Source of the DNA: Phycisphaerales bacterium
Lineage (GTDB): Bacteria; Planctomycetota; Phycisphaerae; Phycisphaerales; UBA1924
Assembly (NCBI GenBank): GCA_029260475.1
Contig: JAJDDE010000094.1
Location: 1-38,341, forward strand
Direction: 5' to 3'
DNA: 38,341 nt
In this document: in pieces, positions 1-38,341 of the stretch
Layout of the letters: the number at the start of each line of letters is the position of its first letter
Numbering within the stretch: position 1 is the stretch's first letter
Notes under the pieces: model-generated
Databases searched by the model: none
What the model saw: only the letters and a program-made list of their open reading frames with translations
What the model was told of the DNA's origin: nothing
Made by a program: the position numbers and the translations under genes

Positions 1-582
1 CGGCGCGTGCTCGAAGCGCGGCTTGGGCGAGCGCGACGTGTACAGCACGCGCATCCCCCAGCCCAGCGAGCGCACCGCCGTCGCGTACCCGATGCGCCCA
101 GCGCCGACGATCAGCAGCGTCCGCCCCGCGACCGGTTGCCCCAAGAACTCGCGAGGCCCCAGCGGCCCAGCGGTTTCCCAGCCGCCCGTGCGCACGAACC
201 GATCCCCCTCCGCGATCCGGCGTGCTGCCGACAGGAGCAGCGCCCAGGCCACGTCCGCCGTGCCCTCCGTCACCGCATCGGGCGTGTTGCACGCGATCAC
301 ACCCCGGCGCGCGCACGCCTCCTGATCGATGTTCTCGTGCCCCATCGCGAAGTTGCACACCACCCGCAGCCCCTCGCCCGCGGCGTCCAGAAACGCATCG
401 TCCACACGCTCGTTCCACCACGTCACGACACCCGAAGCGCCGCGCACCGCATCCAGCAGCCCCTGGCGCGTGGAATACCCGCCCTCGGGCCCGGTGACGA
501 CGTGCGCACCAGACGCGTGACTGAGCGCGAACTCGCCGGGGAGGGGGCGGGTGAGGACGACTGTGGGGTGAGGGGTGGTCAT
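1..582 (-). CDS. D-isomer specific 2-hydroxyacid dehydrogenase, N-terminal 194 residues (cut by window edge)
   Basis: Reading the minus strand from an ATG at 582 gives an uninterrupted frame to base 1. It begins MTTPHPTVVLTRPLPGEF and contains the family's hydroxyacid-binding half, including NTPDAVTEGTADVAWALLLSAAR, written here as two pieces: NTPDAVTEGT then ADVAWALLLSAAR. The nucleotide-binding Rossmann motif follows as LLIVGAGRIGYATAVRSLGW (GxGxxG). Enzymes of this family reduce 2-keto acids such as glyoxylate, hydroxypyruvate or phosphohydroxypyruvate with NAD(P)H in the cytoplasm. The catalytic Arg, Glu and His lie in the missing C-terminal part, so substrate cannot be assigned. The start lies 6 bases after the stop of the upstream GspG-like gene and has no clear ribosome site, which suggests translational coupling. 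Identification of the family is firm; glyoxylate/hydroxypyruvate reductase is the likeliest subtype by inference. Confidence 0.85.
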   Translation of the reverse strand, partial: MTTPHPTVVLTRPLPGEFALSHASGAHVVTGPEGGYSTRQGLLDAVRGASGVVTWWNERVDDAFLDAAGEGLRVVCNFAMGHENIDQEACARRGVIACNTPDAVTEGTADVAWALLLSAARRIAEGDRFVRTGGWETAGPLGPREFLGQPVAGRTLLIVGAGRIGYATAVRSLGWGMRVLYTSRSPKPRFEHAP

Positions 583-588
583 CGCTCG

Positions 589-936
589 TCAGGGTGCGCT
601 GGGAGTCGCCCAGTCGAAGACGCCCTCGATGTCATCACCGGTGTTCATCTGCTTATCAGGTCCGGCGCTGCGGATCGAGAACTGCGTGCTGCTGTAGGCG
701 GGGGTGAGCTCCAACTGAGTGCCCCAGGGGTCGGTGGTAATATCCCGGGGGAGACCCAGGATCCCATCGAGCGTCGCCGCATCGCGGTTGTCATGGAACT
801 CCATGTTCACCGCTGCTTGAAGGTCACGGATCTGCTTGAGCGCGACGTCCTCGACGATTGACTTCTTGTATATCCAAAGCCCGACCGCGGCGGCGCAGAC
901 GAGCACCACGAGCACGATTGTCAACGCCTGCTTCAT
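589..936 (-). CDS. GspG-like (type II secretion pseudopilin C-domain) membrane-anchored protein, 115 aa
   Basis: The start at 936 (MKQALTIVLVVLVC) is preceded by AGGAG at good spacing, so the longer open frame back to 993 is not used; that stretch lies in the enolase remnant. Residues about 4-22 form one hydrophobic segment, followed by a helix and then a compact C-terminal domain with DPWGTQLELTP and SIRSAGPDKQMNTGDDI. These match the loop region of major pseudopilins (GspG family), where the D/G-rich tail binds calcium. No prepilin peptidase motif (G-F/M-T-L-x-E) is visible before the hydrophobic segment, so it is probably a stand-alone anchored relative and not a processed pseudopilin. It precedes the dehydrogenase gene by 6 bases. 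Role unknown; family assignment fairly sure. Confidence 0.75.
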   Translation of the reverse strand: MKQALTIVLVVLVCAAAVGLWIYKKSIVEDVALKQIRDLQAAVNMEFHDNRDAATLDGILGLPRDITTDPWGTQLELTPAYSSTQFSIRSAGPDKQMNTGDDIEGVFDWATPSAP

Positions 937-977
937 TCCGGGGATCTCCTGTTCGCGGCTTACGGGCACCCTTTGGT

Positions 978-1055
978 TCAGTCGCGCCACCACGTCACAC
1001 TACCGTACTCCCCCGAGTCCTCCAGCTCCTCCGCGATGCGGATGAGCTGGTTGTA
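978..1055 (-). pseudogene. Duplicated 3' end of enolase (about 25 codons plus stop)
   Basis: The minus strand here reads [25 protein letters not shown]-stop, the same as the end of the intact enolase gene (1385-1462) apart from one residue (E for Q). Over 981-1055 versus 1388-1462 I count 5 differences in 75 bases, and three of the four changed codons are synonymous. Upstream of 1056 the similarity stops and repeat DNA begins. There is no start codon or body, so it cannot make enolase. It forms a direct repeat with the true gene end about 400 bases away. Confidence 0.85.
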
Positions 1056-1061
1056 CTTGCC

Positions 1062-1133
1062 GGGTGGCCGGGAACAGCCGCCTCGGCTGATCCCGGAGGA
1101 TGCCCGTTGGGTCGTCTATGGGCACGCCACCCT
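1062..1133. repeat. Palindromic double-hairpin repeat, copy A
   Basis: It begins GGGTGGC (1062-1068) and ends GCCACCC (1127-1133). Between these terminal arms lie two stem-loops: one pairs GGGA-CAGCCG with CGGCTG-TCCC around a CCT loop, and the other pairs ATGCCC (1100-1105) with GGGCA before the right arm. The left 44 bases recur in inverted orientation at 1285-1328 with 3 mismatches. Confidence 0.65.
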
Positions 1134-1198
1134 GTGCTTGAAGTGGTGTTTGAACGCACTACGCAGAGAAGCGCTGCAAAGTGGCACCGGTGCTGTCC

Positions 1199-1272
1199 GG
1201 GTGGCATGGTCAAGTGCTCAGACTTGGCCATGTGAATCCGAGACATGCTCAAGAGGCTTGAGCATGCCACCC
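1199..1272. repeat. Palindromic double-hairpin repeat, copy B
   Basis: It has GGGTGGC at 1199-1205 and GCCACCC at 1266-1272. The left internal stem pairs CATGGTCAAG with CTTGGCCATG (one G-T pair); the right internal stem pairs CATGCTCAAG with CTTGAGCATG perfectly around an AGG loop. The whole could fold as a three-way structure with a 10-bp outer stem. Same architecture as copies at 11023 and 12912, different arm sequences. Confidence 0.75.
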
Positions 1273-1284
1273 ACGAGCATGATC

Positions 1285-1328
1285 GGACACCCTCCGGGAT
1301 CAGCCGAAGCGGCTGTTCCCGGCCACCC
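1285..1328 (-). repeat. Half copy of repeat A in inverted orientation
   Basis: The reverse complement of 1285-1328 matches 1062-1105 at 41 of 44 positions. Only the GGGTGGC arm and first stem-loop are present; the second half seems to be replaced by the junction with copy B. The pair 1062-1105/1285-1328 therefore also forms a long inverted repeat around about 180 bases. Confidence 0.75.
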
Positions 1329-1384
1329 CGAGCGCCGCCATCGGGCGAAGCGCTGCAGCCCTCGCAACCGGCGGGGATACTTCC

Positions 1385-2686
1385 TTAGTCGCGCCACCAC
1401 GTCACGCTGCCGTACTCGCCCGAGTCTTGCAGCTCCTCCGCGATGCGGATGAGCTGGTTGTAATTGGCGTTGCGATCGCTACGGCACGGCGCACCGGTCT
1501 TGATTTGCCCGCAGTTCGTCGCGACCGCGAGGTCCGCGATCGTCGTGTCCTCGGTCTCGCCCGAGCGGTGGCTCATGACGCAGGCGAAGCGGTTGCGCTG
1601 GGCGTAGTTCACGGTCTCGAAGGTCTCGCTGAGCGTGCCGATCTGGTTGACCTTCACGAGCACCGCGTTGGCCGAGCCTTCCTTCACTCCCCGCTCCACG
1701 AACTTGCGATTCGTCACGAAGAGGTCGTCGCCCACGAGCTGCACCTTGTCGCCCAGGCGTGTGTTGAGCTTGGCCCAGCCGGCCCAGTCGTCCTCGGCGA
1801 GGCCGTCCTCGATGGAGCGGATGGGGTACTTGTCGCACCAGCCGGCCCAGAGGTCGATGAGTTCGTCGGTGGTCATGACCTCCTGCGAGCTGCTGAAGAA
1901 CTTGTAGCCCTCCTTGCCGTCCTTCTTGGCCTCGTTCCAGAGCTCGCTGGTCGCGGGGTCCAGCGCGACGAAGATCTCCACGCCCCACTTGTAGCCCGCC
2001 TTGTCAACGGCCTCCTCGATGACCTTCAGCGCGTCCTCGTTGTCCTTGAGGTCCGGCGCGAAGCCGCCCTCGTCGCCGACCGCGGTGGACATCTTGCGCC
2101 CGCTGAGCACCTTCTTGAGCGTGTGGTAGATCTCCACGCCCGCGCGCATCGCTTCCTCGAAGCTCTCCACGCCCCAGGGCTGGATCATGAACTCCTGGAA
2201 GTCCACCGTGTTGTCCGCGTGCTTGCCGCCGTTGAGGATGTTGAACATCGGGACGGGCAGCGTGCGTGCGCCGGTGCCGCCCAGGTAGCGGTAGAGCGGG
2301 AGGCCCATGCCCTCCGCCGCGGCGTGGGCACACGCCATCGAGACGCCCAGGATCGCGTTCGCGCCCATCGCGGCCTTGTTCTCCGTGCCGTCGATCTGGC
2401 GGAGCAGGAGGTCTATGTCCTCCTGCGCACGCACGTCGATGCCGATCAGCTCCGGGCCCAGGTTCTCGTTGACGTTGTTCACCGCCTTGCCGACGCCCTT
2501 GCCCATGTAGCGGTCCTTGTCGCCGTCACGCAGCTCGACGGCCTCGTTCTCGCCCGTGGAGGCGCCCGAGGGGACCGCGGCCCTCCCGATGGTGCCGCCC
2601 GCCAGCGCGACCTCGACCTCGACGGTGGGGTTGCCTCGTGAGTCCAGGATCTGGCGGGCGTAGACGTTCTCGATCGCAAAGGGCAT
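1385..2686 (-). CDS. eno: Enolase (phosphopyruvate hydratase), 433 aa
   Basis: It converts 2-phosphoglycerate to phosphoenolpyruvate in glycolysis; cytoplasmic, Mg-dependent, usually a dimer. The ATG at 2686 ([20 protein letters not shown]) has AGGAG seven bases upstream and gives the usual family length, so the open frame back to 2863 is ignored. Family motifs appear in order: [17 protein letters not shown] near the N-terminus, [10 protein letters not shown], metal ligands in [11 protein letters not shown] and VGDDLFVTN, the catalytic lysine in [13 protein letters not shown], and the signature [20 protein letters not shown]. The second catalytic lysine is in [20 protein letters not shown] box at 2776-2781 on this strand may be its -10, giving a leader of about 80 bases. 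Its 3' end is duplicated 400 bases downstream. Confidence 0.98.
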
Positions 2687-2775
2687 ACGGGGGCTCCTGC
2701 CGGGAGGCGGGTGGGGGTGCGGTAGGGGGAGGCGAGGGCGGGGTGAGGGTGCATCCAATGAGAGACACGGGCGCG

Positions 2776-2805
2776 ATGATACAGACCCCGATCGGGGCGT
2801 AGACT
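2776..2805. promoter_or_regulatory. Divergent eno/phoU promoter region with a central palindrome
   Basis: TATCAT on the minus strand (2781 to 2776) and TAGACT on the plus strand (2800-2805) are plausible -10 boxes for eno and phoU. Between them lies the perfect 12-bp palindrome CCCCGATCGGGG (2786-2797), placed where one bound regulator could affect both. The boxes are read by eye and no good -35 is evident. Confidence 0.4.
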
Positions 2806-2838
2806 GCCCTTCTCGCACCTTCATGGAGACCCGCGCCC

Positions 2839-3558
2839 GTGCCCGAATCCGCCGCCTCAGCACAAGACCGGCTGACCGCCCTGAAGGCCTCGCTCGACGA
2901 GCAGGGCCAGCGCGTCCGCGCCGTGGCGGATCGCGCCGTGGAAGCGCTCTTCTCGGGGGACATCGATGCGGCCCACTCGGTCATCGAGGCGGACAACGAG
3001 ATCGACCGGGCGGACATCCTCATCGAGCGCACCGCGGTGGCGATCCTGCAGCAGGCCGCCGCGGGACCGCCCTCCGAGCTGAGCGAGGCGGACATCCGCA
3101 TGGTGCTCACCATCGTGAAGGTGAACAACGAGCTGGAACGCATCGCGGACCTGATGGTGAACGCCGCGGAGCAGGCCCCCGCTTTCGGCTCCATGCTCGC
3201 CGGCGCGGGCGTTCCCGGGGCCTTCCGCGTGCTCGCGAACTCCGTGGTGGGCATCACGCAGCTCACCGTCCGCGCGCTCCGCGAGATGAACAGCGCCGAC
3301 GCGGGCATCGTCCTGAAATCCGACGACACCACCGAGGCGTTCAAACGCCAGTTGCTGCGCGACATGGAGTCTCGCCTCGCCGCGGGCGACGCGACGGTGG
3401 ACGGCGCCTTCGCGATCCACACCGCAGCCGCCAGCTTCGCGCGGGCGGCGGACCACTGCACGAATATCTCCGAGCAGATCATCTACGTCGTGACGGGCCT
3501 GATCGTCCGTCACGAGAACGATCGCTGGTCCGACCCGACCGCGCCCGACGCATCCTGA
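2839..3558 (+). CDS. PhoU-family protein, 239 aa
   Basis: PhoU proteins modulate the PstSCAB phosphate transporter and PhoR signalling at the inner face of the membrane. Two three-helix repeats are visible: the first with [21 protein letters not shown], split as FSGDIDAAH and [15 protein letters not shown], then [13 protein letters not shown]; the second with [21 protein letters not shown], i.e. [11 protein letters not shown] followed by [10 protein letters not shown]. The E/D-x-x-x-D metal motifs typical of PhoU are present in both halves. The start is GTG at 2839 with GGAG about 11 bases upstream. No pst or pho genes are next to it, so its partner must be elsewhere. It is divergent from eno and 36 bases from the next plus-strand gene, with which it may be cotranscribed. 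Confidence 0.88.
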
Positions 3559-3594
3559 TCCCACGACCCCCCGAGCCCAGATTGGAGAGCCGCC

Positions 3595-5043
3595 ATGCCA
3601 CAGGCGACCCCCGACGTTTCTGACCTCCGCGCTCGCCTCGATTCGATCGGGCAGGGGCACCTGCTGCGATTCGTCGATGAGCTGACCGACGACCAGCGCT
3701 CGGGCCTGCTCGCGCAGATCGCGGGCCTGGACCTCGAGAAGCTCCCGGCGCTCATCGGGGCGTACGTCACCAGCAAGCCCGACCTCGCGCCCACGGGCGA
3801 TCTCGCCCCGGCGCCCCTGTACGCCGCCGACGGCACGGTGGGCGGGGGCGGCACCTGGGACAGGGCCGAGGCCTACGCCGCGGGCGAAGCGATCATCAAA
3901 GCGGGCAAGGTCGCCTGCTTCACCGTCGCGGGCGGGCAGGGTTCGCGCCTCGGCATCGACGGCCCCAAGGGCAAATACCCGGGCGGCGCCGTGACCGGCG
4001 CACCGCTCTTCAAGATCTTCGCCGACGGTGTCCTCGCGTCGCGCAAGCGGTTCGGCGCCGACATCCCCTGGTACATCATGACCAGCCCCATCAACCACGA
4101 CGAGACCGTCGCCTTCTTCGAGGAGCACGCCTACTTCGGGCTGCCCAAGAACGACGTCATCTTCTTCAGCCAGGGCGTCATGCCCTCCTTCGGCATGCGC
4201 TCGGGCAAGGTCCTCCTCAGCGATCAGCACACCGTCGCCACCAACCCCGACGGGCACGGCGGCTCCCTCAAGGCCCTCTACACCTCCGGCGCCATCGACG
4301 ACATGAAGAAGCGTGGCATCGAGCAGATCTCCTACTTCCAGGTGGACAACCCGCTCGTCCGCGCCGTGGACCCCGTCTTCATCGGGCTCCACACCACCGC
4401 GCCGCACTCCTCGGGCCAGATGTCAACCAAGGTCGTCCGCAAGACGGACCCCGAAGAGAAGGTCGGCGTCCTCGCGCTCGCGGGCGGGAAGATGACGGCC
4501 ATCGAATACTCCGACCTCCCCGAGGACCTCGCCAACGAACTCGCGCCCGACGACACGCTCGCCTACTCCGCGGGCAACATCGCGATCCACGCGATCAGCG
4601 TCGCCTTCGTGGAGCAGCTCAACACCAGCGCGGGCGGCTTCGCGCTCCCCTTCCACCGCGCCGAGAAGAAGATCCCCTGCCTCGACCCCGCCTCGGGCGA
4701 GCCCGTTGACCCCGTGGAGCCCAACGGCATCAAGCTCGAGACCTTCGTCTTCGACGCGATACCGCTCGCGGAGCGGTCGTTGGTGCTCGAGACGCTCCGC
4801 GTCGAGGAGTTCGCGCCCATCAAAAACGCCCAGGGCAACGACTCACCCGAGTCCAGCCGCATGCTCCAGACCGAGCGCGCCGCCCGGTGGCTGCGAGCCT
4901 GCGGCGTCAAGGTGCCACTCCGCAAGGACGGGGCACCGGACTGCACGCTCGAGATCACCCCGCTCACGGCCCTCGATCCCGAAGACCTGAAGCACGCGCA
5001 GCTCCCCGAGAAGATCGAGCCCGGCGCGAAGATGGCGTTCTGA
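3595..5043 (+). CDS. UDPGP-family nucleotidyltransferase (UDP-sugar pyrophosphorylase), 482 aa
   Basis: This family joins UTP to a sugar 1-phosphate, giving UDP-glucose or UDP-GlcNAc. The nucleotide-binding motif FTVAGGQGSRLGIDGPKGK sits near residues 108-127, matching the GG-x-G(S/T)-x-LG-x-x-x-PKG signature of eukaryote-like UDPGP enzymes and not the unrelated bacterial GalU or GlmU fold. Further family segments are PWYIMTSPINHDET, NDVIFFSQGVMPSF, a DGHGG loop (PDGHGGSLKALY) and QVDNPLVRAVDP. The ATG at 3595 has GGAGA upstream. Specificity for GlcNAc-1-P, GalNAc-1-P or Glc-1-P cannot be told from the motifs alone. Its stop codon (TGA) is separated by a single base from the oppositely oriented cinA stop. 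Confidence 0.9.
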   Translation: MPQATPDVSDLRARLDSIGQGHLLRFVDELTDDQRSGLLAQIAGLDLEKLPALIGAYVTSKPDLAPTGDLAPAPLYAADGTVGGGGTWDRAEAYAAGEAIIKAGKVACFTVAGGQGSRLGIDGPKGKYPGGAVTGAPLFKIFADGVLASRKRFGADIPWYIMTSPINHDETVAFFEEHAYFGLPKNDVIFFSQGVMPSFGMRSGKVLLSDQHTVATNPDGHGGSLKALYTSGAIDDMKKRGIEQISYFQVDNPLVRAVDPVFIGLHTTAPHSSGQMSTKVVRKTDPEEKVGVLALAGGKMTAIEYSDLPEDLANELAPDDTLAYSAGNIAIHAISVAFVEQLNTSAGGFALPFHRAEKKIPCLDPASGEPVDPVEPNGIKLETFVFDAIPLAERSLVLETLRVEEFAPIKNAQGNDSPESSRMLQTERAARWLRACGVKVPLRKDGAPDCTLEITPLTALDPEDLKHAQLPEKIEPGAKMAF

Positions 5044-5044
5044 G

Positions 5045-6343
5045 TCAGCGACGGATTTCCCACAGCAGCTTCGCGGGCGCTTCCACGCCCCGGAGTGCGA
5101 AGGTGAGCATGCCCAGAGCCGCGGTCACCGAGCGTGCGCGCACGTCGTCGCGATCGCCCGCGATGCGGAAGTGCCGGACCTCTGTCGCTCCGCCCCGGCG
5201 TGCGTAGCCGATGAAGACGGTCCCCACGGGCTTCTCGTCGGTCCCGCCGTCGGGCCCCGCGACGCCCGTCACCGCGAGCGCATGATCCGTGCGGGCGCCG
5301 ATGGGCGACGCGAGCACGCCCCGGGCCATCGCCCGCGCGACGGGCTCGCTCACGGCGCCGTGCCGTTCGATCAGCGAAGCATCGACGCCGAGCACCGATG
5401 TCTTTGCCCCGTCCGCGTACGTCAGGTACCCGCCGTCGTAGACCGCCGACGAGCCCGGCACCGCGGTGATCGCCGCCCCGAGCAGCCCGCCCGTGCAGGA
5501 CTCGGCGACGCCCACGCGCTCGCCCCGTTCCTTGAGCAGGAGCACCGCCAGCGTAGCGAGTGTTTCGTGCTCGCCGCCGAAGACCGCGCTGCCCAGTCGC
5601 TCGCGCACGAGTGCGTCGAGGTCGTCCAGCGTGCGCACCGCGTCCGCGCCCGTCGCGCGCAGCCGCACGCTCACGATCCCGCCCGAGGCGGTGGTGCCGA
5701 CCATTGAGTCATCGGTCGCGCGTTCCATGAGGTCGCTCAGCAGCGCCCCGGCGTCCGCTTCCGCGAGCCCGTAGGTGCGGAGCACGCGCGTCGAGACCGC
5801 GCTGCCGGGCGATGCCCGGATCGCGGGCGTCACGTGCGCCTCGAACATGGGGCGCATCTCCCGGGGGGGACCGGGCAGGCAGAAGACGTCCGCGCCGTCG
5901 ATGACGCCGTGCAGCCCGGGCGCGGTCCCGAAGCCGTTGGGGAGCGCCCGGCTGCGCGCAGGGCGCAGCGCCTGGGCACGCCGTTCGGGCGTCAACGCAC
6001 GCTCGCGCTCGCGTTCGAGCCCCTCGAGAAACGTGAGCGACTCGTCGTCCTCGACGAGCACGTCGCCCATCGCCTGCGCGAGCGCGTGGCGAGTAAGGTC
6101 GTCCTTCGTGGGCCCGAGCCCGCCCGTCGCGATGACGAGGTCGCACCGGCGGGCCATCGCGCGCAGCGTGTCGCTCTGGGCTCCGAGGTCGTCGGGAACG
6201 GTCGCGTGCTCGACCGGTCGCACGCCCAGCACCAGGAGGCGATCGCTGATCCACATGGAGTTCGTGTCGAGCGCCTGCCCGAGCACGAGCTCGTCGCCGA
6301 CTGAGAGCACGCACGCCGTCGCGTGCGCGCGGGGGGCGCTCAC
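5045..6343 (-). CDS. cinA: CinA-family protein (MoCF-like domain plus NMN amidohydrolase domain), 432 aa
   Basis: The N-terminal domain (about residues 10-180) is molybdopterin-binding-like and in CinA proteins acts as an ADP-ribose pyrophosphatase: it shows LSVGDELVLGQALDTNS, VIATGGLGPTKDDLTRHALA and FCLPGPPREMRPMFE. The C-terminal domain (about 270-430) is the PncC-type nicotinamide mononucleotide deamidase, with GVAESCTGGLLGAAIT (Ser282 in the ESCTGG motif), YDGGYLTYADGAK and VTGVAGPDGGT. It recycles NAD breakdown products in the cytoplasm. I place the start at the GTG at 6343, which overlaps the pyruvate kinase stop as GTGA; the longer open frame upstream runs inside pyk and is a shadow. 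Last gene of the binding-protein/pyk/cinA operon. Confidence 0.92.
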   Translation of the reverse strand: MSAPRAHATACVLSVGDELVLGQALDTNSMWISDRLLVLGVRPVEHATVPDDLGAQSDTLRAMARRCDLVIATGGLGPTKDDLTRHALAQAMGDVLVEDDESLTFLEGLERERERALTPERRAQALRPARSRALPNGFGTAPGLHGVIDGADVFCLPGPPREMRPMFEAHVTPAIRASPGSAVSTRVLRTYGLAEADAGALLSDLMERATDDSMVGTTASGGIVSVRLRATGADAVRTLDDLDALVRERLGSAVFGGEHETLATLAVLLLKERGERVGVAESCTGGLLGAAITAVPGSSAVYDGGYLTYADGAKTSVLGVDASLIERHGAVSEPVARAMARGVLASPIGARTDHALAVTGVAGPDGGTDEKPVGTVFIGYARRGGATEVRHFRIAGDRDDVRARSVTAALGMLTFALRGVEAPAKLLWEIRR

Positions 6344-7947
6344 GCGCCGGTCCCCGCGGTCGCGGGGTGCTCGGCTTCTTCCTGCTGTTTGCGCTGCGCG
6401 GAGGTCTGCGTCGCGCCGGCGCGGTCGATCATCTCGCCTGCGTACCGGATAGCGACGGTGTTGAGCGAGCCGGGCTTGTCCAGAGGTTTGCCCCCGAGCA
6501 GGATCACGGGCGAGCCCCGATCGACCCAGCCCATGTCCACGACCAGGCGGTCCACCAGCTCCGCGAACTCGGAGCGGTGCGCGGGGACGTCGATCCAGAG
6601 GACGGGGAAGACGCCGTAGAGCAGGTTCATCCGGCGCACCGCGGGCCCGTTGGAGCTGAAGGCGAGGATGGGCACCTGGAAGTTGTGCCGAGAGAGGTAC
6701 CGGGCACCGCCGCCCTGCTGCGACCAGATGATGATGAGCTCGGCGCCGATGTCGTTGGCCATGTGCCACGCGCCGTGCGCGAGCGCCGGGATCATCTCCC
6801 GCTTCTTGCGCAGTTTCTCGGGCACCGTCGGCTCGGGCGTCTCCGCGCGCCGCAACGCCCGCTCGGTCGCGAGCGCGACGCGGTTCATCGTCTCGACAAC
6901 GAGCACCGGGTGGTTGCCGACCGCGGTCTCGCCCGAGAGCATCACGCAGTCCGCGCCGTCGTAGATCGCGTTGGCGACGTCAGACACCTCGGCCCGCGTC
7001 GGGTTCGCGTTCGTGATCATCGATTCGAGCATCTGCGTCGCGACGATGCAGGGCTTGCCCACCGTGTGGCACGCGCGGATCAGGCGCTTCTGCACGTCGG
7101 GCACCTCCGCGACGTCCATCTCCACGCCAAGGTCGCCTCGCGCGACCATGATCCCGTCGGCGGCCTCGATGATCGCGTCCATCCGGTCCACCGCCTGGGG
7201 CGTCTCGATCTTCGCGATCACGGGGATGGAGCTGTCGGTGAGCGTGATGGAGAGGTCGCTGCCGCACTTGTCGTCTTCGCAGCGTTGGCGGAGCCCGCGC
7301 TTGAGCATCAGCACCTCGTCCGCCTTGCGCACGAAGGAGAGCGCGAGGTAATCGATGTGGTTTTTCACCGCCCAGTCCACGATCTCCCAGTCGCGATCGG
7401 TCACCGCGGGGACCGACAGCTCGGAGTCCGGGAGGTTGATGCCCTTGCGCGTGGTGACGAGACCGCCGGTGGTCACGGCGCAGCGCAGGCCCTTCTCATC
7501 CGAGTGGACCGCGAGCATGCGGATCGCGCCGTCGTTGATCAGCACGCGGTGCCCGGGCAGCACCTCGTCCACGATCTTCGGGTAGTCCGAGGCGAGCAGC
7601 GCGACCTCGCCGTCGCGCGACTCGTCGATGTCCGAACGGATGATGACCTCGTGACCCTTCTCGAGCATGATGCCGTCGCCCGGCACGTTGCCGACGCGCA
7701 GCTTCGGGCCCGGCAGGTCGCCCAGCACCGTCAGCGGGACGTTGAGCTGGTAGCTCATGCGCCGCACGAGTTCGAGGCGCTCCTTGTGCTCCTCGAAGGT
7801 GCCGTGAGAGAAATTCAGGCGGAAGAGCGAGCAGCCCGCCTCGATGATGCGTTTGAGGGTCTGTTCGTTGTCCGAGGCGGGGCCCAGGGTCGCGAGGATC
7901 TTGGTCAGCGCCGGGCGCCGTTTGCGGGGGGTGTGCGTGGGGCTCAT
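6340..7947 (-). CDS. pyk: Pyruvate kinase, 535 aa
   Basis: It transfers phosphate from phosphoenolpyruvate to ADP, the last step of glycolysis. The N-terminus TKILATLGPASDNEQTLKR and LFRLNFSHGTFEEH, the catalytic lysine region VIAKIETPQAVDRM, the metal site IMVARGDLGVEM, and ATQMLESMITNANPTRAE, then CVMLSGETAVGNHPV are all standard. The C-terminal regulatory-type domain (about 370-500) is present and is followed by a charged, Ala/Gln-rich tail of about 30 residues that makes it longer than the usual 470. The ATG at 7947 overlaps the stop of the upstream gene as ATGA, and its own stop overlaps the cinA start, so the three genes are probably translationally coupled. Confidence 0.97.
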   Translation of the reverse strand: MSPTHTPRKRRPALTKILATLGPASDNEQTLKRIIEAGCSLFRLNFSHGTFEEHKERLELVRRMSYQLNVPLTVLGDLPGPKLRVGNVPGDGIMLEKGHEVIIRSDIDESRDGEVALLASDYPKIVDEVLPGHRVLINDGAIRMLAVHSDEKGLRCAVTTGGLVTTRKGINLPDSELSVPAVTDRDWEIVDWAVKNHIDYLALSFVRKADEVLMLKRGLRQRCEDDKCGSDLSITLTDSSIPVIAKIETPQAVDRMDAIIEAADGIMVARGDLGVEMDVAEVPDVQKRLIRACHTVGKPCIVATQMLESMITNANPTRAEVSDVANAIYDGADCVMLSGETAVGNHPVLVVETMNRVALATERALRRAETPEPTVPEKLRKKREMIPALAHGAWHMANDIGAELIIIWSQQGGGARYLSRHNFQVPILAFSSNGPAVRRMNLLYGVFPVLWIDVPAHRSEFAELVDRLVVDMGWVDRGSPVILLGGKPLDKPGSLNTVAIRYAGEMIDRAGATQTSAQRKQQEEAEHPATAGTGA

Positions 7948-9533
7948 TGGGTCCGATCCGCGAGGGCGGCGTCTGGGTTCTTCTTCAGTTCAACTATGCG
8001 ACGGTAGGTGGCCTTGAAGTAGCGCGTGTAGGCGATCTTCGCCTTCCGCTTCTCCGTCGCGTCCCTCCAGGCGTCGCGTATTTCGCGGTAGTTGTCAGGG
8101 TTGAACACCAATTCGCGACCGTCCGGGAACCTGTGGGTGGGCATCGAATAGAACAGCCGCTCCATCTCCCGGAGTGTTCCCTCGGGGAAAGATTCGTCCG
8201 CACGGGCCGCGATCAGGGCCTTCCAGGCCCGGATGAGGTGCGCGTGGGTGTCGATGCCCGACGCCGCCATCATCGGCCCCACACCGGAGCGCCAGCCCAT
8301 GTTCTTCGTCTTGGCGGCGATCGCGAAGGGGTCCACGCGGTCGATCATGCGCCCCAGATAGGCGTCGATGAATTCGCGACGCACCGGCATCCGGCGCAGC
8401 TCGAAGCGGCGCGGGCCCCACGTGTCCGGGTCATCGGCGACGGACGGAGACGCATCGGCGCCGCGCGCGGGGAACTGCCAGAGTGCCTGGCCCTCGTCAG
8501 AGAGCACGAAGGCGATGAACCGGTCCGCCATCTCCGGATCGGGCCCGGCGCGGAGCTTGGAGATCGGGTCCGGGTCGATGTACACCGCCCCGGGCGGGTC
8601 CACGTAGCCCACGCGGCTCGTCTCGGGCGTCTCGCCCTCGCGCATCACCGCCTGCGCCTGGTAGCGCCCGTAGAAGTCGATCGCGACACCGATCGCCGCC
8701 TGCCCCTGGCTGATGTCCAGGGGCACCTTGGGCGAGCTGTTGGAGAAGTACCGAGCGTTGGCGCACATCTCCCGGATCGTCTTCCAACCCTCGTCCCAGC
8801 CCAGGTTGTTGAGGATGGAGTCGTAGAGCGTCGCGACCGAGCCCGAGAGACGCGGGTCGGCGAGCGCCACCCAGCCCTGCAGCTCGGGGCTCCCGAAGTC
8901 GCTCCACGAATCCGGCTCCTCGAGCCCGAGTTCGTGAACGAGGATGTCGCGGTTGAAGACGATGCCGAAGCCGGACGTCGCGGTGCCCACCCAGTACGTG
9001 TCGGGGTCGTAGATATGGTTGCCCTCGGGGCCGACGACGTTCTCGCCGTACAGGGTCTTGAGTTCGCTGTCGGACCACTGGGTATTCGGGACGGACATAG
9101 AGAGCGCGACCTCCGCGCCATCCACCGTCACCGACACCCCGCTCTTCACCTCCCCGTGCTCGTACGTCCCGCCCCCGAAGATCAAATCCTGCGGCATCGG
9201 CACCGCGCCGGGTTTCAGCGTGCCGTCGGGGAGGATCTGCCCGCTCTCGATCGCCTTGGTGTAGACGGACTGGAGCTGCTTGCGGATCTCCGTGGTGCCA
9301 CCCGGGGTCACCCAGACGACCTCCGCGGTCTCGCCGAACTCGCGCAGGTGCCAGTCGGCGAAGGCGGCGCCGAACTCCGTGCGGATCTGCTCGTTGTGGG
9401 GCGTGATGATGATCACCCGCCGCTCCGCGTCCCCCGAGGTCACCGACTCCGGGCGGAAGAGGAAGGGCACGCCCAGCACGATGAGCATGCACGCGATGAT
9501 CGAGAGCTTGGTGGGGTCCATGGAACGCATCAT
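7944..9533 (-). CDS. Extracellular solute-binding protein, Fe3+/AfuA-like ABC type, about 529 aa
   Basis: An N-terminal hydrophobic segment (LSIIACMLIVLGVPFLF) serves as signal or anchor. The mature part looks like the class of periplasmic iron or polyamine binding proteins: VIIITPHNEQIRTEFGAAF, FADWHLREFGETAEVVWV, PGGTTEIRKQLQS, later GFGIVFNRDIL, WVALADPRLSGSVATLYDS, GQAAIGVAIDFYGR and AFVLSDEGQALWQFPARG. It would capture a ligand outside the inner membrane for an ABC importer, but no permease or ATPase gene is adjacent. Several Met codons cluster at the start (9533, 9530, 9521); a TACCCT box ends 4 and 7 bases before the first two, suggesting leaderless initiation there. First gene of the operon with pyk and cinA. 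The metal ligand role is inferred from family only. Confidence 0.82.
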   Translation of the reverse strand: MMRSMDPTKLSIIACMLIVLGVPFLFRPESVTSGDAERRVIIITPHNEQIRTEFGAAFADWHLREFGETAEVVWVTPGGTTEIRKQLQSVYTKAIESGQILPDGTLKPGAVPMPQDLIFGGGTYEHGEVKSGVSVTVDGAEVALSMSVPNTQWSDSELKTLYGENVVGPEGNHIYDPDTYWVGTATSGFGIVFNRDILVHELGLEEPDSWSDFGSPELQGWVALADPRLSGSVATLYDSILNNLGWDEGWKTIREMCANARYFSNSSPKVPLDISQGQAAIGVAIDFYGRYQAQAVMREGETPETSRVGYVDPPGAVYIDPDPISKLRAGPDPEMADRFIAFVLSDEGQALWQFPARGADASPSVADDPDTWGPRRFELRRMPVRREFIDAYLGRMIDRVDPFAIAAKTKNMGWRSGVGPMMAASGIDTHAHLIRAWKALIAARADESFPEGTLREMERLFYSMPTHRFPDGRELVFNPDNYREIRDAWRDATEKRKAKIAYTRYFKATYRRIVELKKNPDAALADRTQ

Positions 9534-9586
9534 CGCTAGGGTAGCCTGCCCAGACACCCTCTGAGGTACCCGCAAGGAGGCCCGAC
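9534..9586. promoter_or_regulatory. Compact divergent promoter between the binding-protein operon and the SDR gene
   Basis: In 53 bases there is TACCCT on minus (9543 to 9538) next to the start of the binding-protein gene, and TAGGGT/TAGCCT on plus (9537-9547) suitable as the -10 for the SDR gene, whose AGGAGG site lies at about 9575-9580. The two -10 candidates overlap each other, so the two directions may exclude one another. Confidence 0.4.
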
Positions 9587-10366
9587 ATGTCAGACGCCAC
9601 CGCCGCCCACCGCCCCGTCACGCTCATCACGGGCGGTTCTTCGGGCATCGGCCTCGCCACCGCCCACGCGCTGGCCCGCAAGGGGCACCGTCTGGCCCTC
9701 GTCGCCCGCTCCGCTCAGCCGCTGGCGGACGCCAAACGCGATATCGAGGCCGCGACGGGGTCAAAGGTCCTCACCATCGAGGCGGACATGGGCGACCCGG
9801 CGTGGGAGGGCGCGATCCTCCACGCGATCACCGACCGCTTCGGCCGGCTGGACCACATCGTCCACGCCGCCGGCTACGCCCCCCTCGCGAGCCTCGAAGA
9901 GACCACGCACGCCCTGCTCCGCGAGGTCTTCCTCGTGAACACGCTGGGGCCCATCGAGCTCACCCGCAGGGCAACGGACGTCTTCAAATCCCAGCACAAG
10001 AAAGACCCCGCCTGGAGCGGCAGCGTGGTCACCATCTCCAGCTACGCCAGCGCCGACCCCTTCCCGGGCTTCCTCGCCTACGCGGGCTCCAAGGCGGCGG
10101 TGAACGTGATGACCCGTGTCCTCGCCGACGAATTGGCGCCGATCGGCGTCCGGGCGTACAGCGTCGCCCCCGCCGCGGTGGAGACGCCCTTGCTGCGCGG
10201 CCTCTTCGACGAGGACACCGTCCCCGCCGAGGCGTGCCTCGACCCGTCGGACGTCGCGGACCTCGTCGTCCGCTGCCTCGAAGGCTCCAGCACCCTCGCC
10301 TCGGGCGACACCGCCTTCATCAAGCGAACCGAAGCGGGCGTCCAGATCACCGACGCCCCCATTTGA
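9587..10366 (+). CDS. SDR-family NAD(P)-dependent oxidoreductase, 259 aa
   Basis: A classical short-chain dehydrogenase of usual length. The cofactor motif is LITGGSSGIGLATAHAL (TGxxxGIG) near residues 15-30; the NNAG-equivalent appears as HAAGYAPL; VNTLGPIELT carries the structural Asn; and the active site is Ser151/152 in VVTISSYAS with Tyr165 and Lys169 in AYAGSKAAV. The proline-glycine loop after the active site (YSVAPAAVETPLL) is intact. The Arg in VARSAQ after the second strand suggests NADP(H), an inference. A strong AGGAGG precedes the ATG. Substrate unknown; the downstream neighbour is an orphan NuoI-like gene 76 bases away with its own -10-like box, so cotranscription is uncertain. 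Confidence 0.9.
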   Translation: MSDATAAHRPVTLITGGSSGIGLATAHALARKGHRLALVARSAQPLADAKRDIEAATGSKVLTIEADMGDPAWEGAILHAITDRFGRLDHIVHAAGYAPLASLEETTHALLREVFLVNTLGPIELTRRATDVFKSQHKKDPAWSGSVVTISSYASADPFPGFLAYAGSKAAVNVMTRVLADELAPIGVRAYSVAPAAVETPLLRGLFDEDTVPAEACLDPSDVADLVVRCLEGSSTLASGDTAFIKRTEAGVQITDAPI

Positions 10367-10430
10367 GAGCAGCCACCGCCCAGTGCCGAATGCCCATGCC
10401 TGATGCCTAGTACCCAGTCCCCACCCCTAC

Positions 10431-10442
10431 TACACTGACCCC
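10431..10442 (+). promoter_or_regulatory. -10-like box directly before the NuoI start (leaderless candidate)
   Basis: TACACT (10431-10436) is followed by six bases and then the ATG at 10443, the spacing expected if transcription starts at the A of the start codon. No Shine-Dalgarno is visible. Confidence 0.45.
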
Positions 10443-11012
10443 ATGCCCATCCCCGAGAGCGACATCATCCGCCTCGAGCGCAAGCCGCTCAACGCCATGG
10501 AGAGCCTCTACCTCCCCGAGGTCGTCCGCGGCTTCGGCACCACCGTCCGCCACTTCTTCACCAGCTTCGGCCAGTCCAAGCTCCCCATCCTCGGTGCCAG
10601 CAAGACCACCCGCGTCATGCAGTACCCCGAGGAACGCCGCGAGGACCTGCCCATCGAAGAGGGCGGCATGGAAGAATCCAACTTCCGCGCCCTGCACCGC
10701 CTGAACCGCGATGAGGACGGGCGCGTGAAGTGCGTCGCCTGCATGATGTGCCCAACCATCTGCCCCGCCAACTGCATCCACATCGAGGCCGCCGAGAGCC
10801 CCTGGGACGACCGCGAAAAGTACCCCGCCAAGTTCGAGATCGACGAGCTCCGCTGCATCTTCTGCGGCATGTGCGAAGAGGCCTGCCCGGTGGACGCCAT
10901 CGAGCTGACCCCCGTCTACGACTTCGTCAGCCACACGCGCGAGGAGATGGTATTCGACAAGGAGAAGCTGCTGTCGATCTACGATCTGACGATTGAGCGG
11001 AAGCCGATGTGA
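10443..11012 (+). CDS. nuoI: NuoI-type 2[4Fe-4S] ferredoxin subunit (NADH-quinone oxidoreductase subunit I), 189 aa
   Basis: In complex I this peripheral-arm subunit carries clusters N6a and N6b, passing electrons towards quinone. Two complete CxxCxxCxxxCP motifs are present: Cys97, 100, 103 and 107 in CVACMMCPTIC, and Cys138, 141, 144 and 148 in CIFCGMCEEAC, spaced as in NuoI. The N-terminus contains YLPEVVRGFGTTVRHFF, like the amphipathic NuoI helix, and RFRALHRLNRD-type sequence (FRALHRLNRDEDGRVKC) before the first motif. C-terminal residues 150-189 end in the family-like YDFVSHTREEMVFDKEKLL. No other nuo gene is nearby, so it is either a detached complex I gene or a paralogue serving another oxidoreductase. 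A double-hairpin repeat starts 11 bases after the stop and could end transcription. Confidence 0.88.
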   Translation: MPIPESDIIRLERKPLNAMESLYLPEVVRGFGTTVRHFFTSFGQSKLPILGASKTTRVMQYPEERREDLPIEEGGMEESNFRALHRLNRDEDGRVKCVACMMCPTICPANCIHIEAAESPWDDREKYPAKFEIDELRCIFCGMCEEACPVDAIELTPVYDFVSHTREEMVFDKEKLLSIYDLTIERKPM

Positions 11013-11022
11013 ACACAGTTCC

Positions 11023-11107
11023 GGGTGGCATGGTCTGCCGAAGGTAGGCCATGAGGGACATCGGACGGCTCTCGATCATGGCCTAGCTGCGCTAGACCAT
11101 GCCACCC
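11023..11107. repeat. Palindromic double-hairpin repeat, copy C
   Basis: Terminal arms GGGTGGCATGG (from 11023) and CCATGCCACCC (to 11107) are perfectly complementary over 11 bases. Inside are two stem-loops: CATGGTCT.. with ..AGGCCATG on the left, and CATGGCCTAG with CTAGACCATG around CTGCG on the right. It is about 85 percent like copy D at 12912 by eye, and the two lie in the same orientation on either side of the gene at 11188. Confidence 0.8.
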
Positions 11108-11152
11108 GTCGATGCGATTTCATTCCGATCGGTGCCCGGGGATAGAAGAGCG

Positions 11153-11187
11153 TTGCGAAATGAACGCGGCACGATATATTCGCGTTT
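11153..11187 (+). promoter_or_regulatory. Promoter of the 11188 gene, leaderless candidate
   Basis: TTGCGA (11153-11158) and TATATT (11175-11180) are separated by 16 bases, a good sigma-70-type arrangement. Only seven bases follow before the ATG at 11188, so the transcript probably starts at or next to the start codon. No ribosome site is seen. Confidence 0.55.
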
Positions 11188-12900
11188 ATGCCGGGAAGAA
11201 TCACAACACCGTTCCTCATATTTGCTCTCCTCACGACTGTTGCCTGCGCGCAGCCAGAAGCGACCGACGCTGAGGAAACCCTCCGCTCTTGGGCGGCAAG
11301 CGTCAACGAAATCTCCAGCGGATGGTTCGAGGAGGGCATCGCGCCCTCGGACGAGGCGATCAATCGTTGGCTCGCCACCGTGGAACTGGACTCAGTCGGC
11401 TTCATCGGGCGGGGCGAGTTCGTAGACGACGTCGACGATGACACCCCGGTGTTCGACGACGTTTGGTGGCCTCAGGCCCTAATCAACGCGGGCATTCCCG
11501 CGCCAGCGCAACTCGACGAGCACATCCGCGAGCCCTGGGAGTGGGCTGCTGACATGCAGCGACTCTCCTGGGAGCAGCAGCGACCCGCCTTCGATCAGTG
11601 GGACTGCTGGGTTGAAATCGAAGGCCTCCGAGACGCGTTCGTACCTCTATTCGTTCCCGCCAATGATCGCGTGTTCTCGACTGACATCCTGACCGAAGAG
11701 GCGAGACATGCAGCGTACGACTACCTGATGCACGAGATAGGCCCTGAAGAGGCTGAGGCTGCGCTCGTTGAATTCCCGGATATGTTCGACGAACTGACGC
11801 GGACCCACGAATCGATCGATGAGGCGATCGCAGATGCTGTGAGGTACGTCGGTTATGACCTGTCTCAGCGGTACTACGCGGTCTCGGTTCCCTTCACGGT
11901 TGGTCTTGACGCCCGCTATCCGAGACAAGCACGAGGACTGTACTCACTCCCGCAGTACCTCATCGGGCGTGCATCCCGCAGCATCCAAGCCAGCGGCCAC
12001 GCGAGCGCCATCAACGACATCGAGGCGGCACTCGAAATCAGCAACGGGCTCTCCCAGTGGCCTCACGAGTCGTCGATGAGCACCGCGGTTCGGAGCGGGA
12101 TCCGTAGTTTCCGCGAGATCCGCAAGGCTCTTCTGGGCGTCGATCTCACGCTTGACGACATCCGTGTGTCCGAGGAGGCCTTTGATCGGCACTCCCTCGC
12201 GCCGATGGCCTACCACGCCCGCGCCTCCCATGTCCGCGCCCGCGCGATTGTCGATGATTGGTACCGCGAGATCCGGGACAAGACGCCGCGCGACGCCCGC
12301 TTTCGCGAGCACCTCCGCGACCTTTCCGCTTCGGAGAAGGTGCTCACGTCGCGCGCCGTCAATATCGCGATCGTCGACGTGATCTACGACGCGTTGCTCC
12401 GCTACTACGAGACGGAAGAACTCGACCCGGCAACGCGCCTGCGCGACGCTGAGCTCCTCGATTCGCTAGCGATCTTCGCACAGAGCGAGCTCATGGACGA
12501 ACTGGAAGCGCGAGCGCCATTCGCCGCCGGCGCGTACGACACGCTCGGCTCGATCCGTCGCCCGCTCGCTCTCATGCGCACGCATCGCAACGCCCTGCGC
12601 ACGATGCTCGCAATCGAAGCCTACCGAATTGAACACGGCGCGCTCCCCGAATCGCTGGGCGCGCTCCCCGCGATGTACTGGTCGTTCAACACCGATTATG
12701 TCGCTTGTTGCATGGATTTCGGATACCGCGTGGGCGCACACGATGGCACCCCAGAGACGGGATTCGGCTCCGGCTACATCCTCTATTCGGTCGGTGATGA
12801 CTGCGTAGACAACGAGGCGCTCGAACTCGACGATGACCCCGAGGACGCGCTCGGCCCGGGCGACGAGGGCTTCGACTTCGTTTTCAACCGGCCGCGCTGA
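11188..12900 (+). CDS. Unrecognised exported protein with pseudopilin-like C-terminal tail, 570 aa
   Basis: I do not recognise a named family for the bulk of it. The N-terminus ITTPFLIFALLTTVACAQ looks like a signal peptide with a weak lipobox (TVAC, Cys20). The central part is acidic and largely helical. Residues from about 465 (LRTMLAIEAYRIEHGALPES) to the end (SGYILYSVGDDCVDNEALEL, then GDEGFDFVF) follow a layout common in planctomycete proteins that resembles the body of GspG pseudopilins, with Asp-rich calcium-loop-like ends. Base composition is visibly less GC-rich than in flanking housekeeping genes. It lies between two same-orientation double-hairpin repeats. Probably accessory, cell-surface associated; function unknown. 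Confidence 0.7.
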   Translation: MPGRITTPFLIFALLTTVACAQPEATDAEETLRSWAASVNEISSGWFEEGIAPSDEAINRWLATVELDSVGFIGRGEFVDDVDDDTPVFDDVWWPQALINAGIPAPAQLDEHIREPWEWAADMQRLSWEQQRPAFDQWDCWVEIEGLRDAFVPLFVPANDRVFSTDILTEEARHAAYDYLMHEIGPEEAEAALVEFPDMFDELTRTHESIDEAIADAVRYVGYDLSQRYYAVSVPFTVGLDARYPRQARGLYSLPQYLIGRASRSIQASGHASAINDIEAALEISNGLSQWPHESSMSTAVRSGIRSFREIRKALLGVDLTLDDIRVSEEAFDRHSLAPMAYHARASHVRARAIVDDWYREIRDKTPRDARFREHLRDLSASEKVLTSRAVNIAIVDVIYDALLRYYETEELDPATRLRDAELLDSLAIFAQSELMDELEARAPFAAGAYDTLGSIRRPLALMRTHRNALRTMLAIEAYRIEHGALPESLGALPAMYWSFNTDYVACCMDFGYRVGAHDGTPETGFGSGYILYSVGDDCVDNEALELDDDPEDALGPGDEGFDFVFNRPR

Positions 12901-12911
12901 CGCAACGTTCC

Positions 12912-12985
12912 GGGTGGCATGGTCTACCGAAGGTAGGCCATGAGGGACTGCGGACAGTGCTCGTTCATGGCCTCGCTGCGCTAGA
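12912..12985. repeat. Palindromic double-hairpin repeat, copy D (right arm missing)
   Basis: It starts with GGGTGGCATGG and a near-perfect stem-loop CATGGTCTACC/GGTAGGCCATG, then CATGGCC and CTAGA as in copy C. After CTAGA (12981-12985) the sequence leaves the repeat, so the final CCATGCCACCC is absent. The TAG stop of the minus-strand gene 12981-13529 falls inside this truncated end. It sits between two convergent genes and may act as a terminator for both. Confidence 0.75.
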
Positions 12986-13529
12986 ACGCGCTCTCCGGCT
13001 GGCCGCTCTCGAGAGCCAGCAAGCGCTCGCGAAGCCGCTCGATCTCCCCGGGCCGTAGGCGTGCGCCCGGCACGTCACCGAACGTAACGGCAAACTCGAT
13101 AGTGCCTGCCAGCACCGCAAGAAAGGCGAGTGCCTCGATCACGGACTCATCGAATGACTCGAGGCCAATCGTCATCGCCAGAATGCCGCTTATTCCGAAC
13201 GCCGAGAACAACAAGAGCTGATGCCAGATGAACACAGAAACAATGGACAGTTTGAGGCGCTCAGATAGCACGGATACATACATGCACCCGGGTAATACTC
13301 CAGCCATTAAAAAAGGTGCTCGGTCGCCAGTGATTCTTGCGACTACCCAGATGATTGCGCCCAAAGCGCACAAAACAAAGAACGTCTTGGGGAACCAGAG
13401 GCACGCACTCCGGGCGCGATCCGCCAGAGAGGCTCTCGCATACATGCGATGCGCACGCAGCAGCCCGGCGAGCCGCACACGCACACGCTGATGCTTCTTT
13501 GTTCGCTCCGTGGGAGCCACTCGGTCCAT
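12981..13529 (-). CDS. Hypothetical membrane protein, 182 aa
   Basis: Not recognised. The first 40 residues are basic; hydrophobic segments follow at about 45-65 (FFVLCALGAIIWVVARI), 72-90 (FLMAGVLPGCMYVSVL), 95-120 (LSIVSVFIWHQLLLFSAFG) and 132-150 (IEALAFLAVLAGTIEF), suggesting four membrane spans with a cytoplasmic C-terminal helix (PGEIERLRERLLALE). The start at 13529 is supported by TAGGTT exactly six bases upstream (13536-13541), a leaderless arrangement. Its stop codon lies within the truncated end of a palindromic repeat, so the present C-terminus (ESGQPESAF) may have been reshaped by that element. Lower GC than flanking core genes. Confidence 0.6.
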   Translation of the reverse strand: MDRVAPTERTKKHQRVRVRLAGLLRAHRMYARASLADRARSACLWFPKTFFVLCALGAIIWVVARITGDRAPFLMAGVLPGCMYVSVLSERLKLSIVSVFIWHQLLLFSAFGISGILAMTIGLESFDESVIEALAFLAVLAGTIEFAVTFGDVPGARLRPGEIERLRERLLALESGQPESAF

Positions 13530-13535
13530 ATAGAG

Positions 13536-13541
13536 AACCTA
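13536..13541 (-). promoter_or_regulatory. -10-like TAGGTT, leaderless candidate for the 13529 gene
   Basis: TAGGTT on the minus strand is followed by six bases (CTCTAT) and the ATG at 13529. No Shine-Dalgarno is visible. Confidence 0.4.
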
Positions 13542-13606
13542 TCTCGATTTCTCGCGGCGTCCAGCCTCAACCCGCTCAGGCAGGTCCTCGAGCGGTCCAT
13601 CACGCT

Positions 13607-13984
13607 TCAATCGTTCAGCACCCTGAATTGTGAATCAGCCAGTATCCGTCGCGTTGCACCATCATGTGCCGCAACTCGCTCGTGTTGGTACAACGCCTTG
13701 CGGTACTTGCGAGCCAACTCGCGCTTGTGCCAGCGGTACATCGGCAAGAAGAGCGTCATCCCCACGCCGTACAACACGCCGACGCCCACCGATTCGCTCA
13801 CATCGCGATCCATCATGAAGCGGTATGCCAAGAACATGAGCAAGGCGACAACGAGCCCGTTGAGAGCGAACCGCCGGAGGCTTCGGTGGGTTGGCAATCG
13901 GCGCAGGTCACGCAGTTCCCTCGCGAGCCGGTCCCGCGTGCGCTGATGCGCCGGAGTTCTGCTGTAACGTTCCCACCGCTTCAT
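13607..13984 (-). CDS. Hypothetical small membrane protein, 125 aa
   Basis: Not recognised. The start at 13984 (MKRWERYSRTPAHQ) is chosen over the longer open frame to 14161, because that extension overlaps the PEGA gene in another frame, reads as low-complexity Arg/Gly/Ala, and because TATGAT stands exactly six bases before this ATG. The protein has a basic N-terminal part, two hydrophobic spans (about 42-60, LNGLVVALLMFLAYRFMM, and 68-88, SVGVGVLYGVGMTLFLPMY), and a basic C-terminal helix ending FRVLND. Its layout (two close spans, charged ends) resembles the neighbour at 12981 in style only. Confidence 0.55.
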   Translation of the reverse strand: MKRWERYSRTPAHQRTRDRLARELRDLRRLPTHRSLRRFALNGLVVALLMFLAYRFMMDRDVSESVGVGVLYGVGMTLFLPMYRWHKRELARKYRKALYQHERVAAHDGATRRILADSQFRVLND

Positions 13985-13990
13985 GCGTAA

Positions 13991-13996
13991 ATCATA
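13991..13996 (-). promoter_or_regulatory. -10-like TATGAT, leaderless candidate for the 13984 gene
   Basis: TATGAT on the minus strand, then TTACGC, then the ATG at 13984: spacing fits transcription starting at the start codon. Confidence 0.45.
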
Positions 13997-14037
13997 GGCA
14001 CGCTCGTAAAGCCCCCAGGCTCGCGCCAGGGGCTCGC

Positions 14038-14481
14038 TCAGCCGTCCTCGGGCGCGTTGGTGGCTTCTGCCTCTTCCGCCGCCAACCGCTCGCGCAGCAC
14101 CCGCGCCCGCTCGATCACGCCTTCCTGATCGTTCTTCGCAGGCTCCAACTCGAAGTGCCACGCGATCTCCGTCACGTCATCCCCCGGCACGGCCATCGCC
14201 ACCAGATCGATGCCGGGCCATTCGTGAAACGGCGCTTCGGCCTTGCGGCTGGTCACCAGCGGCTCGAAACCGTCCTTGCGCAGGCGCACGGAGTAGGTGC
14301 CGAAGTAGGTGAAATCGACCTCCACGGGCGTCACGCCCACGTCGATGTCGTTGAGGTGGACGCGGGCGCCGGTGGGCTCGCTGGTGACGTAGATGCGGCG
14401 CTGCTGTGTGCCGCAGCCGACGAGCGTGAGGGTGGCGAGCAGGAGTGCGGGTGTTGTGATGGTCGCGAGGTGTGCGCGCAT
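14038..14481 (-). CDS. PEGA-domain lipoprotein, 147 aa
   Basis: A lipoprotein signal peptide ends at LTLVGC (Cys23 lipidated). Residues about 30-70 form a PEGA domain: IYVTSEPTGARVHLNDIDVG, then TPVEVDFTYFGTYSVRLRKDGFEP, given here as TPVEVDFTYFGTY and SVRLRKDGFEP. This beta-sandwich unit is common in surface and stress-sensing proteins and often mediates protein or polysaccharide contacts. The remainder (GIDLVAMAVPGDDVTEIAWHF) and a Glu/Ala-rich helix complete it. The ATG overlaps the lptB stop by one base (TGATG), so it is translated from the lptB message and could work at the envelope with the LPS export machinery, an inference from position only. Confidence 0.85.
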   Translation of the reverse strand: MRAHLATITTPALLLATLTLVGCGTQQRRIYVTSEPTGARVHLNDIDVGVTPVEVDFTYFGTYSVRLRKDGFEPLVTSRKAEAPFHEWPGIDLVAMAVPGDDVTEIAWHFELEPAKNDQEGVIERARVLRERLAAEEAEATNAPEDG

Positions 14482-15272
14482 CAGGCGTTCTCCGTGGCCG
14501 CGGGGGGTGCGGGCGGGCGTGAGGGACGGGTGGGTTCGGGGTCGAACTCGTCGCCCCGGAACATGCTGCCCAGGTAGCTGCGCTTCACGAGCTCGTCGTT
14601 GATCAACTCGCGTGGCGTGCCCTCGCGCAGCACCTTGCCCTCGTTGATGATGTACGCCCGGTCGCAGACGCGCAGGGTCTGCTGCACGTTGTGGTCGGTG
14701 ATGAGGATGGCAATGCCCATCTCGCGCAGGCGACGGATCTCCTTCTGGAGGTCCTCGACGGCGAGCGGGTCCACGCCGGAAAAGGGCTCGTCGAGCAGGA
14801 TGAGCTGCGGGTTGGTGACGAGGGCGCGTGCGATCTCGAGCTTGCGCCGCTCGCCGCCCGAGCAGGTGCGGGCGTGGTCCTTGGCCTTGTGGGTGAGGCC
14901 GAAGCGCTCGAGGAGCTCGGCGCAGCGCTCGCGACGTGCGCGGTTGGAGAGGGGCAGTGTCTCGAGGATCGCCAGCAGGTTCTTCTCGACGGACAGGCGC
15001 TGGAAGACGCTGGGCTCCTGACTGAGGTAGCCCATGCCGCGCCGGGCACGTCGGTACATGGGGAGCTTGCTGACGTCCTGCCCGTCGAAGACCACGCGCC
15101 CGCCGTCGGCGTCGATCATGCCGATGGTCATGCGGAAGCTGGTCGTCTTGCCCGCGCCGTTGCGCCCGAGCAGGCCGACGATCTCGGCGGTATCGACGTG
15201 GAAGGAGACCCCGTCAACCACGGCACGGCCGCCGTAGCTCTTCTGCAACCGGTGTGTCGCGAGGAGGGACAT
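14481..15272 (-). CDS. lptB: LPS export ABC transporter ATP-binding protein LptB, 263 aa
   Basis: LptB hydrolyses ATP to drive LptFG, which lifts lipopolysaccharide out of the inner membrane onto the Lpt bridge. Walker A is GRNGAGKTT (residues 36-44), the Q-loop GMGYLSQEPSVFQRLSVEKN is characteristic of LptB, the signature is CSGGERRKLEIARAL, and Walker B is LILLDEPFSGVDP with the switch His in ITDHNVQQTL. The C-terminus GTPRELINDELVKRSYLG is also LptB-like and is followed by a Pro-rich tail of about 25 residues. I start at ATG 15272 (MSLLATHRLQKSYGG); TACAAT lies six bases upstream and the extended open frame to 15614 is a shadow of the DUF4870 gene. lptA, lptC and lptFG are not in the window. 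Confidence 0.93.
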   Translation of the reverse strand: MSLLATHRLQKSYGGRAVVDGVSFHVDTAEIVGLLGRNGAGKTTSFRMTIGMIDADGGRVVFDGQDVSKLPMYRRARRGMGYLSQEPSVFQRLSVEKNLLAILETLPLSNRARRERCAELLERFGLTHKAKDHARTCSGGERRKLEIARALVTNPQLILLDEPFSGVDPLAVEDLQKEIRRLREMGIAILITDHNVQQTLRVCDRAYIINEGKVLREGTPRELINDELVKRSYLGSMFRGDEFDPEPTRPSRPPAPPAATENA

Positions 15273-15278
15273 GCGCGG

Positions 15279-15284
15279 ATTGTA
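15279..15284 (-). promoter_or_regulatory. -10 box TACAAT, leaderless candidate for lptB
   Basis: TACAAT on the minus strand is followed by CCGCGC and the ATG at 15272. This is the closest match to the sigma-70 -10 consensus in the window at the six-base leaderless spacing. Confidence 0.55.
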
Positions 15285-15316
15285 GAGGGTGGTCCCCGGG
15301 GGCGGGGAGCGGGCGT

Positions 15317-15772
15317 TCAGCCGTTGAGCACGCGGACGCACATCGGGTAGCGGTAGATCTCGCCCTTCTGGGCGGCGATCGCGCCGCGGATCGTTCCCAA
15401 CAGGCGCAGCACCCACAGCCCGACGGCTCCGGCGATGAACAACAGCGGGGCGATGGCGGCGAAGACGCCCAGCGTCACGATGCTGAGCACGACCGTGAGG
15501 ATGGTCCCCAGGATCACGCCGCTGATCGCGAGGATGATCAGCGAGATCTGGAAATTGACCACCTCGCGCCCGTGGTCGTCGATGAACTCGGAGTCGTTGC
15601 ACTTCACACGCCACATGATGAGCGTCGCGATAAAGACGAGGATGCCCGAGAGATCGATCACCGCGAGGGCGCTGACGATGTGCATGAACATCGAATAGGT
15701 CCGCGCATCATCGGTGGCGTCGGGGTCGTGGAATCGTCCTGTCTGCGGGTTCACGGGCATCGCGCGGTCCAT
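15317..15772 (-). CDS. DUF4870-family membrane protein, 151 aa
   Basis: After a polar N-terminus of about 30 residues, three hydrophobic regions follow: SMFMHIVSALAVIDLSGILV and FIATLIMWRVK, then VVNFQISLIILAISGVILGT, and FAAIAPLLFIAGAVGLWVLR. The sequence DDHGREVVNFQIS between the first and second spans is the family signature (H-x-K/R-x-A/V-x-N-F/Q). Such proteins are small inner-membrane proteins related to the Tic20-like group; no biochemical role is established. The ATG at 15772 follows GGAGG at normal spacing and is preferred over a GTG four codons earlier. Divergent from pdxA with 64 bases between. Confidence 0.82.
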   Translation of the reverse strand: MDRAMPVNPQTGRFHDPDATDDARTYSMFMHIVSALAVIDLSGILVFIATLIMWRVKCNDSEFIDDHGREVVNFQISLIILAISGVILGTILTVVLSIVTLGVFAAIAPLLFIAGAVGLWVLRLLGTIRGAIAAQKGEIYRYPMCVRVLNG

Positions 15773-15824
15773 AGTGGCCTCCACCGGCCTCTTTGGGAAG
15801 TCCCGGACCCCGCTTTCACGCTCC

Positions 15825-15830
15825 TACGAT
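15825..15830 (+). promoter_or_regulatory. -10-like TACGAT, leaderless candidate for pdxA
   Basis: TACGAT (15825-15830) is followed by CTCCGG and the ATG at 15837, with no ribosome site, the same six-base spacing seen at lptB. Confidence 0.5.
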
Positions 15831-15836
15831 CTCCGG

Positions 15837-16925
15837 ATGACCACCCCCGGACACGAACCCGCCCCGCCGCAGTGCAGACCGACGATCGCCCTGTCCATGG
15901 GTGACCCGCTGGGGATCGGGCCCGAGGTCACGCTCCGGGCCCTGAGCGACGCCGGCGTGCGGAAAGCGGCCCGCTACGTCATCCACGGCTGGTCGCCCGC
16001 CCTGCTCAAGGCCGCCGAAGCGATGGGCATCGAGCCCTTCTGGTGGCGTGTGCCCTCCTCCGAGGCGCTGCAACACGCCTCGGAGTCGCACGACGTGGTG
16101 CTGGTGGACACCGAAGGCCCCTCCACGCTGCTGGACCACGAGCCCGGCCCCACCAAGGCGGGGGGGGCGATGTCCTTCGGGTTCGTCGAGCGGGCGATCG
16201 CCGATGCGCTGCGCCCCGAGGGCGACCCGCTCCGCGCCGACGCGGTGGTGACGGCGCCGATCAGCAAGGCGGCGTGGTCGATGGCGGGCAAGGGCAGGTA
16301 CCCGGGGCACACCGAGCTCCTCGCGGCGCGCGCACGGACCAAGCGCTTCCGCATGGTCTTCGACAGCTCTGCGCTGCGCGTCGCGCTCTGCACGGCGCAC
16401 ATCCCGCTCATGGAGCTCCGCAACGCGCTCACCATCGGGCGCATCCACGACACGATCGACCTCGCGCACGAGTTCTGCCTCGATTTAGGTGTCGAGGCGC
16501 CGCGCATCGGCGTGTGCGGCCTCAACCCGCACGCGGGCGAGGGCGGGCTCATGGGCGACGAGGAGGAGCGACTGATCGCGCCGGCGATCCGGGCCGCGGT
16601 GCAGAACGGCCTCAACGCGACGGGCCCCTTCCCCGCCGACACCGTCTTTAGTGGTGCGTTGCTGGACCGCCCGGGTGGCGCGCGTCACCACGACATCATC
16701 GTCGCGATGTACCACGACCAGGGCCTGATCCCCGTCAAGCTGCTCGCCTTCGACAACGCGGTGAACTGCACGCAGGGGCTGCCCTTCGTGCGCACGAGCC
16801 CGGACCACGGCACCGCCTACGACATCGCGCGACGGTACACCGCCGACGCGGGTTCGATGAGGCGTGCGATCGAGGTGGCGATCCGGTTGAGCGGGGTCCG
16901 CGCGGGGCGGGCGGTCAGTCGTTGA
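15837..16925 (+). CDS. pdxA: 4-hydroxythreonine-4-phosphate dehydrogenase PdxA, 362 aa
   Basis: It oxidises 4-phosphohydroxy-L-threonine with NAD in pyridoxal 5'-phosphate synthesis; cytoplasmic. The opening IALSMGDPLGIGPEVTLRAL is the PdxA hallmark. The three metal-binding histidines are present in YPGHTELLA, GLNPHAGEGG and MYHDQGLIPVK, and the substrate/NAD region reads FVRTSPDHGTAYDIA. VVTAPISKAAWSMAG carries the lysine region before the first metal ligand. The length is typical once the start is taken at 15837; the open frame upstream to 15714 overlaps the DUF4870 gene and is not coding. The 3' end overlaps the convergent DUF5658 gene by 11 bases. pdxJ is not in the window. Confidence 0.95.
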   Translation: MTTPGHEPAPPQCRPTIALSMGDPLGIGPEVTLRALSDAGVRKAARYVIHGWSPALLKAAEAMGIEPFWWRVPSSEALQHASESHDVVLVDTEGPSTLLDHEPGPTKAGGAMSFGFVERAIADALRPEGDPLRADAVVTAPISKAAWSMAGKGRYPGHTELLAARARTKRFRMVFDSSALRVALCTAHIPLMELRNALTIGRIHDTIDLAHEFCLDLGVEAPRIGVCGLNPHAGEGGLMGDEEERLIAPAIRAAVQNGLNATGPFPADTVFSGALLDRPGGARHHDIIVAMYHDQGLIPVKLLAFDNAVNCTQGLPFVRTSPDHGTAYDIARRYTADAGSMRRAIEVAIRLSGVRAGRAVSR

Positions 16926-17400
16926 AGCGCACCCAGTTGGGGTACTCGTAGGCCTCGGGTGTTGCCGCGAGGTTCATCAGGGCCTCGACGCTGTCCGGTT
17001 GCACGATTTCCTCGTTGAAGCGCACCCAGTGGAGCGTGAGCGTGGTCAGCATGAGGCAGCTCAGCCAGGCGCATTGCTCGCCCATGCGGTGTCTACGGCT
17101 GAGATACACGCAGCCGCCCATGACGAGCATCGTGCAGAGCTTGAAGACGATGAGCCAGGGGGCCCCTCCTCGCTCGATGATGTAGCGGGCCAGGGGGTTC
17201 TGCTCGAACATGCCCACGCCGCCGACGTAGGCGAGGGTGCAGGCGAGGTCGGTGAGGCCCATGAGGGTGCAGGCGACGATGAGCATGCCCACGCGGGTGG
17301 GTCGCGAGGCGACGATGGACCTGCACCAGGCTCGTCCGGCGCCGGTGGGCAAACCGGGGTCGGTTGCGGGCATCGCCAGAGCGTCCGTCGCTGGTGTCAT
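16915..17400 (-). CDS. DUF5658-like membrane protein, 161 aa
   Basis: The start ATG at 17400 follows GGAGGG; the enormous open frame extending upstream to 20823 is antisense to the PQQ gene. After a polar 35-residue N-terminus come three membrane spans: VGMLIVACTLMGLTDLACTL, APWLIVFKLCTMLVMGGCVY, and AWLSCLMLTTLTLHWVRF. Between the first two is FEQNPLARYIIERGG, matching the E-x-NP-L loop of DUF5658 proteins, which are frequent in planctomycetes. The tail ends with VRFND after a repeat of the motif HWVRFNEE / NWVRFND. Function unknown. Convergent with pdxA, with the last 11 bases shared. Confidence 0.75.
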   Translation of the reverse strand: MTPATDALAMPATDPGLPTGAGRAWCRSIVASRPTRVGMLIVACTLMGLTDLACTLAYVGGVGMFEQNPLARYIIERGGAPWLIVFKLCTMLVMGGCVYLSRRHRMGEQCAWLSCLMLTTLTLHWVRFNEEIVQPDSVEALMNLAATPEAYEYPNWVRFND

Positions 17401-17616
17401 CGTTCGTCCCTCCACCTGGTTCCTCGGGGGCGCCAACGCGTCCCGGGTATGCCGGTATCGGTCTGTGCGAGGGGGCGGTTTGCCCCAATCCACATGCGCC
17501 TGCGACGCGGAGGCGGATCGCGCCGATCTCGTCCCATAGAACATTCTCTGGCCCGCCCATTCCCGGACCTCCCCGGATCCACGACGGAACACCGAACGCC
17601 ACCCGGACACCGCTCC

Positions 17617-20600
17617 ATGCCCCGACCCAACACCCTCGCCAGTCTCGCACTCGCACCGCTGCTCGGGCTGGCGGTGAGCCTCACGCCGGGCGTCGCGTTG
17701 GCCCAGCAGCTCTCGCCGGTCTTCCTGCAGGACTCGCAGCGCGCGACCGAGGCGCTGCCTCGTGCGCTCGAACTGGCGACGAGCGAGCTCTACGACGAGT
17801 CCGCCCGCGTGCTCGACGAGCTCATCCGTACCGACGGCGACCTGCTCTTGGTCTCGGACGAGGACGAGGAGCTGCTCCACGCGGTGCGCGATCGCGTACA
17901 CGAGGCGATGCTCGCACGCCCCACGCTGCTGTCGCGCTACCGCGAGCTGCACGAGGCGACCGCCCGCGCCATCCTCGAGGCGGGTGCCGCCCGGCGCGTG
18001 GAACGCGAGTACCTGCTCACCAGCGCGGGCTTCGATGCCGCCCTGCTCATCGCGGCCGACCACGTCCAGCACGCACGCTTCCACAGCGCCCTGCGCACGC
18101 TCGCGCAGCTCGACAGGCACCCCGACCGGCGTGCCCGAGCGGGCGAGAGCGCCGAGGCGATGTCGCTCGTCTGGCGGTACCTCGACGGGCTGGACGCGCT
18201 GGGAGAGACCGACCCCGATGCGCGTGCCATGCTGCTGCGATGGCGGGCCGACGTGGGCCTGGGCGAGGACGAACCCCTGCCCGTTGAGCCCCCGGCCCTC
18301 CCGCTGCGCCGGAGCCTCTTCTCCGACCCGGGCACGCTGCGGATCGAGGGCGTACTCGCCCAGCCGCTGATCTCGCGCGAGATGGGCCCGCCCTCGCGCG
18401 TGGTCACCTCGTCGTCGTTCGCGAATCAGGACGGCATCCCGCCCACGGGGCGCGTGCTGCCCACCGCCCCGGTGCTCGTCGGCGACACGGTCTACACGAA
18501 CACCACGGACACCATCGCCGCCTGGAACCGGTTCACGGGTCAGCTGCTGTGGCAGACGCCCATCGTTGCGCCGATCCGCCTGATCAACCGGTACGTGCGC
18601 ACCGAGACCATCCTCGAAGAGGTCGCGACGCTCTGCACCGGTGACGGCGTGCTCGTCGCGCTCACCGGCGCCCCGGAGGTCGGCGCGGTCCCCGAGCGCC
18701 TGCTCGTCGGGCTCGATCCCGCGACAGGGGGCGAGCGCTGGCGCGTCGCGCTCTCCGAGTCGCTCGATCCGAAGCTCGTCAACGCGACCTTCCGGGGCCC
18801 GCCCGTGCTCGTGGAAGGTGTGGTGGTGGTCGGCGCGGTCGATGCGGACACCGCGAAGCGCACCGTCGTACACCACCTGGTCGGCATCGATGCGAGCGAC
18901 GGGCGCACGCTCTGGAGCCGCGCCGTCGCCAGTGTCGGGGCCCGCCCGTACTCGCAGGTCCGCACGCCCTCGGAGGGCGTCACGCCCTTCGGCCCCGACG
19001 TGGTTCACGTCTCTTCGCTCGGCGCGGTGGTGCGCCTGGAGGGCGCGACGGGGCGTGTCCGCTGGGTGCGCCGCGCCTCGCCCGAAGACGCGGGGACACG
19101 GTTCGCCACCGAGGGCGCCACCTGGCGCTTCAACATCCCCGTGGTCACCCGCGAGCGCGTCTTCACGCTCGCGCCGGATCGCAGGGCGATCTTCGATCTC
19201 GACGCCCAGACCGGGGTGATGATCGCTTCGAGCCGCGCCAACCGCTGGGACGATCCGCACACGCTGCACCTCGTCGGCGACACGCTCGTTGGCATCAGCG
19301 ACCGTCGCATCGTGATGTGTCCGAAGGACGAGATCGAGCGTGCGCGGGACATCGCGCTCATCGCGAACATCCAGGGCCCCGACGGCACGGAGATCCGCGG
19401 ACGCACCGCCCGCGCGGGCACCACGCTGTACGTGCCGATCACCTCGGGCCTCGTCGCGATCGAGGTCCCGCAGCCCGATGACCGCTGGCTCGAGGGCAAC
19501 AGCCCGAGCGTGGAGGGCACGCTCATCCCGCTGGACAACTCGGGCAACCCGCTGCTCATCGACGGGCAGGTGATCGTCGCCGACGACACGCGTCTGCACA
19601 CCTACTTCGCGTGGAACGTGGCTCGGGAGCTGCTCATCCGGCGCGAGGCGAGCGCCCCGGCGGACCCCAGCGCCCCGGTGACCTACGCGCAGCTCGCCTA
19701 CCGCGCGGGCGAGACGAGCGACATCGCCCCCGCCCTCGACCGCGCGCTCGAGGCCCTCGCACGCGATCCGCTCCGCGAGGACTTCAACGCCCTCCGGCGC
19801 ACCCTCTTCGACGCGGTGCTGGGCATGGCGAGGCCCGACCGCGACCCGTCGCGCCTCGCACGCCTGTCGCCCTCGCTCCGACGCGAGCTGCTCGACCGCC
19901 TCGAGGAGCTCGGCGTCACGCCCGAGGAGCGTGTCGCGAGCCTCATGACCGCCGGCGCGTACTTCCAGGCGATCAACGATGCGCCGCGCGCCGTCGAGCG
20001 GTACCAGCGACTCCTCGAGGACGCCTCGCTCCGATCGATCCCCTACGAGACCGGCGGGGTGCGCACCTCCGCCGAGGCCGAGGTCTCGCGCCGACTCATC
20101 AACGTCGTCGCCGTCGGCGGGCGGCGGGCGTACGGGGCGTACGACCAGCTCGCGCAGCGGCGCGTGGACGAATTGGGGATGAACGCTTCGGTGGGCGAAC
20201 TCATCGAGGTCGCCCGGGCCTTCCCGGTCGCCAGCGTCACGCCGAGCCTGTATCTCGCGGTCGGTGAGCTGCAGGCCGAGCAGGGCGAGCCGCGTCGGGC
20301 GGTGGACGCCTTCGAGACGGGGCTGCGTCTGATCCTGCCGGGCGAGCAGCCGGCGCTGGCCTCGGAGCTCGCGGGGCGCGCGATCGTGGACGCCGCCCGC
20401 TCCGGGCGGCACGCCGCGGCGCGCCTCCGCCTGCGCGACGTCGCGACCCTCCTGCCCTCGGGCGTGATCACCTACAACGGTCGCGCGTTGGACGCCGGCC
20501 GCCTGCTCGAGCAGATCGAACTGATGGAGCAATCCGCGCAGCGCCGCCCGCGCCTGGCCCAGGGGTTCATTCGCGAGCCGGACATCCTCCCGGGCCTGCG

Positions 20601-22035
20601 CGTGCTCAAGCCGATCATACGCACCGGCACCTCGGCGCCGACGGACACCGTGGTGATCGCGACCGCGGACAGCGACGAGTTCGGCGTGTGGGGCGTGGAC
20701 GCCGACGGCGTGCTCCGCGAGCGGTGGGGCGGGCTCGTCGGTCACGACCTGCTTCACCTCGACGACGCCAGCCTCTACACCACCACGCTCGACGGCACGC
20801 GCGCCGGCCGGCGCATATTCCACCGGCTCGACGCGGAGACCGGGCGCGAACGCTGGAGCAGCGTGCCCTTCGAGGACTACTGGAACCCCGACATCAACGG
20901 CGGGCTCACCGCGGATATCGGCGACGAGGCACGCGCGCTCGAGGACCCGCTCGAGCTCGACGAATCCTCACGCGAGCTCATCGTCTGCATCACCGAACGC
21001 ACCATGGTCCTCATCGAACGCTCCGGGCGGGCCGTCGCGCTGGACCTGCGCAGCGGGCAGCCGCTGTGGGCCAGGCGTCTGCCCATGCAGCGCGTGCTCG
21101 ACGCGGACGCCGGCTCGGGCGTCGTCAGCGCGCTGGGGCTCCGCAGGCGCACGCTCGAGGAGCTCGGGCGGGCCCGCGCCGAGCCGCCCGCCATCGAGGA
21201 ACGCCTCGCGGTCCTGGACGTACGCACCGGCGAGACGCTCCACGCGCCGAGCCTGGGCGACAAGGGACGCTGGGTCCGCGTCACAGCGGGCAGCACGCTG
21301 CTCGTCGGCGTCGAGGGCGCCGTCCTCGAGTTCGCGCTCCGCTCGGGGCGCGTGATCAGCGAGGCGACGATCGAGGACCTCGTGGGCGCTCGAGGCGTGC
21401 TCATCGTCCCCGGGCGTGCGTACGTGCTCAGCCCCATCGGGCCGCTCATCGGCATCGACACCACCGGCGGGCGCATCAACCACACGCGCGTCGATACGGG
21501 CGATCGCATCGTCGGCGCCGCGACGCGGTTCGAGGGCGAGATGATCGGCGATCTTGTCTACCTCGCCTCACCCGTCGGTTTCTGCGCGCTCAACGCCGAA
21601 CACCAGCTCGTCACCGCCGACACCCGCCCGAACGGGCAGATCACCACCGTCCCCGCTTTCAGCGAACGCTCGGCGATCGCGATCGATCTCACCGGCGCCT
21701 CCACCGCCACCCCCGGCATCCGCAGCTACGCGCTGAGCGTGCGCGACCTCGAGACCGGGCGCCTCGTCGAGACACCGATCCGCATCCCGATGCGCCACGC
21801 CCCCGACACGCTCGTGCTCATCGACGGGCACGCGCTGATCGCCGCGGGCGCGTCCACCGTCGTCATGCACGCCCCGCCCGAGGAGGGGCTCGTCCGGAGC
21901 GACGATCCCACGTTCGATCTCGAGCGCGTGTACGCTGACGAGCCGGTGCCCGCGACCAGCCCCTCACCCGAGGCCGAACCGGCGCTGGACCCCGTTTCCG
22001 ATGACGTGCCCCCGATGGAGCCCGAAGAGCTGTGA
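17617..22035 (+). CDS. Large secreted PQQ-repeat beta-propeller protein, 1472 aa
   Basis: A signal peptide (MPRPNTLASLALAPLL..GVALA) is cut before about QQLSP. Residues 35-240 are helical and TPR-like. A first PQQ/BamB-type propeller follows (about 260-660), with the typical blade ends GQLLWQTPIV, GERWRVALSE, GRTLWSRAVAS and GRVRWVRRAS. A second helical segment spans about 665-985, then a second propeller (about 990-1450) with ETGRERWSSVPFEDY and SGQPLWARRLP. The acidic Pro-rich C-terminus ends in EPEEL. No PQQ cofactor residues are implied; such repeats usually make protein-binding scaffolds in the periplasm. The start at 17617 has no evident ribosome site, so it is chosen for the signal peptide. 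Its stop overlaps the GTG of the FKBP-like gene. Exact role unknown. Confidence 0.85.
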   Translation: MPRPNTLASLALAPLLGLAVSLTPGVALAQQLSPVFLQDSQRATEALPRALELATSELYDESARVLDELIRTDGDLLLVSDEDEELLHAVRDRVHEAMLARPTLLSRYRELHEATARAILEAGAARRVEREYLLTSAGFDAALLIAADHVQHARFHSALRTLAQLDRHPDRRARAGESAEAMSLVWRYLDGLDALGETDPDARAMLLRWRADVGLGEDEPLPVEPPALPLRRSLFSDPGTLRIEGVLAQPLISREMGPPSRVVTSSSFANQDGIPPTGRVLPTAPVLVGDTVYTNTTDTIAAWNRFTGQLLWQTPIVAPIRLINRYVRTETILEEVATLCTGDGVLVALTGAPEVGAVPERLLVGLDPATGGERWRVALSESLDPKLVNATFRGPPVLVEGVVVVGAVDADTAKRTVVHHLVGIDASDGRTLWSRAVASVGARPYSQVRTPSEGVTPFGPDVVHVSSLGAVVRLEGATGRVRWVRRASPEDAGTRFATEGATWRFNIPVVTRERVFTLAPDRRAIFDLDAQTGVMIASSRANRWDDPHTLHLVGDTLVGISDRRIVMCPKDEIERARDIALIANIQGPDGTEIRGRTARAGTTLYVPITSGLVAIEVPQPDDRWLEGNSPSVEGTLIPLDNSGNPLLIDGQVIVADDTRLHTYFAWNVARELLIRREASAPADPSAPVTYAQLAYRAGETSDIAPALDRALEALARDPLREDFNALRRTLFDAVLGMARPDRDPSRLARLSPSLRRELLDRLEELGVTPEERVASLMTAGAYFQAINDAPRAVERYQRLLEDASLRSIPYETGGVRTSAEAEVSRRLINVVAVGGRRAYGAYDQLAQRRVDELGMNASVGELIEVARAFPVASVTPSLYLAVGELQAEQGEPRRAVDAFETGLRLILPGEQPALASELAGRAIVDAARSGRHAAARLRLRDVATLLPSGVITYNGRALDAGRLLEQIELMEQSAQRRPRLAQGFIREPDILPGLRVLKPIIRTGTSAPTDTVVIATADSDEFGVWGVDADGVLRERWGGLVGHDLLHLDDASLYTTTLDGTRAGRRIFHRLDAETGRERWSSVPFEDYWNPDINGGLTADIGDEARALEDPLELDESSRELIVCITERTMVLIERSGRAVALDLRSGQPLWARRLPMQRVLDADAGSGVVSALGLRRRTLEELGRARAEPPAIEERLAVLDVRTGETLHAPSLGDKGRWVRVTAGSTLLVGVEGAVLEFALRSGRVISEATIEDLVGARGVLIVPGRAYVLSPIGPLIGIDTTGGRINHTRVDTGDRIVGAATRFEGEMIGDLVYLASPVGFCALNAEHQLVTADTRPNGQITTVPAFSERSAIAIDLTGASTATPGIRSYALSVRDLETGRLVETPIRIPMRHAPDTLVLIDGHALIAAGASTVVMHAPPEEGLVRSDDPTFDLERVYADEPVPATSPSPEAEPALDPVSDDVPPMEPEEL

Positions 22036-22424
22036 AGAGCGAAGACTCCCCGAGCCGCACCCTCGCGCTGTGTGTCTTCATCGGCGCAGGCATCGTCGCG
22101 CTGCTGCTCTCGGGGCTCGGACGCACGATCGAGCCGGCCCGCGCGGGCGACAGGGTGCGCGTCGAGATTTCGCTTGCGCTTCAAGACGGCACACCGGTGC
22201 TCGATCAGACGCAGACGACCGTGCTGCGCTCGCCGAACCTCGTCGAAGGGCTCTGGCAAGGCATCGTCGGCATGTCGCCGGGGCAGACGGAGCGATTCAC
22301 CATCGCCCCCGAAGACGCCTACGGCTCGCGCGGGCGACCCGGCACGATCCCCGCCAACGCGACGCTCAACGCGAAGGTCACGCTCCTCCGGATCGAAGCA
22401 CGCGCGAACACCGATTCAGACTGA
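22032..22424 (+). CDS. Membrane-anchored FKBP-type peptidyl-prolyl isomerase-like protein, 130 aa
   Basis: One membrane span (about residues 10-28, TLALCVFIGAGIVALLLSGL) is followed by a single FKBP domain, from GDRVRVEISLALQDGTPVLD through VEGLWQGIVGMSPGQTERFT and APEDAYGSRGRPGTIPANAT to VTLLRIE. The Asp of the active site (PVLD) and the Tyr in DAYG are kept. By alignment with human FKBP12, Trp59 is replaced by Leu (VEGLWQG), His87 by Arg and Phe99 by Ala, so catalytic activity may be weak and the domain may act as a chaperone. The GTG start overlaps the PQQ gene stop (GTGA), suggesting coupled translation and a possible role in folding or holding that exported protein. Its 3' end overlaps nnrD by 9 bases, tail to tail. 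Confidence 0.83.
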   Translation: MKSEDSPSRTLALCVFIGAGIVALLLSGLGRTIEPARAGDRVRVEISLALQDGTPVLDQTQTTVLRSPNLVEGLWQGIVGMSPGQTERFTIAPEDAYGSRGRPGTIPANATLNAKVTLLRIEARANTDSD

Positions 22425-23330
22425 CCGGGCCGCGGGCACCAGCATCGCGCTGAGTTCCTCGGGTGTCATGCCGCGATCGGCGTCGGCGTGCGCCTCGCGC
22501 CAGAGCAGGGCCGCTTTCGCGTGCAGCAACACCCCGATCCGTGCGCAATCGTAGAGCGAGAGCCCGCCCAGCTTGTCGCTCGTCACCGTGCGCTCGCCCG
22601 CGAGCAGCGGCGTCTTGTGGTGCTGCGCGACGAGCCCACCGATGGCGCCCGCGAGGACGTCGCCCGTTCCGCCCGTGCCGAGCACGGGGTTCGGGTGCTC
22701 GTGGCTCCAGGCGCGGTGCCCGTCGGTGACGACGGTCGTGGAGGATTTGAGGACCACGACCGCGCCGAGCCGGCGCGCCAGGGCAGCGGCCCCCGCGCCG
22801 TCGGGCTCGGTGTCCTCTGTGCCGAAGGCGGACGCAAGGCGTGCGAACTCGCGCGGGTGGGGCGTGAGGATGGTGGGCGAGTGGATGTCCCGGTGGGCAT
22901 CGGGCATCGTCGCCAGCGCGTTGAGCGCGTCGGCGTCCAGCACCACCGCCGCCGATTCTTGGCCTGTCGCGCGCACGACGATCGCCCGGGTGCGATCGCT
23001 CACGCCGAGGCCCGGCCCGACGACGAGACAGGTCGAATCCCGCAGCAGACCGTCGATGGCCTGCGCGACGTCCTCTTCGGGCAGCACGAGGCCCGTCGCG
23101 CCGCTCGCGATAGTCAGCGCGTGCTCCAGCACGCCTTCGGGCGCACAGATACGGCAGACGCCCACGCCCACCCGCAACGCGCCGAGCGCGCACAGCGCGG
23201 GCGCTCCGACCATCACGGCATCGTTCGCGTGCTGCCCGCCCACCACACCGACGCTGCCGAAGGTGCCCTTGTGCCCGCGCCCGTCGCGCGTTGGCAACGG
23301 TGGGGGGGATGTCGTGTCGTCCAGGTGCAT
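22416..23330 (-). CDS. nnrD: ADP-dependent NAD(P)H-hydrate dehydratase, 304 aa
   Basis: It repairs hydrated NADH or NADPH using ADP. The fold is ribokinase-like: KGTFGSVGVVGGQHANDAV at the N-terminus, GAPALCALGALRVGVGV, CLVVGPGLGVSD, the substrate motif VVLDADALNALA, TILTPHPREFARL, and the catalytic GTGGTGDVLAGAIGGLVAQ near residues 225-245. Those elements are the YjeF C-terminal/CARKD signature. The epimerase domain (NnrE), often fused, is absent here and may be a separate gene. The start at 23330 lies 10 bases after the stop of the transglutaminase-like gene, with no clear ribosome site, so it is likely coupled to that gene. Convergent overlap with the FKBP-like gene. Confidence 0.92.
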   Translation of the reverse strand: MHLDDTTSPPPLPTRDGRGHKGTFGSVGVVGGQHANDAVMVGAPALCALGALRVGVGVCRICAPEGVLEHALTIASGATGLVLPEEDVAQAIDGLLRDSTCLVVGPGLGVSDRTRAIVVRATGQESAAVVLDADALNALATMPDAHRDIHSPTILTPHPREFARLASAFGTEDTEPDGAGAAALARRLGAVVVLKSSTTVVTDGHRAWSHEHPNPVLGTGGTGDVLAGAIGGLVAQHHKTPLLAGERTVTSDKLGGLSLYDCARIGVLLHAKAALLWREAHADADRGMTPEELSAMLVPAARSV

Positions 23331-23340
23331 GCGCGCGAGC

Positions 23341-24858
23341 TTACTCGACGGACTCGACCTCGATCTCCAGCGCCCCGAAGACGCTGATCATGTCGAGCAT
23401 CCCCGTGACCGGGTCGTCGTCGGCCATCGTCGAGCGGCTGATCGCGATGTGCGTCGCGTCCATCGTCCCGATGGCGGCGTCGAAATCGACCCAGCGTTCC
23501 TCGCCGTCGATCGTGAGCAGCGCCTGCGCCCACATGTGGTAGCCGAAGATCTGTCGCTCGCCCATGAAGCCGTCGGCGTAGACCAGCCCCGTTACCACCT
23601 GCGAGGGGATGTCACGGGCGCGGAGCATCGCCGCCAGCAGCATCGCGTGCTCCGAGCAGTCGCCCTCGCGCGTGCGGCAGACCTCCGAACTCGTCGCGAA
23701 GCCGACGCCGAGGGCCTTGTTCGTGACGTATTCGCGCACGAAGGTCTCAATCCGTGCCGCGGCACCCGCCGGAGTCAGGCGTCCGGCAAGGTCGCCGATT
23801 GCTTTGTTGGTGAGTTCCCGGATCTTCTCGTCCGTGGGGTCGATGTACACCGAGGACCCCAGCGCATCGGCGCGGAGTTCGTCGCTCACCTTCGCGGGGC
23901 GGTTGTCGTCGAGGTCGATCCTCACGCGGACGGTGCTGTTGTTCACGCGCTCGACGCGCTGCACGCCCGCGTCCAGGAAGATACCCGCCTTGCAGAGGTC
24001 CTTGATGTCCTCGCCCGTGTGCGTCAGGAGGTAGGACGCGCGCCGTGTGTTGCGCTCGTCGTCGATGTTCTTCTCCACGCGCACGAAGCTGGTGTTCATC
24101 ATCTCGGGCGCGTCGAAGTCGGCGGTCGCCAGCGCCTTGTCCGCCGCGATGATCTCCATCGACATGCCGCCCAGGGGCACGTTCATCCGCAGCGGGATGC
24201 CCTGCAGGTCCACGAACTCGCGTGACGTGCCGGGCATGATCGACTGCTGCACCTCCCACTCGATCGCGGGCACCGTCTTGCCCAGCACCTCGATGGTCGT
24301 CTCGCCCAGCACGCGCTGGCGGATGCCCATCGGCGCGAGCCCCGTGCTGGGGTCGAGCGTCTCGTAGGCGATCTTCTCCGCGCCGGCCTCGAGACGCTTG
24401 GCCACGAACCGGTGGACCTCGCCCGGTGTCAGCCAGTCCCCCTCGGGTCGCGGCTGCGTCTTGGTCGTCTCGCGCCCCGCCTGCACGCTGGTCACTTCCA
24501 CACCGTCTTCTTTGAAGGCGTACCGCGTCTCGATGGTGTAGAGCCCCATGTCCTGCACGTTGAGCATGGAGACGGGCTCGCCATCGGCGGTTTCCACGAA
24601 CTCCGTCCGCATGTCGATGTCCACGCTCTGCCCCATGCGCCCGATGGACATCTTCATCTGCATCGCGGAGACGATGTGGCCGTTGTCCCCCTCGACCTGC
24701 GACTCGTGCAGCCAGCCGATCTTCGCGCCGTCCATCTTCACGATGTACCAGCGGTCGTACATGCCCGTCGGGGCCGGCGCGGCGCGGAGCGCTGGTGCCA
24801 GGCAGCAGGCCAGGAGGCACGCGAGCAAGCAGCAGGAGCGGAGCGGGTGTCGGGTCAT
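23341..24858 (-). CDS. Secreted transglutaminase-like cysteine peptidase-fold protein, 505 aa
   Basis: A Cys-rich, Leu-rich signal peptide (about residues 1-27, [18 protein letters not shown]) leads into a beta-rich region of unknown function, beginning [20 protein letters not shown]. From about residue 350 to 470 there is a transglutaminase core domain: [15 protein letters not shown], then Cys401 in [20 protein letters not shown], His441 in [10 protein letters not shown], and Asp in [10 protein letters not shown], a complete Cys-His-Asp triad. In bacteria such domains usually act as proteases or cross-linkers outside the cytoplasm. The layout (N-terminal 300-residue domain plus core) is frequent in planctomycetes. 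The ATG at 24858 is supported by the signal peptide and a GAAAGG. It probably shares a transcript with nnrD. Confidence 0.88.
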
Positions 24859-25098
24859 CGTGGGCCTTTCGAGAGCGGGGCGTTCCGGGTGCGTTCCGGG
24901 AGTGAATCACGGATCCACTCACCCTTCATACCGCGCCGAGAGTCGCCCGGTGCGATGGCGGGGCTGCGGGCCTCCGCCTATGGTTTGGGTCCGTGTCCGC
25001 CCGCCCCTGGGGGTGCCGGATGCGGCTCCATCCGAACCCGCATCTATCACCACACGCCCAGCGGTCGCCGCTCGGCGCTCACGAAAGGAAGGCTGGCT
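24859..25098. promoter_or_regulatory. 240-bp divergent spacer before gapA
   Basis: TATGGT at 24979-24984 is a possible plus-strand -10 for gapA, which would give a leader of roughly 110 bases ending in AAGGAAGG before the ATG. On the minus strand a GTATGAA near 24927-24933 could serve the transglutaminase-like gene. I see no operator palindrome or riboswitch-like conserved core, though the leader length would allow one. Confidence 0.3.
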
Positions 25099-26121
25099 AT
25101 GGCCATCCGCATCGGCATCAACGGTTTCGGTCGCATCGGGCGCCTCGCATACCGCATCGCATCGGCGCAGGGCGTCGAGGTGGTCGCGGTCAACGACCTC
25201 GTCCCCGCCGACAACCTCGCCTATCTCCTCAAGTACGACACCATGCACGGGCGCTTCGATGCCGACATCCACGCCTCGGAAACCGAATTCTCCGTCAACG
25301 GCAAGAAGACCGTCTGCTCGGCAGAGCGCGACCCCGCTTCCATCAAATGGGCCGACCTCGGTTGCGATTACGTCATCGAGTCCACGGGCCTCTTCACCCA
25401 GCACGCCGACGCCGTCAAGCACGTCAACAGCGGCGGCGTGAAGCGCGTCCTCATCTCCGCGCCCACCAAGACGCCCGACGAAGTGCCCACCATCTGCTAC
25501 CAGGTGAACCACGAAATCTTCGACCCCGCCAAGCACACCGTCGTCTCGAACGCCTCCTGCACGACCAATTGCCTCGCCCCCATCGCGAAGGTGATCGACG
25601 ACAGTTTCGGCCTCGAAAAGGGCCTGATGACGACGGTCCACGCGGTCACGGCGACCCAGCCCACGCAGGACGGCCCCTCCAAGAAGGACTGGCGTGGCGG
25701 GCGCAACGCCTACCAGAACATCATCCCCGCGAGCACCGGCGCTGCGAAGGCCGTCGGCCTCTGCCTGCCCCAGCTCAAGGGCAAGCTCACCGGCATGTCG
25801 ATGCGCGTGCCCACCGCCGACGTCTCCTGCGTGGACCTCACGGTCGTCACGAAGAAGTCCACGAGCATCGGTGACATCCACAAGGCGATGAAGGCCGCCG
25901 CCGACGGGCCCATGAACATCGCCCTTGAGTACACCGACGAGCAGGTCGTCTCGAGCGACTTCATCGGCCGCCCCGCCAGCAGCATCTACGACGCGGGCGC
26001 GGGCATCGAACTCGACGGCAACTTCTTCAAGGTCGTCTCGTGGTACGACAACGAGTGGGGCTACGCCTGCCGCTGCATCGACATGATCAAGATGTTCGCT
26101 GACGCCGACGGCGTGAAGTAA
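25099..26121 (+). CDS. gapA: Glyceraldehyde-3-phosphate dehydrogenase, type I, 340 aa
   Basis: It oxidises glyceraldehyde 3-phosphate to 1,3-bisphosphoglycerate. The NAD motif [19 protein letters not shown] opens the protein; the catalytic cysteine is Cys154 in [12 protein letters not shown], with the partner His in [10 protein letters not shown] and family segments [20 protein letters not shown], then [16 protein letters not shown] and [16 protein letters not shown]. The start at 25099 follows AAGGAAGG; the long frame back to 24412 is antisense to the neighbouring gene. The residue after the second strand is Asn (VVAVNDLVP), which with the Pro in the S-loop would fit NAD use, an inference. 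A clear hairpin terminator follows 31 bases after the stop. Not clustered with pgk or tpi here. Confidence 0.97.
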
Positions 26122-26152
26122 CCCGCACCGCTCAACACCCTTCGGACCCACG

Positions 26153-26175
26153 ACGCCCCGCCTCACGCGGGGCGT
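26153..26175 (+). terminator. Intrinsic terminator of gapA
   Basis: ACGCCCCGC (26153-26161) pairs perfectly with GCGGGGCGT (26167-26175) around a five-base loop and is followed by GTTTC, a short T run. Confidence 0.75.
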
Positions 26176-26192
26176 GTTTCTGCGCCAACGCG

Positions 26193-26204
26193 TAGCCTTA
26201 TCCC
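26193..26204 (+). promoter_or_regulatory. -10-like TAGCCT, leaderless candidate for the 26205 gene
   Basis: TAGCCT (26193-26198) plus six bases precedes the GTG at 26205; no ribosome site is visible. It lies only 18 bases after the gapA terminator. Confidence 0.35.
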
Positions 26205-29171
26205 GTGCCCCAGCCCCTAACCATCAACACCGACGCCCAGCGGAGTGCCCACGAGCGGGCGCTCCGCGATGTCGTTCGCGGCGAGGTCCGCTTCGGCGCG
26301 CACGACCGCATGCTCTACGCGACCGACGCCTCGCTCTACCAGGTGGAGCCGCTGGGCGTTGTCGTGCCGATGGACCTCGACGACCTCCGCGCCGTGGTAC
26401 GCGTCTGCCACCGGCGCGGGCTCCCCATGCTGCCGCGTGGTGGCGGCACGAGCCTCGCGGGCCAGTGTACGGCGCCCGCTGTGGTCATCGACTACTCGCC
26501 GACCATGCGCGCGGTGCTGGACATCGATGAATCGGTGCTTACCTGCACGGTCGAGCCGGGCATCACCATCGATGACCTCAACAGCGCCCTGCTCGAGCGC
26601 GGCGCCGACCTCTTCTTCGCGCCCGACCCCTCGACGGCGCGCCAGTGCGCTATCGGCGGGGTGATCGGCAACAACGCCGCCGGGACGAGATCGATCAAGT
26701 ACGGGCGCACCGTCGAGAATCTCGCGTCGGTCGATCTCATGCTCGCCGACGGGCACGCTGTGACGCTCGACGACCGGATCACCACCGATGCGCGCACGAT
26801 CGCGCTCCGCGCTGGGGTCGCGAGCGTCTGCCGAGCGCATTCGACGCTGATCCGCGAGCGGTTCCCCAAGACGCTCCGTCGCAACGCGGGCTTCGCGCTC
26901 GACATGATCCTCGATCAGATCGACGCGGGCGTCCCCGACGAGCGGTTGAACCTGACGCCCTTGATCGCGGGCTCGGAGGGGTGCCTCGGCTTCGTGACGA
27001 GGGCGACGCTGAAGCTGCACCCGATCCCGAAGGCCAAGGGCCTCGCGGTCATCGGCTTCGCGTCGCTCGATGAGGCGATCCGCGCGGTGCTGCCGCTGCT
27101 CGGGCTGGAGCCGAGCGCCGTGGAACTGCTCGACGACCTCGTCGTGGGCCTGGCGACGAAGAACATCGAGTACCGCCGCTACGTCGAGCTGATGCCGCGC
27201 CCGGAGGCCGGCGAGCTCGCGGCGGTCCTGTACGCCGAGTTCTTCGAGGAGTCCGACGCGGAGCTTGCGCGCAAGATCGAACGCGTACGCACGACGATGG
27301 GGGACCTCTTCCCGAACGCCGGGGTGCGCCACATCGCAGACGCGGCGGATATGGCGGGCGCTCTCAAGCTGCGCAAGGCGGGCGAGCCGCTGCTGCACGC
27401 GCAGCCCGGGGAGCGCAAGCCACTGGGGTTCATAGAAGACAACGCGGTCCCCGTGGAGCGGCTGAGCGAGTTCGTGACCGAGCTCAGGGCACTCCTCGAG
27501 CGCGAGGGCACACGCGGCGCGTTCTATGCGCACGCCTCGGTCGGCGTGCTCCACGTCCGCCCGCTCCTCTCACTCCGCAGCGAGGATGACAAACGCGCCA
27601 TGGAGCGCATCGCCACCGAGACCGCCGCCCTCGCCAAGCGCCTGGGCGGCGTGATGTCCGGCGAGCACGGGGACGGCAAGGCGCGAGGCCCCTTCCTCGA
27701 GGCGCACTTCGGGCCCGAGCTGATGGACGCCTTCCGCGCCGTCAAGGCCCTCTTCGACCCGGAGGGGCTCTTCAACCCGGGCAACATCGTGTCGCCGGGC
27801 CCCGTCGAGAGCATCCACGAGCGCACGCGCATCCGCCCCACCGGCGACAGCGATGTGCATGTGCCCGCGACCGACACGCACTTCGACTACGAGTCCGAGC
27901 GCGGCTTCGATCACGCGGTGGAGATGTGCAACGGCGCTGGCGTCTGCCGCAAGACCCAGGGGGGGACGATGTGCCCGAGCTACATGGGCACCCTGGACGA
28001 ACGCCACTCCACGCGCGGGCGCGGCAACGCCCTGCGCCTCGCGATCACCGGGCAGGTCGGGAGCAAGGATGGAGCGCCGTGGGGGGATCCGGACACGCTC
28101 GAGACGCTGAATCTCTGCCTGTCCTGCAAGGCGTGCAAGACCGAGTGCCCGAGCAACGTGGACATCGCGCAGTACAAAGCGGAGTACCTCGCGCAGACGT
28201 ACCGGGCGCAGGGGCACACGCCGCTGCGCGCCCGCGTCTTCGGGCACGTCCGCGCGCTGAACCGGCTCGGCAGCGCCCTCGCGCCCGTCGCCAACCGCGT
28301 TGCGAACCATCCACTCAACCGCCTGCTGGTCGATCGCGTGCTGGGCCTCGCAAAGCAGCGCACGCTCCCCGCCTTCGAACGCTCGCTCTTCGCACAGCTC
28401 GCGAAGGCAGAGTGGGCCAACGCCGGTCTGCCCGACGCCGCGCCGACCGTCGTGCTCTACGCGGACTGTTTCACCACCTACAACGACCCACACATCGGCC
28501 TGGCGTCGGTGAGGCTCCTCAACGCGTGCGGCTACCGCGTGGAGGTTCCCAAGGTGGAGTGTTGTGGCAGGGCGGCAATCTCCACGGGGTTGCTGGACCA
28601 GGCCAAGGCGTGGGCGGAGACGAGCGCACAGCGGCTGTCCTCACTGGAGAGCGAGCCGGTCGCGATCCTCGCGTGCGAACCGTCGTGCCTGAGCGCGATC
28701 ACCGACGAGTGGCGAGGCTACGCGGGCCTCACCGACGCGCAGAAGGCGCAGCGCGCGTCGATCGCGTCGATGGCGGATTTGGTGGAGCGGTTCGTGGACG
28801 AGAAGTGGGACGAGCACCCCAAAGAACCGGCGTTCACGCCCGTCGAAGGGGCGATCGTGCTGCACGGGCACTGCCACCAGAAGGCGCTGTGGGGTGCCGA
28901 CTCCAGCGCGTCGATGCTCCGACGCGCCTTCGGGGATGTGCGTGTCCTCGACACCGGCTGCTGCGGCATGGCGGGCAGCTTCGGGTATGCGGCGGACCGG
29001 TACGACCTCTCGATGAAGATCGGTGGCCTCACGCTCTTCCCGAGCGTGCAGGCGATGGGCGATGGCGATGTGCTCGTGGCGCCGGGCACGAGCTGCCGTC
29101 ACCAGATCGCCGACGGCACCGGGCGCGAAGCGCTGCACCCCGTGGAGCTGCTGGCGCGTCGGCTCGTGTGA
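26205..29171 (+). CDS. FAD-linked oxidase fused to Fe-S and CCG domains (YdiJ / D-lactate or D-2-hydroxyglutarate dehydrogenase type), 988 aa
   Basis: Three modules are fused. Residues about 45-240 are a FAD-binding-4 domain (LPRGGGTSLAGQCTAPAVVI; CAIGGVIGNNAAGTRSIKYG). About 270-540 is the FAD-oxidase C domain, with GVLHVRPLLSLRS and GVMSGEHGDGKARGPFLEAH. From 575 there are two 4Fe-4S motifs, CNGAGVCRKTQGGTMCPSY and CLSCKACKTECPSNVDIAQY. From about 700 come two cysteine-rich CCG modules, VECCGRAAISTGLLDQA with HGHCHQKALWG, and DTGCCGMAGSFGYAADRYDL. This layout is that of membrane-associated respiratory dehydrogenases for D-2-hydroxyacids. The start is a GTG at 26205. The stop TGA is one base from the stop of the convergent esterase gene. 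Substrate cannot be fixed from sequence. Confidence 0.92.
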   Translation: MPQPLTINTDAQRSAHERALRDVVRGEVRFGAHDRMLYATDASLYQVEPLGVVVPMDLDDLRAVVRVCHRRGLPMLPRGGGTSLAGQCTAPAVVIDYSPTMRAVLDIDESVLTCTVEPGITIDDLNSALLERGADLFFAPDPSTARQCAIGGVIGNNAAGTRSIKYGRTVENLASVDLMLADGHAVTLDDRITTDARTIALRAGVASVCRAHSTLIRERFPKTLRRNAGFALDMILDQIDAGVPDERLNLTPLIAGSEGCLGFVTRATLKLHPIPKAKGLAVIGFASLDEAIRAVLPLLGLEPSAVELLDDLVVGLATKNIEYRRYVELMPRPEAGELAAVLYAEFFEESDAELARKIERVRTTMGDLFPNAGVRHIADAADMAGALKLRKAGEPLLHAQPGERKPLGFIEDNAVPVERLSEFVTELRALLEREGTRGAFYAHASVGVLHVRPLLSLRSEDDKRAMERIATETAALAKRLGGVMSGEHGDGKARGPFLEAHFGPELMDAFRAVKALFDPEGLFNPGNIVSPGPVESIHERTRIRPTGDSDVHVPATDTHFDYESERGFDHAVEMCNGAGVCRKTQGGTMCPSYMGTLDERHSTRGRGNALRLAITGQVGSKDGAPWGDPDTLETLNLCLSCKACKTECPSNVDIAQYKAEYLAQTYRAQGHTPLRARVFGHVRALNRLGSALAPVANRVANHPLNRLLVDRVLGLAKQRTLPAFERSLFAQLAKAEWANAGLPDAAPTVVLYADCFTTYNDPHIGLASVRLLNACGYRVEVPKVECCGRAAISTGLLDQAKAWAETSAQRLSSLESEPVAILACEPSCLSAITDEWRGYAGLTDAQKAQRASIASMADLVERFVDEKWDEHPKEPAFTPVEGAIVLHGHCHQKALWGADSSASMLRRAFGDVRVLDTGCCGMAGSFGYAADRYDLSMKIGGLTLFPSVQAMGDGDVLVAPGTSCRHQIADGTGREALHPVELLARRLV

Positions 29172-29172
29172 G

Positions 29173-30816
29173 TCAGTCGATGTCGTCGAGTTCGTGCGAG
29201 CGGAGCAGATCAAGGAGGAACGCGCGGTCAGCGTCGGTGCCGTCCAGCCCGTCGTTGTCGAAGTCGCCCGAGGGCTCGCTGTCGAAGGTGTACAGGTCCT
29301 CGGGGTTCAGTGTGCCGTCGGTGTTGGCGTCGCCGCGAACCACGAACTCGAGGGTCTTCAGCCCGCTCGCGTCCTCGTTGACGGGGTAGAGAAACGCGAG
29401 CGCGCCGGGGAGGCGGCGGGCCCAGGCGTACTCGTCGTGCTCGTCGCCGAACCCCACGCGGTAGCGGAGATTGCCCTCGATCGAGAAGGTCTGGATGGCT
29501 TCATCGCGAGCGAGCAGCGTGTCGCGGACGCCGGTGGTGATGCCGAAGTTGTCGAGGCCCGGTCCCGCGTCGCCCGAATCCAGGTAGACCCTGAGGCCGG
29601 AGAAGCTCGGGGCCGCGTCGTCGAGCGTCTGGTTGAAGTTCACCGAGAAGGGCCAGGCGCCGCTGAGGGCGCCGACGCGCCGGAACGTATCGCCCCAGGC
29701 CCAGCCCTGGTAGAGCGAGCAGACGCCCCCGAGGCTCGAGCCCATGGTGCCCGTGGTCCCCGCCTTGTCGATCGTGAGGAATTCTGCGTCGATCTGCGGC
29801 TTCAGTTCGTCGCGTATGAAGGCGGAGTAGCTGTCCGCGTCGCCGTCGCCGTAGCTCGACGTGTCGCCGTTGGGCACGTAGTCCCGGAACCGGTTGTCGA
29901 ACCCGCTGTTGTCGATGCCGACGACGATGATCTCCCGCATCTTGCCGCTGCGCGTCTGTTCGGACGCGGCCTGTTCGACCATCCATTTGCGACCGGTGCC
30001 GAAGAGCCCCTGCCCGTCGTGCATATACAGAACGGGGTACCGCATCCCGGGTACCTGCCCGTAGTTTCGCGGCAGCAGGATGCGCACCGTGCGGCTCTCG
30101 CCGAGTATCGCTGAGGCATAACTCCGGTTCGCCAGCAGCAGCTGCGGCGTGGTGGTCTCGGGCGGTACATACGAGAAGAGCTCGTCGTCCTTCACGTACG
30201 CCTCGTCGAGCGCCGTGCTGAAGAAGCCGGTGCTCGGGACGCGGAGACCCGTGCTGTCGAGCGCGTAGAAATCCATGCCCTCGTCCTCGAGCCCCAGGCC
30301 CGTCGCCGCCCAGCGCACGCTGCCCGGCTCGCTCCCGTTGCCGACGTCCTCGAGAGGGACGGTGAGGTACGGGTTGAACGTGCCCCTGTCGCGATAAAAG
30401 AGGGTCGGGTTCTCGAGGGTTCCCTCGATAACCACCAGCTTGTTCGATGCGGACCGCGCGGGCGAAGCGGGGGGCGTGCGGTCGTTGAGCACGCTCGTCA
30501 CGTAGTCCGCGTTGTTCCAGTTCCCGAGCTGCCCCGCGCCGTCGTCGCGCAGGACGTAGATGTAGGCGTAGTCGCGGTTCGCCGGCAGCGAGACGCGGAC
30601 CTTCCACGAGGGGTAGTCGCTCTGCTCCAGCTTCACCGCGTACCGCACGTCCCACGCGCCGAGTTCCGGGAGCGAGCCGAGCACGAAGAGCGACATGCCG
30701 GGCTGCGTGAGCTGCTCTCGTTGGAAGAGCACGTCCACGCGCGGCGATTGCGCAAGCGCCTCGGCACACACCACAAGCAACAGCACCAAAGACGTGCGCA
30801 CACACGTGAAATTCAC
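29173..30816 (-). CDS. Secreted CBM20-like / esterase D-family protein with dockerin-like C-terminus, 547 aa
   Basis: A signal peptide (TSLVLLLVVCAEALAQ) precedes a starch-binding CBM20-like domain at about residues 25-125, with MSLFVLGSLPELGAWD, AVKLEQSDYPSWKVRVSLPA and YIYVLRDDG. Residues about 240-490 form an alpha/beta-hydrolase of the Esterase D/Fes type: YPVLYMHDGQGLFG, GIDNSGFDNRFRDYVP, nucleophile Ser361 in GTMGSSLGGVCSL, Asp in VYLDSGDAGPG, and His in FGDEHDEYAWARRLPGAL. The C-terminal 55 residues hold two Ca-binding loops (GDANTDGTLNPEDLY and GDFDNDGLDGTDADR), a dockerin-like tail that in planctomycetes seems to serve surface sorting. The GTG at 30816 with AGGGAG upstream is preferred over the ATG at 30846. 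TACCAT (30845-30850) is a likely -10. Likely acts on a polysaccharide ester or maltodextrin, by inference. Confidence 0.85.
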   Translation of the reverse strand: MNFTCVRTSLVLLLVVCAEALAQSPRVDVLFQREQLTQPGMSLFVLGSLPELGAWDVRYAVKLEQSDYPSWKVRVSLPANRDYAYIYVLRDDGAGQLGNWNNADYVTSVLNDRTPPASPARSASNKLVVIEGTLENPTLFYRDRGTFNPYLTVPLEDVGNGSEPGSVRWAATGLGLEDEGMDFYALDSTGLRVPSTGFFSTALDEAYVKDDELFSYVPPETTTPQLLLANRSYASAILGESRTVRILLPRNYGQVPGMRYPVLYMHDGQGLFGTGRKWMVEQAASEQTRSGKMREIIVVGIDNSGFDNRFRDYVPNGDTSSYGDGDADSYSAFIRDELKPQIDAEFLTIDKAGTTGTMGSSLGGVCSLYQGWAWGDTFRRVGALSGAWPFSVNFNQTLDDAAPSFSGLRVYLDSGDAGPGLDNFGITTGVRDTLLARDEAIQTFSIEGNLRYRVGFGDEHDEYAWARRLPGALAFLYPVNEDASGLKTLEFVVRGDANTDGTLNPEDLYTFDSEPSGDFDNDGLDGTDADRAFLLDLLRSHELDDID

Positions 30817-30867
30817 AGGGTCTCCCTCTCGCCGATCGGCGGGCATGGTAGTCCCTGTGCAGAACGC

Positions 30868-30907
30868 AACGACCGCGCCACTCGCAAAGGCGGGTGGCGC
30901 GGTCGTT
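30868..30907 (-). terminator. Strong hairpin terminator downstream of the EF-hand gene
   Basis: AACGACCGCGCCAC (30868-30881) pairs with GTGGCGCGGTCGTT (30894-30907), 14 perfect base pairs. On the minus strand it follows the EF-hand gene stop at 30963 and precedes the esterase promoter. T-rich sequence lies on both sides, so it could work in either direction. Confidence 0.75.
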
Positions 30908-30962
30908 TACATTCTGTTCACGCGCCGGCGCGGCGCGTCACACTGGAGAATTTCGGTAGCCC

Positions 30963-31793
30963 TCAGACCCCCGGCATCGCCTTGATTAGGGCGTTGTAAT
31001 CCTCCTGATCAACGACGCCGTCGCCGTTGAAATCCGCCTTCGGATCCTCGTTCTTGATCTGCTCGAGGGCCGACTGGAGTTCGAGCGCATCAACTGCGCC
31101 GTCCTTGTTGGTATCTGCGCCACGCACGCGATGCTCCGTGGTCAGGGTCGTGCGCAGCGTCTTGCGTTCGGTCTCTGACAGTGTGCCGTCGCCGTCGAGA
31201 TCGAAGCGAGCGGTCATTTCTGCCTTCTTGGCCTCGAGCGCCGCCTTGATCTCTTCGCGCTGCGCCTGCGCCTCCTCGCGGCTCACCTTGCCGTCGTTGT
31301 CCGTGTCGAATTCCGCGATCGCCTCGGGGCCAAGAACGCGGGGCATGCGCCCCATGGCGCCGTTCTCACCGCGCGCACCGGGGCCGCCGCGCTTACCGCG
31401 AGCACCGGGGCCACCACGCTCACCGCGAGCGCCCGGACCGCCGCGCATGCCCTCGCCGCCACGCTGCTGAGGCCCCTTCGCGAACATCTCCGTGAGCTCG
31501 GATTGATCGAGCACGCCGTCCTTGTTCGCGTCGAAGCGTTCCATCGCCTTCTGGGCCATCATCTGCGAGCGCTCGGCCTGGTGCGTCTGGTGCTGCGCCT
31601 TGGCGGCATCCTTCTCGGCCTCGGAGAGCACGCCGTCGCCGTCGGTATCGAAGCGCTCCATCAGACGCCCGTTGCGGGGACCGTCCTGACCGCGCTCGGC
31701 GCGGGGACCGGGCTTGCCCGGCTGGGCGACGGCGCTCATGGTCGCGAGCGACAGGGAAAGACCGACAGCAGTAAGAATTGTTGCGGTGCGCAT
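30963..31793 (-). CDS. Secreted six-EF-hand protein with Gly/Arg-rich repeat, 276 aa
   Basis: The signal peptide (TATILTAVGLSLSLATMSAVA) is followed by six EF-hand loops: DTDGDGVLSEAE (49-60), DANKDGVLDQSE (88-99), DTDNDGKVSREE, DLDGDGTLSETE, DTNKDGAVDALE and DFNGDGVVDQED. Between loops two and three lies a linker of three nine-residue repeats (RGGPGARGx), encoded by three 27-bp units at 31365-31445. The protein should bind about six calcium ions outside the cytoplasm; similar proteins in planctomycetes have no established function. The start at 31793 follows GGAGG at five bases, while the open frame upstream to 31877 lacks support. It is a single-gene unit, with a hairpin terminator after it and the fumC terminator before it. 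Confidence 0.88.
   Translation of the reverse strand: MRTATILTAVGLSLSLATMSAVAQPGKPGPRAERGQDGPRNGRLMERFDTDGDGVLSEAEKDAAKAQHQTHQAERSQMMAQKAMERFDANKDGVLDQSELTEMFAKGPQQRGGEGMRGGPGARGERGGPGARGKRGGPGARGENGAMGRMPRVLGPEAIAEFDTDNDGKVSREEAQAQREEIKAALEAKKAEMTARFDLDGDGTLSETERKTLRTTLTTEHRVRGADTNKDGAVDALELQSALEQIKNEDPKADFNGDGVVDQEDYNALIKAMPGV
31365..31445. repeat. Three 27-bp tandem repeats inside the EF-hand gene
   Basis: Units at 31365-31391, 31392-31418 and 31419-31445 differ at only a few bases each and encode the Gly/Pro/Ala/Arg linker of the EF-hand protein. Unit number could vary between strains by slippage. Confidence 0.8.
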
Positions 31794-31881
31794 GCCCGCC
31801 TCCTTCAGTAGGTGTTCTGTGATTCGCTCGGTTCGTTCCGGGCAGGTGGTGCCCATCGAGCGTTGCATGGGGCTCAACGAA

Positions 31882-31909
31882 GAGCGGGCCGCAACATTGC
31901 GGCCCGCTC
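31882..31909 (-). terminator. Hairpin terminator downstream of fumC
   Basis: GAGCGGGCCGCAA (31882-31894) is complementary to TTGCGGCCCGCTC (31897-31909). On the minus strand it is followed by TTCGTTG. It lies about 50 bases after the fumC stop and before the EF-hand gene, separating the two units. Confidence 0.7.
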
Positions 31910-31960
31910 GTGAAACACATCAAAATCGCCGCTATCGGGCCATAGGCCCGGGCAACACCC

Positions 31961-33421
<1,461 letters not shown>

Positions 33422-33445
33422 GGTCGTCTCCTGGGTGGGGCCACC

Positions 33446-33466
33446 AGCGTACCGCGCCCCTACACT
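33446..33466. promoter_or_regulatory. Divergent fumC / signalling-operon promoter boxes
   Basis: TACGCT on minus (33451 to 33446) would serve fumC; TACACT on plus (33461-33466), eight bases before the ATG at 33475, would serve the sigma-like gene with almost no leader. The two boxes are only nine bases apart. Confidence 0.4.
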
Positions 33467-33474
33467 CACCGACC

Positions 33475-34176
33475 ATGGACGCACGCGAGGCGTATCACCG
33501 CAGGGCCTACCGCATCGCTCTGCTGCTCACCGACAGCGAGGACGCCGCTCTGCGCATCCTCGAGCGCGTCGCCCGCGCGATCCCACAGCCCGAGACGACC
33601 TCGGACGCCCGCTTCGACAGGGCCGTGATCCAGGCCTCCCGCCCGGTGTACGAGTCCCTCAAATCGCCAGAGAACCTCGCTCTCGCAGGCCGGTTCGATC
33701 TCTCGGAAGACGCCCAGCGTCTGTGGCGCGAGGCGCACGCCCTGGAGCCGCAGGTGCTCGAGGCGTGGGTGCTCCGGGATGTGGAGGGGCTCGACGAGGT
33801 CCGCGCCGCCCGCGCCATGGACTGCTCACGCAACGCGCTCGAGAAGATCCACCTCGTGAGCGCCCGGCGCACGCTGACCGAGTCGCTGGGCGAGGCGTAC
33901 TCCCCAGCGCTGCAACGGCTCACCGGGGTCCTCGACACGCTCGATACCGCTCATGCGCTCGCGCACATCGAGGGCGTGCTCCGAGCGCACAAGGCGCGCT
34001 CCCGGCGCAACGCGCTGATCGGCGTGGTGCTCCTCCTTATCGCCTTCGGCCTGATGACCTACGTGCTCTTCGACCTGCTCGCGTGGAACGACCGCGAGGA
34101 CCGCGTCCGCGACGCCGCGAGCAGTGCGTTCTCGAACCCGATCCCGCAGATGCCGACCGACAACGACGCGCCGTGA
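33475..34176 (+). CDS. Sigma-factor-like protein with C-terminal membrane anchor, 233 aa
   Basis: The N-terminal part resembles a worn ECF sigma factor: EAYHRRAYRIALLLTDSEDA (like region 2, but without the D-A-E-D-x-x-Q-E core), and then LEAWVLRDVEGLDEVRAARA plus MDCSRNALEKIHLVSARRTL, which follows the region 4 helix-turn-helix pattern (AF-V-L-R-D-V-E-G-L ... C-S-x-x-x-x-K-x-x-x-x-R-A-R). At about residues 180-205 there is one strong membrane span (ALIGVVLLLIAFGLMTYVLF) and a 28-residue outer tail. A sigma-like domain held at the membrane might be an inactive sensor or be released by proteolysis; both are guesses. The stop overlaps the kinase start (GTGA). First gene of the three-gene signalling operon. 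The sigma relationship is my reading of motif order and needs profile support. Confidence 0.6.
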   Translation: MDAREAYHRRAYRIALLLTDSEDAALRILERVARAIPQPETTSDARFDRAVIQASRPVYESLKSPENLALAGRFDLSEDAQRLWREAHALEPQVLEAWVLRDVEGLDEVRAARAMDCSRNALEKIHLVSARRTLTESLGEAYSPALQRLTGVLDTLDTAHALAHIEGVLRAHKARSRRNALIGVVLLLIAFGLMTYVLFDLLAWNDREDRVRDAASSAFSNPIPQMPTDNDAP

Positions 34177-35726
34177 CGGTCCCGACGGGCCAGTTCGTGC
34201 GCGCGACCGCCGCGACGCGCATCCGCGCGAAGCTGATCCTGCTGCACACGGTCTTTTCACTGACGCTGGGCGTGATCCTGATCCTGACGCTGCGCGTGCC
34301 GGTGAGCGCGTTGCAGGAGGCCTCCAGCGAGCGCGATGCGCTGCTCGCGCTGGAGATCGCGATGGCGGACCCCGGCGCGGAGGACGCGTCGTTCGTGCAG
34401 GGTGTCGAGCTCGATCGGGGGAGCGCCGAGGCGATGGGCCTGAGCGCTGCCTTCGCGAATTCCCTGCGATCGACGCCCGGCGTCCCCGCCTTCCCCTCGA
34501 GCGCCGAGGGTGGCCCCGGCGCGGTCGTGTACGACGAGGGGGCCGGCGCCTTTGTGCGGGCGCGCTCGGTCTCGGTGAAGTCCCTTCGCGCGGTCAGCAG
34601 CATCTACCTGCTGATGACGGTGGCGCTCCTCTCGGTCTACGCGCTGATCGCGCTCACGCTCGAGGTCTTCGTGCTGCCCAAGCAGGTGTACACGCCCATC
34701 GAACGCCTGCGTGCCGCCGACGAAGCGGTGCAGCGGGGCGAACGCGACAGTGAGCTCATCCCCGACGACGAGATCCGGCGCGACGAATTGGGCGAGATCA
34801 TGCGCTCGCGCAACGCCTCGATCGTCAAGCTCCGTGACCAGGAAACGCGCCTCGAAGAACTCCTCGACGAGGTGGAGCGCATCGCCTCCGAATTGAAACG
34901 CAAGAACCACCTCCTGGAGACAGCCCGGCGCAACCTCGCGGACCAGGACCGCCTCGCGAGCCTCGGCATGATGTCCGCGGGCATCGCCCACGAGCTCAAC
35001 ACGCCGCTCTCGGTGCTCAAGGGGTGTACCGAGGAACTCAAGAGCCTGCGGACCAACCCCGACGCCCAGCGTGTGGACCTCATGCTCCGCGTGATCCACA
35101 GGCTCGAGCGCCTCAGCGAGTCGCTGCTCGACTTCGCGCGGGCCAGGCCACCCGCGTACGAGGAGGTGCCCCTCCGCTCGCTGCTCGAGGAATCCTGGAC
35201 GCTCGTCTCGCTCGATCGGGGTGCCAAGGACGTGCTCTTCCGCAACGAGGTCGATCCCGCCATCACCGTCACCGGCGACGACGATCGGCTCACGCAGGTC
35301 TTCGTGAACCTGCTGCGCAACGCGGTGGACGTCTCCGAGGGCCAGCGCGACCTCGTGATCGAGGTGAGCGCCGAGCCCACGCAGCGCGACGGAGCGAAGT
35401 GGGTGAGCGTCCTCATCGCTGACAACGGCCCTGGCATCGCCCCCGCCATGCTGCCCAGGCTCTTCGAGCCCTTCTCCTCGACGCGCCTCGACGCGCAGGG
35501 CACGGGCCTGGGGTTGGCGGTCGCCGAGGGCATCGTGAAAGAGCACGCGGGCGTGGTCCTTGCGCGCAACCGCATGACGCCCGAAGTCGGCGCGGAGTTC
35601 GAGGTCGTCCTGCCCGCCCAGCGCCCGGCCCAGCACCCGCTGCCAAGCTCGGTGGGGCTGGACGAGGATGCGCCCGAGTACAGTGACGCCGACGACACCC
35701 CAGAACCCCGGAGCACCGGCGCGTGA
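34173..35726 (+). CDS. Membrane sensor histidine kinase, 517 aa
   Basis: Two membrane spans (about residues 19-41 and 142-167) enclose an outer sensor domain of about 100 residues with no recognised fold. A HAMP-like linker (YTPIERLRAADEAVQRG) and a coiled coil (LRDQETRLEELLDEVERIAS) lead to the HisKA domain with His273 in SAGIAHELNTPLSVLKG. The ATPase domain shows the N box (VFVNLLRNAVDVSEG, Asn383), G1 (IADNGPGIAPAML), F box (LFEPFSSTR) and G2 (GTGLGLAVAEGIV). All catalytic parts are intact. The GTG at 34173 overlaps the stop of the sigma-like gene as GTGA, and its own stop overlaps the response regulator start in the same way, so the three proteins are made in a coupled fashion and are very likely functional partners. 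Confidence 0.93.
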   Translation: MTVPTGQFVRATAATRIRAKLILLHTVFSLTLGVILILTLRVPVSALQEASSERDALLALEIAMADPGAEDASFVQGVELDRGSAEAMGLSAAFANSLRSTPGVPAFPSSAEGGPGAVVYDEGAGAFVRARSVSVKSLRAVSSIYLLMTVALLSVYALIALTLEVFVLPKQVYTPIERLRAADEAVQRGERDSELIPDDEIRRDELGEIMRSRNASIVKLRDQETRLEELLDEVERIASELKRKNHLLETARRNLADQDRLASLGMMSAGIAHELNTPLSVLKGCTEELKSLRTNPDAQRVDLMLRVIHRLERLSESLLDFARARPPAYEEVPLRSLLEESWTLVSLDRGAKDVLFRNEVDPAITVTGDDDRLTQVFVNLLRNAVDVSEGQRDLVIEVSAEPTQRDGAKWVSVLIADNGPGIAPAMLPRLFEPFSSTRLDAQGTGLGLAVAEGIVKEHAGVVLARNRMTPEVGAEFEVVLPAQRPAQHPLPSSVGLDEDAPEYSDADDTPEPRSTGA

Positions 35727-36361
35727 AAGACCAGCCGACCAACGAGATCGCGAGCGATGCGCCCACCCTGGACATCGTCGCGCTGGACGACGACGCGGAC
35801 TTCCGCGAGTACATCCGGGCCGCCCTCGAGACCGATGGGCACACCGTCCGCGTCTGCGCCACGCCCGACGAGTGCTACGAGGCCAACGAGGAGCGTCTGC
35901 CCGACGTGCTGCTGCTCGACATGAACATGGGGCGTCACTCGGGGCAGGAGGTACTCGAGACGGTGCGAGATCGCTGGAGCAAGCTCTGCGTGATCGTGAT
36001 CACCGGGCACCCCTCGATGGAAACGATGCGCACCACCTTCAAGCAGGACGTCTTCGACTACATCGCCAAGCCCTTCAGTCTCGATGTCCTCCGCGCCGCC
36101 CTCGCCTCAGCCGCCAGCGCCTTCGACCTGGGCCGATCCGACGCCGCCCGCCTCCGCAGCGAGCTCGGGCGGCGCATCCGCCTGGCCCGCACCGAAAAGG
36201 GCTGGACGCTCAAAGAGCTCTCAGAATCCTCCGGCGTCAGCGTCTCCCAGCTCTCCAGCATCGAGCGCGGCGCCCACCTCCCCTCGCTGGAGAGCCTCGT
36301 CGCGGTCGCCAGTGCCCTCGACGACGCCCCTTCGCGCTGGCTCGACGCCGCGGGCTTCTGA
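35723..36361 (+). CDS. Response regulator with XRE/Cro-type HTH output domain, 212 aa
   Basis: The receiver domain covers about residues 16-132, with the acidic pocket LDDDADF (Asp22-24), phospho-acceptor Asp66 in LLLDMNMG, Thr94 in VIVITGHP and Lys116 in YIAKPFSLDVL, a complete and probably active set. The output domain (about 146-206) is a lambda-repressor-like HTH: ELGRRIRLARTEKGWTLKEL, then SESSGVSVSQLSSIERG and PSLESLVAVASAL. In most bacteria receiver domains are joined to OmpR, NarL, NtrC or LytTR outputs, so this pairing is uncommon. The GTG start at 35723 overlaps the kinase stop. Its targets may include its own operon or the TPR gene 75 bases downstream, by inference. Confidence 0.9.
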   Translation: MKDQPTNEIASDAPTLDIVALDDDADFREYIRAALETDGHTVRVCATPDECYEANEERLPDVLLLDMNMGRHSGQEVLETVRDRWSKLCVIVITGHPSMETMRTTFKQDVFDYIAKPFSLDVLRAALASAASAFDLGRSDAARLRSELGRRIRLARTEKGWTLKELSESSGVSVSQLSSIERGAHLPSLESLVAVASALDDAPSRWLDAAGF

Positions 36362-36425
36362 GCGTTCCCACGCCCCCGGGACACGCCCCGGAAACGACAG
36401 CGTTGGGGAAACCCGCCCCGCGCGG

Positions 36426-36436
36426 TAGCCTGTGGC
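36426..36436 (+). promoter_or_regulatory. -10-like TAGCCT before the TPR gene
   Basis: TAGCCT (36426-36431) stands five bases before the ATG at 36437; no ribosome site is evident, so initiation may be leaderless. Confidence 0.35.
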
Positions 36437-38341
36437 ATGGCCTCCTCCCGCCAGATCGCGCGTCTCGTCATCACCTCGGGCTCCATCAGCTCCGGCGCGG
36501 TCCGCACCGCGATGGGGCGCACCCAGACGCCGCAGGGCGGATTGGAGATCCTGCCCGATCTCCTGACGCTGCTCGCGGAGACCACCTGCGTCTCCAGCCA
36601 GCACGACGACGAGACCGTCCGGCGCATCGCCAACTTCCTCGCGCGACTCGTGCTCCGCTACGGCACGGTCCGGCGCGCCTTCGACGCACTGGCCTCCGGG
36701 CGCCGGCGCCACGCGCTCGTCTCCAACGAGCGCGCCAACGCGTGGGCGCAGATCCTGAGCGTCTCGCCTGCCGCCATCGAGCACACGCTCGCGCGCCAGT
36801 CCTGGCTCCGCATCCACCTCAGCAAGTGGGCGACCGCCTACGGCCCATCGCTCGTCCAGAAGCTCGCCGACTTCGACGCCTGGTTCGACGGCCCCCTCCC
36901 CGGCTCCGACGGCGAGGAGGACTGCCCGCTCCTCCAGCAGATCGCACGCGAGAGCGACCGTTCGGGCAGCCACGCGCCTGAGAAGCCGGCGGAAGCCAGC
37001 GCCGCGAGCGAGGTCGAGCCAGACAACGAGCCGGTCGCCACAGACGAGATGGTGGTCTCCGATGGCGGCATCGCGATGACGGGCGACAAGGTCGATGACA
37101 AGCCCGCCGAAGCTGGCGACGCGGAACTCATCAAGCGTCTGCTCGACGAAAAACGGCCCGGCGAGTGGGCCGCCGAATGGCGACTGCGCGAGCACGAACA
37201 GCACGCCGCCGAGCGGCTGATGCACGACCCTGAGCCGCTGAACCGCACTCTGGGTGCGCTGGCCCTGCGCAAGCTCACCCTCGTCGATGATCTCCTGGGC
37301 GAGATCAAGGGCAACGACGCGGAGCGCGAGACGCGCACGGGCGACCGCTGGTACCTCAAGGGCAACTACGACCGCGCGATCGACCACTACCGCGCCGCGC
37401 GTCGTCTCAACGACGACGACATCCGGCGGCGCAACATCGCCCTCTCGCTGCTGCACCTCGAGAAGGGCCACCGCGACGACTCCACGCGGGAGGCGCTGGA
37501 CCTGCTCACGCAGACCGTCTCGGACCAGCCCGCAGGGAGCCAGTCGCGCGCCTGCGCGCTCGTGATCTTGGGGCTCGCATGGGTCGCCTCACCCTCGCGC
37601 GATCGCGACCACGCGCTGCACGAGGCGCTCCGCTGCTTCGAGCAGGCCTCGACCATCTTCAACGTCACCGAAGAGCCCGACTGGTGGTGCGAGACCAGGC
37701 TCCACCTCGCCCACGCCTGGCTCGACATGCCCACCGGCGACCGCTTCCAGAACGTGGAGCGCGCGATCGGTGCGCTCCGCCAGACCGAGAAGATCTGGAC
37801 GCGCGACAACCAGCCCGAGCGCTGGGCCAGCATCCAGAACGCCCTCGGGCACGCGTGGGAACGCCTCCCCGCCAACGACCGGGGCGTCACCATCGAGCGC
37901 TCCATCGCCTGCTTCTCCGCCGCCCTGAGCGTGCGCACCAAGGACGACCACCCCGCCCACTGGGCGCGCCTCCAGAACAACCTGGGCAACACCTGGATCC
38001 AGCTCCCGTCGGGGGACCACCGCCAGAACGTCGAGCGCGGCATCGCGTCGCACCAGGCGGCGCTCGAGGTCTGGTCCAAGCTGGGCAGGCGCAACGAGTG
38101 GGCCGCGACGCAGAGCAACCTGGGCAACGCGTGGGCGTTGCTCCCCGGGCAGAAGCAGGAGCGCGAGAAGAACATGCGCCGCGCCATCGCCTGCTACCGC
38201 AGCGCCCTCGAGGTCCGCACCAAGGGCACCCACCCGAGCGAATGGGCCGCCACCCTCAACAACCTCGGCACCGCGCTCCTCCACCTGCCCGTGCAAGGGC
38301 GCGGCACACAGGTCAAGGAAGCCATCGAGTGCTTCGAGCAG
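36437..38341 (+). CDS. Large TPR-repeat protein, first 635 residues (cut by window edge)
   Basis: The frame is open from ATG 36437 to the last base. Residues 1-165 form a helical domain I do not recognise (begins MASSRQIARLVITSGSISSG). An acidic, probably disordered linker follows (about 165-230). From about 290 there are TPRs, first canonical (GDRWYLKGNYDRAIDHYRAA) and then, from about 410, long repeats of about 55-60 residues with the consensus EWAxxQxNLGNAW, LPxGDRxxNVERAIAC and ALEVRTK. Such long units are typical of proteins that carry a CHAT protease or other effector domain next to the repeats; any such domain would lie beyond the window. No signal peptide is seen, so it is probably cytoplasmic. 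It follows the response regulator gene by 75 bases on the same strand. Confidence 0.8.
   Translation, partial: MASSRQIARLVITSGSISSGAVRTAMGRTQTPQGGLEILPDLLTLLAETTCVSSQHDDETVRRIANFLARLVLRYGTVRRAFDALASGRRRHALVSNERANAWAQILSVSPAAIEHTLARQSWLRIHLSKWATAYGPSLVQKLADFDAWFDGPLPGSDGEEDCPLLQQIARESDRSGSHAPEKPAEASAASEVEPDNEPVATDEMVVSDGGIAMTGDKVDDKPAEAGDAELIKRLLDEKRPGEWAAEWRLREHEQHAAERLMHDPEPLNRTLGALALRKLTLVDDLLGEIKGNDAERETRTGDRWYLKGNYDRAIDHYRAARRLNDDDIRRRNIALSLLHLEKGHRDDSTREALDLLTQTVSDQPAGSQSRACALVILGLAWVASPSRDRDHALHEALRCFEQASTIFNVTEEPDWWCETRLHLAHAWLDMPTGDRFQNVERAIGALRQTEKIWTRDNQPERWASIQNALGHAWERLPANDRGVTIERSIACFSAALSVRTKDDHPAHWARLQNNLGNTWIQLPSGDHRQNVERGIASHQAALEVWSKLGRRNEWAATQSNLGNAWALLPGQKQEREKNMRRAIACYRSALEVRTKGTHPSEWAATLNNLGTALLHLPVQGRGTQVKEAIECFEQ

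Follow-up and report, generated by a model that had tools for sequence, protein, structure and literature searches.

A tail-anchored sigma-like protein encoded in an operon with a histidine kinase and a REC-XRE response regulator in Phycisphaerales

Results

Three overlapping genes

The window (the whole 38,341-nt stretch of Phycisphaerales DNA analyzed here) contains, as its reading frames and domain matches show, an operon of three overlapping genes at positions 33475–36361, all on the + strand, which encode in order a protein with a predicted sigma2-sigma4 fold (SIG), a membrane histidine kinase and a REC-HTH_3 (XRE) response regulator. The reading that we tentatively prefer is that SIG is a tail-anchored sigma mimic, a protein-binding decoy or adaptor and not a sigma factor, which was recruited beside a core two-component system.

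SIG (233 aa) occupies 33475–34176, and its assignment draws on the ORF, a family alignment and a structural model. The kinase (517 aa) occupies 34173–35726, and the regulator (212 aa) 35723–36361. The SIG stop codon overlaps the kinase start at 34173–34176, and the kinase stop overlaps the regulator start at 35723–35726; both junctions read GTGA, as had been observed, and the overlaps are consistent with co-expression. In 13 of the 14 genomes with the linked arrangement (G059, in which the operon is split over two contigs, was left out), a start codon that would give the same 4-nt overlap is present at 8 of 13 SIG-kinase junctions, the window included, and the corresponding overlap is possible at 9 of the 12 kinase-regulator junctions where a start was found. 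We take this tight coupling to be no accident, because the 4-nt overlaps recur in the linked loci. On the other side of SIG, and outside the unit, lies fumC (31961–33421, − strand), which is indeed divergent and about 53 bp away. A search of the region upstream of SIG for exact inverted repeats (arms of 6–7) in 13 loci found no arm pair that all of them share.

Kinase and regulator

Pfam bears out a two-component pair whose output domain is XRE. The kinase matches HisKA (34965–35147; 4.5e-11) and HATPase_c (35274–35621; 1.3e-21), and the regulator matches Response_reg (35777–36103; 5.7e-22) and HTH_3 (36176–36322; 4.2e-13). The predicted kinase layout is a transmembrane (TM) helix, a small periplasmic domain, a second TM helix, a HAMP-like stretch (seen by eye only), HisKA and HATPase_c. 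A Foldseek search with the sensor domain gave no match at 0.001 and no clear fold name, the best hit being an integrative WalK model (4e-3). Receiver residues D22–D24, D66, T94 and K116 are invariant in nine aligned sequences (the window and eight relatives), and so the proteins have the makeup of a two-component system, namely a HisKA/HATPase_c kinase and a receiver protein with conserved putative phosphorylation residues. The regulator is present in 150 of the 163 genomes of this Phycisphaerales family, and the pair is a core two-component system of the family.

Sigma likeness of SIG

By sequence and model comparison, the sigma similarity of SIG is weak for the single sequence and firm at the level of the family. 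Alone, the window SIG matches the NCBIfam sigma factor model PRK09047 at 1.7e-6 (residues 80–140), far under that model's cut-off; no Pfam model is matched over cut-off, including Sigma70_r2 and Sigma70_r4/r4_2, and phmmer against the PDB returned nothing usable. For SIG, the proposed check with profile HMMs gave nothing usable from the single sequence and succeeded with a family profile. In hhalign this profile aligns with the same genome's sigma factors at E 7e-9 over 138 columns spanning sigma2-sigma4, and among PDB sequences it finds ECFs at 9e-4 to 4e-3 as well as a regulator of the PhyR type at 7e-3. The AlphaFold model (pLDDT 93.4) superposes by VIA-align on SigW bound to the anti-sigma RsiW (Z 14.8, 130 residues, rmsd 3.3), on RpoE with NepR (Z 14.3) and on PhyR (Z 13.6). 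Foldseek gave no match to the model at 0.001 or better (best 4.3e-3).

Among ten SIG relatives scanned singly against Pfam, two pass Sigma70_r4_2, one of which also passes Sigma70_ECF, and none matches Sigma70_r2 at 0.01. Pfam PhyR_sigma-like matches 3 of 19 SIGs, under cut-off in the two scanned singly. The family is without a name in Pfam or NCBIfam, the libraries searched, and SIG is absent from the 21 places in the window's genome that match Sigma70_r2. As a candidate ECF (group IV) protein, SIG thus has the sigma2 and sigma4 domains with the ECF fold (hhalign, VIA-align), and the window copy lacks Sigma70_r2 and Sigma70_r4/r4_2 at the Pfam cut-off.

Signatures associated with sigma function are missing. 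The sigma2-like helices (residues 1–62; 33475–33660) are without the region 2.2 core-RNAP-binding motif, D..Q, which occurs within the first 90 residues of 13 of 15 sigma factors from the same genome versus 2 of 19 SIGs and 3 of 18 outgroup SIGs; in both of the former it lies at the extreme N-terminus, outside region 2.2. A sigma2.3/2.4 signature was not recognizable in the SIG alignment. The sigma4-like part (residues 76–154; 33700–33936) carries the family's AMDCS HTH motif, and MDCS was counted by eye in 15 of 19 family and 18 of 18 outgroup members. Mean net charge of the recognition-helix stretch is +3.3 in controls (9 of 16 rows scored), +1.3 in SIGs (19 of 19) and −0.4 in outgroup SIGs (16 of 18), rows without the motif searched for (7 controls, 2 outgroup) having been dropped. 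The window SIG retains four basic residues (K/R) in this stretch, and it may therefore still bind DNA. SIG looks unable to initiate transcription, because it lacks the sigma2.2 D..Q, has a less basic recognition helix and carries a C-terminal membrane-anchoring helix. It has the degenerate sigma2-sigma4 domain of PhyR-type proteins, and no Response_reg match by Pfam within the window protein.

The predicted anchor is a C-terminal TM helix at residues 181–199 (34015–34071), as judged from hydropathy (19-residue peak of 2.68 at residue 181) and K/R counts (five in the 15 residues before it, three after); a 34-residue tail beyond it is predicted to lie outside. An anchor is predicted in 19 of 19 family members and 17 of 18 outgroup members versus 0 of 15 control sigma factors, with mean K/R before and after the helix of 6.1:1.1 in the family and 5.7:0.9 in the outgroup. 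Tails range from 0 to 64 residues and are at most 13 in 28 of 37 members. A single C-terminal helix following sigma4 is thus predicted to hold SIG in the inner membrane, with the sigma-like part inside, so that the original description of a degenerate, membrane-held sigma-like protein holds. Pfam finds no zinc anti-sigma domain between sigma4 and the TM helix in the window SIG or ten relatives.

Distribution and phylogeny

SIG was counted in 26 of the 163 family genomes, in 14 of which it lies directly upstream of the kinase. For this count, 14 of 40 profile-matching genomes were set aside (E 1e-8 to 1e-5, mostly the sigma4 part only), and G095, with a weaker match, was retained for its syntenic position. 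In 10 of the 26 genomes, SIG is sited elsewhere than beside the pair; in G098 its distance to the kinase is about 5 kb. In G060, whose assembly (about 20 contigs) is 95% complete, it is kept beside fumC, with no kinase match at 1e-40 and no full-length regulator; we read this as loss of the kinase-regulator pair with SIG persisting. SIG is also found in further families of the class; there, 26 of 54 matching genomes were set aside as weaker and mostly partial, and for 20 SIG-bearing genomes outside the family there is no full-length regulator among the matches listed. We take the SIG family to be older than the operon, because it is found elsewhere in 10 of 26 genomes, in other families without a listed regulator, and in G060.

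The three-gene order is conserved among relatives. In a tree of kinase and regulator, all 13 linked rows group in a single 19-row clade with local support of 99. The tree leaves out G033 (too few columns) and G059, the genome whose operon is split between two contigs; G058 was scored as lacking SIG, although its contig ends before the SIG position is visible. The linked state requires four changes on this tree versus a shuffled mean of 12.2, and four on the SIG tree, where a single change was found in 0 of 200 bootstrap trees; a single gain of linkage would therefore demand several losses. Most simply, SIG would have been placed ahead of the pair in one clade by a single gain, with later losses. 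Across 12 linked genomes, median identity to the window is lowest for SIG (35%), with the kinase at 55% and the regulator at 67%; such fast SIG divergence could reflect either weak constraint or a changing interface.

The neighbor on the SIG side in the 14 linked genomes is fumC in eight, FecCD-type transport genes in three and an ECF sigma gene in two, and in one (G124) the contig ends before a neighbor is visible. Metabolic control through fumC, which had been suggested from the divergent arrangement, is unsupported because fumC is just one of three settings, and with only 8 of 14 linked genomes adjoining fumC it was ruled out as a general idea. In G099 and G020 the module and a putative ECF sigma operon stand back to back (Pfam-confirmed in G099, with which the G020 copy clusters); the arrangement is tempting but limited to these two genomes. 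No anti-sigma gene is constant beside SIG across the loci compared. Unlinked SIG genes have mostly housekeeping neighbors where these were identified, and the 16 SIG loci of outgroup family f105 have DUF456-type genes nearby in nine and AddB-type genes in five (by clustering, named from Pfam runs on the L207 and L210 copies and on the L207 copy, respectively); these neighbors suggest no partner.

Discussion

The original prediction thus stands for the sigma-like protein, the two-component pair, the overlaps and the conserved order, and is unsupported for fumC control and for an obligate three-gene system, given that SIG is so often apart from the pair and that the regulator is so much more widespread than SIG.

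As a protein-binding decoy or adaptor, SIG could hold at the membrane a partner that recognizes the closed sigma2-sigma4 shape. This partner would be either an anti-sigma factor, the kind that PhyR binds, or a different regulator. In the linked clade, where SIG is made with the kinase, the two-component system might set the amount of partner held, or be adjusted by it. The sigma-like domain of PhyR, which functions together with histidine kinases, keeps the ECF fold, but its contacts to polymerase and promoter are degenerate (PMC8103513). SIG resembles the PhyR-NepR-EcfG system of Alphaproteobacteria in its degenerate ECF-fold domain, which superposes on PhyR; PhyR has its own receiver, whereas SIG is membrane-anchored and the receiver is on a separate XRE protein. 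A bolder version, which we consider improbable, is a "PhyR taken apart", in which the co-made sigma mimic, kinase and XRE receiver would form a non-Alphaproteobacterial partner switch, with kinase-controlled SIG catching an anti-sigma factor or other regulator at the membrane, and with the SIG family serving class-wide as a general way to hold sigma partners there.

The strongest competitor, somewhat unlikely in our judgment, is that SIG is functionally unrelated to the pair, a regulator acting on its own whose co-transcription with them in one clade is incidental. Its separate location in 10 of 26 genomes, including the 5-kb gap in G098, its persistence beside fumC in G060 and its occurrence outside the family without a listed full-length regulator all fit such a history, but the SIG-kinase order survives in 14 genomes across three settings, where passive adjacency would be expected to dissolve, and the 4-nt overlap is possible in 8 of 13 loci. 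The fold and C-terminal helix might also suggest a latent sigma factor or activator freed from the membrane by regulated proteolysis, like the fused ECF IutY. In PMC8999054, IutY (ECF243) and groups ECF48, ECF52 and ECF53 have C-terminal membrane extensions and are presented as sigma factors that proteolysis activates; in ECF48/52/53 the extension includes a zinc-finger domain and can reach 400 residues. SIG shares the ECF-type domain followed by a TM helix, but has no D..Q in place, no recognizable sigma2.3/2.4 signature, a less basic recognition helix, no zinc domain by Pfam and a tail of 0–64 residues, and we judge this explanation improbable.

Still less probable is a ToxR-like reading, in which SIG is a one-component regulator whose sigma4-type HTH binds DNA while the protein stays in the membrane. 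In topology SIG resembles ToxR, with its HTH in the cytoplasm, a single TM helix and a short tail outside, and the widespread MDCS motif and the four K/R of the window SIG would suit a DNA reader; the mean charge of −0.4 in 16 outgroup members would be unusual for one, and the usual tail of 13 residues or fewer is too short for a sensor.

SIG can also be compared with membrane accessory proteins of sensor kinases. Single-TM accessories act on WalK (YycH/YycI) and on PhoQ (MgrB), and to our knowledge these are without a sigma fold. SIG is likewise a single-TM protein, and the sensor of its kinase has a WalK model as best Foldseek match; SIG differs in its sigma fold, and its contact with the kinase, like the input to the kinase first proposed for it, is hypothetical. 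In CseA-SigE-CseBC of Streptomyces and similar loci, as described in PMC8999054, sigma factor, kinase and regulator cooperate, the sigma factor being active and controlled by the two-component system, unlike SIG, which is apparently inactive as a sigma factor and membrane-bound. Searches of the open-access literature, judged by titles and abstract openings, gave no report of a tail-anchored sigma mimic in a two-component operon.

PhyR is the best-known case of sigma mimicry, and SIG would add a second form, bound to the membrane and present in several families of a class whose members are mostly uncultured. Its partner, if found, could reveal how Planctomycetota restrain or release their ECF sigma factors; the window's genome has 21 places that match Sigma70_r2. 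The core kinase/REC-XRE pair identified here is open to study by itself; most family genomes carry the pair without SIG, and SIG in turn occurs without the pair.

Organization of the operon

The operon contains three genes on the forward strand. The first (33475-34176, 233 aa) encodes the sigma-like protein SIG, the second (34173-35726, 517 aa) encodes a kinase with HisKA and HATPase_c domains, and the third (35723-36361, 212 aa) encodes a regulator in which a receiver domain is joined to HTH_3 (XRE), with all four domains above the Pfam cut-off. As originally noted, each neighbouring gene pair (SIG/kinase and kinase/regulator) has GTGA in common. The kinase and regulator form an ordinary two-component system, although XRE is uncommon as the output domain of such systems. 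The divergent neighbour of SIG is fumC, approximately 53 bp away. In several loci a -10-like element (TAGAAT or GACAAT type, identified by eye) lies ∼8-20 nt upstream of SIG, and such a short distance would point to a transcript with little or no leader.

Two other reading frames deserve mention. A protein with weak TPR matches is encoded 3' of the regulator (36437-38341, forward strand, extending to the window end), and its relatives are found 3' of the three-gene module in loci L033, L041 and L055, and near SIG in L050. The reverse-strand ORF at 30963-31877 shows, by eye, DxDxDG repeats resembling EF-hands and a stretch rich in Gly and Arg (GARGxRGGP).

Homology and fold of SIG

SIG is sigma-like by both homology and fold, with firm similarity coming from a family alignment, beyond what a single-protein search gives. 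Alone, the protein has a weak, sub-threshold NCBIfam sigma factor match (1.7e-6), and a Pfam scan of the window's SIG returned no family over the cut-off. We collected relatives by searching 163 genomes of the same Phycisphaerales family, and aligned 19. The NCBIfam sigma model PRK09047 matches 15 of these at E 0.01, and at the same E-value the Pfam families Sigma70_r4_2 and PhyR_sigma-like match six and three, respectively. Of ten SIGs scanned singly, two reach the Pfam cut-off for Sigma70_r4_2, one of them also for Sigma70_ECF. When the SIG profile was compared by hhalign with one built from sigma factors of the window's own genome (16 rows, including L226, later recognised as non-sigma), the alignment reached from sigma2 to sigma4 and spanned 138 columns (95.8%, E 7e-9).

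The AlphaFold model, made with the 19 sequences as input, has a mean pLDDT of 93.4. It superposes on SigW in complex with RsiW (Z 14.8, rmsd 3.3 over 130 residues), RpoE in complex with NepR (Z 14.3), PhyR (Z 13.6) and CnrH with CnrY (Z 13.5), where the tool warns that values below ∼13 may reflect a common arrangement of helical bundles. Foldseek scores its matches modestly, with a best E-value of 4.3e-3 (probability 1.00).

Sigma signatures and predicted membrane anchor

The D..Q motif occurs within the first 90 residues of 13/15 own-genome sigma factors (L226 being absent from this control and from that for the membrane helix), versus 2/19 SIGs and 3/18 outgroup SIGs, i.e., members outside the family; in the two SIGs it lies at the extreme N-terminus, outside the homologous position. 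Over the recognition-helix stretch, net charge averages +3.3 in controls, +1.3 in SIGs and -0.4 in outgroup SIGs (9/16, 19 and 16/18 rows scored; Mann-Whitney 0.001 and 4e-5, for rows related by descent). Judged by these sequence features, SIG looks unable to act as a sigma factor.

A membrane anchor, also part of the original prediction, is predicted in nearly all members. A strong C-terminal hydrophobic helix is present in all 19 aligned SIGs and, at the same threshold, in 17/18 outgroup members (the remaining one scores 1.41 versus the threshold of 1.6), and a comparable helix is found in none of the 15 control sigma factors. Mean K/R counts before and after the helix are 6.1:1.1 in the alignment and 5.7:0.9 in the outgroup, which predicts a cytoplasmic location for the sigma part.

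Distribution of SIG and the kinase-regulator pair

The kinase-regulator pair is core in this family: the regulator is present in 150/163 genomes, with a single match in 149. In many fetched loci (gene clusters in L118-L177, e.g., L124:1509-6907), the SIG-free pair adjoins PTS-IIA-like, rsmB-like and lpxB-like genes (names taken from the L124 copies), which may point to a connection with the envelope or with nitrogen/PTS. Beyond the family, a search of 392 genomes of the phylum gives relatives of the regulator in G218 (49% identity), in 22 genomes of family f49 (33-36%) and in G186, G190, G210 and G273 (31-38%). All four f49 loci fetched (L180, L181, L182 and L186) have a kinase adjoining a REC-XRE regulator; this kinase is longer (∼790 aa) and overlaps the regulator gene by 8 nt.

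SIG matches strongly (E 1e-14 or better, profile search) in 25/163 family genomes, and G095, with SIG at the syntenic place (E 5.8e-7), was added as the 26th. SIG is directly upstream of the kinase in 14 of the 26 (G000, G020, G032, G042, G059, G091, G093, G095, G099, G100, G102, G107, G110 and G124), ∼5 kb upstream in G098, and at other genomic places in ten. In G060, SIG adjoins fumC, and neither a kinase at 1e-40 nor a full-length regulator was found. Of 80 loci examined from public records fetched via the regulator, which overlap with the 163 genomes, 65 have the kinase and enough upstream sequence, and SIG is in place in 12. All 80 listed records are MAGs or titled uncultured, and most are Phycisphaerales or Phycisphaeraceae; it is through these relatives that the window's genome is placed.

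SIG is older than its linkage to the kinase: of 347 genomes of the class, 17 from family f105 and 3 from two further families of the order have near full-length matches. All 18 called outgroup SIGs have an MDCS motif, and the TM helix is present as described above. Among the regulator matches listed for 22 genomes (the 20 outside-family SIG genomes, G060 and G035), none covers the full receiver and XRE domains; one, in G595, reaches residue 190. In f105 (L201-L217), a DUF456-type membrane-protein gene is near SIG in 9/16 loci and an AddB-type gene in 5/16.

History of the linkage

In a FastTree tree of kinase plus regulator (74/75 rows), the 13 linked rows fall within one clade of 19 (local support 99), which also includes G098, G058 (whose contig ends before the SIG place) and the SIG-less G012, G029, G069 and G109. 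The linked state requires 4 changes, against 12.2 on average after shuffling. Support in the SIG tree is weak, with linked SIGs in two main groups plus G020; here, too, there are 4 changes (shuffled mean 11.3), and linked SIGs lie on a single side of a branch in 0/200 bootstrap trees. From these counts, one gain of linkage followed by losses is plausible but not proven.

Linked modules are set beside fumC (8 genomes), FecCD-type transport genes (3) or an ECF sigma operon (2). In the last, G099 (L048:3225-6256) and G020 (L052:1635-4590), a putative ECF sigma gene (Pfam-confirmed in G099) diverges from the SIG operon, and downstream of it lie genes for a small TM protein and for a protein that looks secreted.

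Possible roles of SIG

By analogy with PhyR, which binds NepR (PMC8103513), SIG may bind a protein able to recognise sigma2-sigma4 in the closed form. In the linked clade, SIG would be tied to the kinase in amount, and perhaps in function. That SIG acts independently of the kinase-regulator pair is nearly as likely, given G060 and the genomes with unlinked SIG. Release by proteolysis as a latent sigma factor, following the IutY model (PMC8999054), is less probable, since SIG lacks the signatures of polymerase and promoter contact.

A search of open-access papers did not find this combination, and SIG is without a family name in Pfam and NCBIfam; in it two known themes meet, mimicry of sigma factors by a degenerate protein and ECF domains anchored in the membrane. 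As a separate observation, SIGs of the fumC sub-clade (window 34072-34173, L031, L032, L033, L049, L050 and L054) have in common a short outer tail ending FSNPMP-like. Comparison by eye with the remaining unlinked SIGs showed no such tail in them, and it is kept in G060, in which no kinase was found.
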